Shown here: one piece after another, positions 1 through 40,937 of the stretch
Layout of the letters: each line of letters starts with the position of its first letter
Numbering within the stretch: the stretch's first letter is position 1
NCBI GenBank assembly: GCA_947624035.1
Contig: CANQIH010000002.1
Span: 1 to 40,937, forward strand
Length of the DNA: 40,937 nucleotides
DNA from: an uncultured Oscillospiraceae bacterium
Lineage (GTDB): Bacteria; Bacillota; Clostridia; Oscillospirales; Oscillospiraceae
Reading direction: 5' to 3'
Translations under genes and position numbers: made by a program
Notes under the pieces: model-generated
Seen by the model: only the letters and a program-made list of their open reading frames with translations
What the model was told of the DNA's origin: nothing
Database searches by the model: none

Positions 1-622
1 AACGCCCCGGCTGCTGGATTGGTCGCCGGAGCCGCCCATCTTTGACGTGACGGAGGAGCGGCCCGGCCGGCGGCTGTCGGCCATCCTCGAGGACGCGCCG
101 CCGGGGGCGTCCCTGGGGTACATGGCCCCCTATGGGGCGGAGCTGGCCCGGATACACGGGCTGGACATGGCCTGGGAGCCGGTGAAGCACCGGCGGTTTT
201 TCGACCGGCCCGGCCCGGAGCACATCCAGAGATACGGCCTGGAGGACCTGGCCGTGCTGCTGGACAGATGCCCGCCCGACGGGGAGAGCCGGTGCTTCGT
301 CCACGGGGACTTCCACTACGCCAACGTCCTGTGGCAGGACGGGGCCGTGTCGGCGGTGCTGGATTGGGAACTGGCGGGCTTTGGCGTGCGGGAGTTCGAC
401 ATGGCCTGGGCGGTGCTGCTGCGGCCCGGCCAGCGGTTTCTGGACACGCCGGAGGAGATAGAATCGTTCCTGGCGGACTACGGGGCCCGGCAGGGCTTTT
501 CCCGGCCCGCTTTTGTCCATTATTACATCCAGGCGGCGCTGTGGTTCGCCGCCCTGGGCGACGGCGATTACCAGCGGCGGCTGGCCTCCCTCTGCCGGGC
601 GGTGGCCGGAGCGGCTGCGTAG
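1..622 (+). CDS. Phosphotransferase (aminoglycoside/choline kinase-like, APH superfamily), 5' truncated by window edge
   Basis: Open frame continues to the window start; catalytic motif HGDFHYANVLW and VLDWELAGFG typical of APH family. Confidence 0.85.
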   Translation, partial: TPRLLDWSPEPPIFDVTEERPGRRLSAILEDAPPGASLGYMAPYGAELARIHGLDMAWEPVKHRRFFDRPGPEHIQRYGLEDLAVLLDRCPPDGESRCFVHGDFHYANVLWQDGAVSAVLDWELAGFGVREFDMAWAVLLRPGQRFLDTPEEIESFLADYGARQGFSRPAFVHYYIQAALWFAALGDGDYQRRLASLCRAVAGAAA

Positions 623-670
623 CATAGAAACAAGAGAAGTGACGCCGACGGCGAAAAAGGTCCGCGCCCC

Positions 671-1217
671 TCGCAGATCAGAATCTGTCGCCGAAAGCGA
701 CACCATTTTGAAAGCCTCCCCTGTGCAAGGGGAGGTGCCGAGCGGCAGCGAGGCGGAGGGGTTGTTATGGAGCGAAAGCATAACAAAGAACTCACGTTGA
801 GGGCCAGAGAACTGCGCAAAAACATGACAAAAGAGGAGCGGCGTCTCTGGTATGATTTCCTTCGGAGGTATCCCGTCCCTTTTTCAAGGCAAAAGGTTTT
901 GGGAAGATATATCGTTGATTTTTACTGCGCCAAGGCAAAGCTGGTCATAGAATTGGATGGCTCGCAGCATTTTGAACCTGATGCCATGGCGAAGGATGGA
1001 GAAAGAACGGACTATTTAGCTGATTTTTCCTTAACGGTCATAAGGATACCAAACAACGAGCTCAGTCAGAATTTTGCTGGTGTTTGTGAATACATAGATC
1101 AAACTGTAAAACAATCCCTCAGTCAGCTTTGCTGACAGCCCCCTTCAAGGTGAATTGCCCCGCAGGGGCAAGAGAAGGCGGCCTGGGCCGTGCACAAGGG
1201 GGCCTTTGGTCTGGCGG
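671..1217. repeat. F1-a: inverted-repeat element carrying a DUF559 ORF in place of its loop
   Basis: Left arm 711-766 (aaagcctcccctgtgcaaggggaggtgccgag..gaggcggaggggttgtt) and right arm ~1113-1217 match the arms of the loop-only copies at 5187 and 21490; terminal hairpin tgtcgccgaaagcgaca at ~684-704 matches the reverse complement at 21630-21655. Confidence 0.8.
767..1135 (+). CDS. DUF559 domain protein (Vsr/PD-(D/E)XK-like putative endonuclease)
   Basis: 122 aa; KNMTKEERRLWYDFLRRYP...FSRQKVLGRYIVDFYCAKAKLVIELDGSQH is the DUF559 signature; SD GGAGG 7 nt upstream of ATG. Confidence 0.9.
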   Translation: MERKHNKELTLRARELRKNMTKEERRLWYDFLRRYPVPFSRQKVLGRYIVDFYCAKAKLVIELDGSQHFEPDAMAKDGERTDYLADFSLTVIRIPNNELSQNFAGVCEYIDQTVKQSLSQLC

Positions 1218-1224
1218 TGACCTT

Positions 1225-1303
1225 GACATCTTCCCTTTTGCCGAAATCACCACCAGGCGAGATGCCTCCCTCTGCCGGGCGGTAACTTGCGTGACTACAT
1301 AGA
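1225..1303 (+). pseudogene. Remnant of an APH-gene 3' end (tail duplicated relative to 540-622)
   Basis: Exact 20 bp gcctccctctgccgggcggt at 584-603 and 1264-1283; the frame reads ..TTRRDASLCRAVTCVTT* versus ..DYQRRLASLCRAVAGAAA*. Confidence 0.55.
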
Positions 1304-1318
1304 AAGAGAGTACATATC

Positions 1319-3886
1319 ATGGCCGAGATGACCCCCATGAAGCGGCAATACTACGAGATCAAGCAGCAGTGTCCCGACTGCCTGCTGTTCTTCCGCCTGG
1401 GCGATTTTTATGAGATGTTCGACGAGGACGCCAAGCTGGCGTCCCGGGAGCTGGACCTGGCCCTGACCACCCGGGACCGGGGCAAGCCAGAGGAGGAGCA
1501 GACCCCCATGTGCGGCGTGCCCTTCCACTCCTGCGAGGCGTACATCGCCCGGCTCATCGCCAAGGGGTACAAGGTGGCCATATGCGAGCAGCTGGAGGAC
1601 CCGGCCGCGGCCACGGGTCTGGTGGACCGGGGCGTCATCCGGGTCATCACACCCGGCACGGTGACGGACAGCTCCATGCTGGAGGAAGGCCGGTCCAACT
1701 ACCTCGGCGCCCTCTGGCTGGAGGGGGGCGAGGGGGCTGCGGCCTTCTGCGACATCTCCACAGGCGAGTTCTGCGTCCAGGCTTTTGCCGAGGACCCGGT
1801 GACCCACCTCATGAACGAGCTGGGCCGGTTCGCCCCCAAGGAGGCGGTGCTGTCCGCCGGGGCCCAGGCCGACAAGGCCCTGGCCGCGTTCCTGCAAAAG
1901 CTGGACTGCCTGCCGGAGAAGGAGAGCTCCCGCTTCGAGCCGGAGGCCTGCCGGGAGCTGGTGTATGACCGCTTCCAGGAGGTGGTCTCCCCCGCCGAGA
2001 CATTGGCGGCGGGGGCCCTTCTGAGCTACATCATCGAGACCCAGAAGTTCGACATCTCCCACATCCGCCGCCTGGACCGGTTCGGCCAGGGGCGGTACAT
2101 GGAGCTGGACTACACCACCCGCCGGAACCTGGAGCTCACCGAGAGCCTGCGCACCGGGGAGAAGAAGGGGAGCCTTCTCTGGGTCCTGGACCGGACAAAG
2201 ACACCCATGGGCGGGCGTCTGCTGCGCTCCTGGGTGGAGCGGCCCCTGCTGGACCCGGTGGCCATCCGGCGGCGGCTCGCCGCCGTGGACGAGCTATATA
2301 AGGACGCGATACTGCGCCCGGAGCTCATACTGACACTCCATGACATCGGGGACATCCAGCGGCTCATCGGCAAGTGCGTTTACGGCACCGCTAATGGCCG
2401 GGACCTGCTGGCCCTGGGCCGGTATTTCGATAAGCTGCCCCGTCTCGTGGAGCTGCTGGCGAACGCGAAAAGCGCCATGCTGCGGGACGCCGCGGCCCTG
2501 GACACCCTGGACGACCTCAAGACCGACATCCTCGCCACTATCGCGGACGAGCCCCCCTTCTCCGTCCGGGAGGGGGACATCATCCGCCCCGGCGCGGACG
2601 CCGAGGTGGACCGGCTGCGGGACGTGCGGGACAACGGCGCCCGGATGGTCTCCGAGCTGGAGGCCCGGGAGCGGGAGGCCACCGGCATCAAAAAGCTGAA
2701 GGTGGGCTACAACAAGGTCTTCGGCTACTACATCGACGTGCCCCGGTCCGCCGGGGACGCGCCCCTGCCGGACACCTACATCCGCAAGCAGACGCTGGTG
2801 AGCAACGAGCGGTACTTTACGCCGGAGCTGAAGGAGCTGGAAAACACGCTGCTGAACGCCCGGGACCGGATCGCGGACCTGGAGTATCAGCTGTTCTCCG
2901 CCCTGCGGGAACGGGTGGCCGCCCAGGTGGAGCGGGTACAGGCCGCCGCCGCCCGTGTGGCGGAGCTGGACGCCATATGCTCTCTCGCGGAGGTGGCAAG
3001 CCGGAACCGGTACGTGATGCCGGAGGTGGACCTGGGCCGGACGCTGCACATCCGGGAGGGCCGCCACCCCGTGGTGGAGATGGCCCAGAAGGACGTGCTG
3101 TTCGTGCCGAACGACACGTTTTTGAACGACGGTGCCGACCGGGTGGCCATCATCACCGGCCCCAACATGGCGGGCAAATCCACCTACATGCGCCAGACGG
3201 CCCTCATCGTGCTCATGGCCCAGATGGGCAGCTTCGTCCCGGCGGCCAGCGCCTCCATCGGCGTGGTGGACCGGGTGTTCACCCGCATCGGCGCGTCGGA
3301 CGATTTGGCAAGCGGCCAGTCCACCTTCATGGTGGAGATGAGCGAGATGGCGGACATCCTGCGCCACGCCACGGCGGCCAGCCTGCTCATCCTGGACGAG
3401 ATCGGCCGTGGCACCTCCACCTTCGACGGCATGGCCATTGCCCGGGCCATGCTGGAGTACTGCGCCGACAAAAGGCGCCTGGGGGCCCGGACCATGTTCG
3501 CCACCCACTACCACGAGCTGTCCGCCCTGGAGGGGACCCTGGACGGGGTGAAAAACTACAACATCACCGCCAAGAAGCAGGGGGGCACTCTGATCTTCCT
3601 GCGGAAGATCGTCCCCGGCGCCGCCGACGACAGCTACGGTATAGAAGTGGCCAAGCTGGCGGGCGTGCCGGACCAGATCATCAGAAAGGCCAAGGGCTAC
3701 CTGGCGGAGCTGGAGGCGGGCGGCTCACCGGCGGCCCCGGCGGTCCTGGAGGACCAGGTGTCCATGCTGGACGTGGCCGGCGGGGAGCTGGCCCGGGAGC
3801 TGGCGGCCATCGACCTCAACACCGTCACCCCCCTGGAGGCGCTGAACCTTCTCTACCGGCTGAAAAAGAAGGCCGAGGGCACATGA
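1319..3886 (+). CDS. mutS: DNA mismatch repair protein MutS
   Basis: 855 aa; FFRLGDFYEMF, TGPNMAGKSTYMRQ, LILDEIGRGTSTFDG, FATHYHEL. Confidence 0.98.
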   Translation: MAEMTPMKRQYYEIKQQCPDCLLFFRLGDFYEMFDEDAKLASRELDLALTTRDRGKPEEEQTPMCGVPFHSCEAYIARLIAKGYKVAICEQLEDPAAATGLVDRGVIRVITPGTVTDSSMLEEGRSNYLGALWLEGGEGAAAFCDISTGEFCVQAFAEDPVTHLMNELGRFAPKEAVLSAGAQADKALAAFLQKLDCLPEKESSRFEPEACRELVYDRFQEVVSPAETLAAGALLSYIIETQKFDISHIRRLDRFGQGRYMELDYTTRRNLELTESLRTGEKKGSLLWVLDRTKTPMGGRLLRSWVERPLLDPVAIRRRLAAVDELYKDAILRPELILTLHDIGDIQRLIGKCVYGTANGRDLLALGRYFDKLPRLVELLANAKSAMLRDAAALDTLDDLKTDILATIADEPPFSVREGDIIRPGADAEVDRLRDVRDNGARMVSELEAREREATGIKKLKVGYNKVFGYYIDVPRSAGDAPLPDTYIRKQTLVSNERYFTPELKELENTLLNARDRIADLEYQLFSALRERVAAQVERVQAAAARVAELDAICSLAEVASRNRYVMPEVDLGRTLHIREGRHPVVEMAQKDVLFVPNDTFLNDGADRVAIITGPNMAGKSTYMRQTALIVLMAQMGSFVPAASASIGVVDRVFTRIGASDDLASGQSTFMVEMSEMADILRHATAASLLILDEIGRGTSTFDGMAIARAMLEYCADKRRLGARTMFATHYHELSALEGTLDGVKNYNITAKKQGGTLIFLRKIVPGAADDSYGIEVAKLAGVPDQIIRKAKGYLAELEAGGSPAAPAVLEDQVSMLDVAGGELARELAAIDLNTVTPLEALNLLYRLKKKAEGT

Positions 3887-3903
3887 AGATAGGAAGATTG
3901 GAA

Positions 3904-3932
3904 AAGAGCGGGACCCGCGTCCCGCTCTTTTT
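3904..3932. terminator. Intrinsic terminator, probably bidirectional (mutS + / candidate ncRNA -)
   Basis: AAGAGCGGGAC CCGC GTCCCGCTCTTTTT; A/T tracts on both sides. Confidence 0.85.
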
Positions 3933-4086
3933 ATTTGGCTGTGGAAAAGGGGACCGCGTCTCCGCGATCCCCCGGTCAGTTGAGCTTCGGCGGGCGTCGC
4001 ATCTCCCGCATCTCTCGGGTCTCCCCTGTCATGCCATCGGCGTGTGGTCGCAACGGAATTTACCACCTCGAAGCCCTTCTTATCCT
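3904..4086 (-). ncRNA. Candidate structured ncRNA of unknown family
   Basis: Minus-strand promoter TTTACA-17-TATAAT at 4093-4121; closing stem GGCUUCG/CGAAGCU; hairpins GGG-GAGA-CCC and GGGGAUCGCG-GAGA-CGCGGUCCCC; terminates at the 3904-3932 hairpin; no credible ORF. Confidence 0.55.
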
Positions 4087-4092
4087 ATGTCC

Positions 4093-4121
4093 ATTATAGC
4101 AAGGTTACTCTTTTTTGTAAA
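4093..4121 (-). promoter_or_regulatory. Sigma-A-type promoter for the candidate ncRNA
   Basis: Minus strand TTTACA - 17 nt - TATAAT; -35 lies inside the 3' end of the 4105-4488 CDS. Confidence 0.65.
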
Positions 4122-4488
4122 GAATTTTCCGGTGCCGCTCATAGTTTTTCCAGCGGCCCTCACTTATCGTCCATGCCGAAAGAATAGAATTCCTATAACC
4201 CTTTTCATCCTTTGGTGTGAACAATCTCAGGATGAGCTGCACCCGATCGTTGTTTTCTGCTATCTGCTTCAAAACCAGACATGTATTTGTCGGGTTTCTG
4301 GGATCCTCCATGATATAATCCGGGTCCACTATCGCCCGTTCAAGGTAATTCCAGACCCGCTCAAATTCTCCTGGATGATGCTCACGGATATGTGCGATGC
4401 GCTCATCGGTGATGATGACCTCATCCGTCTGGATGTCCTCGGTCACGCACCGGTATTTCTCTATGTCTATGTGGCCAACGATATACAC
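4105..4488 (-). CDS. PBECR/barnase-EndoU-ColicinE5-RelE-like putative nuclease (possible toxin)
   Basis: GTG start with AGGAG upstream; ITDERIAHIREHHPGEFE...RVQLILRLFTPKDEKGYRNSILSAW...YERHRKILYKKE resembles PBECR-type domains. Confidence 0.55.
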   Translation of the reverse strand: MYIVGHIDIEKYRCVTEDIQTDEVIITDERIAHIREHHPGEFERVWNYLERAIVDPDYIMEDPRNPTNTCLVLKQIAENNDRVQLILRLFTPKDEKGYRNSILSAWTISEGRWKNYERHRKILYKKE

Positions 4489-4514
4489 GCCCTGCTTCTC
4501 CTGCGGATGTCTCT

Positions 4515-4832
4515 TTATTTGTCCCGGTTCAGGTCCCGGATGAGCTCCAGGATATGCTCCGCCTGGGCGGGGGCGAGCCGCTCCAGCTCCCGGATGAGCT
4601 CCTTGGTGAGCCCCGGCGCGCCGTCGTCGCTGTTGAAGAACTCCCGGGGCGTCAGGCCGAAGTAGTCGCAGATATACAGAAAGCCCGTGAAAGACGGCAA
4701 TGTATGGCCGTTTTCGATCTTGTTGATATAGCTCTCGCTCTGCCCCAGGGACAGGCTCATATCCCGGGCGGACACGCCCTTCTGGATGCGCAGTTCCGTC
4801 AACCGCTTACGAAACCACTCGATGTTATCCAT
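4515..4832 (-). CDS. XRE-family HTH transcriptional regulator (possible antitoxin)
   Basis: MDNIEWFRKRLTELRIQKGVSARDMSLSLGQSESYINKIENGHTLPSFTGFLYICDYFGLTPREFF; internal start of ORF 4515..5258. Confidence 0.85.
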   Translation of the reverse strand: MDNIEWFRKRLTELRIQKGVSARDMSLSLGQSESYINKIENGHTLPSFTGFLYICDYFGLTPREFFNSDDGAPGLTKELIRELERLAPAQAEHILELIRDLNRDK

Positions 4833-4854
4833 GCCTGTCCCCCCCCCTCTCTGC

Positions 4855-4877
4855 ATGTGGATAGTATAAATCCACAT
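4855..4877. promoter_or_regulatory. Probable operator: perfect 8-bp inverted repeat upstream of the HTH gene
   Basis: ATGTGGAT-AGTATAA-ATCCACAT; the spacer reads TTATACT (-10-like) on the minus strand. Confidence 0.6.
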
Positions 4878-4913
4878 ACAGCGGATTATAGGGACTTTAA
4901 GGATATGTTTTGT

Positions 4914-4942
4914 TTGACATCGATACTTTAAAGAAATATAAT
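4914..4942 (+). promoter_or_regulatory. Consensus sigma-A promoter
   Basis: TTGACA (4914-4919) - 17 nt - TATAAT (4937-4942). Confidence 0.85.
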
Positions 4943-4991
4943 CGATGTATTTAGGGAAATAAAATCCCGATCCATAAAGGAGGGCCATACC

Positions 4992-5147
4992 ATGGCTGAT
5001 TACGAGAAGATGTACCACATCCTGTGCGACGGGGCGTCCCGGGCCATCGACGCGCTGGACGGCGGCGACCTGGCTGCCTGCCACCGGCTTTTGCAGGACG
5101 CCCTGGAGGAGGCCGAGGAGGTCTATATCGCGGGGGATACAGAATAG
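4992..5147 (+). CDS. Small conserved-looking protein, 51 aa (below the ORF-track cutoff)
   Basis: MADYEKMYHILCDGASRAIDALDGGDLAACHRLLQDALEEAEEVYIAGDTE; AAAGGAGG SD, consensus promoter upstream, hairpin terminator downstream. Confidence 0.8.
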   Translation: MADYEKMYHILCDGASRAIDALDGGDLAACHRLLQDALEEAEEVYIAGDTE

Positions 5148-5149
5148 CG

Positions 5150-5178
5150 CACCGCCCGGGCTCTCCCGGGCGGTGTTT
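5150..5178 (+). terminator. Intrinsic terminator of the 51-aa gene
   Basis: CACCGCCCGGG CTCT CCCGGGCGGTG TTT. Confidence 0.75.
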
Positions 5179-5186
5179 GGTATACT

Positions 5187-5391
5187 GCCAGACCAAAGGC
5201 CCCCTTGTGCAAAGGGGGCTGGCAGCGCCAACGGCGCTGACTGAGGGGTTGTTACCAAGTTGGGTAAATATCCAAGCCTGGTAACAACCCCTCCGCCTCG
5301 CTTTGCTCGGCACCTCCCCTCAAGGTGAATTGCCCCGCAAGGGGCAAGAGAAGGCGGCCTGGGCCTTGCACAGGGGAGGCTTGGGCGCTAT
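5187..5391. repeat. F1-b: loop-only inverted-repeat element (MITE-like)
   Basis: gccagaccaaaggcccccttgtgcaaagggggct..ctgaggggttgttacc / ggtaacaacccctccgcctcgctttgctcggcacctccc..; segment aaggtgaattgccccgcaaggggcaagagaaggcggcctgggcc also occurs at 1146-1190. Confidence 0.8.
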
Positions 5392-5397
5392 TCCTGC

Positions 5398-5629
5398 CAA
5401 GCCGGCGGCCCCCTCTGACGAGGGGGCTGTCAGCCAACGAGGCCCCCACGTGGCACGCCTGCCGCGTGGGGAGAGGAGGCGCCGCGTTGTATTCGAGTCT
5501 TGCCGCTTGCGGCGAGGGGAGACCTACAACGCGTGTGCCGACGCGACTGGGGGAGAGACTTTAACAGCTTTAATATCTCTCCCTCCGTCTTGGCCTTGCG
5601 GCCAAGCCACCTCCCTCGTCAGAGGGAGG
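5398..5629. repeat. F1-c: composite F1-type arms enclosing an F2 unit
   Basis: ggccccctctgacgagggggctgtcagcc ... F2 5444-5543 ... gggagagactttaacagctttaatatctctccctccgtcttggccttgcggccaagccacctccctcgtcagagggaggc. Confidence 0.6.
5444..5543 (+). repeat. F2 copy A: double-hairpin repeat
   Basis: CCCCACGTGGCA-CGCC-TGCCGCGTGGGG, agaggagg, outer stem CGCGTTGTA/TACAACGCG around CTTGCCG-CTTG-CGGCGAG, ends ..CGACG. Confidence 0.75.
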
Positions 5630-5663
5630 CATTGGTGCGCCGGTAATCCACGCCCTGCGGCGG

Positions 5664-7031
5664 CTACTCCGCCGCTGCAGGGGGAGCATGGTTTTTCCAC
5701 TTCCCGCTCAGGAAGTAGGGGAACATGACGATGAAAAAGGCGTAGCCGGCGATGGCGCCGCCCAGCCAGTAGCCCATGACGCCCATGTGAAGCACCTCCG
5801 CCATGAGCACGCAGAGACCGATGCGCATGACCACCCCGTCCAGGATGCCCAGGACGAAGTTCATCACCGGAAAGCCCATGCCGTTGCACAGGGCCGTGCT
5901 GGGGCCCCGGACCGCCCAGCCGAAGAAGTTCAGCACCGCGATGACCACGTAGCTGTGGCTCATGGCCAGCACCTCCGGGTCCCGGTCGAAGAGGGAGAAC
6001 ACCTGCTCCGGGAAGAAGATCATCACCGCCGACAGCGCCGCCGCGAAGCTCAGCCCCACCGCGATGGCCACGCCCAGGGCCTTTGATACCCGGTCGAACT
6101 TCCGGGCGGCGAAGTTCTGGCCCACCATGGTTGCCCCGGCCTGGCTCAGGGCCAGGCAGATGATGCTGGCCACGGTGGAGAGCTTTGCCCCCACGCTGGT
6201 GACGGCGGAGACCGTGACGCCGTAGGCGTTGATGTGGCTGGAGACGAACAGGGTGGAGACGCTGATGGCGCAGGACTGGATCATCATGGGGACGCCCAGG
6301 TCCAAAAGCTTGCGGAGGTTCCGGCCGTCGGGGACCAGGTATTTCAGGGCGAACTCAAACCCCAGCCGGTCCCGGCGCCGCCAGAGATAGGCCACGCACA
6401 GTACGAAGCTCACGCCCTGGGCGATGACCGTGGCAAGAGCGGCGCCCAGGGGCCCCATGCCCGCCGACACCAGCGCCAGGTCCAGGATGACGTTCAGCAC
6501 CGAGGCGATGGCGATGAAGATCATGGGCCGCATGGACTCGCCCATGCCCCGGAGGATGGAGGCCACCATCACGTACCCCACCAGGAAAAAAAGCCCCGCC
6601 GTACAGCAGACGGTGTACTGCGTGCAGTACGCCAGCGCCTCTGGCGGCACGTTCAGGACGTCCATGAGCTGGTGGGAGAAGACCAGGCCCGCCGCCGTGA
6701 TGACCAGGCTGTAGCCCAGGATGAACGTGAACATGACGCCCACGATCTTGGAGACGGACTTCCGGTCGCCCATGCCCACGTACTGGCTGATGAGCACCTG
6801 GCCGGCGTTGCAGAAGCCCATGCACATGAAGGTGTAAAAGTGGATGAGGTCCGCGCCGATGCCCACGGCGGACAGGCCCGCCTTGCCCACGAACTGGCCC
6901 ACTACCACCATATCCACCAGGTTGTAGGCCGTCTGGAGCAGGTTGGAGAGCATGAACGGCCAGGCGAAGGCCAGCAGCTGCCGCCCCACCGGGCCGAAGG
7001 TGTAGTCCCGGATCAAACTGTTTTCCCGCAT
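5664..7031 (-). CDS. MATE family efflux transporter
   Basis: 455 aa; LLAFAWPFMLSNLLQTAYNLVDMVVVGQFVG and MATE-like hydrophobic pattern. Confidence 0.93.
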   Translation of the reverse strand: MRENSLIRDYTFGPVGRQLLAFAWPFMLSNLLQTAYNLVDMVVVGQFVGKAGLSAVGIGADLIHFYTFMCMGFCNAGQVLISQYVGMGDRKSVSKIVGVMFTFILGYSLVITAAGLVFSHQLMDVLNVPPEALAYCTQYTVCCTAGLFFLVGYVMVASILRGMGESMRPMIFIAIASVLNVILDLALVSAGMGPLGAALATVIAQGVSFVLCVAYLWRRRDRLGFEFALKYLVPDGRNLRKLLDLGVPMMIQSCAISVSTLFVSSHINAYGVTVSAVTSVGAKLSTVASIICLALSQAGATMVGQNFAARKFDRVSKALGVAIAVGLSFAAALSAVMIFFPEQVFSLFDRDPEVLAMSHSYVVIAVLNFFGWAVRGPSTALCNGMGFPVMNFVLGILDGVVMRIGLCVLMAEVLHMGVMGYWLGGAIAGYAFFIVMFPYFLSGKWKNHAPPAAAE

Positions 7032-7108
7032 ATGTGTGTACGAGCTTTCTTTGGTATTATTTCTGTGTAATTCTATAGCATATTACCTAGGTTTTCAAGG
7101 GGTTTTAT

Positions 7109-7146
7109 GGGAAAAAGAACTGCCCCGCACGCTGCGGGGCAGTCTG
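7109..7146 (-). terminator. Intrinsic terminator of the DUF378 gene
   Basis: Minus strand ACTGCCCCGCAGCGTGCGGGGCAGTTCTTTTT. Confidence 0.75.
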
Positions 7147-7154
7147 GCAATGCT

Positions 7155-7367
7155 TTACGCCTCTTCGTCGGCCTCGTCCCGGCTGCGGAACAGCAGGGAG
7201 ATGCACCAAAGTGCCGAGAGGCCCACCAGCGCGTAGATCACTCTGGAGATCACCGCGGTCTGGCCGCCGAAGATCCATGCGACGATATCGAATCGAAACA
7301 GGCCGATGCTGCCCCAGTTCAGCCCGCCGATGATGGCGAGCAGCAGGGCTATCCTATCAATGACCAT
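7155..7367 (-). CDS. DUF378 domain membrane protein, 70 aa
   Basis: MVIDRIALLLAIIGGLNWGSIGLFRFDIVAWIFG. Confidence 0.88.
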   Translation of the reverse strand: MVIDRIALLLAIIGGLNWGSIGLFRFDIVAWIFGGQTAVISRVIYALVGLSALWCISLLFRSRDEADEEA

Positions 7368-7546
7368 GATACTATGACTCCCCTCATGATTGATCTTGCC
7401 GGGGCTAGTTTGCTCCGTCCGCCGCCGGTCATACATCCGGGCGCTGGTAATTTTTCCCGCGGCCGCCCAGACGGTTCCAACCTCTTGACTTCTATGTTAT
7501 AATGGTTACCATAATACGACCAGATATGACAGGAGCGATCGACGCG

Positions 7547-8416
7547 ATGAGAAAAAAGATCCTGAGCCTGCTTTTGATATTGGCGAGCCTCGCGGCCATG
7601 GCCGTGCCGGTGCTGGCCTCCGGCGCTCCCGCGGCGGTGCAGGCCGGCGGCTATGCCTTCACCACCAGCGCCGTCTCGTCCACGGACGCCACCCCCGGCC
7701 CGTCATCCCCCACGGACATCAAGGACGGCGTCGCCAAGGCGGGGGACGGAAAGTTCTATTACTACAAAAACGGCAGGATGCTCAAGGGCGGCTGGATCAC
7801 CGACAGCGCCACCGGGCGGCAGTATTACGCCGCCAGCGACGGCCTGCTGTACACCGGCTTTCGCACCATCGGGACAAAGAGCTACTACTTCTCCGTGAAC
7901 GACGCCCACATGATGCGCAGCGGCGTGGTCACCGGCCCCAAGGGCCTGAAATACTACGTAGCCAAGGACGGCCACGCCATGAAAAACGGGCCCATCACCG
8001 GCCCGAACAATAAGCGGTATGTGGCAGCCGCCGACGGCCATCTGCTGCGGGGCGGCTTCACGCCCTACTTCAACGGCCAGCGGTACTACGTGGACAAAAA
8101 CTGCCTCATGGTGCGGAGCCAGTGGGTCCAGGTGGGCGGCAAGTGGTATTACCTCCAGGCCAACGGCGCCATGGCCCGGAACCAGTACGTGGGCGGCTAC
8201 TACGTGGGCCCTGACGGCGCCCGCACCTCCGGCGGGACCGGCGGGACCGGCGGCACTGGCGGGACGGTCACCCACCCGGACTCCACCACCGTGTATGTGA
8301 GCCGGAGCGGTATCATCCACCTGCGCAGCGACTGCTCCGGGATGAAGTATTACACCAAGATGACCCTTGGGAACGCCGTCGGCAAGGGCTACAAAAAATG
8401 TGACAAGTGCTTTTGA
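7547..8416 (+). CDS. Secreted protein with choline/glucan-binding-like repeats and a C-terminal Cys/His domain
   Basis: Signal peptide MRKKILSLLLILASLAAMAVPVLA; KFYYYKNGRMLKGGWI..., RQYYAASDGLLYTGF...; C-term HLRSDCSGM..GYKKCDKCF; start moved from 7502. Confidence 0.82.
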   Translation: MRKKILSLLLILASLAAMAVPVLASGAPAAVQAGGYAFTTSAVSSTDATPGPSSPTDIKDGVAKAGDGKFYYYKNGRMLKGGWITDSATGRQYYAASDGLLYTGFRTIGTKSYYFSVNDAHMMRSGVVTGPKGLKYYVAKDGHAMKNGPITGPNNKRYVAAADGHLLRGGFTPYFNGQRYYVDKNCLMVRSQWVQVGGKWYYLQANGAMARNQYVGGYYVGPDGARTSGGTGGTGGTGGTVTHPDSTTVYVSRSGIIHLRSDCSGMKYYTKMTLGNAVGKGYKKCDKCF

Positions 8417-8432
8417 GCTCAAGACAAAACGA

Positions 8433-8463
8433 GACCCGGCCAGGAATGGCCGGGTCTTTTTAC
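8433..8463 (+). terminator. Intrinsic terminator
   Basis: GACCCGGCCA GGAA TGGCCGGGTC TTTTT. Confidence 0.88.
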
Positions 8464-8480
8464 GTCTATCTGCGTATGTA

Positions 8481-9239
8481 TCAGTTGGTGTACACGAAGC
8501 CCGTGGCGGTGATGGTGCCCAGAGACACCTCGCCATAGCGGCCGTTGTAGCCCCAGGAGACCGTCATGTTCCCCGCGGTGCCCGAGGGCACGGTCATGGA
8601 CGTGGAGAACAGGCTGTTGGTGACGAGGGAGCTGCTGTTCACGTTCACGCTGCTGCCGGTGGCGGAGGCGGAGTAGCCCTCAAAGCTGACGTTGATGGCC
8701 GTGACGCCCAGCTGCAGGGTGTAGCTCGTGACGGTACCGGAAATGGAGATGGTGGTGGTGCCGTCCCCGTGGTCTACGGCCCGCCAGCTGACGCCCATGT
8801 TCAGGGGCGTGCCGGTATCGGAGCCGAAGCTGTCCGCCGCCGTCACGGTGTCGGTGGGCGGCAGGGGCGTGGGCGTGGGAGAGGGGGTGGGCACCGGCGT
8901 GGGCGTGGGCGCCTTGGTGGGCGGCACGGGCGTGGGCGTGGGCGCCTTGGTGGGCGGCACGGGCGTGGGGGTGATCACCGGAGGCGGGGCCGTGGGCGTG
9001 GGTGTGGCCAGCAGGTCCTCCGGCAGGGGGGTGAACTGCGGTATGGTGGCTATGGGCGAGGCCACAGGCGGCTGCGTCGCCGTGAGGCCATCCGCACCGG
9101 CCGCGGGCGGCGCGGTGACGGCGGGCGGCTGCGGCGCCTGCGCCGTGTCCCTGCGGTCCAGGCGGCCCACCAGGACGCCCTCCAGGGCCACGATGAGCCC
9201 CAGGGCCAGAAGCAGGATGACGATACGCCTTGTTTTCAT
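8481..9239 (-). CDS. Secreted/membrane-anchored protein with a Pro/Thr-rich linker
   Basis: MKTRRIVILLLALGLIVALEGVLVG N-terminus; PTPVPPTKAPT 11-aa tandem repeats; beta-rich C-terminal region. Confidence 0.72.
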   Translation of the reverse strand: MKTRRIVILLLALGLIVALEGVLVGRLDRRDTAQAPQPPAVTAPPAAGADGLTATQPPVASPIATIPQFTPLPEDLLATPTPTAPPPVITPTPVPPTKAPTPTPVPPTKAPTPTPVPTPSPTPTPLPPTDTVTAADSFGSDTGTPLNMGVSWRAVDHGDGTTTISISGTVTSYTLQLGVTAINVSFEGYSASATGSSVNVNSSSLVTNSLFSTSMTVPSGTAGNMTVSWGYNGRYGEVSLGTITATGFVYTN

Positions 9240-9289
9240 ATGCCGGCCTCCCATCTCCGGCGGAGACCGCCGGTTTTTATCTATTTACA

Positions 9290-10519
9290 TTATACACCAA
9301 TTTTTGACGAACGCAACGTCTCCGATGTTCCCGCTATATTTGCCACGCGAAAATAATTGTTCTCCATGGTCCGGCGGGAGAACACGTACCGGTCGTACAC
9401 CTGCCGCCTGATCCGGCGGGCGTACCGCTCCGCCTCCCGGTCTGTGGAGAAGCTGTCCGGCGCCCAGGCGAACCTGTCCTCCGCCGCAGTATACCGGCCC
9501 AGGCCCGTCACCCAGTCGGACCAGGCGCTGCCCGTGAGGCTCACCACCGGCGCGGCGGTCCCCCCGGGCCGGTCCGGCGCCAGGATGTCCCGGCCCGCCA
9601 GGAACCGGGCGTCGTAGGGCGCGCCCAGAAGGTCCAGGAGCGTGGGCGTCACGTCCAGCTCCGAGCAGGGCCTGTCCACCGCCGCGGGCTCGATGCTGCC
9701 GCCCCAGAGGTACAGCCCGGCCCGGCCCTCCTCCTGGCCCCCGGTGAGAAGGCATACCGCCGTGCTGCCGGCAAGGCCCCGGTCCTCCAGCGCCGTCATG
9801 AGCCAGGCAAGGGCCGGCTCCCCGTCGTCCTCCGTCCAGACACAGTAGAGGAAAAAGGGCCCCGCCCCGGCGGCGGGCAGGCACCGGGCCATCCGGTCCG
9901 CGTCCGACGGACCGGCGGCCGTCACCTCCCCGAAGCCCAGGGCCGCAAAGGCGGCCTCCCGGCCCGTCTCCGGCAGGGCGGCGGCGGTCCGGTATCCCAT
10001 GTCCTTTAGCATCCGCCCCAGAGCGAAGGGCAGGTCCGTCCCCTGCTGCCCCGCCCAGGCCAGGGCCGTCTCCGACTCCACCGCTGTGGGCACTATCCCG
10101 GTCAGCAGGGCGAACTCCCGGCCGTCATCCCCTTGGTACCAGGCGGGGGCGTATGCCTGGGTGAAGGCGGTCCCCTCCGCCCGCAGGCGGCGCAGGGCGC
10201 TGGCCCGGTCCATGACGCCGGGCCGCCAGTTCTCCGCCCGGATGAGGATGAGGTTTTTCCCGGCCCAGAGGCCGGTGTACCGGCTCTTGGCCGTGGGGGC
10301 CTGGGTGAGATAGTAGGCGTTCAGCTCCGCGATGAGGGCGCTGCCCGCCGTCTCCCTGGTCACCGGCAGGTCCAGGTCCAGGATGTTGTACCCGGCGCCG
10401 TCCGCCTGGGCCATGACCGGCACGGCCATGCCCTGCCCGGCCTGGTCCAGCCGGGCCGCGATCAGAACAGACAGCACCGCCAGCGCCAGACACAGCACCG
10501 ATGCCGCGGCCTTCCGCAT
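9290..10519 (-). CDS. LTA synthase/sulfatase (alkaline phosphatase superfamily)-like membrane protein, probably catalytically degenerate
   Basis: KNLILIRAENWRPGVMD..LRRLRAEGTAFTQAYAPAW...REFALLTGIVP...LDVTPTLLDLLGAPYDARFLAGRDIL. Confidence 0.6.
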   Translation of the reverse strand: MRKAAASVLCLALAVLSVLIAARLDQAGQGMAVPVMAQADGAGYNILDLDLPVTRETAGSALIAELNAYYLTQAPTAKSRYTGLWAGKNLILIRAENWRPGVMDRASALRRLRAEGTAFTQAYAPAWYQGDDGREFALLTGIVPTAVESETALAWAGQQGTDLPFALGRMLKDMGYRTAAALPETGREAAFAALGFGEVTAAGPSDADRMARCLPAAGAGPFFLYCVWTEDDGEPALAWLMTALEDRGLAGSTAVCLLTGGQEEGRAGLYLWGGSIEPAAVDRPCSELDVTPTLLDLLGAPYDARFLAGRDILAPDRPGGTAAPVVSLTGSAWSDWVTGLGRYTAAEDRFAWAPDSFSTDREAERYARRIRRQVYDRYVFSRRTMENNYFRVANIAGTSETLRSSKIGV

Positions 10520-10633
10520 GGGACCCGCCCCCTCTCCCGTCATTCTCCTATAAGAATGGCGCAAGGGCGGGGCGAAGACCGTCGCATCCCGTCGGCGGGG
10601 ACAAAAAAATCCCGTCACATCGGACGGGACGGA

Positions 10634-10659
10634 AAGCGCCCGGCCAAAGGCCGGGCGTT
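10634..10659 (-). terminator. Hairpin terminator
   Basis: GCGCCCGGCC AAA GGCCGGGCG; followed by CTTTCC on the minus strand. Confidence 0.6.
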
Positions 10660-10680
10660 ATCTCCGAGTCTGTGTCAGGG

Positions 10681-10932
10681 TCAGCCCTTCAGGCCGTTCT
10701 CCTGGCGCTCCATGTTCTCCACCACCACGTCGTAGATGTCACCCAGGGAGGCGGCATACTCCAGCACCTTCCAGGGGACGTTGGTGTGGAAGTGGATCTT
10801 GATCAGGTCCTCGTCCCCCACGGCCAGCAGACAGTCTCCGGGGATGTGCTCCATGATGTAGTCATGGATCTCGTCCTCATCCAGGTCGTGGCCCTCGATG
10901 AGCAGCTGTGTGTCAAAGCGGAATTCCAGCAT
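10681..10932 (-). CDS. Stand-alone FakA/DAK2-type C-terminal domain protein, 83 aa
   Basis: FDTQLLIEG..GDCLLAVGDEDLIKIHFHTNVPWKVLEYAASLGDIYDVVVENMERQ. Confidence 0.7.
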   Translation of the reverse strand: MLEFRFDTQLLIEGHDLDEDEIHDYIMEHIPGDCLLAVGDEDLIKIHFHTNVPWKVLEYAASLGDIYDVVVENMERQENGLKG

Positions 10933-11051
10933 AATATGTTCTCCTGTTTCGTTCGCTTGTACACTATGTACGCGCCGTCATTATATAGCAGAACGTATAG
11001 AATGTCAAATACCGTGCGTCCATGGCGGACACCATGGGCGCACGGTATGGT

Positions 11052-12320
11052 TCAATCCTTCTTTGACTGCCGGGTGACACGCACCTTTTCCACCCGCTTG
11101 CCGTCCGCGGCCAGGACCGTGACGGTCACGTCCTCGTAGGTGGTCTGGTAGCCAGGTTCAGCGTAGCCCTCGGCCAGCTCCATGACCCAGCCGCCCACGG
11201 TCTCGCTCTCGAAGTCGAAATCGGCCTCATCCAGGCCCACCAGCTCCAGAAAGTCCTCCACGGGCAGGTCCCCGTCCAGCTCCCAGCTGTCCTCGGCGGT
11301 CTGGACCACCTCTTCCTCCACCTCGTCGGTCTCGTCCCAGATGTCGCCCACCAGGTTCTCCAGGATGTCCTCCATGGTGATGACGCCGGCGGTGCCGCCG
11401 TACTCGTCGGTCACCACGGCCAGGTGGGTCTGCTTGGCCCGCAGCTGCTCCAGCAGGTTCGGCAGCTTCACGGTCTTGTAGACGAACACCGGCTCGGTGA
11501 GAAGGCTGCGGATGTCGATGGGGCCGCCGTCCAGCATGGCCCGGTAGAGGGTGTTGAGGTGCAGCACGCCGATGATGTTGTCCACGCTCTCCTGGTATAC
11601 CGGCAGCCGGGAGTAGGGCATATCCCCGATCTGGGACAGCATGTCCTCCAGGGAGTCGTCGATGTCCAGGGCCATCATGTCCACCCGGGCGGTCATGGCC
11701 TGGCTGGCGGACACGTCGCCGAAGTCCAGGGCGTTTTGCAGAAGCTCCCCCCGCTCGTCGTCCAGCACGTCCTCGTCCTGGGCGGTCTCGATGATGGACT
11801 GAAGCTCCTCCACCGCGGCCTCCTCCTCGTCCTCGGCCTGGCCCTTCATAGGCCGGGTGATGAGGTCCGTGACCGTCACGGCGCACCAGACCAGGGGGCT
11901 GAGCACCACCGACAGGACCCGGATGGGCCCGGCCACGGCCAGGGACAGGCGGTTGGCATTTTTCTTGGCCAGTATCTTGGGCATGGTCTCGCCGAAGATG
12001 ATGACCAGCACGGTCACCGCCACGGTGGCGGCGGTGGTGCAAAGGCCCTCCGACGCGCCCAGGCGGGCGGCCAGCATGATGGCGATGACGGAGCTGATGG
12101 AGCTGGACGCCACGTTCACCAGGTTGTTGCCGATGAGGATGGCGCCCAGGGCGCTGTCGAACCGGTCCAGCAGGGCCAGGGCCGTTTTCGCGGCCCGGTC
12201 GCCGTCCTCCGCCGCGCTCTCCAGGCGCAGGCGGCTGGCGGCGGAGAGGCTCATCTCCGAGGCGGAGAAGAACCCCGACAGGGCCAGGCACACCAGAAGA
12301 GCGATCACGTAGCTTATCAT
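11052..12320 (-). CDS. Hemolysin-family/CNNM-CorC type transporter (DUF21 + CBS pair + CorC/HlyC domain)
   Basis: LSGFFSASEMSLSAASRLRLE; YSRLPVYQESVDNIIGVLH; HLAVVTDEYGGTAGVITMEDILENLVGDIWDE. Confidence 0.93.
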   Translation of the reverse strand: MISYVIALLVCLALSGFFSASEMSLSAASRLRLESAAEDGDRAAKTALALLDRFDSALGAILIGNNLVNVASSSISSVIAIMLAARLGASEGLCTTAATVAVTVLVIIFGETMPKILAKKNANRLSLAVAGPIRVLSVVLSPLVWCAVTVTDLITRPMKGQAEDEEEAAVEELQSIIETAQDEDVLDDERGELLQNALDFGDVSASQAMTARVDMMALDIDDSLEDMLSQIGDMPYSRLPVYQESVDNIIGVLHLNTLYRAMLDGGPIDIRSLLTEPVFVYKTVKLPNLLEQLRAKQTHLAVVTDEYGGTAGVITMEDILENLVGDIWDETDEVEEEVVQTAEDSWELDGDLPVEDFLELVGLDEADFDFESETVGGWVMELAEGYAEPGYQTTYEDVTVTVLAADGKRVEKVRVTRQSKKD

Positions 12321-13615
12321 GCCTCCGCGCCCCCTTCCGCTGTCTTCTCAGGGACGCGCCGGACCGTCAGCTTGCGGATGCGGTGCTGGCGCACGTCGGA
12401 TATGGTGAACTCCAGGTCGTGGTAGGTGAAGCTGTCCCGCTGGGCGGGCATGAACTCGAAGTGTTCCAGCGCCCACTCGGCCAGGGATTTGTGGACCAGC
12501 TCCCCGTCGTCCTCCGGGTCCTCGTAGTCCAGCCGCTCGAAGAGGTCGTCCACGTCCAGACGGCCGTCGGCCTCGTACCGGCCGCCGCCCAGGGGGTGGA
12601 AGAACTCCTCCACCTCGTCCTCCTCGTCCCATATCTCGCCCACCAGCTCCTCCACGATGTCCTCCACCGTGACGATGCCCAGGGTGCCGCCCCAGGCGTC
12701 CGTGACTACAGCCACGTTCATGCGCTTGCGGCTCATCTCGGGCAGAAGGTCGTCCACCTTGGTGGTGGCAGGAACGTAGAGCACGCTGTCCAGCATGGCC
12801 TTCAGGTCCAGGGCGGGACCCTGGGCCAGCCAGGCCTTGATGTACTTGCGTATCTGAAGCACGCCGATGATGTTGTCGATGCTGTCCTCGTAGACGGGCA
12901 GGCGGCTGTGGCGCTGGGAGCGGATGTAGGCCGTGATCTGCTCCGGGGGCCAGGCGGCGTCCACCGCCGCGATGTCCACCCGGGCCGTGAGCACGTGCTC
13001 CACGGTGATGTCCCCGAACTCCAGGGCGGACTGGACCAGGTCGCCCCGGTCCTCGTCCAGGCTGCCGGCGTCGGTCATGTCCTCGATGAGGTCATAGAGC
13101 TCGTCCTCGGTGACGGAGACCTCCCCGTCGCCCTTGGAGAGCTTGGCCGCCGCCTGGCCGATGGCGGTCAGGGCCGCCGATGCGGGGGCGAAAATGCGCA
13201 TAAAAAAGCACAGCGGACCCGCGGTGCCCAGGCTGAACCGCTCGCTGTATTTCTTGGCTATGGTCTTGGGGAGCATCTCGCCGGCGAAGAACAGCACCAG
13301 CGTGGTGGCGACGGTGCCCCACACCACGGCGCCCATGCCCCAGCGGCGCGTCACCAGAACGGTGACCACCGCCGCCGCGGTCAGATGGACGATGTTCGTG
13401 CCGATGAGGATGGTGGTGATGGCGCGGTCAAAATTGTCCAGCACCCAGAGGGCCCGCTTGGCCCGGGGGTCGCCCTTCTCCTGCCGGGCGCGGATGCGCG
13501 GGCGGGACACGGAGGCGAAGGCCGTCTCCGCGAAGGCGAAATACATGGCGAAGCCCACAAGAACGATCAGAAACAGGATAGACAGCCAACTGCCATCATC
13601 CATGGGGATGACCAC
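12317..13615 (-). CDS. Hemolysin-family/CNNM-CorC type transporter (paralogue)
   Basis: Same domain order: FAFAETAFASVSRPRIR; HSRLPVYEDSIDNIIGVLQ; VEDIVEELVGEIWDEEDE; overlaps 11052-12320 by ATGA. Confidence 0.92.
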   Translation of the reverse strand: MVIPMDDGSWLSILFLIVLVGFAMYFAFAETAFASVSRPRIRARQEKGDPRAKRALWVLDNFDRAITTILIGTNIVHLTAAAVVTVLVTRRWGMGAVVWGTVATTLVLFFAGEMLPKTIAKKYSERFSLGTAGPLCFFMRIFAPASAALTAIGQAAAKLSKGDGEVSVTEDELYDLIEDMTDAGSLDEDRGDLVQSALEFGDITVEHVLTARVDIAAVDAAWPPEQITAYIRSQRHSRLPVYEDSIDNIIGVLQIRKYIKAWLAQGPALDLKAMLDSVLYVPATTKVDDLLPEMSRKRMNVAVVTDAWGGTLGIVTVEDIVEELVGEIWDEEDEVEEFFHPLGGGRYEADGRLDVDDLFERLDYEDPEDDGELVHKSLAEWALEHFEFMPAQRDSFTYHDLEFTISDVRQHRIRKLTVRRVPEKTAEGGAEA

Positions 13616-13683
13616 CTCTTACTTTCCAACACAAAAGATATAAAACAAGAGGGATTATAACACATTCATTACTATTCGTCAAC

Positions 13684-13712
13684 TTGCGCCCCATGGGCCC
13701 TTACAGTATAAT
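13684..13712 (+). promoter_or_regulatory. Sigma-A promoter of the 13746 CDS
   Basis: TTGCGC - 17 nt - TATAAT. Confidence 0.6.
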
Positions 13713-13745
13713 GGCGGATACAGACCGTTTTCAAAGGAGCGATCC

Positions 13746-14228
13746 ATGAAAAAGACCGTCCGGCTGTATAACGTCATGTTCCCGGTATACATGCTGTTTC
13801 TGCTCTTCCCTGGGGTGTGGCTCCTGTCCCTGCCGGTGAACTTCGCCGTGGACAGCCTGATGCTGCTGCTGGCGGTCCGGCATGGACGGTGCGGCCAGGG
13901 GAAGCAGATATGGAAAAAGAGCATCCTGCGGGTGTGGCTGCTGGGCTTCGCGGCGGACTTCGCCGGGGCGGCCCTCATCACCGCCCTCTTCTATGTGGCG
14001 GAGGGGCAGATAAACCTGTCGCTGTACTCCCACTGGTATGCGGAGGTGCTGATGGCCCTGCCCGGCGTGGCCCTGGCGGGCTGGCTCATCTACGTCATGG
14101 ACCGGCGCTGGGCCTTCAAAAAGGCGGAGCTGGCTCCCGAGCACGTCCGCAAGCTGGCGCTGGCGCTGGCCGTCTTCACCGCGCCCTACACCATGCTGAT
14201 ACCGACGGCGCTCCTATACAGATTCTGA
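13746..14228 (+). CDS. Membrane protein of unknown function
   Basis: 160 aa, several hydrophobic segments, AAAGGAG SD before ATG. Confidence 0.75.
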   Translation: MKKTVRLYNVMFPVYMLFLLFPGVWLLSLPVNFAVDSLMLLLAVRHGRCGQGKQIWKKSILRVWLLGFAADFAGAALITALFYVAEGQINLSLYSHWYAEVLMALPGVALAGWLIYVMDRRWAFKKAELAPEHVRKLALALAVFTAPYTMLIPTALLYRF

Positions 14229-14249
14229 GCCATAACGACTGCGGGCCCC

Positions 14250-14443
14250 TTTAGGCTGTCAAAGAAGGCTCTTTGCCAGCCTGAAAGCCGAGTATTTCCT
14301 GCCGTCAAAGACGTCATGAAATACTGCCGCTGCACGGCGCAAATGCCCGCATTTGCCGGCTTTTGATCCCATTTGAGGCGGGGCTCCGCCCCCCTCAAGC
14401 TCCCCCCGCATCGTCCAAGCATATGCGTGTTTTTTGACAAGCT
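14250..14443 (+). repeat. F3 copy A: structured ~190 bp 3'-UTR element
   Basis: Hairpin aggctgtcaaaga..tctttgccagcct; four-way-junction fold 14284-14363; flanked by exact 11-bp ctgcgggcccc at 14239-14249 and 14444-14454. Confidence 0.8.
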
Positions 14444-14489
14444 CTGCGGGCCCCGCTGGGAAGCGAGGCCCGCTCTTTGTATGCGAACT

Positions 14490-15374
14490 TTACTGTGGCT
14501 GGCTCTCCTTGGACCCGATGGGCAGCACCAGCAGCACCGCCGCGGCCAGGATGCAGGCCATGCCCCCCATCTCCAGGGGGCTCAGCCGCTCCTGGAAGGC
14601 GATGACGCCCACGATGATGCCCGTCAGGGGCTCGAAGGTGCTTAATAGCGACGCCTGGACCTCCCCGCAGAGGAAAAGGCCCTTCTGGAACAGCACCAAT
14701 GCGAACACCGTGGCGCACAGGGCCAGCGCCGCCTCCGCCGCCCAGCCTGTGGCGTCCAGGGCAAAGGTCAGCTTGCCCAGGACGAGGGCCGCCGCGGCGA
14801 TCTCCAGGGAGGCCATGAGGCTCATCCAGAAGGCCAGGGAGAAGGGGTGCAGGGCCTTGGCGGAGCTGCGGCCCAGCAGCACGATATAGGTGGCGTAGAC
14901 GATGCCGGAGCCCACCGCGAGCGCGATGCCCGGCACGCTGGGGTCGCTGCCGGGGGAGGTGGTCAATGCCAGGCCCCCCAGGCACAGGACCATGCAGAAT
15001 ATCTGCTTCTTCTCCGGCTTCTGCTTGCAGAACACCACCAGCATCACGATCACAGCCACGGGGTAGGTGAAGTGCAGGGTGGTGGCAAGGCCGCTGTCGA
15101 TGTACTCATAGGACATGTAGAGCATCACGGGCATCAGGGCGTAGGTGATGGAGAGCTTGAACACGTCCAGGGCCTGCTTTTTCGTGAGGCGGAAGGAGGC
15201 CTTGGGGGAGGCCAGGATCACCAGGGCCAGGATGGCGGCGCCCATGAAAAACCGCCCGAAGGCCACCGTGTAGGCGTTGCTGCCGTGGGCGTAGGCGATG
15301 CGGGTCATGAGCGGCATGAGGCCGAACAGCACCGCGGACAGTATGACGAATATGCTTCCCAGATGCTTTTTCAC
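14490..15374 (-). CDS. EamA/DMT-family permease
   Basis: KKHLGSIFVILSAVLFGLMPLMTRIAYAHGSNAYTVAFGRFFMG; 10-TM-like pattern; GTG start more likely than 15434. Confidence 0.9.
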   Translation of the reverse strand: MKKHLGSIFVILSAVLFGLMPLMTRIAYAHGSNAYTVAFGRFFMGAAILALVILASPKASFRLTKKQALDVFKLSITYALMPVMLYMSYEYIDSGLATTLHFTYPVAVIVMLVVFCKQKPEKKQIFCMVLCLGGLALTTSPGSDPSVPGIALAVGSGIVYATYIVLLGRSSAKALHPFSLAFWMSLMASLEIAAAALVLGKLTFALDATGWAAEAALALCATVFALVLFQKGLFLCGEVQASLLSTFEPLTGIIVGVIAFQERLSPLEMGGMACILAAAVLLVLPIGSKESQPQ

Positions 15375-15502
15375 CGTGTTTTCCTCTCTTTCATACAGCC
15401 CGCCTATTATACACAGCCGCCCCGGAAAAGTCAACGCGGCCCGTTGACGGCGGCGGGCGGCTGTGCTATTTTATGGAAAAAGGAATACAAGGGGGATATG
15501 CC

Positions 15503-17203
15503 ATGTACGCCCATCTGAAAAGGGTCCTGCGGGCTGCCGTGCTGCCGGTCCTGACGCTGGTCCTGGCATCGGTCCTGGCATCGCCGGCCCTGGCCCTGAC
15601 CCTGACCCTGGCCGGCAGCAGCTACAGCACCTATGAAAACACCGCCGTGTGCTTCTCCCTGGAATACCCCTCGGGCAGCACGGTACAGCAGCCCTATGAC
15701 AACGCGGTGTTCATCACGGGAGACGGGTACCGCCTGGCGGCGGAGTACACCTTCACCACCGCCCGGCAAGACCGCTTCATCTATTCCGCCGCCGACTTTG
15801 CCGCCATGATCGACGCCGACAGCCAGACGCTGGCCGACTGGGTGGGCAATGACAGCACGGTCATCACCGGCTCGGACCGGCTCACCATCGGCGGGCAGGA
15901 CGCCTGGCAGTACGACTACGCCATCGCCGGCGAGGGCTCCGGCAGCCTATATGTCATCGACGGCGAGGGGAGATTCGGCTGCTACTGCGTCCAGACCATG
16001 GTGGATGAGGACGCCGCCGGCGCCACGTCCGCCCGGAAGAGGCTGGCCTACGCGGCGGCCTCCTTCACGGTCACCGGCCCCTATGAGGCCGAGGGCTGCA
16101 CCCTCTATACCCACGACGAGCTCCAGACCTCCTTTATGGTCCGGGACGAGGCCATGCAGGGGGAGGAGGAGCTCTCCGGCGGCACCGTTTTCATCTACCC
16201 GGTGCCCCACGTCTTCGTCGAGGCCTGCATCGTCATGGGGGAGACGCCCTATGACGAGGATGACGAGCTGGGCAAAGTCCTGGAGAGCATGTGCAACTAT
16301 TACTTTCAATATAAGAACAACACCCGCTATACCACCCAGCCGGCGGTATTCGACCTGGGCCAATACACCTACGCCGGCGTGGAGCTGGAGTACTATGACG
16401 ACGAGGGCGAGCACTTCACCGTGGCTCCCTACATCTTCCTCCAGGACGGGAAATACTGGAAGGTGGAGCTGGAGTGCACCGACGAATACCTGGACATCTG
16501 CCGCACCGCCCTGAGCGACGTGCTGTTCTCCCTGCGGGTGGGGGACGGCAGCGGCGGCGCCCTGTCCGCCGGCACGTCCGGCACGTCTGCTCCGTCCGCA
16601 CAGACAGGGGACGACAGTTTGGGCACGGCCATATACGCCATCCTGGACGATATCGAGAGCCGGGACGATTACCGGTCGGACTGGATCTTTGAGCCCCTGG
16701 CCAGCGTCACGGATATGAACGGCGACGGCATATACGAACTGCTTGCCGTATATGAGTGCGTCAGTAGCTATGACGGGCGGGACTACGTAAGCTGCGAGAC
16801 CTGGCTCATCGCCCCGGAGGGCGCCAAGCAGGTGAGCACCGGCGTGCTGTACAGCGAGATCGGCGGCAACGGCGGCTCCGCCGGTCTGGCCGTCCGGGAC
16901 GGCACGGTGTACGTGGTACTGGAGACCCGGCAGCCCGACGGCGGCGACTTCGACAACGTCTACAATATCTTCTCCCTGGCAAACGGCGAGGCGCGCCTGG
17001 GGGATGAGAACCACTATCTGGACTGCCAGGGCACCTACGGCGCGGAGGACAGCGGCCGGTACGCGGTGGATATGAATACCGTGAGCCGGGCCCAGTTCCA
17101 GTCCTTCCTGGACAGCTATGACACCGTCTTCGACATCGACCTCACCGCGGACAACGGCAACGGCACCGTGATGCCCTTCAACATCATCCGGCAGTTCTAC
17201 TGA
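15503..17203 (+). CDS. Secreted protein of unknown function with a dockerin/EF-hand-like loop
   Basis: Signal peptide MYAHLKRVLRAAVLPVLTLVLASVLASPALA; DMNGDGIYELLAVY; GGGGG SD. Confidence 0.75.
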   Translation: MYAHLKRVLRAAVLPVLTLVLASVLASPALALTLTLAGSSYSTYENTAVCFSLEYPSGSTVQQPYDNAVFITGDGYRLAAEYTFTTARQDRFIYSAADFAAMIDADSQTLADWVGNDSTVITGSDRLTIGGQDAWQYDYAIAGEGSGSLYVIDGEGRFGCYCVQTMVDEDAAGATSARKRLAYAAASFTVTGPYEAEGCTLYTHDELQTSFMVRDEAMQGEEELSGGTVFIYPVPHVFVEACIVMGETPYDEDDELGKVLESMCNYYFQYKNNTRYTTQPAVFDLGQYTYAGVELEYYDDEGEHFTVAPYIFLQDGKYWKVELECTDEYLDICRTALSDVLFSLRVGDGSGGALSAGTSGTSAPSAQTGDDSLGTAIYAILDDIESRDDYRSDWIFEPLASVTDMNGDGIYELLAVYECVSSYDGRDYVSCETWLIAPEGAKQVSTGVLYSEIGGNGGSAGLAVRDGTVYVVLETRQPDGGDFDNVYNIFSLANGEARLGDENHYLDCQGTYGAEDSGRYAVDMNTVSRAQFQSFLDSYDTVFDIDLTADNGNGTVMPFNIIRQFY

Positions 17204-17215
17204 TGCACCGGGCCC

Positions 17216-17244
17216 TTGCAAACCGCCCAGGGCCGTGGTATACT
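17216..17244 (+). promoter_or_regulatory. Promoter of the ABC-F leader
   Basis: TTGCAA - 17 nt - TATACT, just after the upstream stop codon. Confidence 0.6.
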
Positions 17245-17278
17245 GCCTCCATACCATAATAAGATTTGAGGTGAAAAG

Positions 17279-17299
17279 ATGATATCTGCTTCCTGCTGA
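17279..17299 (+). CDS. Leader peptide MISASC (uORF of the ABC-F gene)
   Basis: GAGGTG SD, ATGATATCTGCTTCCTGCTGA. Confidence 0.5.
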   Translation: MISASC

Positions 17300-17467
17300 C
17301 AGCTTTGGCATGACGGGAAAAGCCAAATTCCCGGCGGCGTGAGCCGCCCGTTCGTCATGCCGGTCTGCGGGAAAGCGGATATCCTCTCACCGGTCCATAC
17401 AGGCGTGGCACAGCCATGCCCTCTCTCCGGCTGCGGGCTCCGTTCCCGCGGCCGATTTTATTTATTT
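17281..17467 (+). promoter_or_regulatory. Attenuator-like leader ending in an intrinsic terminator before the ABC-F start codon
   Basis: gatatctgcttcc (17281-) pairs with gcgggaaagcggatatc (17367-17383); ggcatgacggg/cccgttcgtcatgcc stem; terminator GGCTGCGGG/CCCGCGGCC + ATTTTATTTATTT (17429-17467). Confidence 0.65.
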
Positions 17468-17482
17468 AAGGAGGGCATGACT

Positions 17483-18949
17483 ATGGCATTGATCGACGTT
17501 TCACACCTGTCCTTCGCCTATGACGGGGGCTACGACTACATCTTCCGGGACGTGAGCTTTCAGATCGACACGGACTGGCGGCTGGGCTTCACAGGCCGGA
17601 ACGGCCGGGGAAAGACCACCTTTTTGAGGCTGCTCATGGGTGAGTACCCCTACGAGGGGACCATATCCGCCCCGGCGGCGTTCGAGTACTTCCCCTATCC
17701 CGCGGCGGATATGGACATGCAGACCGGTGACATCCTGGCGGGGATATGCCCGGAGGTCCCGGCCTGGCAGCTCCGGCGGGAGCTGGGGAAGCTGGCGGTG
17801 GACGAGGGGGCGCTGTACCGGCCATTTTCCACCCTCTCCAACGGGGAGCGGACCAAATCGCTGCTGGCGGCGCTGTTCCTGCGGGAGAACGCCTTTCTGC
17901 TCATCGACGAGCCCACCAACCACCTGGACATGCGGGGCCGGGCGCTGGTGAGCCAGTATCTGAGCCGGAAAAAGGGCTATATCCTGGTGAGCCACGACCG
18001 GGCCTTTCTGGACGGGTGCGTGGACCACATCCTGTCCATCGACAGGGCGGACATCCAGGTCTGCCGGGGAAACTTCTCCGCCTGGTGGGAGAACAAGCAG
18101 CGCCGGGACCAGTTCGAGACGGAGCAGAATGACCGGCTGAAAAAGGAGATACGCCGCCTGCGGGAGACCGCCCGGGAAAAGGCGGACTGGTCCGACCGGG
18201 CGGAACGGGCCAAGATCGGACAGGGCGCCTATGACCGGGGGTATATCGGCCACAAGGCCGCCCGGATGATGGGTCGGGCCAAGGCCATCCAGGCCCGGCA
18301 GGAGCGGGCCGCGGAGGAGAAGTCCAAGCTTCTCAAAAACATCGACACGGCGGAGGACCTGAAGCTGGCCCAGCTGCCCTACCACAGCCCCCGGCTGCTG
18401 TATCTGAAGGACGTGGCGGTGGACTACGGCCAGGGCCCGGTGTGTGAGCCGGTGAGCTTCACTCTGGAGCGGGGAGACCGGGTGGCCGTCCAGGGCCCCA
18501 ACGGGGCGGGGAAGTCCAGCCTTCTGAAGCTCATCTGTGGCGTGGATATCCCCCATACCGGCGTCTTTGAGCCGGGCAGCCGCCTCACGGTGTCCTATGT
18601 GCCCCAGGACACGGCGGGGCTCTCCGGCAGCCTCACGGCCTACGCGGAGGACCATGGCATCGACGTGAGCCTGTTTCTCGCCATCCTGCGGAAGCTGGAC
18701 TTCGAGCGGGCCCAGTTCGAGAAGGATATGGCCGGTTATTCCGCCGGGCAGAAGAAAAAGGTCCTCATCGCCCGGAGCCTCTGCGAGAGGGCCCACCTAT
18801 ACGTGTGGGACGAGCCCATGAACTACATCGACCTCATCAGCCGCATGCAGATCGAGGAGCTTCTTTTGAAGTTCCGGCCCACCATCCTGTTCGTGGAGCA
18901 CGACCGGGCCTTCTGTGAGCGCGTCGCCACCAAGACCGTGAGGTTATAA
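17483..18949 (+). CDS. Lsa-family-like ABC-F ribosomal protection ATPase
   Basis: Two ABC domains; GRNGRGKTTFLRLL, LSNGERTKSLLAALFL, LIDEPTNHLDMRGR, GPNGAGKSSLLKLICG, YSAGQKKKVLIARSL; AAGGAGG SD; 488 aa. Confidence 0.88.
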   Translation: MALIDVSHLSFAYDGGYDYIFRDVSFQIDTDWRLGFTGRNGRGKTTFLRLLMGEYPYEGTISAPAAFEYFPYPAADMDMQTGDILAGICPEVPAWQLRRELGKLAVDEGALYRPFSTLSNGERTKSLLAALFLRENAFLLIDEPTNHLDMRGRALVSQYLSRKKGYILVSHDRAFLDGCVDHILSIDRADIQVCRGNFSAWWENKQRRDQFETEQNDRLKKEIRRLRETAREKADWSDRAERAKIGQGAYDRGYIGHKAARMMGRAKAIQARQERAAEEKSKLLKNIDTAEDLKLAQLPYHSPRLLYLKDVAVDYGQGPVCEPVSFTLERGDRVAVQGPNGAGKSSLLKLICGVDIPHTGVFEPGSRLTVSYVPQDTAGLSGSLTAYAEDHGIDVSLFLAILRKLDFERAQFEKDMAGYSAGQKKKVLIARSLCERAHLYVWDEPMNYIDLISRMQIEELLLKFRPTILFVEHDRAFCERVATKTVRL

Positions 18950-18955
18950 TATGTA

Positions 18956-19003
18956 TTGCGAAACGACATACAATATGGTATGATACCTTTATATGATACC
19001 TTT
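18956..19003 (+). promoter_or_regulatory. TA promoter/operator
   Basis: TTGCGA - 17 nt - TATGAT; direct repeat TATGATACCTTT at 18979-18990 and 18992-19003. Confidence 0.6.
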
Positions 19004-19020
19004 GAAAGGTGGTGGACACC

Positions 19021-19323
19021 ATGGCGAACAAGACCGCGAACGTGCTGGCCCGGGTGGAGCCGGAGACGAAGCGGGAGGCTGAGGAGGTCATGCAGAAGCT
19101 GGGCATCTCCGCGTCCACGGTGATCAATCTGCTCTACAACCAGATCATCCTCACCCAGAGCATCCCCTTCCCTTTGACGCTGCCCCGGGAGCCCAAGGCC
19201 CGGGACGAGATGACTGATGATGAATTCTCTGCTATGCTCCAGAAGGGCCTGGACGACGTGCAGGCCGGGCGCACCAGGCCCGCGGACGAGGTGTTTGCCG
19301 ATCTGCGCCGGGAGCTGTCGTAA
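19021..19323 (+). CDS. RelB/DinJ-family antitoxin
   Basis: KTANVLARVEPETKREAEEVMQKLGISASTVINLLYNQIILTQSIPFPL; GGTGG SD. Confidence 0.92.
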   Translation: MANKTANVLARVEPETKREAEEVMQKLGISASTVINLLYNQIILTQSIPFPLTLPREPKARDEMTDDEFSAMLQKGLDDVQAGRTRPADEVFADLRRELS

Positions 19324-19647
19324 ATGGAGAGCTACGCCGTTGAGCTGACCCGGCAGGCGAAGGAACAGCTATCGGAGATCGTACGGTATATCGCCGTCAG
19401 GCTTGGTTCGCCCCAGGCCGCTGTGAGCACATTGGATGCGTTGGAGGAAGAGATCGATTCTCTTTCGGCCATGCCCTTTCGGTATCCGGCGATAGAGGAC
19501 GACCCGGCAGGAGACCGCGGCATCCGCAGGACCCGAGCCAAAAACTTCAACATCTACTATCATGTGGATGACAGTCAGAAGAGGGTCAGCATCCTCGCCG
19601 TCTGCTATGCCCGGCGGGACCGGAAACAGATCATAGAGGATATATGA
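19324..19647 (+). CDS. RelE/ParE-family toxin
   Basis: YAVELTRQAKEQLSEIVRYIAVRLGSPQAA...RTRAKNFNIYYHVDDSQKRVSILAVCYARRD; immediately follows the antitoxin stop. Confidence 0.92.
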   Translation: MESYAVELTRQAKEQLSEIVRYIAVRLGSPQAAVSTLDALEEEIDSLSAMPFRYPAIEDDPAGDRGIRRTRAKNFNIYYHVDDSQKRVSILAVCYARRDRKQIIEDI

Positions 19648-19689
19648 TGAACGCCCCGGGGAGGTATCCCCGGGGCGTTTGCGTTTTGT

Positions 19690-20874
19690 TTACTCCGCCG
19701 CTATGGTCTCGGTGAAGGTGTCCTCGCCCAGGTCCGCCGTCACGGTGACGGAGGCGATCTGCGCCGGGTCGATGACCCGGTTGAAACAGAAGCCCCAGCT
19801 GCCGCCGTCATAGCCGCAGATATAGGCGGTGTTGTCCACCGGGTCCGGGTCGGAGCGGCGCACCACATACTGGCTGCCGTCCGTCATGGTGATGACCAGG
19901 GCGTCTATGTCCGGGGTGACGGCGCCATCGCTGTCCACAGAGACCCGGGCGCCCATGGGGGACACCGCGACGGCGCACCGCTCCCCCTCCAGGGTGACGG
20001 CGGGGACCTTCCGTCCGGCCCGGACCTCTATGGTCTCCGCCTGGCCGCCTACCTCCCGGTAGAAGCCGCCTATCTCCACCTGAACGCCGTCCTCCGTATA
20101 GGCGAAGGGCACGGTGACGTATGCCTTGCCGGGCGTGCTGTTTTCCGTGTCCAGGATGGGGGCGGATGCGCCCGCGGAGCACATCACGGCGCCGCCCCGG
20201 AAGGCGCACCCGTTGATAAAGCCGTCATATACCAGGGTGTAGCCCTGGCGCTCCCGGGTCTTCAGGTCCAGGCCCAAGTCGTTCTCCACGCTGTAGGAGA
20301 GCCAGGCGATGCCGGCCTCGTCCTCCACGTAGCTCAGAAGCGTGACCGTGGGCGTGCCCAGGTCCGCACTGCTGGTGGTCCTCCCCACACCGCTTGGGTC
20401 CTCCGGGTCGATGTTCTCCAGCGTCACCGCCTCGTCCAGGGTCTGGATGTAGGGCCCGATGAGCCGGTCTGCCAGCTCCCGGTCCAGGGCCGTCCGCTCA
20501 TAGGCGGGCATGACGGAGGAGACGGTCTTGCCGCCGTCGTCCCATGTGTACTCGTATGCCTCCCGGGTCACGGTGCCGTCCGGCAGCGTCTCCGGTGCGG
20601 GGGGCGCCGGGGTGGGCGTGTCTGCCGCCGGCGCCGCGATGGACTGGTTGCCGAAAACACTGTCAAAGAATCCGAAATGGGCCCCGGCGGCAAAGGCCGA
20701 CACGGTCAGCAGCGCCGCGAAGGACGCCGCCAGCAGCGCGGCCCGCCGCGTGTTCCGCACAGCCCGCCGGGCGGGTGCGGCGGCCCTTGTATCCTCCAAC
20801 CGGGCCAGGGTGTCCTGCACCCGGGCCTCAAAGCTCTCCGGCACGGGGCCGTAGATGTTTTTCCAATTCCTCAT
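19690..20874 (-). CDS. DUF4179-like membrane protein, probable anti-sigma partner
   Basis: One TM after a cytoplasmic N-terminus; overlaps the sigma gene by ATGA. Confidence 0.7.
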   Translation of the reverse strand: MRNWKNIYGPVPESFEARVQDTLARLEDTRAAAPARRAVRNTRRAALLAASFAALLTVSAFAAGAHFGFFDSVFGNQSIAAPAADTPTPAPPAPETLPDGTVTREAYEYTWDDGGKTVSSVMPAYERTALDRELADRLIGPYIQTLDEAVTLENIDPEDPSGVGRTTSSADLGTPTVTLLSYVEDEAGIAWLSYSVENDLGLDLKTRERQGYTLVYDGFINGCAFRGGAVMCSAGASAPILDTENSTPGKAYVTVPFAYTEDGVQVEIGGFYREVGGQAETIEVRAGRKVPAVTLEGERCAVAVSPMGARVSVDSDGAVTPDIDALVITMTDGSQYVVRRSDPDPVDNTAYICGYDGGSWGFCFNRVIDPAQIASVTVTADLGEDTFTETIAAE

Positions 20875-21353
20875 ATGCGCTCATCCTCCTCTGTAAGCCG
20901 TTCGCGCAAGATGGCCCTGGCGCGGTAGAGCCGGGTCTTCACCGCGCCCCTTGTCAAGCCCAGCATCCGGGCGATCTCCTCCACGGCAAAGCCCTCGACG
21001 TAGTAGAGGACCACCGGCAGGCGCAGCGTCCCGTCCAGGCTGTCCACCGCGTCCCGCAGGTCCATGGCCCCCTCGGTCTCCGGGGCGGGCGCATCCGGCA
21101 GGGGCACCTCCTCCGCCGGCGTCACCCGGCTGTCCCGCCGCAGGATGTCATAGCAGGCGTTCAGCAATATGCGTACCAGCCAGGTCTGGAAGTACCGGGG
21201 CGTTTTCAGGGTGCCCCGCTTCTCCCAGGCCCGGCACAACGCCTCCTGCACCGCGTCCTCCCGGTCCGCCTCCCGGTCCAGGACCGTGCAGCTCACCCGG
21301 TAGAGGGTGTCCGTCATGGCCGTCACCCGGACGGCAAAATCCTCGCTGGTCAA
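20871..21353 (-). CDS. ECF RNA polymerase sigma factor
   Basis: LYRVSCTVLDREADREDAVQEALCRAWEK...LPVVLYYVEGFAVEEIARMLGLTRGAVKTRLYRARAILRERL; TTG start. Confidence 0.92.
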   Translation of the reverse strand: MTSEDFAVRVTAMTDTLYRVSCTVLDREADREDAVQEALCRAWEKRGTLKTPRYFQTWLVRILLNACYDILRRDSRVTPAEEVPLPDAPAPETEGAMDLRDAVDSLDGTLRLPVVLYYVEGFAVEEIARMLGLTRGAVKTRLYRARAILRERLTEEDERI

Positions 21354-21489
21354 TGTTTCACCGGCTTTCCGCAGTCATTGTGTTCGGAGCTCTTCACACC
21401 TGTTAGACGGAGCGGGACGGCGGAAGGTTACAAAAAAGCCCTCCCCGCGAAGGGAGGGCAGCGCGGGGAAGGGGGAAGTTGTCAAGTCC

Positions 21490-21665
21490 TTGCCTGGCCA
21501 AAGCCTCCCCTGTGCAAGGGGAGGTGGGCGCCGCTTGCGGCGCTCGGAGGGGTTGTTACCAGTCTTGGATATTATCCTGGCTTGGTCCGTTGGCGCTGAC
21601 AGCTCCCTCGTCAGAGGGGCCTTTCAAGCGGTGTCGCTTTCAGCGACAGATCCTGATTTGCTACG
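21490..21665. repeat. F1-d: loop-only inverted-repeat element
   Basis: ctggccaaagcctcccctgtgcaaggggaggtg..cggaggggttgttaccagtcttggatattatcctggcttggt; end tgtcgctttcagcgaca matches the F1-a terminus. Confidence 0.75.
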
Positions 21666-21685
21666 CTGATACGTTGATCATAGCA

Positions 21686-21716
21686 TAAAACAGGGGAGGC
21701 GTGTTCGCCTCCCCCT
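21686..21716 (-). terminator. Terminator of the arg operon
   Basis: Minus strand GAGGGGGAGGCGAACACGCCTCCCCTGTTTT. Confidence 0.8.
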
Positions 21717-21732
21717 CGGTCGCTATTATCTT

Positions 21733-22893
21733 TTACACACACGCTTCCTTGATCACCGCCAGGGCCTTTTCCAAAAGGTCCATGGGGATGTTCAGGGCCG
21801 GCAGGAGACGGACCTTGCTCTTGGCGGTGATAACCAGCACGCCCCGGTCACGGCAGGCGGCCACCACATCGGCGGCGGGCTTTTCCGTCTCGATGCCGAT
21901 CATGAGGCCCATGCCCGTGACGCTCTTCACGCCGGGCGCCCCGGTGAGGCTGCCGAACACCAGCTTCGACCGCTCCCGGACCCCGGCAAGCACGTCCTCG
22001 GTGAGGCGGCTCATGATGTTGATGGCCCCGGCGCACACCGCCGGGTTGGCGCCGAAGGTGGAGCCGTGGTCCCCGTAGGTGAACACGTCCGCCACCTTAT
22101 CCCCCAGCATGCAGGCCCCGATGGGCAGGCCGCCCCCCAGGCCCTTTGCCGTGGTCACGATATCGGGCGTGACGCCCAGGTCCATATAGCCGTACATCTT
22201 CCCGGTGCGGCCGTTGCCGCACTGGACCTCGTCGGCGATGAGCAGGATGTCCTCCGCGGCGGCGATGTCCTTCATGGCCTGCACGAAGTCCCCCGGCAGG
22301 GGCAGCACGCCGCCCTCGCCCTGGACGGCCTCGAACATGATGGCGGCCACCTTGTTGTCCTTCACCAGCGCCGCGAGGCTTTCCGGGTCCGCCGGGTCGG
22401 CGTAGAGGAAGCCCGGGGTCAGAGGGGTGAACTGGGTGTGGAACACGTCCTGGCCCGTGGCGGCCAGGGTGGTGAGGGTCCGGCCGTGGAAGCTGTTTTT
22501 CAGGGTGATGATGTTGTAATATTCCGGGTCCTTCTTGGTCTGGGCGTACTTCCGGGCGGCCTTGATGGCGCACTCGTTGGCCTCGGCGCCGGAGTTGCCG
22601 AAAAAGACCTTTTTCATGCCGCTGGCCTGGCACAGCATCTGGGCCAGCCGGGGGCCGGGGCCGGTGTAGTAGAGGTTGGAGGCGTGCTGGAGCTGGCCCA
22701 GCTGGGCCGTCACGGCGGCGGCCCACTCCTTATCCGCCACGCCGAAGGTGTTCACGGCGATGCCGGTGCCCATGTCGATGTACTCCCGGCCCTCGCTGTC
22801 CCGGACCAGGCTGCCCTCGCCGGAGACCAGCTCCACGGGGAACCGGGCGTAGGTGTGGGCGATATACTGTTCGTCAAGCTGTTTTGTCGTCAT
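21733..22893 (-). CDS. argD: Acetylornithine aminotransferase
   Basis: NLYYTGPGPRLAQMLC, FFGNSGAEANECAIKAARKY, ADEVQCGNGRTG; arg context. Confidence 0.93.
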   Translation of the reverse strand: MTTKQLDEQYIAHTYARFPVELVSGEGSLVRDSEGREYIDMGTGIAVNTFGVADKEWAAAVTAQLGQLQHASNLYYTGPGPRLAQMLCQASGMKKVFFGNSGAEANECAIKAARKYAQTKKDPEYYNIITLKNSFHGRTLTTLAATGQDVFHTQFTPLTPGFLYADPADPESLAALVKDNKVAAIMFEAVQGEGGVLPLPGDFVQAMKDIAAAEDILLIADEVQCGNGRTGKMYGYMDLGVTPDIVTTAKGLGGGLPIGACMLGDKVADVFTYGDHGSTFGANPAVCAGAINIMSRLTEDVLAGVRERSKLVFGSLTGAPGVKSVTGMGLMIGIETEKPAADVVAACRDRGVLVITAKSKVRLLPALNIPMDLLEKALAVIKEACV

Positions 22894-23761
22894 TTTTCTT
22901 ACTCTCCATGACCATAGTCCCAACGCCTTCGTTGGTCAGTATCTCCAGCAAAATGGAGTGGTCCGCCCGGCCGTCCATGACGATGACCCGGCTGACGCCC
23001 CGCAGGATGGCGTCGATGCAGCACTCCACCTTGGGGATCATGCCGCCGGATATGACGCCCTGGTTGAATAGCTCCACCGCCTCGTCGATGTCGATGCAGG
23101 AGATGAGGGAGGCGGGGTCGTCCTTGTCGCGCATGATACCGGCGATGTCGGTCATCATGAAAAGCCGCTCCGCGCCGATGGCCCCGGCGATGTAGGAGGC
23201 GGCGGTGTCGGCGTTGACGTTGTAGACGTTCCCCTCGTCGTCCCCGGCCACCGAGGACACCACGGGGATGTAGCCGTCGTCCATGAGGGACAGCAGTATC
23301 TCCGGGTCCACGCCCGTGATCCGGCCCACGTAGCCCAGGTCCGGGTCCTTCACGGCGGCCTGGATGAGCCGGCCGTCCAGGCCCGAGAGGCCCACGGCCT
23401 TGGCCCCCAGCCGGCCCAGGTGGGCCACCAGGCTCTTGTTCACCTTGCCGGACAGGACCATCTGCACCACGTCCACGGTCTCCTCGTCGGTGACGCGCAG
23501 GCCGTTTTTGAACTCGCTCTTCTTGCCCAGCTTCGCCAGCATTTTGTTGATCTCCGGGCCGCCGCCGTGGACCAGCACCACCTTCACGCCCACCATGTGC
23601 AGCAGGGCCACGTCCTCCATGACCTGCTGCTTGAGCCGGTCGCTGACCATGGCGTTGCCGCCGTACTTGATAACGATGATCTTGCCCCGGTACTTCTGGA
23701 TGTAGGGCAGGGCCTGGGTCAGGATCTCCGCCCGCTGCTGAAAGACGTCGTGCTCGCTCAT
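22874..23761 (-). CDS. argB: Acetylglutamate kinase
   Basis: IIVIKYGGNAMVSDRLKQQVMEDVALLHMVGVKVVLVHGGGPEIN. Confidence 0.96.
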   Translation of the reverse strand: MSEHDVFQQRAEILTQALPYIQKYRGKIIVIKYGGNAMVSDRLKQQVMEDVALLHMVGVKVVLVHGGGPEINKMLAKLGKKSEFKNGLRVTDEETVDVVQMVLSGKVNKSLVAHLGRLGAKAVGLSGLDGRLIQAAVKDPDLGYVGRITGVDPEILLSLMDDGYIPVVSSVAGDDEGNVYNVNADTAASYIAGAIGAERLFMMTDIAGIMRDKDDPASLISCIDIDEAVELFNQGVISGGMIPKVECCIDAILRGVSRVIVMDGRADHSILLEILTNEGVGTMVMESKKNDDKTA

Positions 23762-24969
23762 GTGCGGTAATCTCCGTTGATCTTCACGTAGTCGTAGGTG
23801 AGGTCGCAGCCCCAGGCCACGGCTTCGCCGTCCCCCTCATGGCAGGTGACCTCGATGCCGATCTCGCTCTCGGACAGGACCTTCTTGGCCAGGTCCTCGG
23901 AGAAATCGACGCTGGCCCCCATGCGGCAGACCTCGATGCGCCCGGCGGCGGAGGCGAAGGCCACGTCCACGGCGTTCACGTCCACCTCCGCGCCGGAGTA
24001 GCCGATGGCGCAGAGGATGCGGCCCCAGTTGGCGTCCGCGCCGAACATGGCGGCCTTCACGAGGCTGGAGCATATCACGCTCTTGGCGGCGGTCTTTGCC
24101 GCGGCCTCGTCCTTCGCGCCGGTGACATGGCACTCCAGAAGCTTCGTGGCCCCCTCGCCGTCCGCGGCGATGGCCCGGCAGAGCCAGACCGTCACGGCGT
24201 TCAGGGCGGCGGCAAAGGCGTCCAGGTCCGGGCCCGGGCCGGTGATGGGCCGGTTGCCCGCCATGCCGTTTGCCAGCACGCAGACCATGTCGTTTGTGGA
24301 GGTGTCCCCGTCCACGGAGACCATGTTGAAGGTGGTCTTCACGTCGCCTGACAGCACCGTCCGCAGAGCCTCCGGGCTGATGGCGCAGTCGGTGGTGAGG
24401 AACACCAGCATGGTGGCCAGGTCCGGGTGTATCATGCCCGAGCCCTTGGCGATGCCGCCCAGATGGCAGGTCACGCCGCCCACGTCGAAGGAGACGGCGA
24501 TCTCCTTGGGCACGGTGTCCGTGGTCATGATGGCCTGCACGGCGTCGCCGCTGTGCTGCCCCAGACCGGCGGCCAGGGCCGGCAGGGCCGCCGCGATGGG
24601 CGTCACGTCCAGGGGCTGGCCGATGACGCCGGTGGAGGCCACCACCACGTCGGCGGCGGGGATGCCCAGGGCCGCCCCGGCCAGCTCCGCCATTTTCTCC
24701 GCCACGGCGGGGCCGCCGGCGTTGCAGGTGTTGGCGTTGCCGCTGTTGCAGATCACCGCCTGGGCATAGCCGTCCGCGATATGGGCCCGGGTGACGCCGA
24801 TGGGCGCGCCCTTCACAAGGTTCGTGGTATACACCGCCGCGGCAGCGGCCCGCTTTTCGCTGTAGATGAGGGCCAGGTCCTTCTTGCTCCGGTTCTTGCG
24901 GATGCCGCAGTGGACCCCGGCGGCGGTAAAGCCCTTGGCGGCGCAGACGCCGCCCGAAATGAGTTCCAT
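23758..24969 (-). CDS. argJ: Bifunctional glutamate N-acetyltransferase/amino-acid acetyltransferase
   Basis: GGVCAAKGFTAAGVHCGIRK; AVICNSGNANTCNAGG; GVIGQPLD. Confidence 0.96.
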   Translation of the reverse strand: MELISGGVCAAKGFTAAGVHCGIRKNRSKKDLALIYSEKRAAAAAVYTTNLVKGAPIGVTRAHIADGYAQAVICNSGNANTCNAGGPAVAEKMAELAGAALGIPAADVVVASTGVIGQPLDVTPIAAALPALAAGLGQHSGDAVQAIMTTDTVPKEIAVSFDVGGVTCHLGGIAKGSGMIHPDLATMLVFLTTDCAISPEALRTVLSGDVKTTFNMVSVDGDTSTNDMVCVLANGMAGNRPITGPGPDLDAFAAALNAVTVWLCRAIAADGEGATKLLECHVTGAKDEAAAKTAAKSVICSSLVKAAMFGADANWGRILCAIGYSGAEVDVNAVDVAFASAAGRIEVCRMGASVDFSEDLAKKVLSESEIGIEVTCHEGDGEAVAWGCDLTYDYVKINGDYRT

Positions 24970-24985
24970 ATAAATGTTCCTTTCC

Positions 24986-25915
24986 TTACAGGTCCAGCCC
25001 CGCGGTCTCGCCGGCGCCCAGCACCAGGTTCAGGCACTGGACCGCCGCGCCGGAGGCCCCCTTGCCCAGGTTGTCGAACCGGGCAGTCAGCAATATGCGC
25101 TCACCGTTTCCGTGGACGGATATCTCCATGCCGTCCTTCCCGCTCATGGACCCGGCGGAGAGGAAGCCCTCCTCATCCGCGCCCTCGCGGTAGTTCACCA
25201 CCGGCCCGGCGTACTTCTGGGCATAGACCCGGCGGATGTCGTCGGGGGAGCCCTTCAAGTCCCGGGCGAACAGGCCCACGGTGACCTCCATGCCGCTGTA
25301 GAAGTCCGCCACGATGGGGCTGAAGATGGGCGGGGTGGTGAGGCCGGCCACCGCGGTCATCTCCTTCAGGTGCTTGTGGGTCTGGGAAATACCGTACTGC
25401 CGCGGCGCGTCCAGCAGCGCGTCACGGCCTTCGGCCTCGTACTGGGCGATCATCTTTTTGCCGCCGCCGCTGTAGCCCGTGAGGGACCAGCACACAAGGC
25501 CGGTATCCGGGGCGATGAGCCCCGCCTCGGTGAGGGGGTACGCCAGGGCGATGAAGCCGCTGGCGTGGCAGCCGGGCACGGCGATGCGTTTGGAGGTCAG
25601 CACCGCCTCCCGGTGGGCGGCGGACAGCTCGGGAAAGCCGTAGGCGAACCGGGGGTCCGTCCGGTGGGCGGTGGAGGTGTCCAGCACCGTCACGTCCGGG
25701 CTCTCGATCATGGCCACGGCCTCCCGGGAGGCGTCATCCGGCAGGCAGAGGATGGCGATGTCGCAGCCGCCGTTCAGCATGGCGGCCTTGGCCGCCGGGT
25801 CCTTCCTCAGCGCCTCCGGGATGGTGACCAGCTCTATGTCAGTCCTTCCGGCCAGCCGCTGGCCGATGCGCAGGCCGGTGGTCCCGGCGCTGCCGTCAAT
25901 GAATACGCGCTGCAT
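24986..25915 (-). CDS. argC: N-acetyl-gamma-glutamyl-phosphate reductase
   Basis: VFIDGSAGTTGLRIGQRL; VPGCHASGFIALAYPL; short argC type. Confidence 0.94.
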   Translation of the reverse strand: MQRVFIDGSAGTTGLRIGQRLAGRTDIELVTIPEALRKDPAAKAAMLNGGCDIAILCLPDDASREAVAMIESPDVTVLDTSTAHRTDPRFAYGFPELSAAHREAVLTSKRIAVPGCHASGFIALAYPLTEAGLIAPDTGLVCWSLTGYSGGGKKMIAQYEAEGRDALLDAPRQYGISQTHKHLKEMTAVAGLTTPPIFSPIVADFYSGMEVTVGLFARDLKGSPDDIRRVYAQKYAGPVVNYREGADEEGFLSAGSMSGKDGMEISVHGNGERILLTARFDNLGKGASGAAVQCLNLVLGAGETAGLDL

Positions 25916-25995
25916 GGGCGAATAACTCCTGTTTATGATGTTCGTCTATTGTATAGAAGGCACCCTGCATTTGCAAGGGATTATTCAGTGGATTC

Positions 25996-26012
25996 TTGAA
26001 TATTTTTCATTT
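25996..26012 (-). promoter_or_regulatory. Putative ARG box (ArgR operator)
   Basis: Minus strand AATGAAAAATATTCAAG resembles the ArgR/AhrC consensus CATGAATAAAAATTCAAG, upstream of argC. Confidence 0.45.
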
Positions 26013-26084
26013 TAAAGCGAAATTTTTAGAATATATACAAAATAGCCGCCGGTTCCCCGGCGGCTTTCTGTAGGTTTGTCAAAA

Positions 26085-26269
26085 CCGGAACAGCCCAGAT
26101 GATGCAGGGGGAGCTTGAGGGGGGCGAAGCCCCGCCTCAAATAGGATGAAAAACCGGCAGGTACCTGAGTATCAGGTGCCTGCGCCGCGCAGCGGCAGTA
26201 TTTCATGACGGTCAGCCGGCAGGAAATACTCGGTTTTCAGGCTGTCAAAGAAAATTCTTTGACAGCCTG
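26085..26269 (-). repeat. F3 copy C: structured 3'-UTR element
   Basis: Four-way junction at 26150-26237 (minus); flanked by 41-bp terminator-containing direct repeats 26044-26084 and 26270-26310 (38/41 identical). Confidence 0.85.
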
Positions 26270-26317
26270 AGCCGCCGGTTTCACGGCGGCTTTTTGTAGG
26301 TTTGTCAAAAGCGGCTT

Positions 26318-27775
26318 TCACTTGCGCTGCCGTCTCTTTCCGGCCCAGGCGGCGGGGGTGAACAGCAGGAGCACCGGGAAGATCTCCAGCCGCCCCAGCA
26401 GCATGCACAGGCTCAGAAGCAGCTTGGACCCGCCGCTCCACACGCCGAAGTTGCCCATGGGCCCCACCAGGGACAGGCCGGGGCCGATGTTGGAGAGGCA
26501 CGCGATGACGCTGGTGACGGTGGTCTCCAGGTCCAGCCCCTCCAGGCTCAGCAGCAGGCTGGCGCCCAGGATGATGAGGGTGTAGAGCAGGTAGAACACC
26601 ATGGTGTTGCGGATGGTGGCGTCGTCCAGCCGCTCCCCGTCCAGGGACACACGGCTGACGGACCGGGGGAACAGCTGACGGCGCAGCTCGCCCCAGATGG
26701 CGCGGAGTATGATAACGAACCGGGAGACCTTGGTGCCGCCGCCGGTGCTGCCGGCGCAGGCGCCCAGGAGCATCAGCAGCACCAGGGTGATCCGGGAGTA
26801 GGAGGGCCAGAGGTCGAAATTCGTGGTGCCGAAGCCGGTGGTGGTGATGATGGAGGACACCTGGAAGAAGGACAGGCGCAGCGCGTCCAGGAAGCCCGCG
26901 CACATGGGCAGGATATTGAGGCCGATGGTCAGGGTGGCCAGGGCGATGACGGCCAGGTAGCACCACAGCTCCTGGCTCTTGAAGCCCCGGATGGAGCGCT
27001 TGAGGATCACCACGTAGTAGAGGTTGAAGTTGATGCCGAACAGCACCATGAACACCGCCGTCACCATCTCCAGGTAGGGGCTGCCGTAGGCGCCGATGCT
27101 GGCGTTGCGCACGGCGAAGCCGCCGGTGCCGGCGGTGCCGAAGGCGGTGGTCAGCGCGTCGAAGAGGGGCATCCGGCCCGCCAGCAGGAAGATCACCTGC
27201 ACCACGGTGAGGACGATATATATATTGTAGAGCACCCGGGCGGTGCTGCGCATCCGGGGCAGCAGCTTGCCCTTCACGGGGCCGGGCACCTCGGCCCGGA
27301 GAAGGTGCATGGAGTGCTCGTCGTCCGTGGGCAGCACGGCCATCATGAACACGAGAACGCCCATGCCCCCGATCCAGTGGGACAGGCTCCGCCAGAATAG
27401 CACGCCCTTGGGTAGGCTCTCCACCTCCGGCAGGATGGACGCGCCGGTGGTGGTGAAGCCGGATATGATCTCAAAGAGGGCGCTGATGTAGTTGGGGATG
27501 GCCCCGGAGAACACGAAGGGCAGCGCGCCAAAGAGGGATATGACGATCCAGCTCAATGCCACGGACACGAAGCCCTCCCGGCGCTGGATGCCGCCGGAGG
27601 CCCGCCGGCCGGTGAGCAGCATGAGCCCCCCGGCGGCCAGGGTCAGCAGCACGGTCCAGACGAAGGGCATGGGGCTCTCGCCGTAAATGAGGGCCGTGAC
27701 CAGAGGGGCCAGCAGCAAAAATGCCTCGATGACCAATATCCGGCCCAGGATACTGGTGATGATCCGGTAATTCAC
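26318..27775 (-). CDS. trkH: TrkH-family potassium uptake protein
   Basis: ISGFTTTGASIL, SHWIGGMGVLVF, GACAGSTGGGTKVSR. Confidence 0.95.
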   Translation of the reverse strand: MNYRIITSILGRILVIEAFLLLAPLVTALIYGESPMPFVWTVLLTLAAGGLMLLTGRRASGGIQRREGFVSVALSWIVISLFGALPFVFSGAIPNYISALFEIISGFTTTGASILPEVESLPKGVLFWRSLSHWIGGMGVLVFMMAVLPTDDEHSMHLLRAEVPGPVKGKLLPRMRSTARVLYNIYIVLTVVQVIFLLAGRMPLFDALTTAFGTAGTGGFAVRNASIGAYGSPYLEMVTAVFMVLFGINFNLYYVVILKRSIRGFKSQELWCYLAVIALATLTIGLNILPMCAGFLDALRLSFFQVSSIITTTGFGTTNFDLWPSYSRITLVLLMLLGACAGSTGGGTKVSRFVIILRAIWGELRRQLFPRSVSRVSLDGERLDDATIRNTMVFYLLYTLIILGASLLLSLEGLDLETTVTSVIACLSNIGPGLSLVGPMGNFGVWSGGSKLLLSLCMLLGRLEIFPVLLLFTPAAWAGKRRQRK

Positions 27776-27778
27776 GGC

Positions 27779-29137
27779 TTACCCTCTCAAAATGTCGTCC
27801 AGGCGGGTCATGCCCGGCTTGGTGGTGACGGCCAACACGCTGTCGCCGCCGTGGATGGCGTCGCCGCCGCCGGGGATGAAGCACTTGCCGTCCCGGATGA
27901 TGGCCGCCAGCAGCACGTCCGGGCGGGTGGCCAGGTCCTTCAGGGGGATGTCCAGGCAGGCGGACCCGGCGCTGGCCCGGAACTCCAGCACCTCCAGCTG
28001 GCCGTCCATGATGCGCCGGAGCATCTCTACGCCGGAGCTGTCGCTGGCGTTCTCCATGCTGCGGACGTATTGCAGGACCTGCTGGGCGGTGATGTGCCGG
28101 GGCTGTACCGGCTCCTCCAGACCGAAGGACTGGGCCAGGGGGACGAAGTGGGACTCGTTGACCTTGCAGACCACCTTGTCCACCCCGGCGTTTTTGGCGT
28201 AGGCGGAGATGATGATGTTGATCTCGTCGGAGCCAGTGACGGCCACGAAGGCGTCCATGGCGTCCAGGCCCTCCTCCTCCAGAAGCTCGGGGCGAGAGCC
28301 GTCGCAGCAGACCACCTCGGCCTTGGGCAGCAGGTCCTTGGCCCGCTCGCTCCGCTCCCGGTCGGACTCCACGATCTTCACCCGGATGCCCATGCCCAGA
28401 AGCTGGCGGGCCAGGTAAAGGCCGATGTGGCCGCCGCCCACCACCATCACATATTTGGCGCCCCGCTTGAAGATGGCCATGTCCTTGAAAAAGGCGTGGA
28501 TGTGCCGGGGTGCGCCCACCACGCTCACGTCGTCCCCCGCCCGGAGGACGAAGCTGCCGCCGGGGATGTGGACCTGGCCGCCCCGGCGCACGGCGCACAC
28601 CAGGGTGCCGCGGCCGAACCGGTTATGGAAGCCCTTCAGCTCCATGCCGCACAGGGGGTTTTCCGGCGTGAGCTTGAACTCCACCAGCTCCGCCTGGCCC
28701 TTGGCAAAGGGCTCCACCTTGGCGGCGGATGGGAAGCGCAGCACCCGGCTCACCTCCCCGGCGGCGGTGTGCTCCGGGTTGATGGTCATCGAGAGGCCCA
28801 GCTCCTCCCGCAGGAGGATGACCTCGTCATAGTGGGCCTGCTGCCGGACACGGGCGATGGTGTGCTTGGTGCCCAGCTTCCGGGCCACCATGCAGCAGAG
28901 GATGTTGGTCTCGTCCGAGTTGGTGACGGCGATGAGAAGGTCCGCCTCCCCGGCCCCGGCCAGCTTCAGAAGATCGATGTCCGCCGCGCCGCAGATGGAT
29001 ATGGCGTCCAGGGTGGAGTTCACAAGGCCGATGCGCTCCTCGTCCTGGTCGATGACGGTCACGTCATGGCCCTCGTGGGTCAGGTGCTGGGCTACGGTAA
29101 AGCCGACCTTTCCGGCTCCCGCGACGATGATGTTCAT
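27779..29137 (-). CDS. trkA: Trk system potassium transporter TrkA
   Basis: MNIIVAGAGKVGFTVAQHLTHEGHDVTVIDQDEER; duplicated TrkA-N/TrkA-C. Confidence 0.96.
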   Translation of the reverse strand: MNIIVAGAGKVGFTVAQHLTHEGHDVTVIDQDEERIGLVNSTLDAISICGAADIDLLKLAGAGEADLLIAVTNSDETNILCCMVARKLGTKHTIARVRQQAHYDEVILLREELGLSMTINPEHTAAGEVSRVLRFPSAAKVEPFAKGQAELVEFKLTPENPLCGMELKGFHNRFGRGTLVCAVRRGGQVHIPGGSFVLRAGDDVSVVGAPRHIHAFFKDMAIFKRGAKYVMVVGGGHIGLYLARQLLGMGIRVKIVESDRERSERAKDLLPKAEVVCCDGSRPELLEEEGLDAMDAFVAVTGSDEINIIISAYAKNAGVDKVVCKVNESHFVPLAQSFGLEEPVQPRHITAQQVLQYVRSMENASDSSGVEMLRRIMDGQLEVLEFRASAGSACLDIPLKDLATRPDVLLAAIIRDGKCFIPGGGDAIHGGDSVLAVTTKPGMTRLDDILRG

Positions 29138-29244
29138 AGCGCCTCCTAAAAATGGGCATACGAAGTCATTATTTCATATCGTATTATCTTAACACCGCCG
29201 GGGGGCTCCCGTCAAGGGCAGGGGGCGGCCGCCGGAAATGGTGA

Positions 29245-29273
29245 TTTACAAACCGGGCCGGGGACGTTATAAT
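29245..29273 (+). promoter_or_regulatory. Sigma-A promoter of the foldase gene
   Basis: TTTACA - 17 nt - TATAAT. Confidence 0.75.
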
Positions 29274-29335
29274 ATAAAGTTGTAAATGAACGCGGCCGGA
29301 CCGGTCCGCGGGAGCTATCGCAAAGGAGAACACAT

Positions 29336-30784
29336 ATGAGAAAGATCATCGCGCTGCTGCTGTGCCTGAGCATGCTGGCGGCCCTGGACGGCTGCGGCGG
29401 CAGCAAGATCGGCCAGTACGAAGAGCCGGAGGAGACAGAGGCCCCCGCAGAGGAGGCAGAGGAGCCGGAGGAGACCGAAGCCCCCGCCGGGGAAGCCGAA
29501 GAGCCGGAGGAGACCGAAGCCCCCGCAGAGGAAGCCGAAGAGCCGGAGGAGACCGAAGCCCCCGCAGAGGAAGCCGAAGAGCCGGAGGAGACCGAAGTCC
29601 CCGTGGAGGAAGCCGAGGAGCCGGAGGAGGCTACCGATGATGCCGCCGGGGCGTCGGCCGAGGCGTCGGATGAGCCGTCGGATGAGCCGCCGGCCGAGTC
29701 CACGCCTACCCCCAGGCCCCTGGTGGGCGACCCCGACGTCATATACGCCAAATATGACCCCGACACGGTGGTGGCCACCGTGAACGGCGAGGACGTGACC
29801 TGGCAGGAGTACCACTATTATCTGAACTACTTCGTCCAGTACGCCCAATATGTGGCTCTGTCCAACGGTTTCCCCATATCCGATTGGGACGCCAATGATT
29901 TCTCCAGCACCAGCACCAACGGGCAGCTGGTCCTCATGAACGCCGAGGACATGCTCCGCCAGTACCACGCCGTGGGCGCCATGGCCAAGGAGCGGGGCAT
30001 AGAGCTGACAGAGGACGACAAGGCCCAGGTCCTGTCCATCTTCGAGGAGAACGCCGACAGCACCTCCGGCGACGGGGACGGCACCTGCACCGAGGAGGAG
30101 GCCGCGGCCTTTGAGGAGCACCTGGCCGATCAGTTCCTCAGCCGGGACCTGTTCGACTTCCTGAACGAGGCGGTCTGCCTGAATGAGGATATGTTCATAG
30201 AGGAGTACGGGGAAAACGGCGAGAAGTATCCCGACACGGACGCGCTGGCCTATGGCGACAAAACGGGCGTCCGGGCCGCCAAGCACATCCTGTTCATGAC
30301 GGTGGACCAGACCACCGGCCAGGCCCTGGAACAGGCCGAGATCGACGAGAAGAAGGCCAAGGCCGAGGAGGTCCAGTCCCAGCTGGCGGCGGTGGCGGAC
30401 GACCCCGACGCGCTGAACGAGCTCTTTGACGAGCTGGCGGAGGAATACAACGAGGACACCGGCGCCGCCGCCTATCCCGGCGGGTACACCTACGCCCCCG
30501 GCGTGATGGTCAGCGAGTTCGAGGGTGCCGTGTCCGCCCTGCCTGTCGGCGGGCTCAGCCAGGTGGTGGAGACCAGCTACGGCTACCACGTGATCATGCG
30601 GGTGGCCGTGGACCCGGACGCCCAGGTCATGAGCACCAACGGCCAGGCAGTGAGCCTGCGGACCGCCGCGGCCAACGATGCGTTCTACAACGAGATGCTG
30701 GACGCCATGGACGAGCTGGACCTGCAGTGGACCGAGGACTTCGAGAGCATCGACATCGGCGAGCTGTTCGGGCCGGAGGATTAA
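29336..30784 (+). CDS. PrsA/SurA-like peptidylprolyl isomerase, probable lipoprotein with acidic repeat linker
   Basis: Lipobox-like LDGC; 13-aa EEPEETEAPAEEA repeats; parvulin domain AKHILFMTVD...GLSQVVETSYGYHVIMRV. Confidence 0.88.
   Translation: MRKIIALLLCLSMLAALDGCGGSKIGQYEEPEETEAPAEEAEEPEETEAPAGEAEEPEETEAPAEEAEEPEETEAPAEEAEEPEETEVPVEEAEEPEEATDDAAGASAEASDEPSDEPPAESTPTPRPLVGDPDVIYAKYDPDTVVATVNGEDVTWQEYHYYLNYFVQYAQYVALSNGFPISDWDANDFSSTSTNGQLVLMNAEDMLRQYHAVGAMAKERGIELTEDDKAQVLSIFEENADSTSGDGDGTCTEEEAAAFEEHLADQFLSRDLFDFLNEAVCLNEDMFIEEYGENGEKYPDTDALAYGDKTGVRAAKHILFMTVDQTTGQALEQAEIDEKKAKAEEVQSQLAAVADDPDALNELFDELAEEYNEDTGAAAYPGGYTYAPGVMVSEFEGAVSALPVGGLSQVVETSYGYHVIMRVAVDPDAQVMSTNGQAVSLRTAAANDAFYNEMLDAMDELDLQWTEDFESIDIGELFGPED
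29420..29629 (+). repeat. Tandem 39-bp coding repeat (5 units + partial)
   Basis: EEPEETEAPAEEA repeated in the foldase linker. Confidence 0.9.
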
Positions 30785-30797
30785 GAAAGCATAGGAA

Positions 30798-30827
30798 AAG
30801 GGCCTGCCGCGGCTGCGGCAGGTCCTT
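30798..30827 (+). terminator. Left hairpin of the pair bracketing F3-B
   Basis: AAGGGCCTGCCGC GGCT GCGGCAGGTCCTT; no T-tract follows. Confidence 0.6.
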
Positions 30828-31026
30828 CAGGCTGTCAAAGAAGACTCTTTGACAGCCTGAGAAGCCGAGTATTTCCTGCCGTCAAAGCCGTCATGAAATA
30901 CTGCCGCTGCGCGGCGCAAATATACGAGTATTTGCCGGCTTTTGATCCCATTTGAGGCGGGGCTCCGCCCCCCCTCAAGCTCCCCCTGCATCATCCAAAC
31001 ATATGCGTGTTTTCTGACAAGATCGA
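30828..31026 (+). repeat. F3 copy B: structured 3'-UTR element
   Basis: caggctgtcaaaga-agac-tctttgacagcctg hairpin; four-way junction 30862-30941; between near-identical hairpins 30798-30827 and 31027-31055. Confidence 0.85.
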
Positions 31027-31055
31027 AAGGGCCTGCCGCGCTGCGGCAGGCCCTT
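31027..31055. terminator. Right hairpin of the pair bracketing F3-B (also 3' of the S9 peptidase gene)
   Basis: AAGGGCCTGCCGC GCT GCGGCAGGCCCTT. Confidence 0.7.
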
Positions 31056-31066
31056 GCTCGTTTCCC

Positions 31067-33067
31067 CTATTTGCAGTATTTGTCCATCCAGGCCAGGATC
31101 TCCTCCATGCGGGAGATGCGGTTTTTGGGCTTGCCGGACCGGCTCAGCTCGTGGTTCTCCCCCCGGAACAGGCACAGCTTCGTCTCCGCCCCCGCTTTTT
31201 TCAGCGCCGTGAACATGGCCAGGCCCTCGCTCATCCAGCAGCGGAAGTCGTTGTCCGAGTGGATGAAAAGGGTAGGGGTGGTGCAGTTTTTGGCGTACTT
31301 CAGCGGGGAGTGGGACCACATCTTCTCCACGTCCGTGTCGGTGGTGGCCCGCATCTGGGTGGCGGCAAAGTGCAGGCCGATGTCCGTGGTGTACTCGAAG
31401 GTGGTCCAGTTGGCGATGGACCGCTGGGAGGCCGCCGCGGCGAACCGGTCCGTGTGGCCGATGATCCAGTTGGTCATGAAGCCGCCGTAGCTGCCGCCGG
31501 TGACGCCCACCCGGGCCGGGTCGATGTCCGGGTATTTCGCCAGCATCTCGTCTGTGAAGGCCATGACGTCCTCGTAGTCGATGGTGCCGTACTTGCCGGA
31601 GATGAAGCCGAAGTCGTTGCCCCGGCCGTCGGACCCCCGGGGGTTGCAGTACAGCACGAAATACCCGGCGCCCGCCCACACCTGCATCTCGTGGTGGAAC
31701 ACGTCCCCGAACACGGTCCGGGGCCCGCCGTGGATGTTCAGGATGGCGGGGTACTTTTTCCCGGGCTGGTACCCGGCGGGCATTAGGGCCCAGCCGTGGA
31801 TATCATAGCCGTCTCTGTTGGTGAACACGTGCATCTCCGGGGCGGAGTAATCGTATTCCTCCGTGCGGGAGAAATGGGTCAGGCGGTTTCCGGCCCCGTC
31901 GTAGAGCTCGCAGAGGTCCGGGCCGTAGAGCCCGCAGTAGACGACCTTCCCATCCTGCACGTCAAAGCTGTCGCAGCTGCCGCCGGGGGTCAGGTCCCCG
32001 GAGATGTGCCCCGCCCTATCCACGGTGCGCAGATAGGTGCTGTCGCCCACGGTGGTGAGGAAGTAGAACAGGTCCCCGTCCGCCTTGGCGCCCCGGCCGC
32101 CCCCCAGCCGGGCGTCGGAGCCCACGGAGCCGTGGCCCAGGGAGGCCTCGTACGCCGCCAGCTTCTCCAGCGCGCCGGAGGCGATATCGATGGTGTAAAG
32201 GTCGCAGTACTGGTCGTCGCCGTAGGTCATGCCGCTGCCGTCCGCCACAGGCAGGGCCCCGTCTGTCAGGGCCATCAGGAGCTTATCCCCCCAGATGCCC
32301 AGCAGGTCCCCCCGCATGGTGTCCGGCGCCAGCAGGCACCGGGTCTGGCCCGTGGCCAGGTCGTACACGTACACGCCGGAGGGCTTGTTGTTCACATTGG
32401 CGTCCGGGCTGCCGGTGTAGGCCACGAGGCCGCCGGACACGTCGAACCCGTGGCAATAGAAGTCCGTCCCGGTGATGGGCTCGATGGTCCCCGCCGCCGG
32501 GTCCAGGATGGCCAGCCGGTCCCGCTTGCCGCTGGTGATGTGCATGCCGTTGAACCAGAAGGGGCAGTCCTCCAGCACGTAATATGCCGGGTCGGCGATG
32601 TCCTTCAGGGCCCTGTCCCTGTCCGGGCCCGTGAGGCCCTCCAGGGCGTCATAGCGCTTGTCGTGGGAGTACAGGCATATGTACCGGCCGTCCTCCAGCC
32701 GCTGGATGGCGGTGACCCGGGCCGGGACCTGGAAGGCCGGGGCGGCCTCGCCTCCCTTGGGGTCCAGCTCATACCATACCGTGACGGGCTCCCCGGCATC
32801 GGCCCGTTTTTTGGCCTCCGGGTCCCGCTGGCAGGGGAACAGGATGGTGCCCTCCGCCGTCCAGATGAAGCTCCGGCCGTCGCCGCCCTGGGTGGCCTGG
32901 CGCACCGCCCCGGAGGCGTTGTCCAGCAGCCAGATGTCGCCCTTGTAGCCGTTGGTCTCCCCGTCGGCCCGGGAGACCACGAAGGCGGTCATGGTCCCGT
33001 CCGGGGAGATGGACGGGGCGCTGACGAAGCGGAAGTCGTACAGGGTCTGGGGTGTGATCTTTTTCAT
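31067..33067 (-). CDS. S9 family prolyl oligopeptidase/acylaminoacyl-peptidase-like
   Basis: C-terminal NIHGGPRTVFGDVFHHEMQ, GVTGGSYGGFMTNWIIG, HSDNDFRCWMSEGLAMFTALK. Confidence 0.94.
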   Translation of the reverse strand: MKKITPQTLYDFRFVSAPSISPDGTMTAFVVSRADGETNGYKGDIWLLDNASGAVRQATQGGDGRSFIWTAEGTILFPCQRDPEAKKRADAGEPVTVWYELDPKGGEAAPAFQVPARVTAIQRLEDGRYICLYSHDKRYDALEGLTGPDRDRALKDIADPAYYVLEDCPFWFNGMHITSGKRDRLAILDPAAGTIEPITGTDFYCHGFDVSGGLVAYTGSPDANVNNKPSGVYVYDLATGQTRCLLAPDTMRGDLLGIWGDKLLMALTDGALPVADGSGMTYGDDQYCDLYTIDIASGALEKLAAYEASLGHGSVGSDARLGGGRGAKADGDLFYFLTTVGDSTYLRTVDRAGHISGDLTPGGSCDSFDVQDGKVVYCGLYGPDLCELYDGAGNRLTHFSRTEEYDYSAPEMHVFTNRDGYDIHGWALMPAGYQPGKKYPAILNIHGGPRTVFGDVFHHEMQVWAGAGYFVLYCNPRGSDGRGNDFGFISGKYGTIDYEDVMAFTDEMLAKYPDIDPARVGVTGGSYGGFMTNWIIGHTDRFAAAASQRSIANWTTFEYTTDIGLHFAATQMRATTDTDVEKMWSHSPLKYAKNCTTPTLFIHSDNDFRCWMSEGLAMFTALKKAGAETKLCLFRGENHELSRSGKPKNRISRMEEILAWMDKYCK

Positions 33068-33086
33068 ATCTTATCTCCTTGCGGTT

Positions 33087-34145
33087 TTATTCGCTCATCA
33101 AAAGCTCCGCCGCGGCCCGGGCGTTGACCTTCTCCCGCTCCCGGAGGGTCCGGGCGGCGGCGGACATGGCCTCGCCGTCCATGTGGGCGGCCCGGTCCAC
33201 CAGATCGCACAGCCGGTCCGCCGTCACGTCCTCCATCTCCGTGAAGGGCAGGCCCGCCTCCCGGCAGAAGGCGGACACCTTGGGGTCGTAGCTCACCCCG
33301 GCGGCGGGGGTCCCGGCGTTCAGGGCAAAGACGAGCCCGTGCAGCCGCATGGACAGCACCGCCGTCATGCGCCCGGTGCGGCGGCTGTCCACCGTGACCG
33401 CGGCGGGCACGTCCCGCAGCTCGCCGCAGACGGCCGCCGCCGCCTCCCGGTCGCCCTTGCCCAGGCAGATGAACACCGGCGCCAGGTGGTACCGCTCCCA
33501 GGCGTACCGGGCGGCCCCGGCGAAGTCGAGCACATGCTCCCCGAAGCCGGGCCAGGACCGGAGCACCACCCCCAGGGCGTGCTCCCGCTCCCCGGCGGGG
33601 GCGGGCAGGCTCAGGGCCGGGTCCGCGGAGAGCAGCAGCCGGGGCTCCGTCACCCCTAGCTCCTCCAAAAGGGCCAAGCTGTCCCTGTCCCGCAGGCAGA
33701 CGACGTCTGCGTACTGGTTCAGATAAGCCGTTACCGCCTGCCGGGCCTTCTCGCCGGTGAGGGGCCCCACGCCGCAGCCGTACAGCTCCACGGCGCAGCC
33801 CATGGCCTTGGCGGCCCGGATGGTCCAAAGGTAGAACCACAAACTCCGGCGGCTGGTGACGTTCTGCAGAAGGCTGCCGCCGCCGCTGATGAACAGCTTC
33901 CCATGGCCCATGGCCCGCAGCCAGCCCAGCACATCGAGCCGCCCCACGGCGGCGATCTGGAACCGCCGGGCGGTCTTTTTCCGCTGGCGGGCGATGACCG
34001 TGACCGGCATGCCGCTGTCCAGCCGCCGCAGGGCGGCGGCGATGGCCGTCAGGACCGCGTCGTCTCCGGCGTTGTCCATGCCGTAGGCGCCGGATATGAC
34101 CACGCCCCGCCGGGCGTCCGGGCTGGCTTTGAGCAGGCTTTTCAT
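33087..34145 (-). CDS. csaB: Polysaccharide pyruvyl transferase, CsaB-like
   Basis: GVVISGAYGMDNAGDDAVLTAI; LFISGGGSLLQNVTSRRSLWFYL; MRLHGLVFALNAGTP. Confidence 0.88.
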   Translation of the reverse strand: MKSLLKASPDARRGVVISGAYGMDNAGDDAVLTAIAAALRRLDSGMPVTVIARQRKKTARRFQIAAVGRLDVLGWLRAMGHGKLFISGGGSLLQNVTSRRSLWFYLWTIRAAKAMGCAVELYGCGVGPLTGEKARQAVTAYLNQYADVVCLRDRDSLALLEELGVTEPRLLLSADPALSLPAPAGEREHALGVVLRSWPGFGEHVLDFAGAARYAWERYHLAPVFICLGKGDREAAAAVCGELRDVPAAVTVDSRRTGRMTAVLSMRLHGLVFALNAGTPAAGVSYDPKVSAFCREAGLPFTEMEDVTADRLCDLVDRAAHMDGEAMSAAARTLREREKVNARAAAELLMSE

Positions 34146-34244
34146 AGGTCGGTCCTCTTGTGCTGGCAGCAAATTTGATGTAAAATGAAAACAGAAGGTA
34201 TAGTCAGAAATATATTATACACGCATTTGGAGAAAGGGACAAGA

Positions 34245-35399
34245 ATGACGGACATTTATCTCATCCGGCACGCCGAGGCGGACGGGAACCTGTACCGCCG
34301 CGCTCAGGGTCAGTTCGACGCCAACGTGACCCCCCTCGGACGGCAGCAGATCGCCGCCCTGGCAGAGCGTTTCAGGAGCATCCCCATCGACGGGCTCTGG
34401 TCCAGCGACCTGACCCGCACGGTGTCCACGGCGTCTGCGATCGTGAAATATCACACGGAGCTCACCCTCCACACGGACCCGGCCCTGCGGGAGGTGTGCA
34501 TGGGCGTGTGGGAGGACCGGCCCTGGGGCGAGCTGAAGCGGGACTGGTCCCGGCAGATGGACTGGTTCAACCAGGCCCCGGAGAAGTGGAGCGTGCCCGG
34601 CTGCGAGGACTACGCCGCCGTGCCCCGGCGCGTGGAGAAGGTCCTGCTGGACCTGGCGGCTGCCCACCCCGGCCAGACCCTGGCGGTGGTGAGCCACGGC
34701 TTTGCCATCCGCTCCTTGCTGTGTGAGCTGCTGGACAAGCACTTCTCCGACCTGCCCTATGGGGACAACACCGCCGTGTCCCTGCTGACGGCGGAGGACG
34801 GGCGCCTCTCGGTGCGGTGGTACAACGACGCCTCCCACCTGACGCCGGAGCTGAGCACCTTCGCCCGCCAGCGGTACGGCGCCGCCGTGAAGAACATGAA
34901 GGAGGACGGGTGGTTCACGCCTCTGGACCTGAAAAAGGAGAGCTCCCTCTACACCCACTGCTACAGCGAGACATGGCGGGCCAGCCACGGCGGCGTGGCG
35001 GGCTTCACCCCGTCGGTATACGTCCAGGCCGCCCGGCACCACGCCCGGAACGACCCCCAGACACTGGTGAAGCTGTACTATGAGGACGGCTTTGCCGGCG
35101 TCATCGAGCTGGACCCGGAGCGCAGCGCCGAGGACGGGGCCGGCTGGATCAGCCTGCTCTACGTGGAGCCGGAATTCCGCCACCGCCGTTTCGGCGGACA
35201 GCTGCTGGGCCACGCGGTGTCCTACTTCCGGCACAAGGGCCGGCAGGTCATCCGGCTGCACGTGTCCCAGACCAACGCCGCCGCCGTGGGCTTTTACGAG
35301 CACATGGGCTTCCGGCGCACCGGGGAGGCCTCCGGCGTGGGCGGGCCCCTCTATGAGATGGAGCTGGACATCGTCCAGCGGCCGTGGATGCTGCCATGA
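34245..35399 (+). CDS. Fusion: histidine phosphatase (PGM-like) + GNAT acetyltransferase
   Basis: N-term IYLIRHAEADGNLYRRAQGQFDANVTPLG..VVSHGFAIR; C-term ISLLYVEPEFRHRRFGGQLLGHAV..LHVSQTNAAAVGFYEHMGFRRTG. Confidence 0.9.
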   Translation: MTDIYLIRHAEADGNLYRRAQGQFDANVTPLGRQQIAALAERFRSIPIDGLWSSDLTRTVSTASAIVKYHTELTLHTDPALREVCMGVWEDRPWGELKRDWSRQMDWFNQAPEKWSVPGCEDYAAVPRRVEKVLLDLAAAHPGQTLAVVSHGFAIRSLLCELLDKHFSDLPYGDNTAVSLLTAEDGRLSVRWYNDASHLTPELSTFARQRYGAAVKNMKEDGWFTPLDLKKESSLYTHCYSETWRASHGGVAGFTPSVYVQAARHHARNDPQTLVKLYYEDGFAGVIELDPERSAEDGAGWISLLYVEPEFRHRRFGGQLLGHAVSYFRHKGRQVIRLHVSQTNAAAVGFYEHMGFRRTGEASGVGGPLYEMELDIVQRPWMLP

Positions 35400-36517
35400 G
35401 CCCATACCGCTCCTGGCTCACCGCCCCGCCGGTGGTGGAGCGGCTGCACGTGGAGCCGGGCCGCCGGATCATCGCGGTGTCGGACGTCCACGGGAACCTG
35501 CCGTACCTCCAGGGCGTGCTGAAAAAGGCCGCCCTGACGGAGCGGGACGTGCTCATCGTCGTGGGGGACCTGCTGGAGAAGGGCCCGGACCCCCTGGGCA
35601 CCCTCCGGTGGGTGATGGACCTGGCCAAGCGGTACGAGGTCCACACGGTCTGCGGCAACTGCGACTTCTGGCAGGAGTTCTGCGACAGGCCAACGGACCC
35701 GGAGATGGACGCATTCTACATCCGCTACCTGGTGGGCCGAAACAAGGGCTGGGGCGACGGCATCATCGCCCAGATGCTCCACGCGCTGGCCATCCCCATC
35801 GGGCCGGACATGGACCTGGGGGCCGCCAAGGCCGCCGTGCGGGAGAGCTTCAAACCGGAGCTGGACTTCCTTCGGGCACTGCCACACATCATCGAGACGG
35901 AGGATTATGTGTTCGTCCACGGGGGCTACGTGCCGGAGCAGGGCGCCTTCGCCTGCATGAAGCTGGATAGGTACCGGGACACGGCCAAGCCCCATAAAAA
36001 ATGGACTGTAGTGGGCCACTGGCCCCTGGTGCTGTACCACGAGGACATCACCGACGCCCGGCCCATCATCGACGAGGACCTGAAGCTGGTCAGCATCGAC
36101 GGCGGGTGCGTCCTGAAGGACGACGGGCAATTGAACGCCTTCATCCTGCCGGACATGACCTGGGTCAGCTACGACCGCTTCCCCACCGCCCGGGCAAAGA
36201 CCGCCCAGGCCGCCGGGGAGCGGCATTACTACATCCGCCACGGGGACAACGAGGTAGAGGTCCTCACCGAGGGCGGGGAGTTCTGCCGGGTGCGCCACGT
36301 CCGCACGGGGTACGAGATGGACATCCTCTCCGATAACATCCTCCGCCGGGAGGGGACCCATGCCTGGGTCAACGACGTGACAGACTACCGGCTGCCCCTG
36401 GCCGCCGGGGACGAGATATCCCTGGTGCGAAAGACCAGCCGGGGCTGGCAGTGCAAAAAAGACGGCATCTCCGGCTGGTATTTCGGGGAAATAGAGGAAC
36501 AAAAGGAACAAAGCTGA
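35396..36517 (+). CDS. Metallophosphoesterase (calcineurin-like) with C-terminal extension
   Basis: IIAVSDVHGNLPYL, VVGDLLEKGP, CGNCDFW, VFVHGGYVPEQ; ATGA overlap with the upstream gene. Confidence 0.88.
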   Translation: MSPYRSWLTAPPVVERLHVEPGRRIIAVSDVHGNLPYLQGVLKKAALTERDVLIVVGDLLEKGPDPLGTLRWVMDLAKRYEVHTVCGNCDFWQEFCDRPTDPEMDAFYIRYLVGRNKGWGDGIIAQMLHALAIPIGPDMDLGAAKAAVRESFKPELDFLRALPHIIETEDYVFVHGGYVPEQGAFACMKLDRYRDTAKPHKKWTVVGHWPLVLYHEDITDARPIIDEDLKLVSIDGGCVLKDDGQLNAFILPDMTWVSYDRFPTARAKTAQAAGERHYYIRHGDNEVEVLTEGGEFCRVRHVRTGYEMDILSDNILRREGTHAWVNDVTDYRLPLAAGDEISLVRKTSRGWQCKKDGISGWYFGEIEEQKEQS

Positions 36518-36581
36518 CGTCATAGGAGATAAAAAGGACCTGCCCCCTTCAGTCTGCGCCTACGGCACAGCCAGCTCCCCT

Positions 36582-36678
36582 CGTCGGAGCAACGTCCGCT
36601 ATGCTCCGCTGCCGCAAGCGGCAGCATCCGCCCGCTCCCGTGCTCCTCCTCTCCCCACGCGGCTCCCGCCGCGCGGGG
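36582..36678 (-). repeat. F2 copy D (divergent)
   Basis: Minus strand CCCCGCGCGGC-GGGA-GCCGCGTGGGGAGAGGAGG ... GCTGCCG-CTTG-CGGCAGC ... CTCCGACG. Confidence 0.6.
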
Positions 36679-36679
36679 G

Positions 36680-36930
36680 CCCCATAGGGAGCCGAGGGGG
36701 TGGGAGGTAGCTTGAAGTCACTGCCAGCCCTCTCGCCTCCCCTTGGGGGTGCGGCAATCGTCCCGGTCTCTGCCAGGCCCCTTGCCTCCCCTTGGGGGGA
36801 GGTGCCGAGCGAAGCGAGGCGGTAGGGGGAAAGGCAAAAGTAACGCCAGCGCCGGTTTTTCCCCCCCCTTCAGTCTCGTCGCCCTGCGGGCTCCTCGCCA
36901 GCTCCCCCGAGGGGGAGCCGAGGGGGTGCG
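36680..36930. repeat. Cluster of F1-arm fragments
   Basis: cctccccttggggggaggtgccgagcgaagcgaggcggtaggggg; cagtctcgtcgccctgcgggctcctcgccagctcccccgagggggagccgag. Confidence 0.55.
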
Positions 36931-36963
36931 GCGGAGGCTTGGGGTGGGCAGTCATCCTGGGGT

Positions 36964-37063
36964 CCCCACGCGGCACGCCTGCCGCGTGGGGAAAGGAGAA
37001 GCCGCGGAATATTCAGGCCTTGGCGCTCGCGGCAAGGCCTGACCTATGGAGCGTGCTTCGACG
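36964..37063 (+). repeat. F2 copy B
   Basis: CCCCACGCGGCA-CGCC-TGCCGCGTGGGG; CCTTGGCG-CTCG-CGGCAAGG; ends TTCGACG. Confidence 0.7.
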
Positions 37064-37070
37064 TCGGGGC

Positions 37071-37170
37071 CCCCAAAGGGCACGCTTGCCCTTTGGGGAG
37101 AGGAGGATCCGCGTTGTATTCGAGCTTTGGGGCTTGCCCCGAAGCGAGACCTACAACGCGCGATCCGACG
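37071..37170 (+). repeat. F2 copy C
   Basis: CCCCAAAGGGCA-CGCT-TGCCCTTTGGGG; CGCGTTGTA/TACAACGCG outer stem; CTTTGGGG-CTTG-CCCCGAAG; ends TCCGACG. Confidence 0.75.
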
Positions 37171-37408
37171 ACAAAACCGCCGGAGCTTGCGCTCCGGCGG
37201 CACCCGCCCTGCCGTGGGGACCCGATATGCAACCTGCACAGCTCGGCAGGTGGGTCACCTCGTGGCTGTTTCCGTGCTTCCAACTTCCAGAGCCGGTCTG
37301 TGCCGGTCCGGGAGGCCTGCGCTCCGCAGCCATATACGGCATCCCTTATAATAGATGTGGGTCCAACCGGGCCCTTTGCACCACGAACAGGGCAGGAAAA
37401 AAGTCCCG

Positions 37409-37702
37409 TCAGTCCTCCGGCGGCTCCTCGCCGTCCTCCGCGAAGACCTGCTCCATATAGTAGTCGTAGATCCGCTGCAGCAGATCGTCGTCGTCCACCG
37501 AGGCGAACTGCTCCTCGCCGTCGACCTCCTCCACCCGCAGGATGATGAAGCCGTAGTCCGGGTCGTCCTCAGACATGTCCGCCGGCAGGAAGACCATGTA
37601 CTCCTCGCCCTCGAATTCCAGCGTGCTCAGATGCTCCAGCTCGAACTCGTTGCCCTCGTCATCCTCGATGGTGATGTAGCTGGCGCCGAAATCGTCGTCC
37701 AT
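37409..37702 (-). CDS. DUF1292 domain protein
   Basis: ITIEDDEGNEFELEHLSTLEFEGEEYMVFLPAD; start corrected from 37894 (GGGAACGATCTCTATGG context). Confidence 0.9.
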   Translation of the reverse strand: MDDDFGASYITIEDDEGNEFELEHLSTLEFEGEEYMVFLPADMSEDDPDYGFIILRVEEVDGEEQFASVDDDDLLQRIYDYYMEQVFAEDGEEPPED

Positions 37703-37779
37703 AGAGATCGTTCCCTTCTGTGATCTTGCCCCTATTTTACCGCCTATCCCTGCGGATTGCAAGAGGAAAAACGCCGCAT

Positions 37780-37926
37780 TCACGGCCAGGCGCTCTCCGC
37801 GGTATACGCCGGCCGCTCTCCGTCCGGCAAAGCGCCGATGTCCGCCAGCACCGCCGTGAGGCTGGCCGCAGCGAACACCGCCAGCAGCACGCACAGCCCG
37901 ATCTTCACCCAGGTCCTCACGCGCAT
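37780..37926 (-). CDS. Possible 48-aa single-TM small protein
   Basis: MRVRTWVKIGLCVLLAVFAAASLTAVLADIGALPDGERPAYTAESAWP; GGGAGGG upstream, possibly serving the GTG two codons in. Confidence 0.35.
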   Translation of the reverse strand: MRVRTWVKIGLCVLLAVFAAASLTAVLADIGALPDGERPAYTAESAWP

Positions 37927-38078
37927 CCCTCCCATGCCAGTATGCCCGGCCGGAACGGCTTTATTTGCAAATTAGATATACATTCTTGAAAATCCGTGCT
38001 ATAATGCCTTTAATTGGGCTATTATAGTCATTATGGCTTTCCATATACCCCCACGTCATACAAAGGAGCTTGCCTGCC

Positions 38079-40667
38079 TTGCGAAAGTTCATTGAAACAC
38101 TAAAGCGCTTCCGCGCCTGGCTGAAGAGCCGCCGGGTCCGGCGCGCCAAGCGCACCGTCAGTGCGATGACGGACACCGCCGCCGCCGGTGTGGGCTTCAC
38201 CCTGCGCCTGAGCATGAAGATCGTGATGACGGTGCTTCTGGTGTTCGTCACCACAGGGCTCATCCTGGCCTGCATCTTCTCCTTCTACGTAAAGACCACC
38301 ATGACCAGCGAGCGGCTGCAGCTGACCATGGAGGAGATGAGCACGGCCCTCTCCAGCCACGTGTACGCCGAGACATACGCCGGCAGCAACGACTGGCGGG
38401 AGATCGCCACCCTGTACGCCACCGAGAACCGCGTCTGGAAGGACTCCGACGAGATCGCCCAGTACGTGAAGGACGCCGCCGTGGCCATCGAGGACCAGCG
38501 GTTCTATAAGCACAAGGGCGTGGACTGGAGCCGTACAGTGGGCGCGTTCGTGAACATGTTCGTGGGCATGCGCAACACCTTCGGCGGGTCCACGCTGACA
38601 CAGCAGCTCATCAAGAACCTGACGGGCAAGGACGACGTCACCGTCCAGCGAAAGTTGCTGGAGATATTCCAGGCGCTGGAGTTTGAAAAGCAATACACAA
38701 AAGACGAGATACTGACCATGTATCTCAACGTCATATACCTGGGCGAGGGCTGCTACGGCGTGGGCTCCGCCTCCCGGGAGTACTTCGACAAGGAAGTGAG
38801 CCAGCTTTCCCTGGCGGAGGCCGCCACCCTCATCGGCATCACCAACAACCCCTCCATGTACGACCCCTATATCAGCGACTGGACCTACAATAACTGCGTG
38901 GAGCGGCGGAACGTGACCCTGTTCCAGATGTACGACCAGGGCTATATCACCAAAGAGCAGTACGACTCCGCGAAAAGCGAGAACCTCCGCTCCCACCTGA
39001 AGCGGGCCGAGGGCGAGGTCCGGGAGATCCCCATCAACTCCTACTACGTGGACTCCCTGATCTGGGACATCATCGACGATCTGGCCGAGGCGCGCAACAT
39101 CACCACCCGGCAGGCCACGAACCTGCTCTACAACGGCGGCTACCGCATCTACACCTGCCAGGACATGAGCATCCAGCGGATCGTGGATGACGTATACCAG
39201 AACACCAGCGGTCTGCCCCAGCCCTACTCCTACGGCAGCCAGAGCCTGAACTCCGGCATCGTGGTGCTGGACGCCCGGACCGGCGCCTGCGTGGCCCTGT
39301 GCGGCGGCACCGGCACCAAGACCCAGTCCCTGGTGGGCAACTACGCCACCGAGTGGGTCCGTCCCCCCGGGTCCTCCTTCAAGCCCGTGGCCGTGTACGG
39401 CCCGGCCATCGACCTGGGCATCGTGGGCCCCAACACCACCGTCAACGACTCCCCGGGCCTGCGCCTGAAGGGCACCACCTGGTACCCCAAGAACGACAGC
39501 ATGGCCTACAGCGGCGTCACCAGCCTGCGCAACGCCATCGCCTGGTCCCGGAATACCATCGCCGCCCAGGTGCTGGACGCCATGGGCCTGCAGTCCTCCT
39601 GGGACTACCTGAACAACCACTTCGGCTTCCACTCCCTGGTCCGTGACCACCTGGACGAGATCACCGGCAACACCGTCTCCGACTTCGCCTACGCGGCCCT
39701 GGCCCTGGGCCAGCTCAGCTACGGCATCACCTGCGAGGAGATGGCCCAGGCCTACACCGCCTTTGCCAACAACGGCATCATGAGCCGCTCCCGCACCTAC
39801 TCCCTCATCATGGACGGCGACGGCAATGTGGTCCTGGAGAACCCCGCGGATCAGGTGGTGGCCCTCAAGCCCAACACCGCCTGGGAGATGGACAGCATCC
39901 TCAACAGCGCCATCTCCTGGGGCACCGGCACGGCCGCCTACTTCAGCGGCCAGGCCCTGGCGGGCAAGACCGGCACCACCTCCGACAACAAGGACCGTTA
40001 CTTCACCGGCTTCAGCCGCTACTACGTGGCCGCCTGCTGGACGGGCTATGACCAGCCGGAGAAGATGTACTTCTACTCCAACCCCGCCTGCCAGATCTGG
40101 AAGATGGTCATGGAGCCCATCCACGCCGGAAAGCCCTATTGGGACTTTGAGGTCCCCACCATCACCGGCCCGGCCCGGCTGGGCACCGTCACCGTCACGC
40201 CCGACCCCAACGCCTCGCCCTCGCCTTCGCCTTCGGTGAGCCCCGAGCCCACCGCCGCGCCGGAGACCCCGCCGCCGCCGGAGACCCCGCCGGTGGTGAC
40301 CGCGCCGCCTATCGAGACCCCGCCCGTGGAGACCGTACCTCCTATCGTGACGGCACCTCCTATCGTGACCGCGCCGCCCATCGAGACCCCGCCCGTTGTG
40401 ACCGAACCGCCCGTTGTGACCGCGCCGCCCGAGATCACCCCCGAGCCGCAGCAGCCGCCCGTGGAAGTCACGCCGGAGCAGCCGCCTGTGGTGACGCCGG
40501 AGCCGGAACAGCCGCCTGTGGTGACCCCGGAGCCGGAGCAGCCGCCCGTGGTGACGGCGCCCCCGCCGGAACAGCCGCCGGTGGAGCAGCCGCCGGTGGA
40601 GAACAACACGCTGCCGGAGGGCAACACCGAAGGCGCTTCCATCCGGCCCGTATGGCACTGGCGGTAA
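38079..40667 (+). CDS. Class A penicillin-binding protein (PBP1A) with Pro-rich C-terminal tail
   Basis: AVAIEDQRFYKHKGVDW, GGSTLTQQLIKNL, glycosyltransferase + transpeptidase (PPGSSFKPVAVYG, SRNTIAAQ, GKTGTT); TTG start, AAAGGAG SD 11 nt upstream. Confidence 0.93.
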   Translation: MRKFIETLKRFRAWLKSRRVRRAKRTVSAMTDTAAAGVGFTLRLSMKIVMTVLLVFVTTGLILACIFSFYVKTTMTSERLQLTMEEMSTALSSHVYAETYAGSNDWREIATLYATENRVWKDSDEIAQYVKDAAVAIEDQRFYKHKGVDWSRTVGAFVNMFVGMRNTFGGSTLTQQLIKNLTGKDDVTVQRKLLEIFQALEFEKQYTKDEILTMYLNVIYLGEGCYGVGSASREYFDKEVSQLSLAEAATLIGITNNPSMYDPYISDWTYNNCVERRNVTLFQMYDQGYITKEQYDSAKSENLRSHLKRAEGEVREIPINSYYVDSLIWDIIDDLAEARNITTRQATNLLYNGGYRIYTCQDMSIQRIVDDVYQNTSGLPQPYSYGSQSLNSGIVVLDARTGACVALCGGTGTKTQSLVGNYATEWVRPPGSSFKPVAVYGPAIDLGIVGPNTTVNDSPGLRLKGTTWYPKNDSMAYSGVTSLRNAIAWSRNTIAAQVLDAMGLQSSWDYLNNHFGFHSLVRDHLDEITGNTVSDFAYAALALGQLSYGITCEEMAQAYTAFANNGIMSRSRTYSLIMDGDGNVVLENPADQVVALKPNTAWEMDSILNSAISWGTGTAAYFSGQALAGKTGTTSDNKDRYFTGFSRYYVAACWTGYDQPEKMYFYSNPACQIWKMVMEPIHAGKPYWDFEVPTITGPARLGTVTVTPDPNASPSPSPSVSPEPTAAPETPPPPETPPVVTAPPIETPPVETVPPIVTAPPIVTAPPIETPPVVTEPPVVTAPPEITPEPQQPPVEVTPEQPPVVTPEPEQPPVVTPEPEQPPVVTAPPPEQPPVEQPPVENNTLPEGNTEGASIRPVWHWR

Positions 40668-40688
40668 GTTACAAATAAAACAACGCGG

Positions 40689-40747
40689 AAATATCCGCTT
40701 TTTCCCCGATTTTCTTAGAAATGACAGGGAAAAGCGGATATTTTTAT
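40689..40747 (+). terminator. Long hairpin terminator
   Basis: AAATATCCGCTTTTTCCC ... GGGAAAAGCGGATATTTTTA. Confidence 0.8.
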
Positions 40748-40769
40748 GCAAAAATGCCCATATTTTATG

Positions 40770-40798
40770 TTGACATGTTGGAAACGATGTGTTACAAT
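40770..40798 (+). promoter_or_regulatory. Sigma-A promoter
   Basis: TTGACA - 17 nt - TACAAT. Confidence 0.8.
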
Positions 40799-40827
40799 TC
40801 GGTTACAAAACCATTGGAGGCATCGCC

Positions 40828-40937
40828 ATGGCAGATCAGAAAACAGCGACATTGCAATACAAGGGGCACCCCCTGCGCCGGAAGGACAACCTGATCTATT
40901 TCGGCAGCATGGCGGACAAGTACATCATCATGCTCCA
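40828..40937 (+). CDS. Hypothetical protein, 3' truncated by window edge
   Basis: TTGGAGG SD; MADQKTATLQYKGHPLRRKDNLIYFGSMADKYIIML, open to window end. Confidence 0.8.
   Translation, partial: MADQKTATLQYKGHPLRRKDNLIYFGSMADKYIIML

Follow-up and report, generated by a model that had tools for sequence, protein, structure and literature searches.

The length of the target duplication is variable in the IS1182 family. Group IIC introns and integron attC sites likewise rely on terminator hairpins as their targets or on a folded bottom strand as the substrate, and insertion of group IIC introns is not known to leave a target duplication. In Staphylococcus, the IS1182-family elements IS1272 and TnSha1 insert into terminator hairpins and delete part of them (PMC4923244). 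Wan et al. described the replacement of the stem-loop by IS1272 without duplication, and included in their model an untested branch in which the stem-loop would be duplicated if the joining took place at the 5' feet (PMC5678879). IS1182 insertions are also over-represented between convergent genes (PMC9208149). Short, intergenic, hairpin-rich and multi-copy MITEs are represented by QMITE2 in Coxiella, BrickBuilt in Porphyromonas and BOX, RUP and SPRITE in pneumococcus (PMC10969869, PMC4596501).

The repeat analysed here was found in a stretch of 40,937 nucleotides from an uncultured Oscillospiraceae bacterium (the window). It is very probably a non-autonomous IS1182-type MITE, mobilised in trans by a DDE transposase of the IS1182 family and usually duplicating its terminator target, because its terminal inverted repeats (TIRs) are nearly identical to those of IS1182 IS of the genus, it inserts into terminators and the target hairpin is duplicated. 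It resembles IS1272 and TnSha1 by the transposase family and by the choice of terminator hairpins without primary-sequence specificity (PMC4923244, PMC5678879), but it is a MITE of ~195 nt. Moreover, IS1272 removes all or part of its target stem-loop and does not duplicate it, whereas the element described here mostly duplicates the whole stem-loop: replacement of the IS1272 type was not what we observed, either in TIR-bearing copies or at L203, a complete IS of the same genus. It shares its short, multi-copy, hairpin-rich and intergenic character with the MITEs cited above, but these have short target duplications or none (7-9 bp for QMITE2) and other parent IS families, and duplication of a whole terminator is not reported for them. 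It differs from group IIC introns in having no intron domains. We found no paper in the open-licence literature on an IS1182 MITE with whole-terminator duplication.

Architecture of the element and its IS1182 relatives

An earlier note on copy B had described a four-way junction in a 3'-UTR repeat. The fold was right but the unit is larger than the interval then given, and the GGGCCTGCCGC hairpins that bound it are target duplications (Table 1). The junction makes up the core of a dispersed ~195-nt element without a transposase gene, of which the window's own assembly (2.11 Mb, 239 contigs, 75% complete) has about 30 copies. All copies fetched from this assembly with their flanks start near CAGGCTGTCAAAGAA, which forms a hairpin with an inverted copy of itself, and finish near TTTTTTGACAAGCTC, these two ends forming imperfect TIRs; a reversed-pattern control gave 0-1 match per genome. 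Between them lie, in this order after the left end, the junction core, a hairpin GAGGCGGGGCTCCGCCCCCCTC and CAAGCTCCCCC. The 3' module is the most conserved part of the family. Relatives were found in many Oscillospiraceae, including the window genus, Pseudoflavonifractor, Dysosmobacter, Oscillibacter, Intestinimonas and others. Their distribution is patchy: when 146 other genomes of the order were sampled, none matched the 3' module pattern, and the plasmids and phages searched gave no match. Compact copies made of the TIR hairpin and the 3' module without the junction core (L053, L154 and L062) indicate that the family is modular. In Pseudoflavonifractor, L185 (~4218), L186 (~3175) and L187 (~3328) carry a different element, in which a TIR hairpin of this kind, CAGCTTGTCGAAAAAGACTTTTTCGACAAGCTG, is combined with another interior, CACTTTTCAGAACGTTAAAACGTTCTGAAAAGTG. 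The window also contains a 6S / SsrS RNA, a skipping-rope RNA just downstream of mutS and a second dispersed repeat family of ~106 nt, of the CCCCACGTGGCACGCCTGCCGCGTGGGG type, whose three window copies are 75-80% alike, two of them in tandem.

Table 1. Positions in the window of the three copies, their parts and other features
Feature	Position	Strand	Basis or remark
Left target terminator hairpin, copy B	30797..30827		AAAGGGCCTGCCGC..GCGGCAGGTCCTT; matches 31026-31054
Left TIR hairpin, copy B	30828..30859	+	CAGGCTGTCAAAGAA-nnn-TTCTTTGACAGCCTG type; conserved left end of TIR-bearing copies
Four-way-junction core, copy B	30862..30941	+	Fold, z-score, cross-genome compensatory changes
Closing stem 5' arm, copy B	30862..30867	+	Pairs with 30936-30941
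Hairpin 1 (H1), copy B	30868..30902	+	Predicted fold
Hairpin 2 (H2), copy B	30903..30915	+	Predicted fold; inner pairs mostly mismatched in other genera
Hairpin 3 (H3), copy B	30916..30935	+	Predicted fold
Closing stem 3' arm, copy B	30936..30941	+	Predicted fold
Conserved 3' module GATCCCATTTGAGGCGGGGCTCCGCCCCCCCTCAAGCTCCCCC, copy B	30944..30986	+	Own hairpin 30952-30978
Right TIR, copy B	~31010..31024	+	TTTTCTGACAAGATC; consensus TTTTTTGACAAGCTC
Right target terminator hairpin, copy B	31026..31054		Matches 30797..30827
Copy A, whole element	14252..14444	+	Core 14285-14362
Copy C, whole element	26089..26269	-	Core 26150-26237
Target duplication, copy C	26044..26088 and 26270..26314		45-nt imperfect direct repeat, score 33
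6S / SsrS RNA	37197..37401	-	RF00013, 66.8 bits
Skipping-rope RNA	3982..4076	-	RF02924, 49.2 bits
Second repeat family	5438..5543, 36958..37063 and 37065..37170		

The complete IS at L203 is 1534 bp long and carries the TIR CAGTCTGTCAAAGAA at both ends. Its transposase (527 aa, with DUF772 and DDE_Tnp_1 domains) matches the IS1182-family model NF033551 with 406 bits against a cut-off of 270. The IS is flanked by duplicated GACACGCGAATGCGTGTCC, and hairpins also adjoin ten other IS ends of this type in the window's genus. The MITE TIR CAGGCTGTCAAAGAA is identical at 14 of 15 positions to CAGTCTGTCAAAGAA, which is found at L203 and at most other IS ends of the genus. A multi-copy IS could be traced from contig ends in Pseudoflavonifractor capillosus An827; its left end, CAGTCTGTCAAAAAACAAGC, adjoins terminator hairpins, and its ORF encodes an IS1182-type transposase. 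The L203 and An827 IS are like the MITE in their TIR, within one base over 15, in their insertion beside terminator hairpins and, at L203, in hairpin duplication; they differ from it in encoding a transposase and in their interior. Neither the core nor the 3' module was seen inside the fetched IS1182 copies, so that the ends alone are common to MITE and IS. The interior thus does not look like a deletion product of the parent IS, an origin that not every MITE needs to have. IS1202 and IS1634 had also been considered for the long duplications and were set aside after the IS1182 transposase match.

An IS1182-type transposase was found in 10 of the 35 same-genus genomes searched. As the window's own assembly, which is 75% complete, gave 0 matches, the mobilising enzyme may be missing from this assembly or lost. 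No TIR pairs 1-5 kb apart were detected in this assembly or in G012, G018 and G001.

Target duplications and terminator hairpins

Many copies are flanked on both sides by one site-specific hairpin. Copy B sits between two GGGCCTGCCGC..GCGGCAGG hairpins, the left one scoring as terminator-like on the minus strand only. At L007, a 38-nt TCACGCCGGATAAGATGCTGTAGGCATCTTATCCGGCA is found exactly repeated on either side of the element; the duplication of copy A is only 11 nt long (CTGCGGGCCCC, at 14239-14249 and 14444-14454) and several copies have no clear duplication. Duplications were scored on the copies of the window's assembly together with relatives from the genus and from other genera, and compared with controls in which left and right flanks were swapped between copies. 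A direct duplication with a score of at least 14 was present in 84 of 189 full-flank instances, compared to 2 of 373 swapped-flank controls. All 48 TIR-bearing copies with a strong duplication contained a strong palindrome inside it, and in 33 of these 48 both ends of the duplication fell within 3 nt of the stem base. The 8 nt that follow the hairpin contained on average more T after the right copy (4.3) than after the left (2.0), while the 8 nt that precede it contained more A before the left copy (3.9) than before the right (2.5). These contents fit a model in which the base of the stem is cleaved and the two tracts stay outside. The element lies more often between convergent genes (26) than between divergent ones (9), and its location in 3' untranslated regions follows from its insertion into terminators.

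The reading as a hairpin array in a 3' UTR, or as a free-standing RNA, was dropped once the flanking duplications appeared. The earlier suggestion of a structured RNA or 3'-end element found no support as far as a free-standing unit is meant: the repeat forms the inside of an IS1182-type MITE that has TIRs and duplicated targets. The other suggestion, a recombinase substrate, came nearest to the truth for the element as a whole, the enzyme being a transposase, but we saw no sign that the junction itself is the substrate. The search for an empty site gave no clean case: for copy B, orthologues of the gene downstream lie beside another neighbour, and at locus L091 of An184 the counterparts in An827 and G076 are without the element but their intergenic regions have diverged.

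A group of copies without the left TIR (L043, L046, L132 and, with some duplications in non-palindromic DNA, L036, L037, L039, L059 and L242) keep the core and the 3' module, start at the closing stem and vary in their 3' ends. They still carry direct duplications of 24-84 nt. The IS1182 MITE model leaves these copies and their duplications, some of them non-palindromic, unaccounted for; decay of IS1182 MITEs may have produced them, or they may have spread by another route. That the core and the 3' module are themselves the mobile structured element, spreading within IS1182 TIRs as well as in copies that lack a left TIR, seems to us very improbable; if true, it would point to a second, possibly RNA-mediated, dispersal route in bacteria.

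The branched core and its conservation

In copy B the closing stem AAGCCG/CGGCTT surrounds three back-to-back hairpins with zero unpaired junction bases: H1 with arms AGTATTTC/GAAATACT, H2 (GCCGC-TGC-GCGGC), then H3. The core folds with an MFE of -32.5, and none of 200 shuffles was equally good (z = -4.18). The same zero-linker four-way junction was obtained for copy A (z = -5.17) and copy C (z = -7.09), all z-scores being relative to dinucleotide shuffles, and the fold of the window copies was unchanged on the minus strand and with DNA energy parameters. The junction claimed earlier was thus reproduced in all three window copies (z from -4.2 to -7.1), and the paired changes quoted between them are present in the sequence.

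Other genomes were then compared by aligning 90 nonredundant cores with MAFFT on sequence only, from which RNAalifold recovered the junction. When the copy-A structure was placed on the 78 rows from other genomes, 71.8% of the cells were paired, compared to 27-51% when it was slid along the alignment. On a tree, 18 compensatory double changes were counted, against a mean of 1.4 with permuted partners (maximum 6 in 400 permutations). The RNAalifold consensus pairs of 115 sequences gave 33 doubles against 1.5 with permuted partners (maximum 6 in 100), this structure being derived from the same alignment, which makes the copy-A test the cleaner one. The 3' module had 12 compensatory doubles, and 6-8 fell in the closing stem, where ~70 nt with the three hairpins separate the two arms; the order closing stem, H1, H2, H3 is maintained across genera. 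As judged from these alignments, the branched fold of the core is kept by compensatory changes across genera, and the earlier proposal that paired substitutions preserve it was borne out on both the 78 rows and the tree. An R-scape-like G-test with APC and a branch-preserving null returned 0 significant pairs, with low power as few deep branches hold substitutions, and we therefore do not claim formal covariation significance. The absence of unpaired junction bases, in turn, is specific to the window species and does not extend to the family: among rows from other genomes, the junction-proximal closing pair forms in only 37%; for the two inner pairs of H2 the figures are 28% and 23%, with mostly T.C/C.T in their place. 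No Rfam 15 family reached its gathering score (best match 21 bits, gathering 58.8), in agreement with the earlier note, which did not recognise the repeat as a named family.

Alternative readings and proposed mechanism

A fold kept across genera could have a host function, and we considered that the core might be a structured RNA, either a 3'-UTR element or an sRNA, which the transposon ends carry along only incidentally. In favour of such an RNA, compensatory changes preserve the fold in several genera, and core and 3' module are also present in copies without a left TIR. However, the orientation of the element relative to genes is nearly random (19 codirectional versus 15), the distribution is patchy and no Rfam family matches. 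Wobble intermediates do not help either: a first set leaned towards the minus strand (G.U 8.5 versus A.C 24), but in the larger set the core had 19 G.U and 29 A.C and the module 7 G.U and 3 A.C, so that by these counts neither strand is clearly favoured. A host RNA is therefore, in our opinion, decidedly unlikely. The same lack of strand bias, and a fold equally good as DNA on both strands, would suit a core acting as a cruciform or as single-stranded DNA, which might be recognised by the hairpin-seeking transposase, attract it or assist end pairing. This transposase family does target hairpins (PMC4923244, PMC5678879), and tandem or adjacent insertions of the element exist, as at L162. On the other hand, L053 and L154 have no junction and still have TIRs and duplications, which indicates that the junction is not required for transposition; we retain a role of the folded DNA as a tentative possibility, on the less probable side.

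The complementarity of the arms could also be maintained by templated (quasi-palindrome) repair or template switching, in which case the covariation would carry no functional meaning. With 33 double changes against 48 single wobble-type intermediates, doubles are comparatively frequent, and the host also duplicates hairpins upon insertion, both of which are in line with such repair. Yet the compensatory doubles of the closing stem involve distant arms, and the order of the stem and hairpins is kept across genera, which makes this explanation unlikely.

For the IS1182-type MITE that we favour, we propose that the transposase would join the 3' ends of the element at the 5' feet of an extruded (cruciform) terminator hairpin, and that gap repair would then copy the stem-loop, as in the 'pathway b' that Wan et al. 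2017 put forward as a hypothesis. The upstream A-tract would stay with the left hairpin copy and the downstream T-tract with the right one. Both outward terminators would survive, and each of the two convergent neighbours would have the element in its 3' untranslated region, so that the insertion may be nearly harmless. The fold itself might be selected as a compact self-pairing nucleic acid, either a transcript in either direction or extruded DNA; a self-pairing core could make the element neutral for the host or preserve its capacity to transpose.

The tens of insertions in which a whole terminator hairpin is duplicated constitute a large natural data set for structure-directed transposition. 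They display an outcome that, in the IS1272 model of Wan et al., was no more than a hypothetical branch, and they make the cruciform-cleavage model testable. The element also supplies a conserved branched fold inside a MITE, and, with a terminator left on each side, it can be understood how an element of this kind may do almost no harm.
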